The notes beneath the pieces were generated by a model. It made no database searches. It was not told the origin of the DNA and saw only the letters and a list, made by a program, of their open reading frames with translations. A stretch of DNA of 39,657 bases, from positions 1 to 39,657 of IMG/VR virus record IMGVR_UViG_3300002514_000078; one strand, written 5' to 3'. The stretch comes from a virus. The translations under genes were made by a program, and so were the position numbers. Of the stretch, positions 1 to 39,657 are shown piece by piece. Each line of letters opens with the position of its first letter. The stretch's first letter is position 1.

Positions 1-95
1 CACCGACCACCGACCGACCACCGATCGACCACCGACCACCGACCACCGACCGACCACCGATCGACCACCGATCGAAAGACCACCGAAAGACCGAC
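1..95. repeat. Short GACCACC/GATCGACC tandem repeats at the left end
   Basis: The first 95 bases are built almost entirely of the units GACCACC, GACC and GATCGACC, repeated with small variations. No credible gene start lies here. If the two window ends were joined, this stretch would be read in frame as the continuation of the gene open at the right end, with a TAG at 144-146. That join is not shown by the sequence. The tract could be a real terminal repeat, a packaging-related sequence or an assembly edge. Confidence 0.8.
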
Positions 96-125
96 AAAAA
101 ATTTTTCGGAGACGCCTGGTCTGCG
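96..125. promoter_or_regulatory. A-tract/T-tract element, left copy
   Basis: A run of A followed directly by a run of T (96-106) is followed by GGAGACG and CCTGGTCTGCG. A closely similar block lies at 37246-37275, upstream of the other rightward operon. The two copies share the A/T palindrome, GGA, and the string CCTGGTCT followed by one variable base and CG. The shared placement suggests a control site such as a promoter-associated bend, regulator site or origin part. No convincing -35/-10 pair is attached to it. Confidence 0.45.
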
Positions 126-190
126 TCAAAGCTTGAGCAAAAATAGACCAAAAAACGGAAATCTCAGCCGGGTTTTTTACCGCGCCATCG

Positions 191-215
191 GGGCCAATCC
201 CAGACGCCAATCCAG
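191..215. repeat. Two outlying copies of the 13-base iteron-like unit
   Basis: GGGCCAATCCCAG (191-203) and ACGCCAATCCAG (204-215) are adjacent, slightly degenerate copies of the unit that is repeated six times at 303-380. They are separated from that array by a CAGCTG-rich stretch and a 12-base direct repeat. See the array at 303-380. Confidence 0.7.
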
Positions 216-272
216 CTGGCCGGCAGCTGCTGGCCCAGCTGAAAACCGACGATAAAAACCAGCTGGCAAACG

Positions 273-296
273 ACCGGCTCGAGAACCGGCTCGAGA
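273..296. repeat. Two tandem copies of ACCGGCTCGAGA
   Basis: The 12-mer ACCGGCTCGAGA occurs twice head to tail with no spacer, just before the 13-base array. Several CAGCTG palindromes surround it (215-270). The combination of different direct repeats in about 200 bases resembles a replication origin or multi-site operator. Its function is inferred only. Confidence 0.7.
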
Positions 297-302
297 ACCT
301 GG

Positions 303-380
303 ACGCCAATCCCAGAGGCCAATCCCCCAGGCCAATCCCCCAGGCCAATCCCAGAGGCCAATCCCCCAGGCCAATCCGAG
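303..380. repeat. Array of six 13-base direct repeats, iteron-like
   Basis: Six contiguous 13-mers run from 303 to 380 without spacers: ACGCCAATCCCAG, then AGGCCAATCCCCC twice, AGGCCAATCCCAG, AGGCCAATCCCCC and AGGCCAATCCGAG. The core GCCAATCC is invariant. Exact phasing and core conservation are what initiator-binding iterons look like, and the array sits just upstream of the operon that encodes the DnaC-like helicase loader. No initiator protein is recognised, so an operator array for a regulator is an equal alternative. Confidence 0.75.
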
Positions 381-425
381 CTGGATAGTTAGCAATGGGC
401 CCACGGTTTGTTTTATGGTACGCCC

Positions 426-455
426 TTGACCTTGGGCCCTTTGTTACTTTACTAC
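426..455 (+). promoter_or_regulatory. Weak candidate promoter for the left rightward operon
   Basis: TTGACC (426-431) and TACTAC (450-455) are spaced by 18 bases and lie about 28 bases upstream of the first start codon at 483. The -35 box is good, but the -10 box matches the sigma70 consensus at only three of six positions. It is listed because no better pair is visible between the repeats and the first gene. Confidence 0.25.
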
Positions 456-482
456 GGGCCAACCCTTACAACCGGAGACACC

Positions 483-779
483 TTGAAACATTACAACAAA
501 CTCGACTCAGCTTGCGAGGCAGCTCGGCGCTTTGTTTCCCTTAACGGCAATGGTGCAGCGGTAATCACCACCACCGAGTTGCCAGGCGTTTACCAGGTGG
601 GCACGACCCACGAGGCCCGCCAAACGGGGCAAGAACAAAATATCGAAAGTTGCCGCTTGTTCTATGGGATCACCGACCGGCGCCACCAAGCCAGACAACC
701 CGACGCCGCCTACCCTGTGCTCGAGACGGAGACGGCACTGCTGCATCGTCGAGGCCAATCCAACACAGGGTCAGAATGA
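483..779 (+). CDS. Small protein of unknown function, first gene of the left operon
   Basis: This 98-residue protein is read from a TTG at 483. I chose that start because it is immediately preceded by GGAGACACC, the same box found directly before the ATG of four other rightward genes. An upstream ATG at 408 lies in the same frame but has no ribosome binding site. The N-terminal part (MKHYNKLDSACEAARRF) looks helical. The C-terminal third is rich in Arg and Gln. No family is recognised. Its TGA overlaps the ATG of the methyltransferase gene (ATGA at 776-779), so the two are probably translationally coupled, and it may assist the modification genes that follow. Confidence 0.6.
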   Translation: MKHYNKLDSACEAARRFVSLNGNGAAVITTTELPGVYQVGTTHEARQTGQEQNIESCRLFYGITDRRHQARQPDAAYPVLETETALLHRRGQSNTGSE

Positions 780-1822
780 ATGAGTTGGCATTATTTGCAG
801 GCGCTGGTGGAGGCATCCTCGGCGCGCACCTGCTCGGATGGCGAACCGTCTGCGCCGTGGAGACGGAGCCGTATTGTCGGGAGGTGCTCCTCCGAAGGCA
901 GCAAGACGGCATGCTTCCCCTGTTCCCAATCTGGGACGACTGCAACACCTTCGACGGTGCCCCTTGGTCTGGCCTCGTGGATGTCGTCACTGCTGGATTC
1001 CCGTGCCAGCCTTTCAGCGTTGCCGGCAAACAAGAGGGAGCCGACGACAACCGAAACGGATGGCCAGCAACCATTCGCATCGTGGACGAAGTCAGACCAA
1101 GCTTCGTTTTATTGGAGAACGTCCCAGGCTTGCTTACCGCTGGGCATGGGTACTTTGGACAGGTACTCGGAGACTTGGCCACGATCGGGTACGACGCTGT
1201 CTGGGATTGCTTTCCTGCTGCAGCCATCGGCGCGCCGCATCGCCGCGACCGACTCTGGGTTCTTGCCTGCCCCAATAGCGACCAACACCAAGGCAGTACA
1301 CCTGCGGTCGGGGGGCCGGCCGCCGCGCACCTACATACCGACACCAACGGCAGGCGATGCGAAGAGCAGCGGCAGTCGAAATCTCGAGGGGAGCAAAGCC
1401 AACCACGGAGTATCGCTGACGGATTGGGTGAAGACCGGCGACTCGACGGCACCTCGGCAGGGAATGTTCCCGACGCCCCAGACCACCCAATGGCCGAACG
1501 AGGGCAACATGCGCTTGATGCGCGGCCTGGTTCTCGAGGGGAAAGTGAGCAGGGAAGAGGCCCAGCAGATGATCGGCAAAGACCCCTTCGCAGCGCAGGG
1601 AAACCTGCAGGCGATGGAGTTCCCGACACCGAGCGCGAGCGATTGGAAAGGCTCGGCGAAGGGGGCCATACCGGCTGGTGGCAAACTGAACCCGACGTGG
1701 GTCGCGTGGTTGATGGCATGGCCCATCGGGTGGACCAACTTAGAGCCCTTGGCAATGGACAGGTGGCAAGCGTGGTGCCTTTCGCATGGCATAGCCTGCG
1801 CAAGAAAGCTGGATTCCGATGA
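776..1822 (+). CDS. C5-cytosine DNA methyltransferase
   Basis: This 348-residue enzyme should transfer a methyl group from S-adenosylmethionine to carbon 5 of cytosine in phage DNA. The family motifs are in order: motif I LFAGAGGGILGAH (residues 6-18), motif IV GFPCQPFSVAG (74-84) with catalytic C77, motif VI ENV (114-116), motif VIII GAPHRRDRLWV (152-162), and motif X LGNGQV near 325-330. Residues 165-310 form a variable target-recognition region. The ATG at 776 starts right at motif I and overlaps the previous stop. The gene's end overlaps the next gene (ATGA at 1819). Target sequence unknown; likely role is protection from host restriction. Oddity: another full-length reading frame overlaps it (see 780-1826). 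Confidence 0.93.
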   Translation: MNELALFAGAGGGILGAHLLGWRTVCAVETEPYCREVLLRRQQDGMLPLFPIWDDCNTFDGAPWSGLVDVVTAGFPCQPFSVAGKQEGADDNRNGWPATIRIVDEVRPSFVLLENVPGLLTAGHGYFGQVLGDLATIGYDAVWDCFPAAAIGAPHRRDRLWVLACPNSDQHQGSTPAVGGPAAAHLHTDTNGRRCEEQRQSKSRGEQSQPRSIADGLGEDRRLDGTSAGNVPDAPDHPMAERGQHALDARPGSRGESEQGRGPADDRQRPLRSAGKPAGDGVPDTERERLERLGEGGHTGWWQTEPDVGRVVDGMAHRVDQLRALGNGQVASVVPFAWHSLRKKAGFR

Positions 1823-1826
1823 GTAG
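780..1826 (+). CDS. Overlapping +1-frame ORF inside the methyltransferase gene, possible overprinted gene
   Basis: A second ATG lies four bases after the methyltransferase ATG (ATGAATGAG at 776-784) and opens a frame of exactly the same length, 348 codons, ending four bases later. Its translation carries coherent motifs rather than random residues: MSWHYLQALVEAS at the start, ETWPRSGTTLSG near residue 134, TPTAGDAK and TPSASDWKG in the variable region, and NPTWVAWLMAWPIGWT near 304-319. From memory, such phrases recur in phage proteins annotated near or as cytosine methyltransferases. The frame lacks the catalytic PCQ and SAM motifs, so it is not itself a methyltransferase. It could be a real overprinted protein sharing one ribosome binding site with the enzyme, or a frameshift partner. 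Expression is unproven. Confidence 0.45.
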   Translation: MSWHYLQALVEASSARTCSDGEPSAPWRRSRIVGRCSSEGSKTACFPCSQSGTTATPSTVPLGLASWMSSLLDSRASLSALPANKREPTTTETDGQQPFASWTKSDQASFYWRTSQACLPLGMGTLDRYSETWPRSGTTLSGIAFLLQPSARRIAATDSGFLPAPIATNTKAVHLRSGGRPPRTYIPTPTAGDAKSSGSRNLEGSKANHGVSLTDWVKTGDSTAPRQGMFPTPQTTQWPNEGNMRLMRGLVLEGKVSREEAQQMIGKDPFAAQGNLQAMEFPTPSASDWKGSAKGAIPAGGKLNPTWVAWLMAWPIGWTNLEPLAMDRWQAWCLSHGIACARKLDSDE

Positions 1827-2499
1827 TCAGGCTCGATTGCCCGGCCTACTCGAGCAGGGTGCCGGCAAACTTAAAATATACTCCGGCTATTCGTACAGCA
1901 TCGACGAAGAGATCCAAGCTTTGAGTTCCGGCATTGTCGCCGGGCCACGCTGGATCAAGAACTGCAGAAGGGAATACCCTGCGCTGCCCGTCATACTCGA
2001 CAACGGCGCTTTCCCTGCGTGGTTCCGCGGCGAGTCGCTCGCCTTCGATGATCAGGTTGAAGCAGTCCAGCGCGCCGCCGAGATTGCGCAGGAGGCAGGT
2101 TTGCTCGAGTCCATCATAGCGCCCGACATCGTCGGTGGTGGCCCAGCGAGCTGGAAGAGAACGCTGCGCAGCCTGCCCTACCTCGACCCGTTTGGGGTTA
2201 AATTGCTGCTGCCCCTTCAGGAAGGCATCGATATTGACGAGGCCATTGCCGTTGCCAACGACACCGACAGCGGCATTTTTATCGGTGGCAAATCGATGCG
2301 TTGGAAAGTGAAAGCCGCGCAGCTGATCGACCAGCGAACCTATGTGCATGTCGGTCGCGTGAGTCGCGACGGCTACCTCTGGACCTTTTCGCAACTCGCC
2401 GACGCAGTCGATTCAACGACGTGGACGCGCTCTCAACATTGGAATCAGACCATTAACTGGCCGCAAATCCTGCGGCGATACACCCAAGGAAAGAAATGA
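1819..2499 (+). CDS. dpdA: DpdA-like 7-deazaguanine DNA transglycosylase
   Basis: This 226-residue protein resembles the short DpdA branch of the tRNA-guanine transglycosylase superfamily. These enzymes exchange guanine in DNA for a 7-deazaguanine such as preQ0. Visible signatures are LDNGAF (D61), IIAPDIVGGG (D103), LLPLQEG, GIFIGG and YVHVGRVSR near the C terminus, which together match the TIM-barrel active-site loops expected of the family. D61 and D103 are the candidate catalytic aspartates. The next gene is queD, a 7-deazaguanine biosynthesis gene, which strongly supports the call. Start and stop overlap both neighbours by ATGA. The zinc-binding cysteine cluster of bacterial Tgt is not apparent. 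Substrate base and target motif cannot be read from the sequence. Confidence 0.75.
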   Translation: MSSQARLPGLLEQGAGKLKIYSGYSYSIDEEIQALSSGIVAGPRWIKNCRREYPALPVILDNGAFPAWFRGESLAFDDQVEAVQRAAEIAQEAGLLESIIAPDIVGGGPASWKRTLRSLPYLDPFGVKLLLPLQEGIDIDEAIAVANDTDSGIFIGGKSMRWKVKAAQLIDQRTYVHVGRVSRDGYLWTFSQLADAVDSTTWTRSQHWNQTINWPQILRRYTQGKK

Positions 2500-2861
2500 A
2501 AATCTCTAAAGCTTTCAGATTTGAAGCGGCCCACAGGCTGCCCAACACTCCCGAGAACCACAAATGCAGAAGGCTGCACGGTCATTCGTATCGCGTGGGC
2601 GTTCGCGTGGCCGGACCAGTAGATCAGAGCATGGGTTGGGTGATCGATTTCTCGGAAATCGCCAAGGCATGGGAGCCGCTTCACGATCTCTTGGATCACC
2701 ATTACCTCAACGAAGTGCCCGGACTCGAGAACCCAACGAGCGAGAATCTAGCCAAGTGGATTTGGGACCGACTCATCGACGACCTTCCAACCCTTGAGCG
2801 CATCATCGTCCGAGAAACCTGCACTTCCGCTTGTTACTACGAAGGGCCTGCAGATGATTGA
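2496..2861 (+). CDS. queD: 6-carboxytetrahydropterin synthase, QueD
   Basis: This 121-residue member of the PTPS/QueD family converts dihydroneopterin triphosphate to 6-carboxytetrahydropterin, an early step to preQ0. Expected residues are present: zinc-binding H13 (EAAH), H28 and H30 (LHGH), catalytic C24 (KCRRLHGH), the D67-H68 pair (LLDHHYLN), NPTSENLAKW, and a late glutamate in VRETCTS. The length is normal for QueD. The gene overlaps dpdA by ATGA and the next methyltransferase by eight bases. No FolE, QueE or QueC is seen in the window, so the host must supply the other steps, or they lie elsewhere. Its position next to dpdA points to DNA rather than tRNA modification. Confidence 0.92.
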   Translation: MKISKAFRFEAAHRLPNTPENHKCRRLHGHSYRVGVRVAGPVDQSMGWVIDFSEIAKAWEPLHDLLDHHYLNEVPGLENPTSENLAKWIWDRLIDDLPTLERIIVRETCTSACYYEGPADD

Positions 2862-3882
2862 GAAGACACTACACGGAGGCCAAGCGCGCCTCATCTACGG
2901 CCAGTCATGCATCGCAAGCTTGCGCCAACTCGAGTCGGAGTCGATCCATTGCGTGGTGACCTCACCGCCATTCTGGAATCTACGCAACTATTGCGACCAC
3001 CCGTCCCAGCTGGGCCTCGAAACAACGCCGCAAGAATTTGTGGATAACCTGGTCGATGTGTTTCGCGAGATTCATCGAGTGCTGCGCAGCGACGGCACCG
3101 TCTGGCTTAACCTTGGCGACACCTATGCCAGCAATGGCTACCCCAACAACGCAAAGGCAGGACTAAACCAACGGATGTTTGGGGACCACCGTTCTGCTGG
3201 GCGCCAGTCAGACGACCGAGCGCGCCATGTGCCGAGCGGTGAGCATGGCCTAAAAGTGAAAGACCTGGTGGGCATACCGTGGCGCGTCGCCTTGGCTCTG
3301 CAGGCTGACGGCTGGTGGCTGCGCCAAGACATCATCTGGCACAAGCCCAACCCAATGCCCGAGTCCTGCACCGACCGCTGCACCAAATCGCACGAGTACA
3401 TCTTTCTGCTGACGAAGTCGGCGAAGTATTACTCTGAGTTTGGTGAGATCAAAGAGCCAGCGGTGAGCGGTGAGCGGTTTCATGGCGGCTACGATGCAGT
3501 GATGGCCGATGGAAGCAAGGGCCATAGCCGCAACGGCCGAGACGATCCCAACAACCGGGCCAATTGGCGCAACAAGCGCAGCGTCTGGACAATCGCCAGC
3601 CAAAGTTACCACGGCGCACACTTCGCTGTGTTCCCTGAAGAGATCCCGAGGCTAGCGATCAAAGCAGGATCGCCCATTGGAGGCACTGTGCTCGACCCGT
3701 TCAGCGGCTCAGGCACCACCGGCAAAGTCGCTCTGCAGGTTGGCCGCAACTACATCGGGCTCGACGTCAACGAAGAGTACCTCGATCTAGCGCTGCGCCG
3801 GGTCGATCAATTTCGGTCAGACAGTCCCACCCAAGAAGAGGACGACGGACAAGAAACCCTGTTTAGTGGAGTCGATGAATAG
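2854..3882 (+). CDS. Beta-class DNA amino-methyltransferase (N4-cytosine or N6-adenine)
   Basis: This 342-residue protein starts at ATG 2854, eight bases inside queD and preceded by a GAAGGG ribosome binding site. The catalytic motif TSPPFWNLRNY comes first, near residues 34-44. The SAM-binding motif VLDPFSGSGTT, followed by GRNYIGLDVNEEYLDLA, comes near the C terminus. That order defines the beta group of amino-methyltransferases. The middle carries the typical GDTYASNG, VGIPWRVALALQADGWWLRQDIIWHKPNPMPES and HEYIFLLTKS-type segments, read in sections. TSPP is compatible with N4-cytosine or N6-adenine methylation, and I cannot decide between them. It most likely completes a multi-layer DNA protection cassette. 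Confidence 0.92.
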   Translation: MIEKTLHGGQARLIYGQSCIASLRQLESESIHCVVTSPPFWNLRNYCDHPSQLGLETTPQEFVDNLVDVFREIHRVLRSDGTVWLNLGDTYASNGYPNNAKAGLNQRMFGDHRSAGRQSDDRARHVPSGEHGLKVKDLVGIPWRVALALQADGWWLRQDIIWHKPNPMPESCTDRCTKSHEYIFLLTKSAKYYSEFGEIKEPAVSGERFHGGYDAVMADGSKGHSRNGRDDPNNRANWRNKRSVWTIASQSYHGAHFAVFPEEIPRLAIKAGSPIGGTVLDPFSGSGTTGKVALQVGRNYIGLDVNEEYLDLALRRVDQFRSDSPTQEEDDGQETLFSGVDE

Positions 3883-4086
3883 ATGAGTCGCAACCTAACC
3901 TATGCGCCCCCTAGAGTATGGCGCGGCGTGCTGATCCTATGGCGCCACCCGGATATTATCGAGCGCCTCAAAACCAAGCCGTTTAACGAGGCCGGCCACG
4001 TCGCTAAACACATGCCCCAAAAAGATATGGATTGCGTCTTGGCCGCCGTCAACTGGGCGCAGAAACAAGAGAAGCAAGGGGGCTGA
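3883..4086 (+). CDS. Small protein of unknown function
   Basis: This 67-residue protein starts one base after the methyltransferase stop, with GGAG about 11 bases upstream inside the previous gene. The sequence (MSRNLTYAPPRVWRGVLILW at the start) is mixed and probably a small alpha-helical globular protein, with no membrane segment or cysteine motif. No family is recognised. Tight packing in the operon supports its being real. Confidence 0.6.
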   Translation: MSRNLTYAPPRVWRGVLILWRHPDIIERLKTKPFNEAGHVAKHMPQKDMDCVLAAVNWAQKQEKQGG

Positions 4087-4087
4087 C

Positions 4088-4453
4088 ATGGCACGCGGAG
4101 CACGCCTAAGCCAAACCAAGAAATCGCTAATCGGTAGATCAAAAGATCGCCGGGATCGCGAGATGGCCTACATCTACCTGCGCACCTGCCGGCAGCGTAA
4201 TGCCCCCGAGGGCAAATGGTGCCGCGCAGGAATCTACAAGTGCGTGAAGATCTACAACCGCCAGCGCGTGACTGTACGGCAATGCATTCGCAACGTCGTC
4301 GAGAATGGGCGCAACCGACCGCTGGCAGCTGCCCTGGCACCGTGGGTGCCATCCGCCAAACCATCAGCAGGAGGCACCGCCGCCGACCGCCGATATCTAG
4401 AACTCGACGAGGCAACCATTTTGGCTGCGCTCACCGAATACATCAGTGAATAG
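4088..4453 (+). CDS. Basic protein of unknown function
   Basis: This 121-residue protein is very basic in its first 100 residues, with Arg and Lys spread through segments such as KSLIGRSKDRRDREM and KIYNRQRVTVRQC. It has an acidic C-terminal tail (LELDEATILAALTEYISE). Three cysteines (in TCRQR, KWCRAG and YKCVK) are not spaced like a zinc finger. The charge suggests nucleic-acid binding, but this is inference. It begins two bases after the previous stop. Confidence 0.6.
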   Translation: MARGARLSQTKKSLIGRSKDRRDREMAYIYLRTCRQRNAPEGKWCRAGIYKCVKIYNRQRVTVRQCIRNVVENGRNRPLAAALAPWVPSAKPSAGGTAADRRYLELDEATILAALTEYISE

Positions 4454-4463
4454 GGGAAATACC

Positions 4464-4820
4464 ATGAGCAGAAATGCCAAGAGGGCAGCCGATGTGCTGC
4501 CGAAAGAACTGATCTTACAAATCCAAGAGCACCTACCTGCCGGTGGCAAACTCAGCCTGCCAGCCAAAGGATGCTCCCAACGCTTTCTATTGGGCCGCAC
4601 CGAGCGCATCGCACAAGACCTCGAGATCACCATGCGCTCACTCCGCCTCGAGTCGTCGAAAACGCTAGCCACCGACTACGAGATCTCGATTCCGGGTGTC
4701 CGAAAGATCGTGAAGCGCACACTGAAAGACCTGAAGGGGGCCATCGGTGACCCACCCAAACCATTCGACCCAACAAAAGCACTGGACAAAACCGAAACTG
4801 ACCTGCAAGAAAGTGGATAG
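4464..4820 (+). CDS. Mor-like DNA-binding regulator candidate
   Basis: This 118-residue protein is read from ATG 4464, preceded by AGGGGAA; a GTG at 4446 is less likely. Residues about 25-90 follow the pattern of the Mor/C transcription activator family: a GG-x-LSLP strand, then an RTERIAQDLE helix, then a helix-turn-helix resembling LATDYEISIPGVRKIVK. Mor-family proteins activate middle phage promoters. The C-terminal tail is rich in Pro and Asp. Being the only recognisable transcription regulator in the window, it could switch on the leftward late genes. The family call rests on pattern similarity only. Confidence 0.5.
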   Translation: MSRNAKRAADVLPKELILQIQEHLPAGGKLSLPAKGCSQRFLLGRTERIAQDLEITMRSLRLESSKTLATDYEISIPGVRKIVKRTLKDLKGAIGDPPKPFDPTKALDKTETDLQESG

Positions 4821-4828
4821 GAGACACC

Positions 4829-5365
4829 ATGCCAAGACTGACCCCAGATGAGTACACCCGCGCCTGCGCCCTCGGCATCGACCCCGATAAGATCACCCTA
4901 AAGCAGCTGGGTATCGTTCGTGGCCATGAAGAGGGGCCCCCCGAAGGCGAGCGAACCGTTGGCTATGAGGCCAAGCAACCGTTCCTGCTCTTCAAGTTCA
5001 AGGACGCGGCGCCGCCGCCGCACCGCACCGTGGCGCCGTGGTACCCGAACGACCTGCCGATCCAGGAGCGTTTTGAAATGTTCCACGAGCGCAACCCGCA
5101 CGTCTACACGCGCCTTCGGTACCTCGCCCTCCAACTGCGCCGGCGCGGCCATCTGCACTATGGCATCAAGGCCCTCATCGAGGTGCTGCGCTGGGACCAC
5201 GCCATGCGAACCACCAACGAAGAGCCCCTCAAGCTGAATAATGCTTTTGCTACCCCATATGCCTACCGACTCATGGACAACGAGCCCGAGTTGGAAGGCT
5301 TCTTTAAAACCCGTCAGCGCAAAAAGGAGACACGCAATGACAATCAGACCCCTGAAAACCAGTGA
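4829..5365 (+). CDS. Conserved phage protein of unknown function
   Basis: This 178-residue protein starts at ATG 4829 directly after the box GGAGACACC. The second half has a pattern I associate with a widespread small phage protein: ERFEMFHERNPHVYTRL, HYGIKALIEVLRWD, then KLNNAF, YAYRLM and EPELEGFF. Residues 1-75 are proline-rich and variable, beginning with an EYTRACALGIDP segment that could bind DNA or protein. Function is unknown. Its 3' end overlaps the next gene by 29 bases. Confidence 0.75.
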   Translation: MPRLTPDEYTRACALGIDPDKITLKQLGIVRGHEEGPPEGERTVGYEAKQPFLLFKFKDAAPPPHRTVAPWYPNDLPIQERFEMFHERNPHVYTRLRYLALQLRRRGHLHYGIKALIEVLRWDHAMRTTNEEPLKLNNAFATPYAYRLMDNEPELEGFFKTRQRKKETRNDNQTPENQ

Positions 5366-5564
5366 ACTTCCCCACCTACGCTTGAGCGAGATGGTCCACA
5401 AGTTGCGCCGTGAGCGCAATCTGCTGCGTGGCAAAGTCGAAACTCTTGAAGCAAATTACTGCGTGTCACAGACCCAACTTATACTGCGGCAGGACAAGAT
5501 CGCGGAACTCGAGAAAACCATTCAAACCCTTGAGCGCAAGATCGCTCGACTGGAGAAAAAATAA
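5337..5564 (+). CDS. Short coiled-coil protein
   Basis: This 75-residue protein starts at ATG 5337, with GGAGACACG two bases from the start codon, a near match to the shared box. From about residue 15 onward it is a continuous charged helix with heptad-like leucines (LRRERNLLRGKVETLE, then KIAELEKTIQTLERKIARLE), so it probably forms a coiled coil. It overlaps the previous gene by 29 bases, and its TAA shares a base with the next ATG. Its role is unknown; it could be an oligomeric accessory factor for the recombination genes that follow. Confidence 0.7.
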   Translation: MTIRPLKTSELPHLRLSEMVHKLRRERNLLRGKVETLEANYCVSQTQLILRQDKIAELEKTIQTLERKIARLEKK

Positions 5565-6469
5565 TGTCTGACTCTTACCACGATTGGGACGGCGAAAGCC
5601 TTACCCGATCACAACTCTACACCTTTAGAAAGAACCCGCGAGATTTCTACAATCGCTATGTTCTTGGTCTGGCGCAGCCGCGCAGCAAGGCGCTGGTCTT
5701 CGGATCTGCCTTTCACGCGCTGACCCTTGAGGGCCGCGACGAGTTTGATAAGCACTTCGTCCAAACCTTTGAGCGCCCGGCTGCACCTGAAGGCGAGAAC
5801 CCCAACGGCTATTGGCGACGCAAGGCTAACGCTGAAGAGCTTGACGCCCTAAAGCATGCATGGGCGCAGGAGCATGGGCACAAGGAGCAGTTGAGCTTCA
5901 ACGACCTTGCCATGATCGAAGCAATGGACGCAGCAACGCACGATCCTCGCCATACGCTCTGCCGGCGGCTTCTCAATGGAGCAAAGTTTGAAACCGTGGC
6001 CGAGGGCATCGACTACGAAACCGGCATTGGATTGCGGTGCAAGATCGACATCTGGACCAGCGACGGATTCTGCTGCGACCTGAAGAGCCACTCTGGCGAC
6101 CTCGGTGATAGTTGGGATCGTGCGATCATGGATTATGGCTACCATTTCCAATCTGCATTTTACCGCACCTGCACCAGCACCGATCGCTTCCCCTTTCTCG
6201 TGGTCCAAAAGAGCCGCAACCCAGATGCCATGGTCGCCGAACTCGACGACGAAGAATCTGAACTCGGTAAGAAGGTTATGCGCTCAGCGCTCGATCGGTT
6301 CGCTGTTTGCCTAGACGCCCATCGCCGGGCTTATGAAATGGACCCGGGCCACGATCGGGATCTGGCAGTTGATGCCGCATGGCCGGGTGTCGGCATGGCG
6401 CAGGAAGCGCACCGCCTTACCCGATTCCCAAAATGGTTTTATGACAAGGAGCTTCGATATGTCTCGTAG
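5564..6469 (+). CDS. RecE-like PDDEXK exonuclease
   Basis: This 301-residue protein resembles the phage exonuclease VIII/RecE C-terminal family, which resects double-stranded ends 5'-to-3' for recombination. Residues 13-60 give the typical opening (SLTRSQLYTF, then FYNRYVLG, KALVFGSAFHALTLE). The PDDEXK core is visible as GLRCKIDIW with D162 and CDLKS with D172 and K174. It is followed by AIMDYGYHFQSAFY, the QxxxY element of this group. The gene overlaps the next by 11 bases, and that product is a candidate annealing partner, matching the usual exonuclease/annealase pairing. Its TAATG junction with the upstream gene suggests coupled translation. Confidence 0.82.
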   Translation: MSDSYHDWDGESLTRSQLYTFRKNPRDFYNRYVLGLAQPRSKALVFGSAFHALTLEGRDEFDKHFVQTFERPAAPEGENPNGYWRRKANAEELDALKHAWAQEHGHKEQLSFNDLAMIEAMDAATHDPRHTLCRRLLNGAKFETVAEGIDYETGIGLRCKIDIWTSDGFCCDLKSHSGDLGDSWDRAIMDYGYHFQSAFYRTCTSTDRFPFLVVQKSRNPDAMVAELDDEESELGKKVMRSALDRFAVCLDAHRRAYEMDPGHDRDLAVDAAWPGVGMAQEAHRLTRFPKWFYDKELRYVS

Positions 6470-7040
6470 TGACGGCATTGTCCGAATTCATGGCAAAGCT
6501 TACTCGACCGTTGCTCGGCGCGTGGCTTTGTTTCGCAAGAGGTTCCCGGCTGAATCCGGCTGGAGCATCACCACCACGGTTGAGCGGTATGAAGAAGATG
6601 CGGTCGTCATGTGCTGCTGCGTCATCAATCCCGATGGCAACGTGATCGCTTCGGGTTGGGCCCGAGACGGTCGGTCGGACTCGAATCGCCACAAGACCAG
6701 TTGGGTCGAAATCGCTGAAACTTCTGCGGTCGGTAGGGCGCTAGCCTTTCTGGACGAAGAATTCATGGGCGACGATCTTCAGATTGCTTCGGCCGACGAA
6801 GTGCGCAACGCCATCGAAGGTGAAGCGCAACCCGCTGCCACCAGCGGCGAGCCTAAAGAAACGATTTTCGGAAACTATATGAAGCGCATCGAAGCGGCCA
6901 CCAGCAGTTCCGAACTTGCCGAACTCGGCAAAGGCATCGATAAACTCCCGCTCGCCCCCACGGCCAAGCAGACCCTGCACAAGGTTTGTGGCCCGCGCTT
7001 TAAAGAACTCAAAGACGTCGAAAAAAACGTCCCTTTTTAG
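6459..7040 (+). CDS. Candidate single-strand annealing protein or recombination partner
   Basis: This 193-residue protein starts at ATG 6459 with AAGGAG upstream, inside the exonuclease gene. The first 115 residues show a beta-rich domain with GIVRIHGKAYSTVARRV, a WSITTTVERYE strand, VINPDGNVIASGWA, and SWVEIAETSAVGRALAF. This resembles phage proteins often described as Sak/ERF-like annealing proteins, in which an ETSAxGRALA helix recurs. Residues 115-193 are a linker plus a short helical tail ending in KNVPF. The position between a RecE-like nuclease and SSB favours a recombination role. The exact family is uncertain. Confidence 0.55.
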   Translation: MSRSDGIVRIHGKAYSTVARRVALFRKRFPAESGWSITTTVERYEEDAVVMCCCVINPDGNVIASGWARDGRSDSNRHKTSWVEIAETSAVGRALAFLDEEFMGDDLQIASADEVRNAIEGEAQPAATSGEPKETIFGNYMKRIEAATSSSELAELGKGIDKLPLAPTAKQTLHKVCGPRFKELKDVEKNVPF

Positions 7041-7061
7041 ACCCTAAACTTGGAGAAGATT

Positions 7062-7517
7062 ATGAAGGGTTTTAATTCAGTTCAGATGATTGGCAATATT
7101 GGCCAGGACATTGAACTTCGCAACACCAACAGCGGCACCGCCGTCACCACGCTACGCCTTGCCGTCAACGAACGCGCCAAGGTCAACGGGGAATGGGGTG
7201 ACGTCACCAACTGGTTCGACATCGTCTGTTGGGGCAAGACTGCTGAACTCTGCTCTCAATACCTGCGCAAAGGCTCTCCGGTCTTCGTTGTTGGCCGTCT
7301 GAGCGCCCGCTCCTACGAGGACAAGTCGGGCCAGAAGCGCACCAAGGTCGAAGTCGTCGCCGACGACGTGAAGTTCCTCGGTGGGCGTGACGAGCAGGCA
7401 ACCCATTCCAGCGCTGGCAGCTATGGCGGCCAGCAGTCTGGTGCCTATGATAATGATCAGTTTTATTCCGGCAACACTTCAACGAGCAAAGACTCTGGGG
7501 GATACGATTATGAGTAA
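7062..7517 (+). CDS. ssb: Single-stranded DNA-binding protein
   Basis: This 151-residue SSB coats single-stranded DNA during replication and recombination. The OB fold covers about residues 1-110: VQMIGNIGQDIELRNTNSG, FDIVCWGKTAELCSQYLRKG, VFVVGRLSARSYEDKSGQKR and KVEVVADDVKFLG. A Gly/Ser/Tyr-rich flexible tail follows. The tail ends YDYE rather than the usual DDDIPF, so docking of host proteins through the standard tip may be altered. Start is ATG 7062 with TGGAGAAG upstream; a TTG at 7050 is less likely. It overlaps the next gene by eight bases. Confidence 0.95.
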   Translation: MKGFNSVQMIGNIGQDIELRNTNSGTAVTTLRLAVNERAKVNGEWGDVTNWFDIVCWGKTAELCSQYLRKGSPVFVVGRLSARSYEDKSGQKRTKVEVVADDVKFLGGRDEQATHSSAGSYGGQQSGAYDNDQFYSGNTSTSKDSGGYDYE

Positions 7518-7947
7518 GGGAAAAAATAACGGCGTAGAAACTATCGACTGCAAAGGGCTCGTCGATGAGAAGGCCGAGATGCGCAAGAATGCTGTTGAAG
7601 AGTGCGGCAGGTTTCTTGACCTCATCCGCCCCACCCTTAGTGATCTCGAGGCAGATCGCGATCGCATTAACAATGCTATTATGGTCGTCCACGAGTCGAA
7701 CATGACGTGGCTTGAGCGCCTTGCTGGTGTCCTTGATATCGATGTCAGGCGCGGCGTTTTTGCTAACCACATGGGCCTGTACTGGGCCGATGTGGATGGC
7801 AATATCCTTATGGATGATGACCCCGATTTCCCGACGCCCGCTCACGAGATCATCGGTGCCGATGACCTCCTAAAACTGACCACCACCCGAGAGGCCGCTG
7901 TCGCTATTGCGAAGGGAGAGTTGGAGCCGGAAGGGGAAACGCAATGA
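7510..7947 (+). CDS. Acidic protein of unknown function
   Basis: This 145-residue protein starts at ATG 7510 inside the ssb end. The first 60 residues look helical with mixed charge. The middle contains HMGLYWADVDGNILMDDDP, a strongly acidic loop, and the end is acidic (ELEPEGETQ). No catalytic or metal motif is recognised. The gene lies between ssb and rusA, with overlaps on both sides, so a DNA-replication or recombination accessory role is plausible but not shown. Confidence 0.65.
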   Translation: MSKGKNNGVETIDCKGLVDEKAEMRKNAVEECGRFLDLIRPTLSDLEADRDRINNAIMVVHESNMTWLERLAGVLDIDVRRGVFANHMGLYWADVDGNILMDDDPDFPTPAHEIIGADDLLKLTTTREAAVAIAKGELEPEGETQ

Positions 7948-8348
7948 AGCTTTCTTTCTTTATGCACGGGCGCCCGATCCCAAAGCAGTCGGCGCGCATT
8001 GGTAAGCATGGAGGCTATCAACCCAAACGTATCCAGCGCTACGCCGAGAAAGTGCGCGTCTACTGCATTCAGGCGCTGTCGGAGGGGCGCTGGAAGGTTA
8101 GCGAGCGCCCTGTCCGGGTTGAGATGGACTTCTGTTTCCCGTGGCCATCGGGAACCAAAAAGGCGCTCGTAGACAAACGGCTCCCGCGCATCAAGCGACC
8201 GGACTTGGACAACCTTGCCAAAGCGATCCTCGATGGCATGGACGCCCTCTGGATTGACGATGCCCAGGTTGCCGACCTCGTTGTGCGAAAACTCAACGTA
8301 CCCAGAGGTGAAGAGGGGGTTCAGATTGAAGTCTGCTATGTCGAATAA
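7944..8348 (+). CDS. rusA: RusA-family Holliday junction resolvase
   Basis: This 134-residue endonuclease cuts four-way DNA junctions, resolving recombination or replication intermediates before packaging. RusA signatures are PIPKQSAR at residues 11-18, KRPDLDNLAKAILDGMD at 84-100 with acidic residues D87 and D89, and WIDDAQV with D105/D106 as the third metal ligand site. The length matches the family. It overlaps the upstream gene (ATGA) and the downstream loader gene by 11 bases, placing it in the replication/recombination block. Confidence 0.93.
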   Translation: MKLSFFMHGRPIPKQSARIGKHGGYQPKRIQRYAEKVRVYCIQALSEGRWKVSERPVRVEMDFCFPWPSGTKKALVDKRLPRIKRPDLDNLAKAILDGMDALWIDDAQVADLVVRKLNVPRGEEGVQIEVCYVE

Positions 8349-9246
8349 TGACTATGACCTTAGCAACCCCGAATGGCATAAGAAGCTCCTACGCTATGCT
8401 AAGAAGGCTGGGCTTCTTGATGTGAACGTGCGCCCGCAAATAAGGCACTGCCCGAATGGGCACGAGCTGCCCGACGAAGTGGTGGATAGGTATGGCACCA
8501 AGTTGTGGGTTCAACTCCGTGATTGCCCGACGTGTCAGGCCCAAGGCAAGCGCGCCGAGATGATGGATAAGATCTTGGACCGTTTCGGGAAGTCAGGGAT
8601 TCCTGAGATGTTCCAAACTTGGACGACCGGCCATACCGCATCGAATAGGACCAACCGAGAACCCTTGACTGTGGACGGAGACAACTATGGCGCCCGGCTA
8701 GCATGTGCCAGCCTTGGGCATTGGGCCAGTACGCAAGGCAGACGCCCCCGGCCGGAGAAAGGGAGCCGATCTTGGGTGATGTTTGCTGGCGACGTCGGCG
8801 TTGGGAAGACCACTTGGGCCAGTGCCTTATTCTGCGATCTAATCGACGACGCTGAACGGCCTGCTGGGTCAAGTACTGGGGGCGTTAGGGTATGCGGCAT
8901 CAAAGCTATGTGGATGACCGAAGCGGATCTGTTCATGCAGTGCGATAGGGAGCATCACGCAAACGGGTATAACGCCCGCACCGAGTTCCTATCTAAGGTT
9001 TGCAAAACCAAACTGCTTTTGCTTGACGATCTTGCGGCTAGCCAGCGCGCACTAACCGAGTGGCAAGGCGGGGCCATTCGCCATCTATTCGACCACCGGC
9101 ACAGGCACAACCTTCCGACATTCCTCACTACGAACATGACTCACTGGGCACCTTTAGCCGACCGGTATGGCGACCATGTGGTGAGCAGGATGATCGACCG
9201 TTGTGGCAATATGACGATCCTGAAGGGGAGCGATCGACGCCTTTAA
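8338..9246 (+). CDS. DnaC-like helicase-loader ATPase
   Basis: This 302-residue AAA+ protein should deliver replicative helicase to phage DNA. Walker A is GDVGVGKTT (residues 151-159), Walker B is LLLLDDL (226-232), and TFLTTNM (261-267) is the sensor-1-like strand, followed by VVSRMIDR resembling the arginine region. An N-terminal CPNGHE (38-43) and CPTC (63-66) form a probable zinc site, as in DnaC/IstB-like phage loaders. I start it at ATG 8338, inside rusA. No phage helicase is seen, so it probably recruits host DnaB. It is the last gene of the operon, 96 bases before a terminator. Confidence 0.85.
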   Translation: MSNNDYDLSNPEWHKKLLRYAKKAGLLDVNVRPQIRHCPNGHELPDEVVDRYGTKLWVQLRDCPTCQAQGKRAEMMDKILDRFGKSGIPEMFQTWTTGHTASNRTNREPLTVDGDNYGARLACASLGHWASTQGRRPRPEKGSRSWVMFAGDVGVGKTTWASALFCDLIDDAERPAGSSTGGVRVCGIKAMWMTEADLFMQCDREHHANGYNARTEFLSKVCKTKLLLLDDLAASQRALTEWQGGAIRHLFDHRHRHNLPTFLTTNMTHWAPLADRYGDHVVSRMIDRCGNMTILKGSDRRL

Positions 9247-9341
9247 AAAGGAAAGCCGAGCACAACGCCCGGCTAACCTAACCCTTGCCTGATTCAGGGA
9301 GACACCCGCCGAACCAAGCAAGGCAAACATATGAGATGATC

Positions 9342-9365
9342 AGCGTCGGGTCAACCGGCGCTTTT
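9342..9365 (+). terminator. Rho-independent terminator closing the rightward operon
   Basis: AGCGTCGG (9342-9349) pairs with CCGGCGCT (9355-9362) through eight base pairs including one G-U. The loop is five bases, and the arm runs into TTTTC. This is placed for rightward transcripts, 96 bases after the helicase-loader gene. It ends against the stop codon of the convergent leftward gene. A weaker hairpin AGCCG/CGGCT lies upstream near 9256-9276. Confidence 0.75.
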
Positions 9366-9634
9366 CATTTAACTAAGAGGTACGCCACCGTGCCACCGAG
9401 GCTCACAATAAGCCCCGTAACAAATCCTGCAGACGCTGGTCTAACCCAGGACCATCGTCGTCGGCGCTTGAGTTCTTCGTCGTAGACTTTGACGAGCCGG
9501 CAGCATTCTTTGCCGTCGATGGCCCAGCTGGTCGGCATGATGACCCCGGTGCAGGCAGCGGGCTTGCCGGTGTCGGCGGGAGCGGCTTGCGTACATGGGG
9601 AAGAAAGAATGATCGCAGAAAGAACAAGGCTCAT
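9365..9634 (-). CDS. Small envelope protein with signal peptide and C-terminal membrane segment, spanin candidate
   Basis: This 89-residue protein has a hydrophobic N terminus (MSLVLSAIILSSPCTQAAP) resembling a signal peptide. A short Cys-containing region with ECC follows, then the basic helix EELKRRRRW, then a hydrophobic C-terminal span SAGFVTGLIVSLGGTVAYLL. An export signal plus a C-terminal membrane segment is the layout of unimolecular spanins, which fuse the inner and outer membrane at lysis. However, the sequence before the cysteine (SSP) is a poor lipobox. It is the last gene of the lysis region, coupled to the previous one by TGATG. Function is inferred from topology and position. 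Confidence 0.5.
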   Translation of the reverse strand: MSLVLSAIILSSPCTQAAPADTGKPAACTGVIMPTSWAIDGKECCRLVKVYDEELKRRRRWSWVRPASAGFVTGLIVSLGGTVAYLLVK

Positions 9635-9822
9635 CAGCGTTTTCGGCTGATCTTACGAAGGGTCTTGGCCAATCCAGCTTGGCGCTTGGTCCGGGTGCTC
9701 GCCTTAGATCCCTTCTTCGTCACCTTCTTCGCGTAGGCGCCTGTGCTCATGCCAGCCTTCTTAGCCTTCTTGGTGAAGGCACCTGGGCGCTTGATGGCCT
9801 TCTTGATGAAGTTCTTAGCCAT
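9634..9822 (-). CDS. Very basic small phage protein
   Basis: This 62-residue protein has more than a third Lys plus Arg, no acidic residues, and internal similarity between KRPGAFTKKAKKAGMS and later KK repeats. A DNA-condensing or virion-internal role is plausible. From memory, basic proteins of this look (KxPGAFxxKAKKAGM, then KRQAxLAKTL) are common in marine phages, with no known function. Start and stop overlap both neighbours by one base (TAATG, TGATG), so it is translated as part of a coupled chain. Confidence 0.7.
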   Translation of the reverse strand: MAKNFIKKAIKRPGAFTKKAKKAGMSTGAYAKKVTKKGSKASTRTKRQAGLAKTLRKISRKR

Positions 9823-9959
9823 TAGTAACCGCCTTTCAGGGTTTTCTTCTTCACTGCCTTTCGCTTGGTCACTCGCTTGCTCTTCTTCTTCGCGTACGCC
9901 TTAGCGGCTGCGCGCCCCTTCGCCGTATAAGAGAAGTGCTTACTTCCGACCTTTGGCAT
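9822..9959 (-). CDS. 45-residue basic phage protein
   Basis: This short gene reads MPKVGSKHFSYTAKGRAAAK followed by a Lys/Arg-rich tail ending LKGGY. It fits exactly between its neighbours: its ATG overlaps the TGA of the upstream membrane-protein gene, and its TAA overlaps the next ATG. From memory, the opening MPKVGxxxFxYTxxGxAxAKxYAKK recurs among small conserved phage proteins of unknown function. Two consecutive strongly basic proteins suggest a shared role, perhaps DNA binding or packaging. No membrane segment is present. Confidence 0.7.
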   Translation of the reverse strand: MPKVGSKHFSYTAKGRAAAKAYAKKKSKRVTKRKAVKKKTLKGGY

Positions 9960-10165
9960 CACTTCATCCCTTCATCATTGAGGACATCAATGATGCCCTG
10001 CCGTGCCTTGTCCGCTTCCTCGTGGCGCATCTCTTCCAGATCCGTCACAGCCTTGCGTTTCTTCCACTCGAACTCGCTGACCTCTTCGGCTCCGAAGAAC
10101 ATGGCCAGCACCACCGCTCCAGCAGCGGCTATAATCAGAACAATGAGAATCTCGCCAACGGACAA
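9959..10165 (-). CDS. Small single-pass membrane protein
   Basis: This 68-residue protein starts at TTG 10165, directly after the previous stop. Residues 4-24 (GEILIVLIIAAAGAVVLAMF) form one membrane segment. The rest is a charged helix (EFEWKKRKAVTDLEEM and so on). The layout matches a short inner-membrane spanin or holin-associated protein, and it lies in the lysis region with holin, endolysin and a signal-peptide protein. The helix is short for a spanin that must cross the periplasm. Function is inferred. Confidence 0.6.
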   Translation of the reverse strand: MSVGEILIVLIIAAAGAVVLAMFFGAEEVSEFEWKKRKAVTDLEEMRHEEADKARQGIIDVLNDEGMK

Positions 10166-10546
10166 CTACTGAAACCACGTCAGGACGATGGGCCCTGTCG
10201 CTCCCAGCGTGCTCTTGAGGTAACACGTCGTCTGACTTCCCATCGCCAACATCAGGTTTCCATTTTGGCCGATAGGAATACCCACGCGGGCCGCATGAAG
10301 CGCAGCACCGCCAGGGTTTCCGGTCTGCGAATCCATCGTAATCAACTCAATCTCTGCGGTCGTCTGATTGCTAATGATGCAATAAAGACCCTGGGGCGAC
10401 AGCGGTATGATGCTGTTGATGGGGGCAACGGCGCCCTGGTCGGGCCAGCTGTCATTCGGCATCAGGGCGGCAGTGATGACCTGGCAGTAGGTATTCTTAT
10501 CCAGTACCGGGTTGTTGCGCTGGAGCGCGTCATTCAGATTAGCCAT
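10166..10546 (-). CDS. Putative small virion or decoration protein
   Basis: This 126-residue, non-membrane protein is predicted by eye to be mostly beta strands, with many Gly, Asn and Thr residues, and ends TGPIVLTWFQ. The opening MANLNDALQRNNPVLDKNTY is polar. It lacks recognisable enzymatic motifs. Its composition resembles phage head-decoration or small tail proteins, but no homologous family is identified. It overlaps the upstream Lys/Pro-rich gene by eight bases. Confidence 0.55.
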   Translation of the reverse strand: MANLNDALQRNNPVLDKNTYCQVITAALMPNDSWPDQGAVAPINSIIPLSPQGLYCIISNQTTAEIELITMDSQTGNPGGAALHAARVGIPIGQNGNLMLAMGSQTTCYLKSTLGATGPIVLTWFQ

Positions 10547-10934
10547 TGTTTTTACCCTTCAAGGCTTTTTTAGATTTGGACTTCGACGCTTTCTTCTTCG
10601 CCTTAGCCTTTGGTTTCGGTTTAGCTTTGGGCAGAACCTTTAGCAGTTCATTGCGCTCCTTGGCCGCCTTGTTCAGAGCATCCCTGAGGTTGTCTTTCTT
10701 CTTAGGCGCAGCTTTGGCTGGTGGTGCCGCCTTCGGCTTCACCTTGGGCTTCGGCTTCGGCTTCGGCTTCGGCTTCGGTTTGGGCGCTGGCGCTTTCGCC
10801 TTCACCGCTTTGGGTTTAGGAGCGGGTGTCGGCTTCTTCGCCTGCTTCTTAGGTTCAGGCTCTTTGGGTGGTTCAGCTTTCTTCTCGCTGAACTTGCCAA
10901 CCGCCTGGAAACTGACCATCTGCACGCCACCCAT
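10539..10934 (-). CDS. Lys/Pro/Ala-rich disordered protein with KP repeats
   Basis: This 131-residue protein is largely Lys, Pro and Ala. Residues about 52-63 are a run of KP pairs coded by five copies of a hexanucleotide. Further PKPKAKAKKKASKSK-type stretches lie toward the C terminus. Only residues 1-15 and a helix near DNLRDALNKAAKERNELLKV look ordered. It must be extended and highly basic. A TonB-like periplasm-spanning linker and a nucleic-acid-binding internal virion protein are both possible. The lack of a membrane anchor favours the second. It starts three bases after the holin stop. Confidence 0.65.
   Translation of the reverse strand: MGGVQMVSFQAVGKFSEKKAEPPKEPEPKKQAKKPTPAPKPKAVKAKAPAPKPKPKPKPKPKPKVKPKAAPPAKAAPKKKDNLRDALNKAAKERNELLKVLPKAKPKPKAKAKKKASKSKSKKALKGKNNG
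10747..10776. repeat. Five perfect copies of hexanucleotide GGCTTC
   Basis: Five uninterrupted GGCTTC units lie inside the Lys/Pro-rich gene and encode its KP pairs on the minus strand. Degenerate copies flank them. Such perfect short repeats can gain or lose units by slippage in steps of two residues without changing frame. Confidence 0.85.
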
Positions 10935-10936
10935 GG

Positions 10937-11149
10937 TTACTTTCCCGCCTTGGGCTCATCCTCGAAAGCGGATGTGCGAATCGTTTCGATATCACGCTTG
11001 GCGATGAAACCAGCACCGCCGAGGGCACTGAGTACCGACATGAGAATCACTTCCCACGGTAGATCGGGGTTCACTGCCTTGAGAATCGGGCCCAACGCTG
11101 CGCCTATAAGGCTCAACCAAAGGACTCGGCTTTTGAGGCGTTCTTTCAT
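10937..11149 (-). CDS. Holin-like membrane protein
   Basis: This 70-residue protein has two hydrophobic segments (about residues 9-25, VLWLSLIGAALGPIL, and 32-50, WEVILMSVLSALGGAGF). They are joined by a short turn containing NPDLPW and flanked by a basic N terminus (MKERLKSR) and a charged C-terminal tail. That is the layout of short two-segment phage holins. The gene follows the endolysin gene by 18 bases in the same transcript, which supports the lysis role: forming membrane holes that release the endolysin. Confidence 0.78.
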   Translation of the reverse strand: MKERLKSRVLWLSLIGAALGPILKAVNPDLPWEVILMSVLSALGGAGFIAKRDIETIRTSAFEDEPKAGK

Positions 11150-11167
11150 TTCGTTTCCAATCTTTGG

Positions 11168-11554
11168 CTAGCCATTCCAGCGTCGCCGTCTGTGCTGAAT
11201 GTCGTAGTGGACGAACGTATTGTATAAGCCCATGCCACCTTCAGGGATTGTGCCGGCAGAAACAAGGGCTTCAATGGCCCCATGCAACTCTCGCGGTGTC
11301 TTCCCTACAGGATGAAGGTCCGCGGCCCAACCTTTCATATGGTAAGAGTTAGGATGCCCACCGATTGCCTTGTTGTGGTCGGGGCACCGATAGCCCGAGT
11401 TAATCCTGATAGGAACGCCGATCTCGTCTCGAACCAACTGAAGTACCCAAGCCAGGTGCCGCGTGCTTTCGGGGGCAGGAGATTCCGCCGCGCATTTGTT
11501 GCACTTGCAGTTAAACTCTGAAGCTTTGAAATTTCTTGGGAACCCGTCGCTCAT
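11168..11554 (-). CDS. M15-type peptidase endolysin
   Basis: This 128-residue protein matches the peptidase M15_3 (D-Ala-D-Ala carboxypeptidase-like) fold, which cuts peptidoglycan cross-links. Zinc ligands are visible as H72 and D79 in SYHMKGWAADLHP and H116 in FVHYDI. RINSGYRCPDHNKAIGG precedes them, as is usual. An N-terminal CKCNKC cluster (residues 16-21) may bind a second metal. There is no signal peptide, so release needs the adjacent holin. The gene overlaps the giant virion-protein gene by ATGA. Confidence 0.9.
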   Translation of the reverse strand: MSDGFPRNFKASEFNCKCNKCAAESPAPESTRHLAWVLQLVRDEIGVPIRINSGYRCPDHNKAIGGHPNSYHMKGWAADLHPVGKTPRELHGAIEALVSAGTIPEGGMGLYNTFVHYDIQHRRRRWNG

Positions 11555-14500
11555 GGAAGACCACCGCCTGTCATTTGTAATAATGCTGCCGCATCAGTTT
11601 GCTCACCTGCCTCTTCGTCGAGCTGCGTATCCAAACGAAGTTCCTCTACCTTACTGTTCTCCGCTGCCTTGGCCATATCTTTAAACTTTGTGGCAGCGTC
11701 ATCTTGCGCTTTCCATGAATCTCGCAGGTTGAAAACTAGGCTCTGGTAGATGGACCTAAGCTTGTCTCGTTTACTATCCCAATAAACTCTTTGTTTCTCT
11801 TTGTACTCTTGAAGAGCTTTAGGCGGCGCTCCGTGGACGGCCTGCCATTCTTTCCAGTCTTCTTTCCACTTTTTATCAAAGTGCTTCTTGAGTAGATTGC
11901 CGCCTTCCATCTCGGTGCCAAACTTGTCCGTGCCGATAGGCCATGTATGGATGCCAACCATATGACCGATGCTTTTCATAACTGTCGGTCTGTCGAAATG
12001 TTCAAGGCGGCGCCCCGTCCAAATCTTCACAAGGTATTCGGCCATCTCCATTCGGGTCTGCTCGTCTCGGAAACGGTTCGACCTGCCCATATTGCTGAGA
12101 TCCGAGATGCTATCGATCATCGTGCCCAGGCTATCGGTCGCCGAGTAAACCCATCCAGGAGCCAGCTTGCCAGCGAGAAAATGGAAATAGTCTTTGGGGT
12201 TCTTTATTGGGTTGCCGCTGTTATCGACACCCTCGAGTAGATCGAGCAGCGTGCCTGTCACGATTCCGTCAGCAAAAACCATTTTGGACAGTTCAGCGAT
12301 GGGTGGCCTTTCTTTCTTTCTGAACTTCTTCATCAAAATATCTTCTTCGGTGCCCCGTGTCATCTTCCACATGGCATCAAGAAGTTGGGACGCACCGATA
12401 GCAAAGTTGCGTGCTCCCATGCTCTGAAAGGATAAAGACTCTTCGTCGAAGAATGCCGTTTGAGCGAGCCATTCCGGCAGCAGCATCCGAAGGTATTCGT
12501 CCTTTCGGTTGGTGCTCCTAGTCATAGAGAAGACCGCAGCCTTCCTCATGCTTGCGAGCGTCTGCTGTCGGAGCATCGATGACATCACATTGGCGTCTGT
12601 CGATTTAATCAGCTCGCTACCGAATAGCGCTCGAGTGCCCATCCCGCGCTTAATGAAAGGAATATCGATTGATTTCCATGCCCACGTTTTAAACGGTCCA
12701 AACATAAACGCATCGAAGTTGCGGGCCAGTTCAATGAAACCAGGAACCCGGCTGTAATCATGGTAGAGCCCGTTGGCATATCCAACCGACGCGTCCATCT
12801 TCATTTCTTCAAGGTACTTCTCAGCCTGTTTACCTCTGTGGTGTTTGCCTTTGTACTCCACCTCCAGCTGTCCATCGATCAGTCTGAATGCGCGCCCGAC
12901 AACGAAACCGTTCCGGCTGTCATCTAAATAGGTAATGCTGTTTCCTGGCCTAAGTTCCTGCTGCCAGGTGTCCAACCTCCCGATTGCCCGCTCAGCGTCG
13001 GTCAGCTTGTAGATGCCGTCGCCAGCCTGATAAGCTTCATCAAACGTCTCCATTACTTTACCGACAACGGGTAGGCGCCTCACGCCCGTGGAATACAGAT
13101 CGACCGTCTTCGATGCGAAGCTGCTGTTAAACGTATCGAGAACAATATTGGCGTCCACGTTGACCGCATTATTCGAGGAGATCCCTCGATCCATGAAACC
13201 CTTGATTCGATCGCGCTGCCGTTTTGGAATCGATTTTGGATCAAGTCTGTACTGGCGCCATAACCTACCGGTGCGAACGATGTCCCACGCTGCCTCCTGC
13301 GGCATTAAACCCTCGCGGGTGATCATCGCTAGGTAGTTCGACATGAAGTTCGTTAGAGCCGTCTGTGGTCGCTGCGTGGTTAGGTTGCGTTTCATCGCTG
13401 AAGACATGCGGCGCATCACACTAAAGAAGCCGCCGCTATTCATCGCTCGGTTGGCCATGAAGAGCCACCCGACCGTCGAGTTGAAGGTGCCACCAAGATT
13501 GGTATTGATCACGGCATCTTTCATATGACCCATCAGTTCAGTCCAGCCTGCCATGTCTTCCATTGATGTTGGGGCTTTCCACCGGGCGATACCAGCGCCG
13601 TCATCGATCGCCGAAAGGGGTGGCGTCCCGCGGTCAGATAACGACGGAAGATTGTTTTCTTTCCACGGCATCCATTCGGTCAGTCCTTCCTCTTTGAGAT
13701 CATTGAAGACGCTATCCATAACGGAGCGAGCCTCTTGAGCCGCTGCTCTCGGTGAGATCTCAGGATCTTTTTCTAAGATGCGATTTTCTAGATTTTTTAG
13801 CGTGGCCTCTTCATTTTCAAGCCAGCGTGATTTGATGAACTTCGGGTCAGCTTTCAGCAGTGGTGGCATGTGCCGGTTTTCTAAATAGTACTCGGCAATA
13901 TCACCTAGGTAGCGCGTCGAAATATTGGCGTCAGTCCAGCCTGTGCGGCTTCCGACCTGCTTCCAAAACCATTTTGCAGCAGCTGCCTCTTCCACTTTGC
14001 CCAGCATTTGCTGGCGAAAGGCATCAAGCGCTTCGACTCTCGCCCTGCGAATGATTGGCGACACTTCCTGCCTTGGGAGCCGCCCCTTTTCCGCTTGTCC
14101 TTCTTTAGGCGGCGCGCCCTTTTTGACCTCTGGGTCTTTAGTCTTCGGAAGTATATCGTCCATAAACTTCTGGTAGAGTTGGCTCATCGAAACTTTTTGT
14201 TTGTTGGCCAACTCCAGAACTGGATTGATTTCCAAAAACTTGATTCCACGCGTGCGCCCAAAGGTGAAATCATTGACCAGTTTACCTAGCCCAGCCTTGA
14301 GCTTTTTGCGCCCCGCTCGAGTGATCGGTTGTGAATTTAGGGCATCGGCTAGTTCTTTGTTTAGCCATTTCGAGAACTGATTGCGCAGCGTTGGGGAGCG
14401 CAACAAGGCGCTATGGCGCTCGACCATCAAAACATCATGGAAGATTTGCATGTAATACCGAGCGGCAACATTCCTTCCGCCCATGCCACCCTTGACGTCT

Positions 14501-17500
14501 CCGCCTAGCGCTTCAAAGACCTGCGTAAATCCAAGGTCAGAATTAGCGATGTTCTTTGCAGACCTTACAATCGCCTTCAGCGCAGCAGATGCTTCGTCGC
14601 CCGTCAGAGTAGCCAGCGACTCCAGCATGTAGGCACCCTCTAGCCGCTTAGGAATTGCGTTGCTATCGTCAGCGATAACACCCGCGTCGATCATTTCGAT
14701 GTTCCCGCGATCACCCCGCTCGAGTAGCTTCGCTTCCTGTACGGTAAACTCAGCCTCTGTGATAAGACCTTCGTCTCTTTGTTTCATCAGTTCGCGGATT
14801 TCATCAGCCAGTCCTTCGATGGGCGCTCTTACGCCTTCGTTGGCATCCTTGGCCATCTTGGTGATGTTACCTTCAGGGTCCAGATAAACCATGGTGCCAC
14901 GTTTCGCATCGAAGCGAGCTGGGGCCTCGACCGTATACACATGATACCCTTCGGCCATGGCATCGCCGTCAGCAATATCACCTAGGAACGATGATTCGAC
15001 GGCACGAGTGTTGTGGGTTTCTATGGTTTTTTGTGCCTTTTCCATCTCATTGGCTACCTCTTGGCGCTCAAGGTCCAACTCTCGCTTTTTCGCCTTTCGT
15101 TTCTCGGCGTACTTCTCTTTAATCGTCGCAAGTTCGGCCTCTTTAGCGGCAATAGGTGCGTCTACATCACGAGCAAGGGCCTCCTTTTCTAGCCCTCGAA
15201 TGCCTCGACCAACTCGGTCGGCTGCCTCGACCCTCTTCCTGCTAATTCCGTCGAGCACAGCTTTTCTGGCGGCTGCGATGTCACCAGTGCGCTCTGCTGC
15301 AGCCGTTCGTAACTCGGACAAGGTCTGGCTGAGATCCATCTCAGCCTTTCTCATCTCGTCCAGCAAACTTGTTTCGTAGGTTGTTCGGCCAACCTGATTC
15401 TTCGCATTGCGCTTGAGACGAGCATCTAATGCTAGTTGTGCCTTGGCTAGGCGATCGTTGTATTTGGCGACCGCCGCATCTAGTTCTTCGCCGACTTTAG
15501 TTTGTACGTCGTTAGAAAGTTCTTCAAGTCGAGATAGATGCGCCTGGGTCTCGGATTGAAGTCGAGCACCTGCCTTGATGCCTACTTTGCGCAGCGACTC
15601 TTCGGTGAGTTGTGCTCGGAGTTGCTCGATCTTCTCTGGCGTATTTGCTTTCTTGACGCGCCCAAGTTCATTGGATTCGTCCAAGTCGATCTTGGCAATC
15701 TCGTTTTGGAGGTCGATCTTTATGTCTTCATCCCTCTGAACCAGGCGGCGCAGACCCTCAAGCGCACCTGTTTCTGGGGCGACGAAAACCGTGTCTTCCG
15801 CAGTTTCCAACAACCTATCTCGACGAATCATTCGGTATTTCGTCCGAAGATCTAGTCGCTGCTTCCGAAGTTTGATGATTTCGACCGGTGGCAAACCGAG
15901 TTCCTCGGCCTCTTTGACGGCGACATCAGCAGCATCCCAGGCTGAGCGCGCCTCGGCGACATCAGGCAAACCATCGACCCGCCCCTTAAGCGTGGCGCGT
16001 GCAACCAGAACCTCTGCCACGTCAGGCACAAGCTTCTCGATGGCAAGGCGCCCCTTTGCGCTACCCAGAGCCTGCTTGAGCGTCACTATATCCGACTCAA
16101 GAAGATTACGCTCACTTAGAACATTATCCACCATCTCCTGGACGCGCAGCGTTAGGTTTGGGTCAGCCATCAAGGCGATGTTTACCGCCAGCCGACCCGA
16201 TGCTGCTTTCCATTTTCTTCCCGATCGCACCGCTTCTACGGCTGGGCCCCACCCGGTTTTCTCAGCCACTTTCACAATGCCGCGCAGCGTCAGCGACGGC
16301 GTAGCGACAGTCGTCAATGCCAGCAGCGCTGCTTCGGCATCTTCTTGTGTTGCTAAATAGGTTGCGGCACCGACCTTTCCTGCGCGTGCAATACCTGGGT
16401 CCAGCGTCTCGAGCGTCATAAGTTCCGGCGCCCGAGTTCCGGTTTCAGCAGCCTTTTGCACGCCTCGGATATAATCTTCATTAAGGAAGAACCTGCCCAC
16501 GGAAGACTGGGTTGCTTTGGCCCACTTCGTCCTGCCGGTCGTCCTTGCTTCGTTGAGAAGTCTATTGGCCATATCTTCGCTAAAGGTCAGCTTCTTGAAA
16601 TTTGGGTCATCAAGGTCGATGCCAGCTCGTCTTGCTACATCGTCAAGTTGATCCAGGATCTGGCTGACGCCCTTTATCTTCGCCGCCTTCAATATTTTGG
16701 CGAGCGGCAACAGGGTCATAAGCATCGTAACGGGCTGCGCGGCAGCTGCAGCTGGCGGGTCGCTGAGCATCGACAGAACAGCGCCAGCCATTCCCGCTGG
16801 AAGCGCCATGCCTTTCTTCATGCCTAGTTCAAAGGAAAGCGCTGCCCGTGCTGCTGCACTCTCTGGAAGATCACCGTGCGACCGAAGTTCCTTTAGAAGA
16901 TCAAGCGACGTGGGCATAAACAATGCCACAAGTTCGCCAAGCGCTGAGACGTTATCCGCAAAATCGGCGCGGGCTGACTTCCAGAAATCCTGGTCAGCAA
17001 GACGGCTTTCGATCAGTTCGTTGTTTTCGATGCCTGCTCGATACATGGCATCGACGTTTGCATCTTTAGCGAACTCGGTATCGAAGACTGACTCGCCGCG
17101 AGCGCGCTTGGCTAGGCGCTTGCCAAACTCCTCTTCCATACTGCTGGTGATAGATTCGGCACCAAACAGGTCGGCTGTTGCGTGAATCTGCGCAAACACA
17201 AAATCGGAAAATGGCTCAAGAACGTATTCCGCTGCGAGCATTCCAGCACCGGCGATGCCCCCCACCACTGGCGCTATTGGACGCAGCGCTGTGCCCAAGG
17301 CACCCCCACCTAGATCGTAAGATTCGTCTTCGATTTCATGTTGAAGGGTTGCCTGTATGGCAGGGTTTTGTGCTAGTTCTAGAAAGTATTTCTTTTTGGC
17401 TTCGGGGTTTGTCCAGTCCTCTGGTTCTTTAGGTAGCGACCCAGCAGACGATGGTAACGCAACGTTACCCCTGGCAGCCCAAGGCTCCATCCCAGGATCA

Positions 17501-18216
17501 ACGCCGTAAAGCTTCTGTTGTCGTTCGACCCTGCTGCGCGCCCGAATGAGCTTCTCTCGTCGCCTATCTGCCGCCTCTTCTCGAGCCTCATCCGTATGAG
17601 TCGATAAAGATTTGCCGTCGATAACCGTGGCCTCGATGGCTTGCTGGGCGCGGCTTTCGGCTAAACGCCGCTCGTATTCTCGCTGTGTTAGTTGGGGAGT
17701 CCCTGACTGCTGACTTTCTGTTGCCAGCCTTTGCTCCATATCAAAGCGGCTTTCCGGTATTGGGTGGGCGCTGACTGGGATCTCTACCTTTGTCGGTGGC
17801 ACTGACCGGTATTGATCCGTCATTTCGGGGCGCACCACTCGATCGTAAGATGGCTCGACCGCCGCTCCCCATTGTTTGACGGCTGATTGACCGACTCGCT
17901 TCTGTTGCCGGATCAGTTCGTCGGTGCTGGGGCTCCGGGTAAGCATTTGCTCGTCGATTTGCGCTTGCTCGCGCAGGTCTTCATCGATCAGTTCACCGAC
18001 CGCAACTTCAAGTTTGATCGTTCGCGATTGCTCGTATGGCGACCGAAAGTGATCCTTTACGAAGTCCTTCGGGTCGATCCCTGCATTTGAAACCTGCCGC
18101 TTGATGCGCTCCCAAACCTGCGCTTCAGCCTCTTCGATTTCGATATTCTGCGCTAACGCTGCACGCTCCGCAGCATCGATTACAAAGTCCTCAAAGGTTT
18201 GGGTGTTAGTAGCCAA
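11551..18216 (-). CDS. Giant 2,221-residue internal virion/ejection protein
   Basis: This gene uses 17 percent of the window. It is read from a TTG at 18216. Order of regions: residues 1-260 charged and helical; hydrophobic stretches near 315-335 (VVGGIAGAGMLAAEYVLE) and 470-525; a long charged coiled coil at about 690-1070; a mixed region; then a C-terminal half with conserved-looking helices (NLTTQRPQTALTNFMSNYLA near 1610) that resembles the large polyvalent-type phage proteins. No lysozyme or transglycosylase motif was recognised. The gene order small hydrophobic, mid-size, giant protein parallels T7 genes 14, 15 and 16, which form the DNA-ejection channel. Ejection function is inferred from this and from size. 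Confidence 0.75.
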   Translation of the reverse strand: MATNTQTFEDFVIDAAERAALAQNIEIEEAEAQVWERIKRQVSNAGIDPKDFVKDHFRSPYEQSRTIKLEVAVGELIDEDLREQAQIDEQMLTRSPSTDELIRQQKRVGQSAVKQWGAAVEPSYDRVVRPEMTDQYRSVPPTKVEIPVSAHPIPESRFDMEQRLATESQQSGTPQLTQREYERRLAESRAQQAIEATVIDGKSLSTHTDEAREEAADRRREKLIRARSRVERQQKLYGVDPGMEPWAARGNVALPSSAGSLPKEPEDWTNPEAKKKYFLELAQNPAIQATLQHEIEDESYDLGGGALGTALRPIAPVVGGIAGAGMLAAEYVLEPFSDFVFAQIHATADLFGAESITSSMEEEFGKRLAKRARGESVFDTEFAKDANVDAMYRAGIENNELIESRLADQDFWKSARADFADNVSALGELVALFMPTSLDLLKELRSHGDLPESAAARAALSFELGMKKGMALPAGMAGAVLSMLSDPPAAAAAQPVTMLMTLLPLAKILKAAKIKGVSQILDQLDDVARRAGIDLDDPNFKKLTFSEDMANRLLNEARTTGRTKWAKATQSSVGRFFLNEDYIRGVQKAAETGTRAPELMTLETLDPGIARAGKVGAATYLATQEDAEAALLALTTVATPSLTLRGIVKVAEKTGWGPAVEAVRSGRKWKAASGRLAVNIALMADPNLTLRVQEMVDNVLSERNLLESDIVTLKQALGSAKGRLAIEKLVPDVAEVLVARATLKGRVDGLPDVAEARSAWDAADVAVKEAEELGLPPVEIIKLRKQRLDLRTKYRMIRRDRLLETAEDTVFVAPETGALEGLRRLVQRDEDIKIDLQNEIAKIDLDESNELGRVKKANTPEKIEQLRAQLTEESLRKVGIKAGARLQSETQAHLSRLEELSNDVQTKVGEELDAAVAKYNDRLAKAQLALDARLKRNAKNQVGRTTYETSLLDEMRKAEMDLSQTLSELRTAAAERTGDIAAARKAVLDGISRKRVEAADRVGRGIRGLEKEALARDVDAPIAAKEAELATIKEKYAEKRKAKKRELDLERQEVANEMEKAQKTIETHNTRAVESSFLGDIADGDAMAEGYHVYTVEAPARFDAKRGTMVYLDPEGNITKMAKDANEGVRAPIEGLADEIRELMKQRDEGLITEAEFTVQEAKLLERGDRGNIEMIDAGVIADDSNAIPKRLEGAYMLESLATLTGDEASAALKAIVRSAKNIANSDLGFTQVFEALGGDVKGGMGGRNVAARYYMQIFHDVLMVERHSALLRSPTLRNQFSKWLNKELADALNSQPITRAGRKKLKAGLGKLVNDFTFGRTRGIKFLEINPVLELANKQKVSMSQLYQKFMDDILPKTKDPEVKKGAPPKEGQAEKGRLPRQEVSPIIRRARVEALDAFRQQMLGKVEEAAAAKWFWKQVGSRTGWTDANISTRYLGDIAEYYLENRHMPPLLKADPKFIKSRWLENEEATLKNLENRILEKDPEISPRAAAQEARSVMDSVFNDLKEEGLTEWMPWKENNLPSLSDRGTPPLSAIDDGAGIARWKAPTSMEDMAGWTELMGHMKDAVINTNLGGTFNSTVGWLFMANRAMNSGGFFSVMRRMSSAMKRNLTTQRPQTALTNFMSNYLAMITREGLMPQEAAWDIVRTGRLWRQYRLDPKSIPKRQRDRIKGFMDRGISSNNAVNVDANIVLDTFNSSFASKTVDLYSTGVRRLPVVGKVMETFDEAYQAGDGIYKLTDAERAIGRLDTWQQELRPGNSITYLDDSRNGFVVGRAFRLIDGQLEVEYKGKHHRGKQAEKYLEEMKMDASVGYANGLYHDYSRVPGFIELARNFDAFMFGPFKTWAWKSIDIPFIKRGMGTRALFGSELIKSTDANVMSSMLRQQTLASMRKAAVFSMTRSTNRKDEYLRMLLPEWLAQTAFFDEESLSFQSMGARNFAIGASQLLDAMWKMTRGTEEDILMKKFRKKERPPIAELSKMVFADGIVTGTLLDLLEGVDNSGNPIKNPKDYFHFLAGKLAPGWVYSATDSLGTMIDSISDLSNMGRSNRFRDEQTRMEMAEYLVKIWTGRRLEHFDRPTVMKSIGHMVGIHTWPIGTDKFGTEMEGGNLLKKHFDKKWKEDWKEWQAVHGAPPKALQEYKEKQRVYWDSKRDKLRSIYQSLVFNLRDSWKAQDDAATKFKDMAKAAENSKVEELRLDTQLDEEAGEQTDAAALLQMTGGGLP

Positions 18217-18221
18217 CTATT

Positions 18222-19964
18222 TTAATTCCATACTTTTTTGCGTCTCTTTTTCCGCTTGCCAGGTGCGTTGTCTTGAGTAGCCAGGAAATCGCCACTAATA
18301 GCAGCTTCCAACTGCTCCATCGCATCTTGAGATTTTGACATATTGCCTCTGATTACGTCCCTTTCGTCCTCGACGGATTGCAACTGTGATTCCAACTGTT
18401 GCGTCGGATAGCCTGCCGCTTTTTGGCCAGCTATGTTTCTTTCGAGGCTGGTTTTCGTCCTTGCAAGACGAGCCAAACTTCTCTCGTAAGAGTTATAGTT
18501 ATTACGAGCTGACCCAAGAAGAGAATTTAGACCTTTGACGCCGCCCTCTTGCCTGCGAATTTTCTTCAGTTGTCCGTACTTGGCCCACTCGAGCGCCAAA
18601 CGCTCCCTCTGGATATCGTCGTAGTTATCTAATTTATCCCAGAGGGCGTTAAGCTTTCCTTCGGCAATCAATGAACTGGTTGAAGTTCTTAGTTTCGCTA
18701 TTTCCAGCCTCGATTCACGATTAGCCTTGTCGCGCTTAGCCCTGGCGTCTGTTCGCTGTTTAACCAGGAACCTCCGGGTCGTATCTGCTCTTTCGGCGCG
18801 TTGTGCTTTTCGTTTGCGCTCGCGCTCCGTCATCTTGTCTCGGCGAATTTTGCCGCTCTTCTCAAAGAAGGTTCGCGCTGTATTGATATCCGCTGACACC
18901 TGGGCTTGCCGCTGGCCGTACTTGCCGCTCATAGCCTCGCCGATTGTCGATGGACCGATCGGTTGCTGTGCCGACATCATCATCATAAGTGCGGCTCTGT
19001 CGAGACGATCGGCTCTGTCGGTGGCTTGCTTTGCCTGCCGAAGTTCCTCATCCATAGCCGCTTGGCGCTCTTCCTTTGCTTTGAATGTGGCAGCTTCCTG
19101 TGCCTTTGCCGCTGCGGCTTGTCGCATCTCAGCTTCGACTATATCGCGCCCGGTGCGAGCCTCTAAATCCTCTGTTTGGACACCTTTAGCCCTCGCCGCC
19201 GCTTCGTCAGCCGCTATAACCCTTTGGTACTCGCTGCTGGTGCCAGGCTCGTCAGGCAAAAACGGGGCTGGCGTTTCGCCATACACCTCTGCGGCGGGGT
19301 TGAGTGCTGCATCGATGAAATCCCGACCTTTTGTCCAAGCATTTTGTCGTTCTTGCTGTTCAGCCAACCTGCGCTTGGCCAAGTCGGTGACCGCCTGCTT
19401 CTGCATTTCGTAGCGAGCGGCACCAGCCTTGTCTCTGCGCTCGTCCTCGACCTTACGCCCTTCGGCGCGCTCCCAGGTGTTGCGCAATCCCTGCTGCATA
19501 TCACCGTAGTCTTGTGGAGTGATATCCGTTGGTGCCTGCTCCTCACCAGAAACCAGGCCAACCGGGTAACCCATCGAGGCTTCGACATGTCCGGTTAATT
19601 CCGCTGCCTCGGCGTCTCGGCGAGCATTTTGCTCTTCGATAATCTGCCGAAGGGCTGCACCCTTGCGCTCGAAATCAACGACTCCCTGCTCGCTCGCGGC
19701 AACAGTCTGGCCCAGCGATGCCCTGACTCCGGCTAAATCGGCTGCCGTAATCGCCTGCCCTTGCGCTTGGAGATCTTCGCCGGCCAATGATTCCGCATGG
19801 TCCGCCTTGAGTAGATCATATCGCTCGGCAGCATCGGCGTCGTCACCAAAAACAACAGAGCGCGCGTGGGCCTCTGCCTGCTCTGCTGTCATGCCCTGTG
19901 AAAGCGCCTGCGTCCTGGCGTTTGCCAGCTGGTCCTCGATAGAGGCTAGGCTTTGATCTGCCAT
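18222..19964 (-). CDS. Coiled-coil internal virion protein
   Basis: This 580-residue protein is almost entirely helical and charged, with Ala, Gln, Arg and Glu dominating. The ends are basic (GKRKKRRKKVW). Long stretches such as KAKEERQAAMDEELRQAKQ and RDKANRESRLEIAKLR suggest coiled coils. It has a perfect AGGAGG ribosome binding site. By size and place, ahead of the giant protein and after a Gly/Ala-rich protein, it is the likely counterpart of T7 gp15. No direct sequence similarity to gp15 is claimed. Coordinates 18960-18990 encode a Met run (MMMMSAQQ). Confidence 0.65.
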   Translation of the reverse strand: MADQSLASIEDQLANARTQALSQGMTAEQAEAHARSVVFGDDADAAERYDLLKADHAESLAGEDLQAQGQAITAADLAGVRASLGQTVAASEQGVVDFERKGAALRQIIEEQNARRDAEAAELTGHVEASMGYPVGLVSGEEQAPTDITPQDYGDMQQGLRNTWERAEGRKVEDERRDKAGAARYEMQKQAVTDLAKRRLAEQQERQNAWTKGRDFIDAALNPAAEVYGETPAPFLPDEPGTSSEYQRVIAADEAAARAKGVQTEDLEARTGRDIVEAEMRQAAAAKAQEAATFKAKEERQAAMDEELRQAKQATDRADRLDRAALMMMMSAQQPIGPSTIGEAMSGKYGQRQAQVSADINTARTFFEKSGKIRRDKMTERERKRKAQRAERADTTRRFLVKQRTDARAKRDKANRESRLEIAKLRTSTSSLIAEGKLNALWDKLDNYDDIQRERLALEWAKYGQLKKIRRQEGGVKGLNSLLGSARNNYNSYERSLARLARTKTSLERNIAGQKAAGYPTQQLESQLQSVEDERDVIRGNMSKSQDAMEQLEAAISGDFLATQDNAPGKRKKRRKKVWN

Positions 19965-19973
19965 GACGGCCTC

Positions 19974-20246
19974 CTATCCGGTCATGCCCGGAATAATAAA
20001 TGGAGCCACTCCAGCAGCACCCGACCCAGCGGCAGCACCTGCCTCTTCTTCCTGAAGCATCTTCAGAAGCGCCTGAATCAGCTGCTGTCGCTTTCCCGAG
20101 GCACCTGCAGCGCCTGGGGTAGGAATGGACTTGATGAGCCCCATCGGAAGCTCAGCACCGAGAAAATCGGCCCACTTCGTTTGGAGGCCAGCGCCTACGC
20201 CAGGAACAACCTGACTCGGCACGCCCGAATATCTAATCTCTGCCAT
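19974..20246 (-). CDS. Small Gly/Ala-rich virion protein candidate
   Basis: This 90-residue protein opens with a polar segment (MAEIRYSGVPSQVVPGVGAG) and has a central helix (KRQQLIQALLKMLQEEE). It ends with a Gly/Ala-rich hydrophobic tail (GSGAAGVAPFIIPGMTG). It lies between two candidate ejection proteins, separated by short gaps. Composition and position suggest a virion component. No family is recognised. Confidence 0.55.
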   Translation of the reverse strand: MAEIRYSGVPSQVVPGVGAGLQTKWADFLGAELPMGLIKSIPTPGAAGASGKRQQLIQALLKMLQEEEAGAAAGSGAAGVAPFIIPGMTG

Positions 20247-20249
20247 GAT

Positions 20250-20900
20250 TTACCCCGAAAAAATCAAGTTCGAGCTTTGTGCGACAAGCTCATTGTTATA
20301 GAGTTCCCACTCCGGCGATCCCGCAGGAAACGAATCCCGCTGTGCTGTCAGCCAAGCAACCATATCTTTCTTGAGCGGGTTTGATTTCCGTTTTTGTTCG
20401 ATGAAATCATTATGGTCGCGCATCCGCTGGGAGAAGGATTCGAGATCCTCTTTAGCAAACCCCAGTTGCTGCGCTGCCCTTTGGCCAAGAATCGCTGCTT
20501 CGCGCTCGGCACCCTCTCGCAACATTCGGTCGCGCTCTAAACCTGCGGTGAGCGCACCTTGGCGAGCCGTGGCTTGAGCTGCACCGCTGCCGAGCAACCC
20601 GGCGGCGCCCGAACCAACGAGGGTTCCTGCAGCGGGGGCAGCAAGGCCCATTTTCATTTGGCGAATGGCTTCGGCCTGAGCGCTTTGCCGCGACCGAATA
20701 GCATCATCGTAAGAGCCGAGTACTGCCCCACGGGCGCTTCCGAGAGCACCCCCAAGCCTATCTACTGCTTTATTTTGCAGATCACGGCTCACTCCGGTTT
20801 GCGGCGCTGTGCCGCTTGATCCACCACCCAAAAGAGAGCCCCAACCTTTGTCCCACATCTTCCCAAAGATGCCGCCACTTGTCCCGTATTCTTCAGCCAT
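20250..20900 (-). CDS. Gly/Ala-rich ejection protein candidate
   Basis: This 216-residue protein begins with a Gly-rich region (KMWDKGWGSLLGGGSSG). It continues with an amphipathic Ala-rich helix region (residues 45-140) containing LAAPAAGTLVGSGAAGLLGS, and ends in a charged helical C terminus. Size, composition and gene order resemble T7 gp14-type inner-core proteins that insert into the cell envelope during DNA entry. A clear AAGGAG precedes the ATG. Inference from composition and synteny. Confidence 0.6.
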   Translation of the reverse strand: MAEEYGTSGGIFGKMWDKGWGSLLGGGSSGTAPQTGVSRDLQNKAVDRLGGALGSARGAVLGSYDDAIRSRQSAQAEAIRQMKMGLAAPAAGTLVGSGAAGLLGSGAAQATARQGALTAGLERDRMLREGAEREAAILGQRAAQQLGFAKEDLESFSQRMRDHNDFIEQKRKSNPLKKDMVAWLTAQRDSFPAGSPEWELYNNELVAQSSNLIFSG

Positions 20901-20903
20901 CTG

Positions 20904-22496
20904 CTACTCCTTCAGTCCCATTTTGCCGATGATGTAAACGTTGAACCCGGCACTACCTAAGATCGCGTCAGCCGCTAGCCCTGTCGCCCAAGTTGCGCCG
21001 GATAGATTCAGGTAATTCAAGCGCACCTCAATAAAGTTCTCGAGCCCAGCGGTAGGTGGTATTATTTCAGCACCAAGGCTCGCTACACCGTCAGCTATTG
21101 GTTCTCTAGCAACAGCGCCAGAGTAGGTTAGTTGGCGACCAAAATAAACCGGTCTCCCCTGGGCCACAAACCCCTTACCAGCGACGACACCTGCTGCCGT
21201 CGAATAAACCAAAGGCACCTGCCAAATCTTATTCGTTAGCAGGTTTCCAGCGGTGCCCGTCAGTAAAGTCGAAAGATAGGCAACCTGCGTGTAGGTCGGT
21301 GACGTCATTCTGACTCCACGATAAAGACCAACGCCCACTTCGATCGACCTATTTGCAATGGGAATCGCACCTGGGTTCCTTTGAATCCAATCGCTGTTCC
21401 CAGCGGCCTCCACAAGAACGTGATGAATTGTGCCGGGGTAAGTGATGGGTATCAAAGCCCGATCCCAAATGGTGAGCCCCACAGCAGTTGCTACTTGAAA
21501 GGCTGCTGCGTTGGCCCCGGTTATCGCCGTAGCCGCACCAAGCTTCATCAGATTGACGCACCAACAAAAGTAGCCAGCGTCGTCATAAAGCTGTTCTTTC
21601 CTGTCGGTGGCAAAGGCTAGATCGCTCTGGTAGCGGTCTGACCTGCCGCCTACCAACTTGTTCTGGAAGACTGTGTCGATGCTTTCGACCTGGGCTTGGA
21701 CGCCTACTCCTACAGCGTCTGCCTGGACAAGCGCATCGGCGGCCGGCGCAGTGATCGATACCGCCGCATTATCTTTACCGTACAACGAGTTTGGTGGCGC
21801 ATTTTGAGCGCTTATCGGAACGCCTGCGTTTAGCGCAGCTCCTAATACCGCCTCGGTATCTCGACTCATAACCGTATGGAGGAAGGTTCCCCTTACCAAA
21901 ACCGAAAACAACGGGGCACTACCCACTGTTTCAACCTGCCAAGAGTAAATACTCCAGCGGTCCATCGAGATGCCAAGGTCACGAATGATCGTCGGGTTGC
22001 GCGTATTAAACTGTGCGACGATCTCTTCACCCGTCACAACCATTTCTGCTACGAGCACTCGCTCCGGTGGTGGCCCGGTCAAACCCGGATTAGTGGTGAG
22101 CCGAAAGAGCCGCAGCTTCACTGTGCCCATATCAACGGCGGTTGGTAGGCCCGTGGAGAAATTCAGCGCCTTTTCTTGGTTCATCAGATCGAAACTAAAA
22201 CTGATCGAATCCAATGTAATGGCCGGCGTGTTTTCGTCGGATACTTGAACATCGTTCCAGTGGTCCTGGAGGGGTGGAAGCGTGAAATTTATTTCGTTCT
22301 CGAGGAGGCTATCGAAACTTCCGATTACCTCAGCAAAGAACCAACTAATGGAGAAGGGGGCCTGCGGCTCAGATCGCTGATCAGCAACTACGTTGCCTGA
22401 CAGTTGTGTCGCCACCGAAGCTAGGTTCCCAGCGACGTGGGACGGCTCGATCCCGACTCCTAATGGGAGCTTTTTATCATTGGTTATTTTGGCCAC
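20904..22496 (-). CDS. Large beta-rich tail or virion protein
   Basis: This 530-residue protein starts at GTG 22496 with GGGAG upstream, overlapping the previous gene by 20 bases. Residues 60-230 look like a jelly-roll-type beta domain (TLDSISFSFDL, VKLRLFRL, WSIYSWQVETVG). The rest is Gly/Ala/Val-rich beta sequence ending FNVYIIGKMGLKE. It has no enzymatic signature. Position after the tail hub and two smaller tail proteins makes it a candidate tail appendage or receptor-binding protein. An N-terminal segment IEPSHVAGNLASVATQLSG may share an anchor pattern with the two preceding proteins. Confidence 0.6.
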   Translation of the reverse strand: MAKITNDKKLPLGVGIEPSHVAGNLASVATQLSGNVVADQRSEPQAPFSISWFFAEVIGSFDSLLENEINFTLPPLQDHWNDVQVSDENTPAITLDSISFSFDLMNQEKALNFSTGLPTAVDMGTVKLRLFRLTTNPGLTGPPPERVLVAEMVVTGEEIVAQFNTRNPTIIRDLGISMDRWSIYSWQVETVGSAPLFSVLVRGTFLHTVMSRDTEAVLGAALNAGVPISAQNAPPNSLYGKDNAAVSITAPAADALVQADAVGVGVQAQVESIDTVFQNKLVGGRSDRYQSDLAFATDRKEQLYDDAGYFCWCVNLMKLGAATAITGANAAAFQVATAVGLTIWDRALIPITYPGTIHHVLVEAAGNSDWIQRNPGAIPIANRSIEVGVGLYRGVRMTSPTYTQVAYLSTLLTGTAGNLLTNKIWQVPLVYSTAAGVVAGKGFVAQGRPVYFGRQLTYSGAVAREPIADGVASLGAEIIPPTAGLENFIEVRLNYLNLSGATWATGLAADAILGSAGFNVYIIGKMGLKE

Positions 22497-23337
22497 GAAC
22501 CTGCTCCCTGTAGACGATTACCCAAGTTGGCTGTCCTGGGTTCATAGTTGAAGAGCCACCCGTTTCCCAAGATAACTGTCCAGGGGCAATGGAACTTGTA
22601 TCGCGACGAGCGAAAGCAAGTCGGAACCTCACTCGAGCCATTTGGTGAATGGGTATGTTCAGATCCTTGCGCTCGATCACATGGCTGTAGTGACCGGCGG
22701 CTGGGGCAGTCCCATCCTTTAGCGCTGTCGGTGGCGGTGGGTCCATATCAACTGTCGGGGCAGCTGCATTGTTTAGATCAAGCGCTCGCCAAATTGTCGG
22801 GTCATACTGGCGGTAGTGGTACTCTTTAGAGTTGACCGTCCTGTCCTCCGGCGACGTTACATTATCCGTATCCACAAGAATCTGAAGCAACGATGCATCC
22901 CCCAGTGCGCCCCCCATTGGCCCGGTCAAACTGATCGGCCATGGTGTCCATGAATCGATATGCACACAGATAGTGTCGATAATCACCGGTCGATCAAACA
23001 GGGTGGAGACAGTCCACAATCCGCCGTCGTCAGTAGGTATAGACCCGCTAATTGGAATGATACTTGCGACGACGCCTTTCGCCCGGAAGATCGGCTCACC
23101 CGTTGAATCCGGTAGGTTATAGTTCAACCATGGCGGGCTCGTCGTCAGTACTCCGGCAGCGGCTTGCGGCGGGTAACCACCTAGAATCATAAACTGCGGT
23201 GCGCGCGGCTTGCTAATAGAGTCGAGCGGCACCCCGTTGTTTATTTCGATGGTGTCTTGAAGTGCGCGAGCGATGCGCGAGCCGTCGATCGTCGAACTAT
23301 CAGAGAACTGTTCTGGGGTAATCTTCCGCGTAGACAT
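22477..23337 (-). CDS. Tail appendage protein candidate
   Basis: This 286-residue protein has an N-terminal segment PEQFSDSSTIDGSRIARALQ that resembles the N terminus of the preceding tail protein, followed by beta-rich sequence (TVSTLFDRPVIIDTICVHID, then VRFRLAFARRD). Pro-rich linkers occur near residue 205. It contains no catalytic motif. Its ATG overlaps the upstream stop (TAATG), so both are coupled. Probably a structural tail component; the name is inferred from context. Confidence 0.55.
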   Translation of the reverse strand: MSTRKITPEQFSDSSTIDGSRIARALQDTIEINNGVPLDSISKPRAPQFMILGGYPPQAAAGVLTTSPPWLNYNLPDSTGEPIFRAKGVVASIIPISGSIPTDDGGLWTVSTLFDRPVIIDTICVHIDSWTPWPISLTGPMGGALGDASLLQILVDTDNVTSPEDRTVNSKEYHYRQYDPTIWRALDLNNAAAPTVDMDPPPPTALKDGTAPAAGHYSHVIERKDLNIPIHQMARVRFRLAFARRDTSSIAPGQLSWETGGSSTMNPGQPTWVIVYREQVRGQNNQ

Positions 23338-23948
23338 TACGGCACCTCCCCAACAATCGTCACATTGTTATGAAGTCGCCCCGTCAGGTTGACGCACCCA
23401 GTGACATCTACGTCTCCGGCTGCGCCAGCATTATCCACCACAAACCCTGCTGCCTGTGCCCCATGAAACATTGAACTCACCACGTTGAGTTGGCCCCCAG
23501 CCTCAATGTACACATAGCTATTGGTTGCACCTGAAATGGCTTCGGTCTTTGCGATGTGGCACCCGTCTAAAATACAATGACCACCTGCTTCGATATAAAC
23601 GGCCGGCGTATTCCCATCACAGACCAAGGTCATATTGCGAATAATCGATGTGCCATCGACCATGATTTGTTTGGCTACGACCGTACCAGGCACGCCACTT
23701 ACCACAGTGCGGCTTGTTTTTAGTGAGAACCCTGGGCGAGTTCCTTCGCCTATGATCACCCCGAAATCTTCGCTCGTTCGTTCAATGATTTCTTCACCGA
23801 GGCTAACCCTGAATCGGCCAAGCATTCGACTCATGGAATCAACGCGGCCAGCCAGTTCCTGAAACACGCGCGAGATATTCACGCCATCGACCTGTTGCGG
23901 ATTGGTTTCTGCTGATTCGGTGTTTGCGCTTCCGGTGTATCCCCACAT
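23337..23948 (-). CDS. Small beta-helix-like tail protein
   Basis: This 203-residue protein has an N-terminal segment PQQVDGVNISRVFQELAGRV resembling the start of the next tail protein. From about residue 95 it shows repeated short strands typical of a right-handed beta helix (ITNxxL-like turns: IIRNMTLVCDG, VYIEAGGHCILDGCHI, VYIEAGGQLNVVSSMF, DVDVTGCVNL). YIEAGG occurs twice, 36 residues apart. Such folds are common in receptor-binding tail proteins. Active-site acids for polysaccharide cleavage cannot be judged, and the helix is short. Confidence 0.6.
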   Translation of the reverse strand: MWGYTGSANTESAETNPQQVDGVNISRVFQELAGRVDSMSRMLGRFRVSLGEEIIERTSEDFGVIIGEGTRPGFSLKTSRTVVSGVPGTVVAKQIMVDGTSIIRNMTLVCDGNTPAVYIEAGGHCILDGCHIAKTEAISGATNSYVYIEAGGQLNVVSSMFHGAQAAGFVVDNAGAAGDVDVTGCVNLTGRLHNNVTIVGEVP

Positions 23949-23949
23949 G

Positions 23950-26900
23950 CTAACGGCCTTTTCTTCGGCGGTTGCCGGTGTCGAGCACTCCGATGCTCAG
24001 GCGGTGGAGGCTAAGCTCATCCGCTTTGTCGGTGGCATAACCAAAAAGCCCTACGGAAATGTGTTCGCCGCGCCCGGAAACGCTCGTCACAATCGAGTTC
24101 AACTCCGGCGAATCGATCAAATAGATCGAATTAGGGGATGTGACAGGTGCCCACCGAGCCAACGAGTTGAACACCCGGCGCCCGTTGAGCATACGCTCTC
24201 GAATTATATCCGTAAGCAACTGCTGTCGATTACCTGGAATCATGTTTGCGTAGTCGGGGAACTGACCACTTAGGCGCTTGTAGTCGCTAACGGTAAAGCT
24301 GTTGTAGAGATGGCTGGACTGCGACGTGGTTGTTTCCAAGACCGTATTGATACCGCGGACGCGAAGTTCTTTGCCTTCGTTCATTCCGATTTGGCCGGTC
24401 TTGTAGCCCCACTCAACCGAAGAAACCAAGCGGTTGTCGGATGACCTAACGGCGCTCGCATAGAGGTGCTGCTGCTGCCATAAAAGGACTTTAGTGCGAT
24501 CCCAAAGGCCAGCCGCGGCATCAACGACCTGCGCCTTAGCAACGGTGAAGCCTGTTCGCGCAGATGCGGTGGTCAAAGCACTGAGTCGCAATACAAACAT
24601 CGGAAGTTTGCAGGAGGTCACATCAGTCGAAGGAATGAATTCACGCGCCGCTGTGAAACTGCTGGCTGTATTGGTGAACGACCAGGCTCCCCACGGAGCC
24701 GATTCAGGGAAGACACCCATACCCTCAAAGGAAAATGCTGAATCCCAACTAAGTTCAAACCTCTGAGCAAGGAGCAATAACCCGCCAAAGGGGGGGGGCC
24801 ATGTCGCTGGTCGAAAGCAGGTCAGGTAAACCGGGAACTCATAAATAATCTTTGCACCATCGTCGGTTTTGAAGGTCCGCAATGGCTCTTCGATCGACCA
24901 TAAGAATCCGTGATCAAACGCTAGAAGCACATCTGGGTCTTCGCTGAACTCGTAACGCCCCCACCCGTGCTTGCGCTCATCTTCGTCTTTGCAGCTCCGG
25001 TCGAGCGCTCCACCACGGCTGAGTTCTGTAATGTAATAGGATGTGCTCTGCTCGAGTGGACTTATGCCGTCTTCAGTTTGGTCAAGAAGACCACCGACCA
25101 AATAAGTACCAAGCGAGTCCGATAAGACCTCAAGGCAGTTGATCGTCTGACGGCTTTGGGGCTCTGTCGTTCCGCCGTGCGCAAGCTTGCCAGCGTTGAA
25201 GTTCCGCAACACTTCAGATGCGCTAAGGGTCGCATTGTAAAACCGAACACTATCGCAACGGCCTTCTAGATACTGAATGCCGCCGCCGCTATCGAAACGC
25301 CCGATTTCCCAATCAACTGGGTCATTATCCATCGGCCCCACAGCGGCTGCACTACCAGCCAAAACCCCGTCAACGTACAGCCTCAGCATCAAGCCGTCAT
25401 GCGTGACCATGTAGTGATGCCAGTTCCCATCGGCTTTGCTTACCAGTCCGCTCGCGCTAATAGCTATCCCGCCAATAAAGATAACGACGGAAGGAATACC
25501 AGTGGTATCCATCTGATAAAGGGCGAAGCAACGGTTGACACCATCATCACGAGAAACAAGACGCTCGGCACCTGTCGTTCCCGGATCTTGCGACGCCCAT
25601 GCTTCGATGCTGAAGTTGTTGCCAAGCTGTAGGTTGGCCGGGTTGCCGATCGAATAATACTGAGTGCCGTCAAAGACAGGTGGCGCCGTCAGGTTTCCGG
25701 TCATGTTGTTGGCGTCGGTGCTGTCAGGCCAACTCGTGGTTGCCTGTGTCGCCGGCAGATATGAACTAACCAGATTCGTCGATAGTGCGGTTGTTTTTGT
25801 TGGGTCTAAGGTGGTGGCTAACGGCCATATATTCCAAGCTTGATGCCGGAACTGGTAAACCAAAACATGGCTATCGTATGCCACCATGAGGCTTTCTGTC
25901 TCAGGCTCATACGCACAGGTCGGAACTCCTAGGTGCTTATAGATTACGCTCGGTTGCGTTTTGGTCCCGCCGGCGCCGCTGCTTGTATAATAATGCGTTG
26001 CTGGATTCACGATGCCAGCGTCCCAGTACCCGCTAATGGGGTCGGAAAGATCCTGAACCGATTGCTGGGCACCAGCCATGTGGACGCCCTTGGAAGAAAC
26101 CCAGCACACTCCGAACGGCGTTTCAACGAGGGCGCGCGGCCCGACACAGCCTGTGCGCTTGCTTATTTTCACATGGCTAACATTGACCACGTTGGCGAAG
26201 GCGTCTCCAGCTCTTGGGTTTTGCTGGAACTGAATCAGATGCGCCTCTGTTTCGGTCATGGCAAAGAGTTGGCCGTTGTGCTCCCCGAGCGCGATGATCT
26301 TTCCTTCGGTCTGAATCTCGGCAAAGTTGTCGGCCATGAGGGCACCTGGCTGACCTACATCAGAGAAGTACAACACGCCTCGCAGCGCATAGACCATGCG
26401 CCCTTTGACAAGCGCAGCCACATCAGCCCTGGGGAACTCCGTCTTGGTGAAATAGGCGAACTGTTCTCCGTTGAGCCCTCTGACGCCGGTAACGGGTTGA
26501 AGAACAGATCCTTCGGAAACCCCTTTGGCCTCGTTTGTTCCGACCGTGAAACCGGCACCCGTGAAGATGTTTGGCGCTATATTTGCTGTGCTTAGAACAC
26601 GCTGTTTGACCTTCGCCACATCAACGCCATGGTAGATCCATACCCCGTATGCACCGATCGAAATAACAACCGAATCGCCGATTTGCTTAAAGGCTGCATT
26701 GGTAGCGCTGTCGTCGTAGTGGAACTTGATAAAATCTTTGGGCACTGAAGAGGGGCCTTCGCCCACTGTCTCAAAATGGCCATGAGCAAAGGGTATATCG
26801 ACAGCGCGACATTGCTCGGACGTATGAATGATCAGCGGCTCTTCCCATTGGGCACCGGTCGTTAGGTCGTAAATCGATGCGACGGCTGTCTTTGATGATC

Positions 26901-27255
26901 CAACTAAGACCGATGGGCTTATGACGGGTAACCACCCACGAACGTCTGTCTGGGCATGTTGCACATCCGCTTGGAAGATTGAGATAATCTGCCGATGCCC
27001 GAAATTGGTATTGTAGAGGTAACTACCCAAATGCCTCGAGTACCCGCCGGTGGCTTGGGGCGATAGGGCTGAGTTAACATTGGCTTTTTCAGCGGTGCAG
27101 TCTTGCTGGGTCAGTTGCCCGAACCCAGGTCGCACGGCGATTCGGTTGGCTCGCTCCGGGCGCCAAACATTAGCGAGCCACTCTACCCCAGCTGGATCTC
27201 GCTGGTCGATTCCGCCTTCTGGGAAGATGTCTTTTTCGGGGTATCTCGATGCCAC
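23950..27255 (-). CDS. Tail hub/nozzle protein with inserted LamG-like lectin domain
   Basis: This 1,101-residue protein starts at GTG 27255 with AGGGGG upstream. Its opening (GGIDQRDPAGVEWLANVWRP) and repeated strand pattern resemble the beta-propeller tail-tube and stabilisation proteins of podoviruses (T7 gp12/P22 gp10 type) that form the lower tail. Residues about 490-690 look like an inserted concanavalin/LamG domain: FSIEAWASQD, WHHYMVTHDGLMLRLYVDG, then CDSVRFYNATLSASEVLRNF. Hub sequence then resumes to the C terminus. The insert could bind surface glycans. It follows the adaptor gene after eight bases. Confidence 0.72.
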   Translation of the reverse strand: MASRYPEKDIFPEGGIDQRDPAGVEWLANVWRPERANRIAVRPGFGQLTQQDCTAEKANVNSALSPQATGGYSRHLGSYLYNTNFGHRQIISIFQADVQHAQTDVRGWLPVISPSVLVGSSKTAVASIYDLTTGAQWEEPLIIHTSEQCRAVDIPFAHGHFETVGEGPSSVPKDFIKFHYDDSATNAAFKQIGDSVVISIGAYGVWIYHGVDVAKVKQRVLSTANIAPNIFTGAGFTVGTNEAKGVSEGSVLQPVTGVRGLNGEQFAYFTKTEFPRADVAALVKGRMVYALRGVLYFSDVGQPGALMADNFAEIQTEGKIIALGEHNGQLFAMTETEAHLIQFQQNPRAGDAFANVVNVSHVKISKRTGCVGPRALVETPFGVCWVSSKGVHMAGAQQSVQDLSDPISGYWDAGIVNPATHYYTSSGAGGTKTQPSVIYKHLGVPTCAYEPETESLMVAYDSHVLVYQFRHQAWNIWPLATTLDPTKTTALSTNLVSSYLPATQATTSWPDSTDANNMTGNLTAPPVFDGTQYYSIGNPANLQLGNNFSIEAWASQDPGTTGAERLVSRDDGVNRCFALYQMDTTGIPSVVIFIGGIAISASGLVSKADGNWHHYMVTHDGLMLRLYVDGVLAGSAAAVGPMDNDPVDWEIGRFDSGGGIQYLEGRCDSVRFYNATLSASEVLRNFNAGKLAHGGTTEPQSRQTINCLEVLSDSLGTYLVGGLLDQTEDGISPLEQSTSYYITELSRGGALDRSCKDEDERKHGWGRYEFSEDPDVLLAFDHGFLWSIEEPLRTFKTDDGAKIIYEFPVYLTCFRPATWPPPFGGLLLLAQRFELSWDSAFSFEGMGVFPESAPWGAWSFTNTASSFTAAREFIPSTDVTSCKLPMFVLRLSALTTASARTGFTVAKAQVVDAAAGLWDRTKVLLWQQQHLYASAVRSSDNRLVSSVEWGYKTGQIGMNEGKELRVRGINTVLETTTSQSSHLYNSFTVSDYKRLSGQFPDYANMIPGNRQQLLTDIIRERMLNGRRVFNSLARWAPVTSPNSIYLIDSPELNSIVTSVSGRGEHISVGLFGYATDKADELSLHRLSIGVLDTGNRRRKGR

Positions 27256-27263
27256 GATGCCCC

Positions 27264-28034
27264 CTAAAAGATGTGCGTAACCGTGACGCTATTAAAGCCA
27301 TCACGCAGGCGACCACCAATGAGAAAGCGGGCAAAATCGTCCGTGTTATTTTGGATCTGGCGCTCGATGGGCTCGTTCATCACGCCGTCCCTAATGAAGT
27401 AGCGCCTTGTTCCGAGAAGAATAGCTAGCTCTTGGAACTCTTCGAGCATGCCACCTTCTAGCGGCTCGTCTGGTGCCATGGTTGCTAGGTTTGTTTCACG
27501 CCGCGGGAAGAACTCAATCGTAAACTCTTCAGGGAATCGAGAGTTGAAATAGAGCATGTACTTCTGAAGCATGTAGTTGCTCAGGGAAGTCGCCAGATTG
27601 AGCGGTGCTCCTGACGCCACCGGCACCATACGCAGGCTACGATCTCGACTGATACCGCTTGGCCCCATGTAGATGTTCGTTATGGTCTGGATTTGGCCAT
27701 AATAGGTCGTTGTCACGGGCCCTACCGTCACCGGGTTTGGGCCCATCAGCGGTATGTTAACCACTTTACCGGGGAACAGGACCGTTGGGTCGTTCAGATT
27801 GAAGGACGCTTGGATCGGCTTAGCGCTCGCCGGTTGCGCTGTGTAGTTTGCCGCATTGGCAACCGTCAGTTCGACCGTCTTTAGGAGCATATCAGGCCGA
27901 TGCTGCCGGATGATATTCCGCCAGTCTTCCAGGCCAAACGTAATGTACTGGTTCACCTGAGAATCGGTGAGGAAGGTCTGATCTGGATCGTCGATGTAAT
28001 CCCGAAATAGGGTCTGCGCTTCTAAGGCATTCAT
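27264..28034 (-). CDS. Head-tail adaptor protein
   Basis: This 256-residue protein follows the portal gene with a four-base overlap. It begins with a helical segment (ALEAQTLFRDYIDDPDQTF, then VNQYITFGLEDWRNIIRQ) of the kind seen in podovirus adaptor (tail tubular A) proteins. A beta-rich middle follows, then helices (LEEFQELAILLGTRRYFI). Position between portal and tail hub supports an adaptor that binds the portal ring. The family name is inferred from order and layout. Confidence 0.65.
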   Translation of the reverse strand: MNALEAQTLFRDYIDDPDQTFLTDSQVNQYITFGLEDWRNIIRQHRPDMLLKTVELTVANAANYTAQPASAKPIQASFNLNDPTVLFPGKVVNIPLMGPNPVTVGPVTTTYYGQIQTITNIYMGPSGISRDRSLRMVPVASGAPLNLATSLSNYMLQKYMLYFNSRFPEEFTIEFFPRRETNLATMAPDEPLEGGMLEEFQELAILLGTRRYFIRDGVMNEPIERQIQNNTDDFARFLIGGRLRDGFNSVTVTHIF

Positions 28035-29968
28035 CCGTATCCCCCAGTCATCCCAGGCGTTTCAAATACTGCGGCGTCGCGCATGCCTTGGGTTCTGGCA
28101 GCTGCTCCTTGGGACGTTCCCCCGGCCTGCTCTTGGGGAATGCTCTCGCCCGGCAACATGGGCCCACCTGGTAGGCCGCCCATTCCCGGTGGTTGCTGCT
28201 GTGGTGTTGCGGTTGGGTAGATCGGTTGCTCTAGTTGTTGCAACAGCGCTTGGTCACCCTGTGCAAGGATTGACCGGTAAACCGTCTGCAGGCGATTCTG
28301 GACGTCTTCATCGAGATCGAAGAACTCGTCTGACACCACAAACTCACCGAAGACTTCGGTCAGTTCTGGAATTGGGTCTGTGCGATGGATTGTAACTTCG
28401 GCACCAGCGATGACGTGCTCCATGACATCGAGCGCCATGTTGTAGTTACGAATGGTTTGCGCAATCTGGTTGTCCATCCCGAAGAAGTTGATCGCCCTGC
28501 GCGCTTCTTCTGGGTTGAGCAACTGAAGCTGGAACATCTGCACGGCGCGGCGCTCACGGTCAGCCAACTGATTGGCGAACAGCGTACCTGCCTCGATAAA
28601 GATGTCGGGCTGTTCTGTCAGGTCGGTGCCCTTGATCTGCTTGTAGAACATTCCGCCGTCTTGGTTGAACTGGCGAATCATCATGCCCTCGGTGAAGTAT
28701 TTCTTCGCAAGGGAAAGGATTCGCTTACTGATCGCTACGGCCGCTCGCTCAATATTGTCTTGCACGCCTTGGAGCTGCGATGTGTCCTGACTCACCAAAG
28801 CTTCGATGGCGGCGCCAGATTGAACTCCAGACACGCGCTTGCCCAACGAGGCACCGTGGATACCAGCTAGGTCCATGATCTCGCTCTGACAGCGCAAGAC
28901 GTTGTCCATGATGTAGCCAGGCAGCGGTGCCGGCGACGATTGCTGGGGTGGTGGTGCCGAGGGGTTGTACCGGATTTGCGATCCGGGCTCGTTGGTAATT
29001 CGATCAACTCCCGAGTTGATTGGATTCAGCCACTGCACATTGCCCAGAAGCTTGATGTTGGAGATGATGGCAGACCGCTGGGCGTTGTATTCCCGCTGCA
29101 CGGAGATCAGCGGCTCAATCGAGCCTACCCCATGAAAACGCCCAGGCAATCCGTGGTACTTGATGTGCTCAACAGGCCATGGTCCCGTGCCATCCCACTC
29201 CTTTTTGTCGGCTTTCCACAAAGTGTAGTCACCCGAGGTAATCAAGTGATTACCGTTTCGATCCCAATACTCGTAGATTTCGTAGCGCTCAACCCGATAG
29301 GTTTCCGACCCTGAAACACTGATCATATACGAGCGGTTTTGTCGGTCATAATCAACAGGTTCAAGGTTCTCGAACGGCGCCCTAGGAAAGCGGCGCTTCA
29401 TCTCAGCTCTAGTAAGGAAGTCGCGGATCATCAGGTAGTCTGATTCGTTGATCTCTTCACAACCGGGCTGCACCAGCAGGTTGTATGGAGAGATGACGCG
29501 CACCTTGATCTGCTTCTCGTCACGGCAATAGTAGGTATGAAGGCCCACATTGCCGGTGGAGATCAACCATCGGTTGGCGTCCCTGAATCGATTCGCCACT
29601 TCGGCTTGATCCCAGACATATTGCACCAGCGCTGCATCGCACTTGGCTTTGACTAGGTCTTCACGGGTTGATGAAGATGGTCGAGCGCTGACGTGGGGAG
29701 CCGAAACAGCGAGCATTGCATAAAGCCGATTGTAGATCGGCAGAAGCATGTTGATGGTTAGCCGAACTAGGCCGGGCTTTGTGGTTTCGACGCGCCACAG
29801 GCCATCGCTCGCCCTGCGACCGTACTGCATTCCTTCAAGGAAGCGCCGAGACGAATCCCAAACATACATCCGGTGGCGCATCCAGTCATCGACGTGCCCA
29901 CGGAAGATGTTGATTTGCTTTGGCGTGATCCTCTTTGAGTCACCCTCGTCATTTTTATAGGTGCTCAT
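28031..29968 (-). CDS. Portal protein
   Basis: This 645-residue protein has typical podovirus portal features: an N-terminal helical region with INMLLPIYNRLYAMLAVSAP (residues 70-89), FRDANRWLISTGNVGLHTYY, and the wing sequence VRVISPYNLLVQPGCEEINESDYL read in parts. A long helical stem region follows (SVQREYNAQRSAIISNIKLL; EALVSQDTSQLQGVQDNIER). The C-terminal 70 residues are Pro/Gln/Gly-rich and disordered. It forms the DNA gateway in the capsid vertex and docks the terminase. It lies downstream of capsid and scaffold genes. The start overlaps a tiny upstream ORF by ATGA. Confidence 0.88.
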   Translation of the reverse strand: MSTYKNDEGDSKRITPKQINIFRGHVDDWMRHRMYVWDSSRRFLEGMQYGRRASDGLWRVETTKPGLVRLTINMLLPIYNRLYAMLAVSAPHVSARPSSSTREDLVKAKCDAALVQYVWDQAEVANRFRDANRWLISTGNVGLHTYYCRDEKQIKVRVISPYNLLVQPGCEEINESDYLMIRDFLTRAEMKRRFPRAPFENLEPVDYDRQNRSYMISVSGSETYRVERYEIYEYWDRNGNHLITSGDYTLWKADKKEWDGTGPWPVEHIKYHGLPGRFHGVGSIEPLISVQREYNAQRSAIISNIKLLGNVQWLNPINSGVDRITNEPGSQIRYNPSAPPPQQSSPAPLPGYIMDNVLRCQSEIMDLAGIHGASLGKRVSGVQSGAAIEALVSQDTSQLQGVQDNIERAAVAISKRILSLAKKYFTEGMMIRQFNQDGGMFYKQIKGTDLTEQPDIFIEAGTLFANQLADRERRAVQMFQLQLLNPEEARRAINFFGMDNQIAQTIRNYNMALDVMEHVIAGAEVTIHRTDPIPELTEVFGEFVVSDEFFDLDEDVQNRLQTVYRSILAQGDQALLQQLEQPIYPTATPQQQPPGMGGLPGGPMLPGESIPQEQAGGTSQGAAARTQGMRDAAVFETPGMTGGYG

Positions 29969-30132
29969 TCAAGACCATCCTCAACGCCTATGTGAAGCGA
30001 ACTTCGATCACTTGCCACTTCAAAACTGGACTCCAACCGAAGCCTGCGAACCCGATCCACCGCCTTGGTCCCTCGCTCGAAAGCGAAGACAAGGAAGAAG
30101 ATCGAGCCGCAGAACTCCAGCAGGGTCAGCAC
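29965..30132 (-). CDS. Tiny membrane protein between capsid and portal genes
   Basis: A 55-codon frame fills the 170-base gap between capsid and portal genes. It starts at GTG 30132, just downstream of the capsid stop, and ends in TGA overlapping the portal ATG (ATGA). The peptide begins with a hydrophobic segment (VLTLLEFCGSIFFLVFAF), followed by a basic stretch (ERGTKAVDRVRRLRLE) and a polar tail, as in a small inner-membrane protein. The exact fit and overlapping stop favour a real gene. The weak ribosome binding site counts against. Function unknown. Confidence 0.45.
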   Translation of the reverse strand: MLTLLEFCGSIFFLVFAFERGTKAVDRVRRLRLESSFEVASDRSSLHIGVEDGLE

Positions 30133-30139
30133 AGTCGGA

Positions 30140-31582
30140 CTAGGCCCGCTTGTACCGAACGCCCGGCATCACACCGATGCAGCGAGGCTTCTCCGAAACC
30201 AGTTCAAAGTACTGCTTCCAGAAACCCTCACGCACATCCATCATCCGTGCCGTCGCCTGGTCACGCTTCTGGGTCACGATGTCCCCATTGTCGTTGAACT
30301 CTTGAAAGCCACCCGGACGAAGGGTGTAAGTGTTGATGGTATCCTTGCGGATGAAATAGATCACACCGTAAGGAGCCTGACTCGACACCTTGATCGGCAC
30401 GCTCTGGTTGAACCAGACATCATCATTTCTGAATCCGCCCTTGGCATCGGTTTCACCCGGAAGCCAACCGCCGGTTGGACTGACGCCCGTGACCAAACTA
30501 CCCAACTGCTGGAACAAGTTCTTGTAAGCAGCACGAGTATAGCGGTGCATGATAAGGCAGTCGATCTGCTCGGCACAGAGATCCTCGATGCCGTCAGACA
30601 CCAACTGCATATCTTCGACCGTCACGGCGATACCGGTGGACATACCCACTGGGGGGGCGACCAAAGTCGGATCACCCGACTGGAAGCCGAAGCCACGCAG
30701 GACAGTGTTCAGGGTTCCCAGGCGACTGTTAGTGAACGTACCAGCAGGCTCTGCTTCAAAGGCCAAGGAGTTCAGGCCGTGAACCTCATCGGTACGCACG
30801 CGGTTGCCAGCGACGTCATGCTCAACGAGCACAACGCAATCAGTAACCGCAACGTTAACGGTGTTAGGACCGTCAACACCGCTAGCGGTTGAAGTCAGAA
30901 CAGCCGTACCAGCAGCCAAGTCGATAGCACCCACCAGGAAAAGCGCAGCAGCCGTAGGGGCAGCGTTGCCATCAGGCAGGTATGCCCATGCAACCGTATC
31001 AGTGCGAGACACCGAAAGGCACTTCACATAAGTATTCAAGCCGGCCGTGAGGTTCTCGGCAACAATCGCAGCGAGCGAGTTGGCACCGGAAATCATGCAA
31101 AGAGGGTTAGCCGTGTGAGGATCTTTGTCGATGACGTACCCGTTCAGGCCGCGACCGATGAACATATCACGATCGAGCTTGTGGCGGATGTCCTTCTCAA
31201 GGTTACGCATCTCGGAGTACATGGCACCGACAAACGCAGCCTCGGAACCACCGTTACCGGGGGCTTGAGACTCAGCCTGACCCGTGACCTCAAAGGCCGC
31301 GTACAGGCTCTGGTAGCCCACGATCAACTCGAGGTACTCCTGGTTGGAGGCAGCCGGAACAACAGCACCGGAAGCACCCTCGGAGCCGTAATGAATGCCC
31401 GCGGTAGCGTTAGTAACGACGCCGCGAGTGTGAAGGGGAATGTGTACAGAGGCACCTGCCCACTGGTGGGGGCCCTCCTCGAAGAGGTCATAGATCATGG
31501 CCTCTAGGTTAAGCTGCTCGCGAATCGGACCTTCGTACTGATTCTTGAGCAGTTCAGAAATGCTCGCTGTAGTAGCGGTCAT
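30140..31582 (-). CDS. Major capsid protein
   Basis: This 480-residue protein follows the scaffold gene and has the look of an HK97-fold major capsid protein: helical N terminus (LLKNQYEGPIREQLNLEAMIYDLF), E-loop-like region (VHIPLHTRGVVTNATAG), spine helix (MYSEMRNLEKDIRHKLDRDM) and a C-terminal A-domain ending PRCIGVMPGVRYKRA. Residues about 195-290 are Ala/Val/Thr-rich and may be an inserted surface domain. A GGAG precedes the ATG. It forms the icosahedral shell. The call rests on context, size and secondary-structure pattern. Confidence 0.85.
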   Translation of the reverse strand: MTATTASISELLKNQYEGPIREQLNLEAMIYDLFEEGPHQWAGASVHIPLHTRGVVTNATAGIHYGSEGASGAVVPAASNQEYLELIVGYQSLYAAFEVTGQAESQAPGNGGSEAAFVGAMYSEMRNLEKDIRHKLDRDMFIGRGLNGYVIDKDPHTANPLCMISGANSLAAIVAENLTAGLNTYVKCLSVSRTDTVAWAYLPDGNAAPTAAALFLVGAIDLAAGTAVLTSTASGVDGPNTVNVAVTDCVVLVEHDVAGNRVRTDEVHGLNSLAFEAEPAGTFTNSRLGTLNTVLRGFGFQSGDPTLVAPPVGMSTGIAVTVEDMQLVSDGIEDLCAEQIDCLIMHRYTRAAYKNLFQQLGSLVTGVSPTGGWLPGETDAKGGFRNDDVWFNQSVPIKVSSQAPYGVIYFIRKDTINTYTLRPGGFQEFNDNGDIVTQKRDQATARMMDVREGFWKQYFELVSEKPRCIGVMPGVRYKRA

Positions 31583-31597
31583 TGTAAAACTCTCCGT

Positions 31598-32479
31598 TTA
31601 GCGCGGCCTGCGTCTTCCACTATAAAGCGAGGACTTCATTTGCCGCAAAGTCATTGGTTTCTTAGATGGAGCAGGTGCCCCATCGGCTATGGGTGCCGTT
31701 CCCGAGGAAACCTTTCCACGGGTAGGCAGAGATGCCGCAGGGTCAGGCGCAGCGGCTTCTTGCGTTGCCTCTGGCCGAGTGACCCCGAGTCGTTTGAGCA
31801 CTTGGTCTTCCAGCTTACGCTCGTGCTCGATAAATGTTTGGACTATGGCACCTATGTCGGCATCAGGGTTTTTGTTGAGTACTTGCAAGACATAGTGCCG
31901 AGCGGATGGTGCATCGTGAACCGACGAGCCATCTAGGGCAGTTTTGATCTTGTGGTTGTACTCATCAACGAGCTTTTGGATCTGCATTTGCTGCGTATCC
32001 TGCCGCGCCGCATCTGATTGAGCGCGAATGGTTTCGAGCTGTTCGCCCATCGCCACTAACGCACCCGCCACATCTTCATCACCAGCTCGCTCGGCTAGAT
32101 CTTTGATCTTTCCAAGGAACTCGCTTGTTTCCGGTGGCTCTTGATCAACCTGCGGTGCCGGCTGGCCGGCTTCCAACTGTTTAATTCGCTCCTGCAGGGT
32201 TCCGTTCAGATCTTTCAAGTGCTTTGCTTCTTCGTTCTTTTGCTTGAACCGATCATAAGGGATCGGGCCCGGCGCATCTGCTTTGGCCTCAGCAGGTGTT
32301 TCAGAAGAAGATTCATCGAGGCTGGCCGGCTCCGGTGAATCACTTGAAGGCTCTGGAGTCGGAGACTCCGTTGCAGGTGCTGCATCGACAGCGGTTGATG
32401 CTGGGACTTCAGGCGCGGCAGGCGAGGCCGCAGTATCGCCTATGGTTGCTTGAAGTTCAGCAAGCTTCGGGAATGCCAT
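31598..32479 (-). CDS. Capsid scaffolding protein
   Basis: This 293-residue protein starts at ATG 32479 with AGGAGCG upstream; an in-frame ATG at 32509 lacks such a site. Residues 1-85 are Pro/Ser/Glu/Ala-rich and disordered (TESPTPEPSSDSPEPASLDE). A long helix follows (RFKQKNEEAKHLKDLNGTLQ), with further coiled-coil-like helices. The C terminus is basic (KKPMTLRQMKSSLYSGRRRP). Acidic disordered start, helices and basic capsid-binding tail are the usual scaffold layout. It lies directly upstream of the capsid gene, 15 bases apart. Confidence 0.85.
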   Translation of the reverse strand: MAFPKLAELQATIGDTAASPAAPEVPASTAVDAAPATESPTPEPSSDSPEPASLDESSSETPAEAKADAPGPIPYDRFKQKNEEAKHLKDLNGTLQERIKQLEAGQPAPQVDQEPPETSEFLGKIKDLAERAGDEDVAGALVAMGEQLETIRAQSDAARQDTQQMQIQKLVDEYNHKIKTALDGSSVHDAPSARHYVLQVLNKNPDADIGAIVQTFIEHERKLEDQVLKRLGVTRPEATQEAAAPDPAASLPTRGKVSSGTAPIADGAPAPSKKPMTLRQMKSSLYSGRRRPR

Positions 32480-32552
32480 GATATCGCTCCTGGCTGCGTT
32501 AAAACACACCGATCGCAGGCCGGTGAGCCACCTATAAGTAGTTTGCGGTTTA

Positions 32553-32591
32553 CGCCCCTACAGGGGCGCTCGTCAAGGCGAGCGTGCGCTC
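32553..32591 (-). promoter_or_regulatory. Three overlapping hairpins between terminase and scaffold genes
   Basis: Three perfect inverted repeats lie end to end and share bases: CGCCCCT/AGGGGCG (32553-32568), CGCTCG/CGAGCG (32567-32584) and GAGCG/CGCTC (32580-32591). They sit just after the terminase stop in a roughly 110-base gap before the scaffold start. No T-run follows on the minus strand, so they are not a normal terminator. Because they overlap they cannot all form fully at once. They may mark an RNA-processing or attenuation site that separates terminase from abundant capsid messages. Confidence 0.55.
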
Positions 32592-34287
32592 AGTCTAAGC
32601 CGTCGTCGTAGAACAGGTTAAACGAGTTCTGGGTTTGATTTTCAAGCTTCGCCGCTTCGTCGAGCGGCATCATGGTCATGGCATCCAATCCGGTATCTCG
32701 CTCAAAGGCGACAATCTCCGCTGGAGACTCTGGCCTATATTCCCGCATCACCTCTTCACGAACAGGCGCCACCTGCTCGAGACCTTCAAGCGCTAAGGCG
32801 GTGGCGAAGATCATATCATCGTGACAGCCCGGCGAGGCATAAGGCTCCCCTTTATCGTTGTAGGTGAACGATCCGATTTCGTTGATCAGCACCTGGGGGG
32901 GATCTGGCAGGAATTCTTTGGAGATGTACTTGCGCAGTCGGTTGAGCAGGATGGCCCGGTTGTTTTTGGCGGTATAAAACCCGAGTTTTTCGACGTACTT
33001 GGAGGCCATCTTGTCGTAGATGAAGCGCCGATAGAGTCTAGGGTACTGATCCAAAGACAGTTCTTCCTGAACTGCGGCGCCAACATGGTTCACTTCGCAA
33101 ACGATCAAGGCATTGTTGTATTTCCTGCCCATTTGCATCACCGACAGCGAGAACTGGTGGACCGGAAGGCGTTGATAGATCCAAGCGACGGGGTGAATCT
33201 TCTCTTTGTTGCTGACATCGAGCACACAGGCGGCGCTGAAGTCGCCATTGACCGAGCCAGCTGCAGCATCGCAGCCTAATATGTAGATCCTGCCGGGTTT
33301 TGGCTCCGTGATGACCTCAGTGGAGCGATTAACCTCTTCGGGAACCCAATCGCCGTCGAAATACATATCACCGCTGTGCAAAAACGCCTGTTGGGGCGTA
33401 GCTGGGTACTCCTGGGCAAACTGTTTCCAGTCATCGCCGCATTTCTGGTTGATGCACCACTTCATCCAGCGAATTTGCTCGCTTGATAGTTCCTGCTCCC
33501 GAACAAACTGCTCTTCGTCGGGTTCCAGTTCCCTTTCGACGATGGCGATCAGCTCCTCGTCGAAGTCGATCGATTCACCTTCGTAGTCGGAGTAGTTGCC
33601 CTTCTCATCTCGGTGCAAGACGTAGGATTTCAGGGCCATCCAGGGCAGGAAGACCTTCTTATAGCCGTTGTTGGACATCCACCACGGGTAGAAGTGGTTG
33701 AAACTGTTGGCCGTTGTCTCGATAAACGCTGATCCGCGGTCGGTCAGCGACTGCATAGCTGCAGTAAACACCACATCAGCCTTCTCCCAGAAGGCCATCT
33801 CGCTGCAATGCAGGTATTGGACGGTCTTGCCGCGCAGTTTGTTGGGTGAGTTGGCGGTGGCGATGCGGATAAAGCCAGTATGGTTCTTAAAGACCAGTTC
33901 CGTCTTGGTCGAATGCTTCGTTGGGTAGTGCGCCTTCATCCAATCGGGCAGGCATTCGTAATAATTCTTATAGATCGCAAAAATACTTGCAGCTGCGTCC
34001 GTCTCGTGGGCGATGACGACGGCGCGCTCGTGGCTATTGAACAGCACTTTCCAAAAGAAGTAGGCGGCAATCCAGGTTGAGATGCCCTCTTGGCGCGCTT
34101 TCAGGATGCCCACCCTTTTGCGGCCGGACGAAACAACGCCCCAGACCTGCTGCTGGGGGTTGTTCCATAAGAAGGGAATGAGCCGGCCCTTCTTGTCCAC
34201 GATGTGAAGCACCTCCGCCGAGAAGAACCGGAAGTCCTTAGCGCAGACTTCCAGAAACTCCCGTTTGGCGGAACTAAGCGCAGCCAC
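32590..34287 (-). CDS. terL: Large terminase subunit, DNA-packaging ATPase/nuclease
   Basis: This 565-residue protein packages DNA into proheads. The ATPase domain shows a variant Walker A KARQEGIST (residues 63-71), VVIAHETDAAASIF, and a Walker B region VQYLHCSEMAFWEKA (156-170) with catalytic E163. Then comes coupling motif SAFIETTANS. The nuclease domain begins with YILGCDAAAGSVNGDFSAA, whose Asp is the first metal ligand. Start is GTG 34287, overlapping the previous stop (TAGTG). No clear small terminase is recognised; candidates lie just upstream in the same transcript. Confidence 0.93.
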   Translation of the reverse strand: MAALSSAKREFLEVCAKDFRFFSAEVLHIVDKKGRLIPFLWNNPQQQVWGVVSSGRKRVGILKARQEGISTWIAAYFFWKVLFNSHERAVVIAHETDAAASIFAIYKNYYECLPDWMKAHYPTKHSTKTELVFKNHTGFIRIATANSPNKLRGKTVQYLHCSEMAFWEKADVVFTAAMQSLTDRGSAFIETTANSFNHFYPWWMSNNGYKKVFLPWMALKSYVLHRDEKGNYSDYEGESIDFDEELIAIVERELEPDEEQFVREQELSSEQIRWMKWCINQKCGDDWKQFAQEYPATPQQAFLHSGDMYFDGDWVPEEVNRSTEVITEPKPGRIYILGCDAAAGSVNGDFSAACVLDVSNKEKIHPVAWIYQRLPVHQFSLSVMQMGRKYNNALIVCEVNHVGAAVQEELSLDQYPRLYRRFIYDKMASKYVEKLGFYTAKNNRAILLNRLRKYISKEFLPDPPQVLINEIGSFTYNDKGEPYASPGCHDDMIFATALALEGLEQVAPVREEVMREYRPESPAEIVAFERDTGLDAMTMMPLDEAAKLENQTQNSFNLFYDDGLD

Positions 34288-34769
34288 TATGCGGGTAGAT
34301 CACCAGCGGCTTGCTCAACGTAGAACACGTTGACGCCCAGCGATCCCGCGGTCAGCAGGGCCACATCCACGTTGGCCGTAAACGTCACCTCGATGGTGCG
34401 TGCCGGGCCGAGACAATCCGCCGCAGGTGGCCTCGTCACATTACCAGCGGCACCGTCGCCGCCGAGATAGGGGCCCGGCAACTCAGGCGTGGCCTTGATG
34501 CCCGTACCCGCGCCCGTGAAGACGTCCTCGTTGTTGTACCAACCATTGCCATCGGCCTGGTCGCCCATGTCCACGACGCAGTTACCAGCACCACCACCAC
34601 TAAACTCAGTGATGAGATGCAAATAACGGGCAATCACAATGGCGCCGGCAGGGATCTGCTGGTCGATTGTGATCGTCTGATTCACGGCTGCCAGGCTCAA
34701 CTGGTCGGTCGTGATAGTTGCTGAGATGCACCGGGGCGCGCTCAGGAAACTGGCTCTCGCTGTACTCAT
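34287..34769 (-). CDS. Beta-rich protein, possible head decoration protein
   Basis: This 160-residue protein starts at ATG 34769 with GGAG upstream and is coupled to the terminase gene. It is rich in Thr, Ala, Gly and beta-branched residues (TITTDQLSLAAVNQTITIDQ; TIEVTFTANVDVALLTAGS), without membrane or catalytic motifs. It looks like a small beta-sandwich virion protein. Its place upstream of the large terminase, rather than beside the capsid gene, is unusual. Function inferred from composition only. Confidence 0.5.
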   Translation of the reverse strand: MSTARASFLSAPRCISATITTDQLSLAAVNQTITIDQQIPAGAIVIARYLHLITEFSGGGAGNCVVDMGDQADGNGWYNNEDVFTGAGTGIKATPELPGPYLGGDGAAGNVTRPPAADCLGPARTIEVTFTANVDVALLTAGSLGVNVFYVEQAAGDLPA

Positions 34770-35002
34770 TTCTGCTCCAATGCAGTTACTCGTTCCGAGT
34801 GTTGGTCTGTTCTCTTATACAGCGTTTTGACGTCCGCAGTATTGCGTTCGACCTCAGCTTTGAGAACGGGGAACTCTGTTTGCGTCACCTCAGTAGCGTT
34901 ATCAATCTGTTTCATCAAGCGATTCACCATCCAGAGGGTCAGGCCACCGATTGCCGCTAGGATGATCTGGCCCAGGTTTACGGAGAACTGCAGTTCCATC
35001 AC
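34766..35002 (-). CDS. Small membrane protein with coiled-coil tail (first of two)
   Basis: This 77-78-residue protein is read from GTG 35002 or the adjacent ATG 34999. A membrane segment LGQIILAAIGGLTLWMVNRL (residues 10-29) is followed by a charged helix with heptad-like spacing (FPVLKAEVERNTADVKTLY). Its layout resembles inner-membrane spanins or holin-like accessory proteins, but it is far from the lysis genes. It overlaps neighbours on both sides by ATGA- or TGATG-type junctions. Confidence 0.6.
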   Translation of the reverse strand: MMELQFSVNLGQIILAAIGGLTLWMVNRLMKQIDNATEVTQTEFPVLKAEVERNTADVKTLYKRTDQHSERVTALEQK

Positions 35003-35331
35003 CAGCCGCTCCGCCTGACCCGAACCTTAATTACTTTGATTGCCGCTTCAAGATCTTGCAGTTCCAACAAGACCTTCTCGAGGGCAACGCCGATCTTCGT
35101 CGTCGTTTCTGCAGCCTGAGAATTGTAGACCTGGACGACCTGCTCAAATTTGTCTCGAACCATCGCCTCGCGCTTGTTGCGTTCTTCCATCTGCTCCCGC
35201 AGTTGCTGCTGGAAGTTGTCGGTCTGGATCTCCATCCGCTTAGACATACGGATGTACATATAAAAAATAGCTGCAGAGGCAATGCCGACAGGGCCAAACC
35301 CAGCGATGACAGCTAAGAGTTGTGGGTCCAT
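34999..35331 (-). CDS. Small membrane protein with coiled-coil tail (second of two)
   Basis: This 110-residue protein has an N-terminal hydrophobic segment (LLAVIAGFGPVGIASAAIFY, residues 5-24) followed by a long charged helix (MEIQTDNFQQQLREQMEERN, then LEKVLLELQDLEAAIKVIKV). Its TGA overlaps the start of the next small membrane protein of the same layout, so the two are likely made together and may interact through their coiled coils. Function unknown. Confidence 0.6.
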   Translation of the reverse strand: MDPQLLAVIAGFGPVGIASAAIFYMYIRMSKRMEIQTDNFQQQLREQMEERNKREAMVRDKFEQVVQVYNSQAAETTTKIGVALEKVLLELQDLEAAIKVIKVRVRRSGW

Positions 35332-35579
35332 TACCGGCCGCCGCGCAGGGTGGTCAGTTTAGCCTTCAGCTTTTCGTCGATCTCATCCGTCTCTTCGACT
35401 TTGAGCATCGGCTCGAGTGACGCAACAGCCTTGAGTGCTACATCAAGAAGTTTGGCGTTGCCGCTGTCGTCCATCGCCTGACCAATAATCTCAAGCTTCA
35501 TGCGCTTGATATCGTCGGTGTTCAGGTCCGATGGGTCGATCTCCTTGATGCGCCTAAGCAGTTCCTTCAGTTGCGACAT
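35331..35579 (-). CDS. Small helical protein, possible small-terminase candidate
   Basis: This 82-residue, soluble, wholly helical protein is highly charged (LKELLRRIKEIDPSDLNTDD and so on), with a strong GGGGAGGG upstream of ATG 35579. Its position ahead of the large terminase and its small helical build make it one candidate for the missing small terminase subunit, but no helix-turn-helix DNA-binding motif is visible. It overlaps the upstream gene by 26 bases. Confidence 0.6.
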   Translation of the reverse strand: MSQLKELLRRIKEIDPSDLNTDDIKRMKLEIIGQAMDDSGNAKLLDVALKAVASLEPMLKVEETDEIDEKLKAKLTTLRGGR

Positions 35580-36150
35580 AGTTACCCTCCCCTCTAAAAT
35601 ACCATTCTTGCAGGTGCTGACTAAGAGCTGCCATTCCCGCTTGCGCCCTTAACTGGTCGCCGTTGTATTCTAAATGAGCCAGGTCATTCAAGCTAATCAC
35701 ATCGAGAAGCACCGCAGCCTCGCCAACCGAAGCTTGACGGAGAACTTCTTCGATCACCTCGTAAACCCAAACCCGAGTATCAGGGTAAGCAGAGTAGGTG
35801 CCAGAACCCAGCTGGGCCTGAGCCATCGCAGAGCGCTCCATAAGCAACTCAACTTCAGGCAGTACAATCGATCGAATAGCAACCTTGGCTAAATGCTTCT
35901 CGTACGCGCGGAGAGCCTTAGCCCATGCAACACGAGTAGTAGGAGCAGAGCCCAAGATAGCAATACCACTGCTATAGATCCAACCCATGACATCATCGGC
36001 AGAACCCTCCCATTTTAAAAAAATATTTTGATCGGATGTGCCAGTGGCGCCCCACAACCTGAACATGGCGCGCACGCACGAGGGATGCACACAAGGCCCA
36101 ACCTCCCTGTACAGAAAGTGCTTCGACCCATGGGCAGCGCAAACCTTCAA
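35554..36150 (-). CDS. Protein of unknown function with N-terminal Cys/His cluster
   Basis: This 198-residue protein starts at TTG 36150, whose TTGA overlaps the stop of the upstream zinc-ribbon gene. GGAG lies about ten bases upstream. Residues 3-25 contain C4, H7, H11, C19, H22 and C25-type residues that could bind zinc (KVCAAHGSKHF, GPCVHPSC). The rest is helical (WAKALRAYEKHLAKVAIRSI; YEVIEEVLRQASVGEAAVLL). It may bind nucleic acid and is a second small-terminase candidate. No family recognised. Confidence 0.55.
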   Translation of the reverse strand: MKVCAAHGSKHFLYREVGPCVHPSCVRAMFRLWGATGTSDQNIFLKWEGSADDVMGWIYSSGIAILGSAPTTRVAWAKALRAYEKHLAKVAIRSIVLPEVELLMERSAMAQAQLGSGTYSAYPDTRVWVYEVIEEVLRQASVGEAAVLLDVISLNDLAHLEYNGDQLRAQAGMAALSQHLQEWYFRGEGNYVATEGTA

Positions 36151-36350
36151 TCCAGGACTCCGTGATCAGGTGGCACCAAAAGCCTATCGAGTTTCTCAAC
36201 CGAAAGCATCTCAGCCTTACAGTACTGGCAACGCCGCTTCCGAACCACGTCATAAGGACCAACGACAGCCTGAGTCTCAACATCACCAAGAGTCTGCCCA
36301 GTAGCAATGGACTCCAATACGCCGACTTCACAGATAGGGCAGGATAACAT
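36147..36350 (-). CDS. NrdR-like zinc-ribbon protein, first gene of the late cluster
   Basis: This 67-residue protein has a treble or zinc-ribbon pattern: CPIC at residues 4-7 and CQYC at 41-44, with RKRRC before the second pair and MLSVEKL after it. This layout echoes the N-terminal zinc ribbon of NrdR-like regulators. The ATP-cone domain of true NrdR is absent. It heads the leftward cluster and could bind DNA or RNA. ATG 36350 has only a weak ribosome binding site. Confidence 0.65.
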   Translation of the reverse strand: MLSCPICEVGVLESIATGQTLGDVETQAVVGPYDVVRKRRCQYCKAEMLSVEKLDRLLVPPDHGVLD

Positions 36351-36551
36351 CAGCGCCCAGATATCACGCAGGGGTCAAACTAAACAACCAGCGCGTTGAG
36401 TACTTTAAAGGCAAGCGCAGATACCGCCAAACCAAGCCTTTTTTTAGGGCCTTGACCGGCCATTTTCTTCTCAGGTATTCCGGCATCGGTAAGACAGAGA
36501 TTCCACTGAGGCAGGTGCTTAATAGCCACTCTACTCTGAAGCTTCCACCCC

Positions 36552-36591
36552 AAAAAAAAAGAGCCTCTCCCTAGAAAGAAGATGTGCTCTT
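36552..36591 (-). terminator. Candidate minus-strand terminator upstream of the late cluster
   Basis: Read on the minus strand, AAGAGC and GCTCTT form a six-base-pair stem around a 21-base loop, with the second arm running directly into nine Ts. It points toward the late genes but lies some 200 bases before the first one. A leftward transcript starting above 36600 would end here unless antiterminated. The large loop makes the stem weak, so the call is tentative. Confidence 0.4.
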
Positions 36592-37130
36592 GAAGAGGGG
36601 AAACCAGCAGCTGATGCAGCCACAACAAGCCTGGAACCCGCCAGCAACGGCAACGAAGAACCCGAAGGTTCTGGAGCTGCCCGCAATTGCGTGGGTGACT
36701 TTCTAAAGGGCGCCGGGGTGCCGCACAGCGATCGGGTCGCCACGTTGCCCGAGAAGCTTTCGCAAGTGTTTTCAGCCACTTAGGGGTGATCGGCTCGCCT
36801 GGCGGCCGCCCAAAAGGCATGTGGTGCCATGCCGGCCCAAAGGCCGCGACGGATGCCCCAAAAACCTCCGCAATTGCCATCGATGCACCACCGGCAACGG
36901 TGGCAGGCAACGCCCCCGAAAGCAGAGCCAAAGCACAAGGGGAAAAGGGGCGGCCCCGGGGGGCCCGGGCCTACCCTAGGAGCATACGTCCTCGCGGCCT
37001 GCGCTCAGCATCAAGCCCTACCGGCTAGCGCTTGCTGGTTCACCATCGACAGCACGGCCCCACCATGCGCGGGCGTGTTCCCTTAACGTACGCGAGCGTG
37101 CGCGGATTACCGACCGGACCAAAAGCGGCA

Positions 37131-37160
37131 GATCTGGACCGAAAAAGGGCTTTTTAGATC
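37131..37160. repeat. Nested inverted repeat GATCT/AGATC and AAAAAG/CTTTTT
   Basis: GATCT, six unpaired bases, AAAAAG, two bases, CTTTTT and AGATC form a bulged hairpin. On the plus strand the T-run lies inside the stem rather than after it, so a terminator role is doubtful. It lies just before the stronger inverted repeat at 37161-37194. Confidence 0.5.
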
Positions 37161-37194
37161 CGCGCGCACACATGAGGCACGCGACGTGCGCGCG
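37161..37194. repeat. Perfect nine-base inverted repeat CGCGCGCAC/GTGCGCGCG
   Basis: CGCGCGCAC (37161-37169) is matched perfectly by GTGCGCGCG (37186-37194) with a 16-base spacer. Similar GCGCG motifs occur at 37085-37098 and 37273-37287. The three clustered copies in a non-coding region suggest operator sites for a regulator or an extruding structure near an origin. Confidence 0.6.
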
Positions 37195-37245
37195 AGGCCG
37201 ACCCTAAAAATGAAGACCGGCCCGACATCGGCAGCGCCCACCCGG

Positions 37246-37275
37246 AAAAATTTTTTTGGACGGTCCTGGTCTACG
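37246..37275. promoter_or_regulatory. A-tract/T-tract element, right copy
   Basis: Five As and seven Ts followed by GGACGGTCCTGGTCTACG match the block at 96-125 closely. This copy lies 194 bases before the first start codon of the right operon; the left copy lies about 360 bases before the first gene of the left operon. Two copies so placed suggest a common regulatory site for rightward transcription. Confidence 0.45.
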
Positions 37276-37394
37276 CGCACACGCGCGAGACTGACCCCAA
37301 ACCACTTAAATCAGCTGGGCCCAGACCCCGCAACGAGCTGATGCGCCGACCCAAAACCGATAGCAGCGCAAATAATATCGCCGGGTTAACTTGC

Positions 37395-37412
37395 AATGCG
37401 TAAACCTTTGCC
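37395..37412 (+). repeat. 18-base direct repeat, first copy
   Basis: AATGCGTAAACCTTTGCC occurs here, 57 bases before the start codon of the next gene, and again identically at 38549-38566 inside the following zinc-ribbon gene. In the second copy it encodes KCVNLC. Here the same residues are in frame with, but upstream of, the chosen start at 37469. It may be a remnant of duplicated coding sequence or a binding site. Confidence 0.7.
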
Positions 37413-37468
37413 CCATAGTTCATATGCACCGGAGGCCCTTAACCCTTCCCCTTCGGTCTGGAGACACC

Positions 37469-38212
37469 ATGTTTTTACTGATCCAAATTCTTAACGCAGC
37501 GCTAAAAGAGCGCCCTACTTCGCTGGTTTTAACCCCGCCGGTCTATTGGGGAGTCACCCTTAGCGCAATGCAACGACCCTACCGCACCGTGCGCGTGCAA
37601 TCGAAGGCAACGGTTAACGCCTACATCGAAAATGTAGGAACCACCGACCAAGACTACCTACTTGGCACCATAGGCGTTGAGCACACCGAGCGGATCGACG
37701 GCCGAGCAATCCCCGGTGAAGGCGCAAACCTAGACTTTGAATTGACCGACCACCAGCAAGACTACCTAAACTGCGGCCTGCAAGACCTTGGCAACAATCG
37801 CAGCGGCCTACCCTATCTGCACCCGTCGAAAGCATTTTACGCCTACGCAACCCCGAACGGTGGCGACTCCTACCGCCTAACGTCGGTTGAATTCACCGAA
37901 GACGAAAGCAACGAACACGACCCAGCGGCAGCCCTTAACGCGTTGCTCACCTTCGAAGTAAGCCTCGGTTTCGATGTGGTCGAACGGGGCCCCGAAGTAG
38001 ACAAGGCCAAAGACTGGAAAGCGCAGCACATCAAAAATCCCAGCACCTGCTACGATACCCACGTTTGCCCGTATTGTGGTGAGGAAGATATGGCCAACAT
38101 CGACATGGAACCGGAATATGGAGAGACGACCTACACTTGCTTAACCTGCGATTGCCGCTGGTTCACCGAAACCATTGAGAAAATCACTTTGATCGAGGAG
38201 CCGGCCAAATGA
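37469..38212 (+). CDS. Protein with C-terminal zinc ribbon
   Basis: This 247-residue protein starts at ATG 37469, immediately after GGAGACACC. The frame is open upstream to 37391, but the box decides the start. Residues 1-190 form a mixed alpha/beta domain with polar stretches (RTVRVQSKATVNAYIENVG; VEHTERIDGRAIPGEG). The end carries CPYCGEEDMAN and CLTCDCRWFTE, a zinc ribbon. The body is not recognised. It overlaps the next gene by ATGA. A nucleic-acid-binding or host-takeover role is possible. Confidence 0.7.
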   Translation: MFLLIQILNAALKERPTSLVLTPPVYWGVTLSAMQRPYRTVRVQSKATVNAYIENVGTTDQDYLLGTIGVEHTERIDGRAIPGEGANLDFELTDHQQDYLNCGLQDLGNNRSGLPYLHPSKAFYAYATPNGGDSYRLTSVEFTEDESNEHDPAAALNALLTFEVSLGFDVVERGPEVDKAKDWKAQHIKNPSTCYDTHVCPYCGEEDMANIDMEPEYGETTYTCLTCDCRWFTETIEKITLIEEPAK

Positions 38213-38718
38213 TCACCCTAACCTTGACCACCGAAGAGGCCGACGCCCTACACGAGGCCCTTAGCCTTGCCCACATGGAGCGCATTAACCAAATGGTACC
38301 GGCCAACGACCCGCTCTTGTCAGTGCTCGCACGCGTGATCGAACTGATTGAGGCCGAAACCGTTGAAGGCATGATCGAACGCGGCGAGATTCAGCAAGGC
38401 GCGCTTGCCTCTTTCCCCTGTGATGATTGCGGAAACGCGACCCCGGTTTCTGAGCATTGCGGCGGCCCCACCACCGACGCCGAACGGCTGCAGTATCAGG
38501 CCAAAGGAGAGGAGCCTTATCTTTGCGCCGACTGCTACGGCATCCGCAAATGCGTAAACCTTTGCCTTGCCGAAGAGCCGCCGGCCTACACTTGCCCGCG
38601 TTGCCACCGTGGCATGATGCAGGGCACTGAGTACCAACCCGGCGAAGGTGGCCATACCGGATGGTACCACATGGAATGCCCAGACTGTGGCCACACCGAA
38701 GAGCGCGAGGCCGACTAG
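38209..38718 (+). CDS. Double zinc-ribbon protein
   Basis: This 169-residue protein has an N-terminal helical region (residues 1-60; LTTEEADALHEALSLAHMER), a first zinc cluster CDDCGNATPVSEHC and CADCYGIRKC, and a second ribbon CPRCHRG with CPDCGHTEE near the end. It overlaps its upstream neighbour by four bases, and both have C-terminal ribbons, so they may act together. No enzyme motif is seen. The 18-base repeat AATGCGTAAACCTTTGCC lies within it at 38549-38566. Confidence 0.7.
   Translation: MITLTLTTEEADALHEALSLAHMERINQMVPANDPLLSVLARVIELIEAETVEGMIERGEIQQGALASFPCDDCGNATPVSEHCGGPTTDAERLQYQAKGEEPYLCADCYGIRKCVNLCLAEEPPAYTCPRCHRGMMQGTEYQPGEGGHTGWYHMECPDCGHTEEREAD
38549..38566 (+). repeat. 18-base direct repeat, second copy
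   Basis: Identical to 37395-37412. Here it is coding and specifies KCVNLC within the double zinc-ribbon protein. It lies 1,154 bases downstream of the first copy. Confidence 0.7.
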
Positions 38719-38812
38719 CCGAAAGGGTCCGCCGGCACCCTAAGCCCGGCCCAGCCTATTCGGCGAGATCGGCGCGCCACAACGGCCCACCCAAGGCCAC
38801 ACCGGAGACACC

Positions 38813-39079
38813 ATGATCACCCAAAAACAAATTGATGCCATGAGGCCGCGCAGCGCTGCATCTTGGCAAGCGGATTTAGCGCAACGCAACTTGATCCTTA
38901 ACAAGGTGCGCGCCCAATCTGGGCGGATGCGGCTCAGCGCCGTCTACCTTTCACACAAGGGGCACCCTTGCACGCCCGAAACCCTGCTGTGGGCCGACTG
39001 GACTTGTGCGTTTAGCAAGCGCCCCAATTGGCGCACCATTCAGGCCCAAATTAAAGCCCTTACACTAACCGCCGTTTAA
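38813..39079 (+). CDS. Small protein of unknown function
   Basis: This 88-residue protein starts at ATG 38813 directly after GGAGACACC. It is slightly basic, with helices such as QKQIDAMRPRSAASWQADLA and PNWRTIQAQIKALTLTAV. Two cysteines are not paired into a motif. No family is recognised. A 94-base gap before it holds a small hairpin AGGGT/ACCCT (38724-38741) without a T-run. Confidence 0.65.
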   Translation: MITQKQIDAMRPRSAASWQADLAQRNLILNKVRAQSGRMRLSAVYLSHKGHPCTPETLLWADWTCAFSKRPNWRTIQAQIKALTLTAV

Positions 39080-39101
39080 CCCGCGGCACACTGGAGACAC
39101 C

Positions 39102-39657
39102 ATGTTAGCGAATATCGCACTGCTCTTGACCGTTGCCACCGTTGCAACGCTCGAACTTATCACCACCACCAACCGCAAGGCATCGGTGGCAACCTTTGCC
39201 GGCCTTACCCTTGCCGCGCTGGCCTACTTCACCGGAGACGGCAGCGGGCCCGCCCTTGCGCTTGTTGCCGTCGGTGGCCTAACCGCCACAAGTAAAATGC
39301 CCGGCGGCTCTTTCAGCCTGCAGGCCCGCAAGACTTGCCCCACCGGCAACAAACTGGCCGAAATACCCGGCACGCCTTGTTTCAAATGCTTTGCAGACGA
39401 ACGCGGGGCCTATGCATGGCCTATGGTGATTCAGGCCCAAATCCGCAGGTTTGAAATTCTGCAAGAGGCCATTGTGGACCCTGCAAAAGCCGCCGCTTGG
39501 GTCGATGCCTTCGCCGACCACCTAAACAGCAAGGTAACGCGGGCGCAGAAGCGCCTAGCAAAGCACCTGAGCGCTTGGGCCACCGTTGCCGAGCAAGACC
39601 AAGACATCGCGCTATGGTACCGATTTGAAGCAGCAGGGGCCCGCTGCAGCGCAGGGG
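39102..39657 (+). CDS. Membrane protein fused to a GP88-like domain, partial
   Basis: The gene starts at ATG 39102 immediately after GGAGACACC and is still open at the window end after 185 codons. Residues 1-62 contain two or three membrane segments (IALLLTVATVATLELI, ATFAGLTLAALAYF, ALALVAVGGL). From residue 65 the sequence matches the phage GP88 family (PF17338) pattern: SKMPGGSFSLQARKTCPTG, GTPCFKCFADERGAY and a helix QAQIRRFEILQEA. The expected HDSGD-like segment appears altered to YRFEAAGA at the cut. The function of GP88 is unknown, and membrane tethering is unusual as far as I recall. Confidence 0.7.
   Translation, partial: MLANIALLLTVATVATLELITTTNRKASVATFAGLTLAALAYFTGDGSGPALALVAVGGLTATSKMPGGSFSLQARKTCPTGNKLAEIPGTPCFKCFADERGAYAWPMVIQAQIRRFEILQEAIVDPAKAAAWVDAFADHLNSKVTRAQKRLAKHLSAWATVAEQDQDIALWYRFEAAGARCSAG

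What the first reader, a model, noticed from the sequence alone, without database searches (positions are those of the whole stretch)
776..1826. Two full-length reading frames in one methyltransferase gene
ATGAATGAG offers two start codons four bases apart behind one ribosome binding site. Each opens exactly 348 codons, ending four bases apart. Frame one has all C5-methyltransferase motifs. Frame two has its own family-like phrases (MSWHYLQALVEAS, ETWPRSGTTLSG, TPTAGDAK, NPTWVAWLMAWPIGWT). I recall such phrases in phage proteins that start MSW-x-Y and end WLMGWPIGWT. They line up with the codons of the motif VII-VIII and motif X regions shifted by one base. This suggests an old, conserved overprinted gene pair or frameshift-made alternative product in phage methyltransferases.
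Basis: partly seen in the sequence, partly recalled or inferred. Interest (0 to 1): 0.82.

Follow-up and report, generated by a model that had tools for sequence, protein, structure and literature searches.

The report
Two-frame gene for phage DNA methylase
One stretch of phage DNA is read in two overlapping frames to make two full-length proteins, most likely the catalytic half and the target-recognising half of a single DNA-methylating enzyme, and this double reading is conserved across hundreds of phages and prophages.

Summary
ORF 776-1822 (P1, 348 aa) is a C5-cytosine methyltransferase. ORF 780-1826 (P2, 348 aa, +1 frame) belongs to PHROG family 1008. In 104 related genes frame 2 holds 10 stops where synonymous shuffles predict 482. 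Fused and ordinary methyltransferases show about the expected number. The third bases of P1 codons are frozen where P2 reads W, P or WLMGWPIGWT.

Selection divides the gene. Motifs I-VIII are constrained mainly through P1. The variable region between motifs VIII and X is constrained only through P2 (omega P1 about 1.1, P2 about 0.3). The tail is constrained through both. P1 has motifs I-VIII and X but no recognisable motif IX. P2 ends in a motif-IX-like segment. In some actinophages the same P2 modules and motif IX lie in frame inside a one-piece methyltransferase.

Best reading: a two-subunit C5-methyltransferase of the M.EcoHK31I sort, with P1 catalytic and P2 carrying target recognition plus motif IX, both started at an NTGAATG junction. 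That frame 2 is protein-coding is shown by sequence. The heterodimer and recognition role are inferred. No description of this family was found in the papers searched.

The parts
776..1822 (+). P1: C5-cytosine DNA methyltransferase frame, 348 aa, motifs I, IV, VI, VIII and X
   Evidence: Pfam PF00145 4e-33 over residues 4-172 only; PHROG 363 5e-64; TIGR00675 matches only positions 4-166 of 329
780..1826 (+). P2: overlapping +1-frame protein, 348 aa, PHROG 1008 family
   Evidence: PHROG 1008 7e-26; frame kept open and under purifying selection across relatives
776..782 (+). Start junction ATGAATG: P1 start (776) overlaps stop TGA 777-779 of upstream ORF 408-779; P2 start ATG 780 directly follows that stop
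   Evidence: NTG four bases before the P2 start in most of 136 loci, P2 start ATG in 131 and GTG in 5
776..1273 (+). Core: P1 motifs I-VIII (ALFAGAGGG, GFPCQ, ENVPG, HRRDRLWV); P2 N-terminal half read on the same DNA
   Evidence: omega P1 0.22, omega P2 0.66; frame-2 stops 9 observed vs 312 expected in 104 genes
1274..1679 (+). [quoted passage not shown] P2 reads it as TP modules (IPTPTAGDAK 1335-1364, FPTPQTTQW 1467-1493, FPTPSASDWK 1620-1649)
   Evidence: omega P1 1.13 (neutral), omega P2 0.31; frame-2 stops 1 observed vs 170 expected in 104 genes
1680..1739 (+). P2 motif-IX-like segment GKLNPTWVAWLMAWPIGWTN
   Evidence: P2 profile vs fused methyltransferases E 1.8e-12; canonical motif IX aligns to the fused segment at E 0.0017; P1 third bases nearly invariant here
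1742..1765 (+). P1 motif X (RALGNGQV); overlaps P2 residues EPLAMDRW
   Evidence: WLMG codons lie 41 nt before motif X in almost all loci where both were found

Best explanation
The locus is a same-strand overlapping gene pair that encodes the two subunits of one C5-cytosine methyltransferase. P1 (alpha) supplies the SAM-binding and catalytic core, motifs I-VIII, and motif X. P2 (beta), read one base ahead on the same DNA, supplies the part between motifs VIII and X: modular target-recognition sequence and motif IX. Ribosomes finishing the upstream gene at TGA probably restart at the overlapping NTG (P1) or at the adjacent ATG (P2), giving coupled amounts of both; the two chains then assemble. 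In the VIII-X stretch P1 is only an open spacer that must reach motif X, so this DNA can follow P2 and exchange recognition modules freely. Shown by sequence: both frames are protein-coding and conserved, selection is divided as stated, P1 lacks a recognisable motif IX, the P2 end is homologous to the motif-IX segment of fused enzymes. Inferred: translation from both starts, complex formation, P2's role in target recognition.
For: (a) Frame 2 kept open: 10 stops vs about 482 expected in 104 genes, 10 vs 497 up to motif X in 103 genes, 11 vs 210 in 72 other loci; controls near expectation: fused type 40 vs 53, ordinary C5 enzymes 118 vs 119. (b) 85 of 110 fourfold-degenerate P1 columns constrained, mean 1.14 vs 1.83 bits over 100 dereplicated genes. 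(c) Codon-position variability in the VIII-X region follows P2 (P1 positions 1,2,3: 0.462, 0.190, 0.169), omega P1 1.13, P2 0.31, from DNA-level alignments; same picture with P1-based and P2-based alignments. (d) Ordinary methyltransferases in the same bacterial genomes match TIGR00675 over 1-328; P1-type genes mostly stop near 165-210. (e) P2 matches the fused enzymes' segment at E 1.8e-12, which aligns to canonical motif IX; the fused model superposes on M.HhaI, Z 21, residues 2-352 on 10-326. (f) Natural rearrangements: fused (most of L283-L298), split with motif X in the P2 frame and P1 cut short (L149, L153, L187, L211, L245, L303, L309). (g) P2 searched on its own in prokaryote genomes overlaps a methyltransferase in the +1 register in 73 of 80 loci by automatic scoring.
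Against: No expression or activity data. AlphaFold of P2 alone is poor (mean pLDDT 55.5; only residues 301-340 near 80), so P2 either needs its partner or the model is uninformative. The TP modules are also low-confidence in the fused model, so that they form a recognition domain is not shown structurally. P2 vs canonical motif IX directly is weak (E 0.31); the case runs through the fused enzymes. M.EcoHK31I is reported to keep its recognition domain in the large subunit (PMC3404938), unlike the division inferred here. P2 in the motif I-VIII region is only mildly constrained (omega 0.66).
Confidence: 0.82

Rival explanations
1. P2 is made, wholly or partly, by programmed frameshifting from P1, giving a chimeric methyltransferase (motifs I-VIII from P1, TP modules and motif IX from P2) rather than a separate subunit.
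For: In split loci (L149, L187, L211, L245, L303, L309) a single +1 shift after motif VIII would give a complete enzyme, and fused enzymes of that order exist.
Against: In the common type motif X is in P1, so a chimera would lack it unless the ribosome shifted back. P2 has its own conserved start directly after an upstream stop, and frame 2 is kept open through the whole core, which a late frameshift would not need. No slippery site was searched for.
Confidence: 0.09
2. P2 is an independent protein with another function (for example anti-restriction or regulation) that happens to be overprinted on the methyltransferase.
For: P2 has about 165 N-terminal residues with no homologue of known function; no Pfam, NCBIfam or PADLOC match.
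Against: P2 is almost never found without an overlapping methyltransferase, carries the motif-IX-like segment that P1 lacks, and is joined in frame to motif X or to the whole methyltransferase in some genomes.
Confidence: 0.07
3. Frame 2 is a shadow: open because of base composition, codon usage or a nucleotide-level constraint.
For: In the window alone an open +1 frame has P about 0.008, and an antisense frame is open too.
Against: Stops are depleted about 50-fold across relatives; frame 2 is open even in loci at 37-46% GC; antisense and +2 frames are near or above expectation; fused and ordinary methyltransferases show little or no depletion; variability has codon periodicity in frame 2.
Confidence: 0.01

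Closest known systems
M.EcoHK31I (two-polypeptide C5-methyltransferase, YGGCCR)
   Same: Large subunit with motifs I-VIII and X, small subunit with motif IX (PMC3404938). From memory, not checked here: the small subunit is encoded in an alternative frame inside the large-subunit gene.
   Different: Here the overlap spans essentially the whole of both genes, P2 is as long as P1, and selection places the VIII-X recognition region in P2, whereas in M.EcoHK31I the recognition domain is reported in the large subunit. Sequence homology to its beta subunit could not be tested.
M.AquI (two-polypeptide C5-methyltransferase, CYCGRG)
   Same: Catalytic motifs I-VIII in one chain, distal variable region and IX-X in the other (PMC3404938), like the split loci L149, L211, L245, L303 and L309.
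   Different: In the common type found here motif X stays in P1 and the two chains are read from the same DNA.
PHROG 1008 ('DNA methyltransferase')
   Same: P2 and its homologues match this family.
   Different: The family's name hides that it is the out-of-frame partner; P2 has no Pfam methyltransferase match.
ShiLan element: out-of-frame HNH endonuclease inside an actinophage methylase (PMC11855218)
   Same: A second protein read in another frame of a phage methylase gene.
   Different: That is a mobile insertion carrying an HNH gene; P2 is the methyltransferase gene itself read in the +1 frame, with no HNH match.
Paenibacillus larvae phage gene annotated 'g55 internal gene' (SHELLY_56)
   Same: Depositors annotated the frame-2 ORF inside the methyltransferase gene.
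   Different: No function or conservation was stated in the record.

Membership tests
C5-cytosine DNA methyltransferase (PF00145 / TIGR00675) | Motifs I, IV (PCQ), VI (ENV), VIII and X in one chain | tested here: met
   P1: ALFAGAGGG, GFPCQ, ENVPG, HRRDRLWV, LGNGQV; PF00145 4e-33
C5-cytosine DNA methyltransferase (PF00145 / TIGR00675) | Motif IX (xLTPRExxRLMGFPD) in the same chain | tested here: not met
   P1 matches TIGR00675 only over 4-166 of 329 and PF00145 only over residues 4-172; ordinary enzymes match 1-328
Two-subunit C5-methyltransferase of the M.EcoHK31I sort | Large subunit with I-VIII and X but no IX | tested here: met
Two-subunit C5-methyltransferase of the M.EcoHK31I sort | Motif IX on a second polypeptide | tested here: met
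   By a chain: P2 profile to fused enzymes E 1.8e-12, fused to canonical motif IX-X E 0.0017; direct P2 to canonical only E 0.31
Two-subunit C5-methyltransferase of the M.EcoHK31I sort | Second polypeptide encoded in an overlapping alternative frame | tested here: met
   P2 in the +1 frame in the window and in 73 of 80 prokaryote loci found by P2; that M.EcoHK31I itself is arranged so is from memory
Two-subunit C5-methyltransferase of the M.EcoHK31I sort | Both proteins needed for methylation | not testable with these tools
   needs expression and a methylation assay
Two-subunit C5-methyltransferase of the M.EcoHK31I sort | Target recognition domain in the large subunit | tested here: inconclusive
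   Selection in the VIII-X region is on P2, not P1, which suggests the opposite; recognition itself not assayed
Two-subunit C5-methyltransferase of the M.EcoHK31I sort | Sequence homology to the M.EcoHK31I beta subunit | not tested
   that sequence was not found by name in the collections used
PHROG 1008 | Profile match | tested here: met
   7.4e-26 for P2; also all five homologues scanned
ShiLan-type out-of-frame HNH element | HNH endonuclease domain in the second frame | tested here: not met
   P2 has no Pfam match

The most novel reading that the evidence does not exclude
A widespread class of phage and prophage DNA methyltransferases keeps catalysis and target recognition in two overlapping frames of the same DNA: P2 is a modular, exchangeable specificity subunit whose TP modules are shuffled while the catalytic frame rides along as a neutral spacer, so a change of specificity needs no change of the catalytic core.
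Probability: 0.55. Interest if true: 0.9.

Novelty: new variant of a known kind. Interest (0 to 1): 0.82.

Why it matters
Long same-strand gene overlaps with conservation evidence for both frames are rare outside small viruses. Here about 1 kb is double-coding in phages of Proteobacteria, cyanobacteria and Firmicutes and in prophage-like loci of many phyla. It explains PHROG 1008, which is filed as a methyltransferase of unclear kind, and warns that annotation of these genes by the P1 frame alone omits half of the likely enzyme. If P2 is the specificity subunit, cloning P1 alone would give an inactive or misleading enzyme, and specificities of many orphan phage methyltransferases would have to be read from the other frame. 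The natural fused and split forms make the evolution of an overlapping pair directly testable.

Tried and rejected
Shadow or base-composition effect: rejected by the controls. Antisense ORF 670-1803: open in the window only, not conserved. AlphaFold of P2 alone: low confidence, not searched against fold libraries. P2 profile against PDB sequences: nothing meaningful (best E 0.12). C-terminal piece of a fused enzyme by single-sequence search of the PDB: no methyltransferase hit. Plasmid collection: only three weak relatives. QueD as a codon-constraint control gene: only six relatives, too few to use. Literature searches for a description of this overlap: none found in the open-licence library; the original M.EcoHK31I paper is not held. 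The intervals are too narrow because pairs share sequences; the direction of the effect, not the width, is relied on.

Full report
1. Observation. The window has two ORFs of 348 codons each, starting four bases apart (776 and 780) and stopping four bases apart. P1 (776-1822) is a C5-cytosine methyltransferase (Pfam PF00145 4e-33, PHROG 363 5e-64). P2 (780-1826, +1 frame) matches no Pfam family but matches PHROG 1008 at 7e-26. By itself the open frame is only a mild surprise (0 stops vs 3.4 expected, P about 0.008), and one antisense frame is open as well, so relatives had to decide.

2. Relatives fetched by the P1 frame, hence not selected for frame 2. In the first set of 75 viral genes (GC 0.46-0.67) frame 2 is open nearly throughout in almost all: 98 stops observed, many of them at the NTGA start junction or near the end, vs 460 expected. 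In the refined count on 104 genes (these include loci fetched by either frame) frame 2 has 9 stops vs 312 expected in motifs I-VIII and 1 vs 170 between VIII and X. In 72 loci of other families, from motif IV to X, it has 11 vs 210 (these loci were found by P2 queries). In 103 relatives up to motif X: frame 2 10 vs 497; +2 frame 1608 vs 1412; antisense frames 566 vs 566, 458 vs 482 and 987 vs 906.

3. Controls. Actinophage methyltransferases in which the P2 end is already in the methyltransferase frame: 40 vs 53 stops in frame 2 of the core. Seven ordinary C5 enzymes from bacteria that also carry the overlap type: 118 vs 119. So the depletion belongs to genes that need P2.

4. Synonymous constraint. 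Over 100 genes dereplicated at 80% nucleotide identity, 85 of 110 fourfold-degenerate P1 columns are more uniform than each gene's own codon usage predicts (mean 1.14 vs 1.83 bits). Third bases are essentially invariant where P2 reads W112, P134, G137 and the WLMGWPIGWT segment (for example P305 92/92, A311 74/74, V112 74/74).

5. Which frame is selected where. From DNA-level pairwise alignments without any protein filter (710 pairs), omega P1 / omega P2 are 0.22 / 0.66 in the core, 1.13 / 0.31 between VIII and the tail, and 0.33 / 0.27 in the tail. In the middle region P1 codon positions 1, 2, 3 vary at 0.462, 0.190, 0.169, which is the third-position signature of the P2 frame. P1-based (0.93 / 0.61) and P2-based (1.18 / 0.27) alignments agree in direction. 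The P1 spacer ranges from 53 to 237 codons, and 34 of 106 pairs with at least 90% core identity differ by 10 or more codons there, the behaviour of exchangeable specificity regions.

6. What P2 is. P1 matches TIGR00675 only over positions 4-166 of 329, while ordinary enzymes in the same bacteria match 1-328. The segment LNPxWVEWLMGWPxGWT of P2 matches a segment of fused actinophage methyltransferases at E 1.8e-12. In these the order is I-VIII, TP modules, this segment, then GNGVVPQQ (motif X), all in one frame, and the modules there are under selection in the methyltransferase frame (codon positions 0.139, 0.114, 0.401). A profile of ordinary enzymes aligns its motif IX-X, RLTPxExxRLMGF...QAYxQFGNSV, to the fused RLAPAFSEWMMGW...MLRIIGNGV at E 0.0017, and its best match in P2 is the same segment, though alone only E 0.31. 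The fused enzyme's model superposes on M.HhaI over its full length (Z 21, 2-352 on 10-326). P2 therefore most likely carries motif IX, and P1 carries I-VIII and X.

7. Natural experiments. In L149, L153, L211, L245, L303, L309 and Streptomyces phage Samy (L187) motif X lies in the P2 frame after motif IX, and P1 stops soon after motif VIII. Once P1 no longer has to reach motif X, its part beyond motif VIII decays while P2 stays open. This is expected if P1 beyond VIII is only a spacer. When P2 is searched on its own in prokaryote genomes, 73 of 80 loci show it in the +1 register of a methyltransferase by automatic scoring; inspected exceptions were overlap loci missed by the motif pattern (L239, L276), one with an in-frame stop in P1 (L259) and one rearranged by a frameshift (L246).

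8. Expression. P2 starts with ATG in 131 of 136 loci and GTG in 5; the codon before it is TGA in 113 and TAA in 8; an ATG, GTG or TTG lies four bases upstream in 122. In the window the upstream ORF 408-779 ends at that TGA. Termination-reinitiation at two starts is the simplest reading. It is inferred, not shown.

9. Known relatives. M.EcoHK31I and M.AquI are two-polypeptide C5 enzymes; in the former the large subunit has I-VIII, X and the predicted recognition domain, and the small one has only IX (PMC3404938). That its small subunit is read from an alternative frame of the large-subunit gene is from memory. The window's pair works like that type, with the difference that selection puts the recognition region in P2. 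Paenibacillus phage annotators had noted an 'internal gene'. An out-of-frame HNH element in actinophage methylases (PMC11855218) is a different thing. No description of this family was found in the literature searched.

10. Limits. No expression or activity data; the heterodimer was not modelled; P2 folds poorly alone; motif IX in P2 rests on a chain of comparisons; pairwise intervals ignore shared ancestry.

Noticed in passing
window 1819-3882: Directly downstream lies a likely DNA-modification cluster: a protein weakly similar to queuine tRNA-ribosyltransferases (PHROG 887, 3e-4; PHROG 15826, 1.5e-13), a QueD-like 6-pyruvoyl tetrahydropterin synthase (Pfam 1e-37) and an N4/N6 DNA methylase (Pfam 1.5e-47), suggesting 7-deazaguanine-type modification.
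   Followed up: partly
window 1-400: Contig start is made of short direct repeats (ACCGACC units, then repeated GGCCAATCC units).
   Followed up: no
L153 2351-2749 and L151 about 2060-2421: HNH-like coding inserts near the conserved P2 motif-IX / P1 motif-X junction; in L153 the insert leaves motif X in the P2 frame. The double-coded tail may be a favoured homing target.
   Followed up: partly
L179 (Mycobacterium phage Jarcob) 1350-2520: Methyltransferase annotated as two overlapping genes; relative to ShiLan (L177) a P2-type segment (YDPDTSSWKMW...SETWPPSGMTRSG) runs in frame into methyltransferase motif VIII. Deletion, sequencing error or real rearrangement not settled.
   Followed up: no
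L259 1728-1730: Microvirga prophage copy has an in-frame stop in P1 directly after GFPC of the catalytic motif while P2 stays open.
   Followed up: no
window 670-1803, minus strand: A 377-codon antisense ORF is open across the same gene (0 stops vs 5.1 expected) but is not conserved in relatives, so apparently chance.
   Followed up: yes
L176 (Paenibacillus phage Shelly) 1201-1905: Depositors annotated the frame-2 ORF as an 'internal gene' of the methyltransferase, so the overlap has been seen there without explanation.
   Followed up: yes
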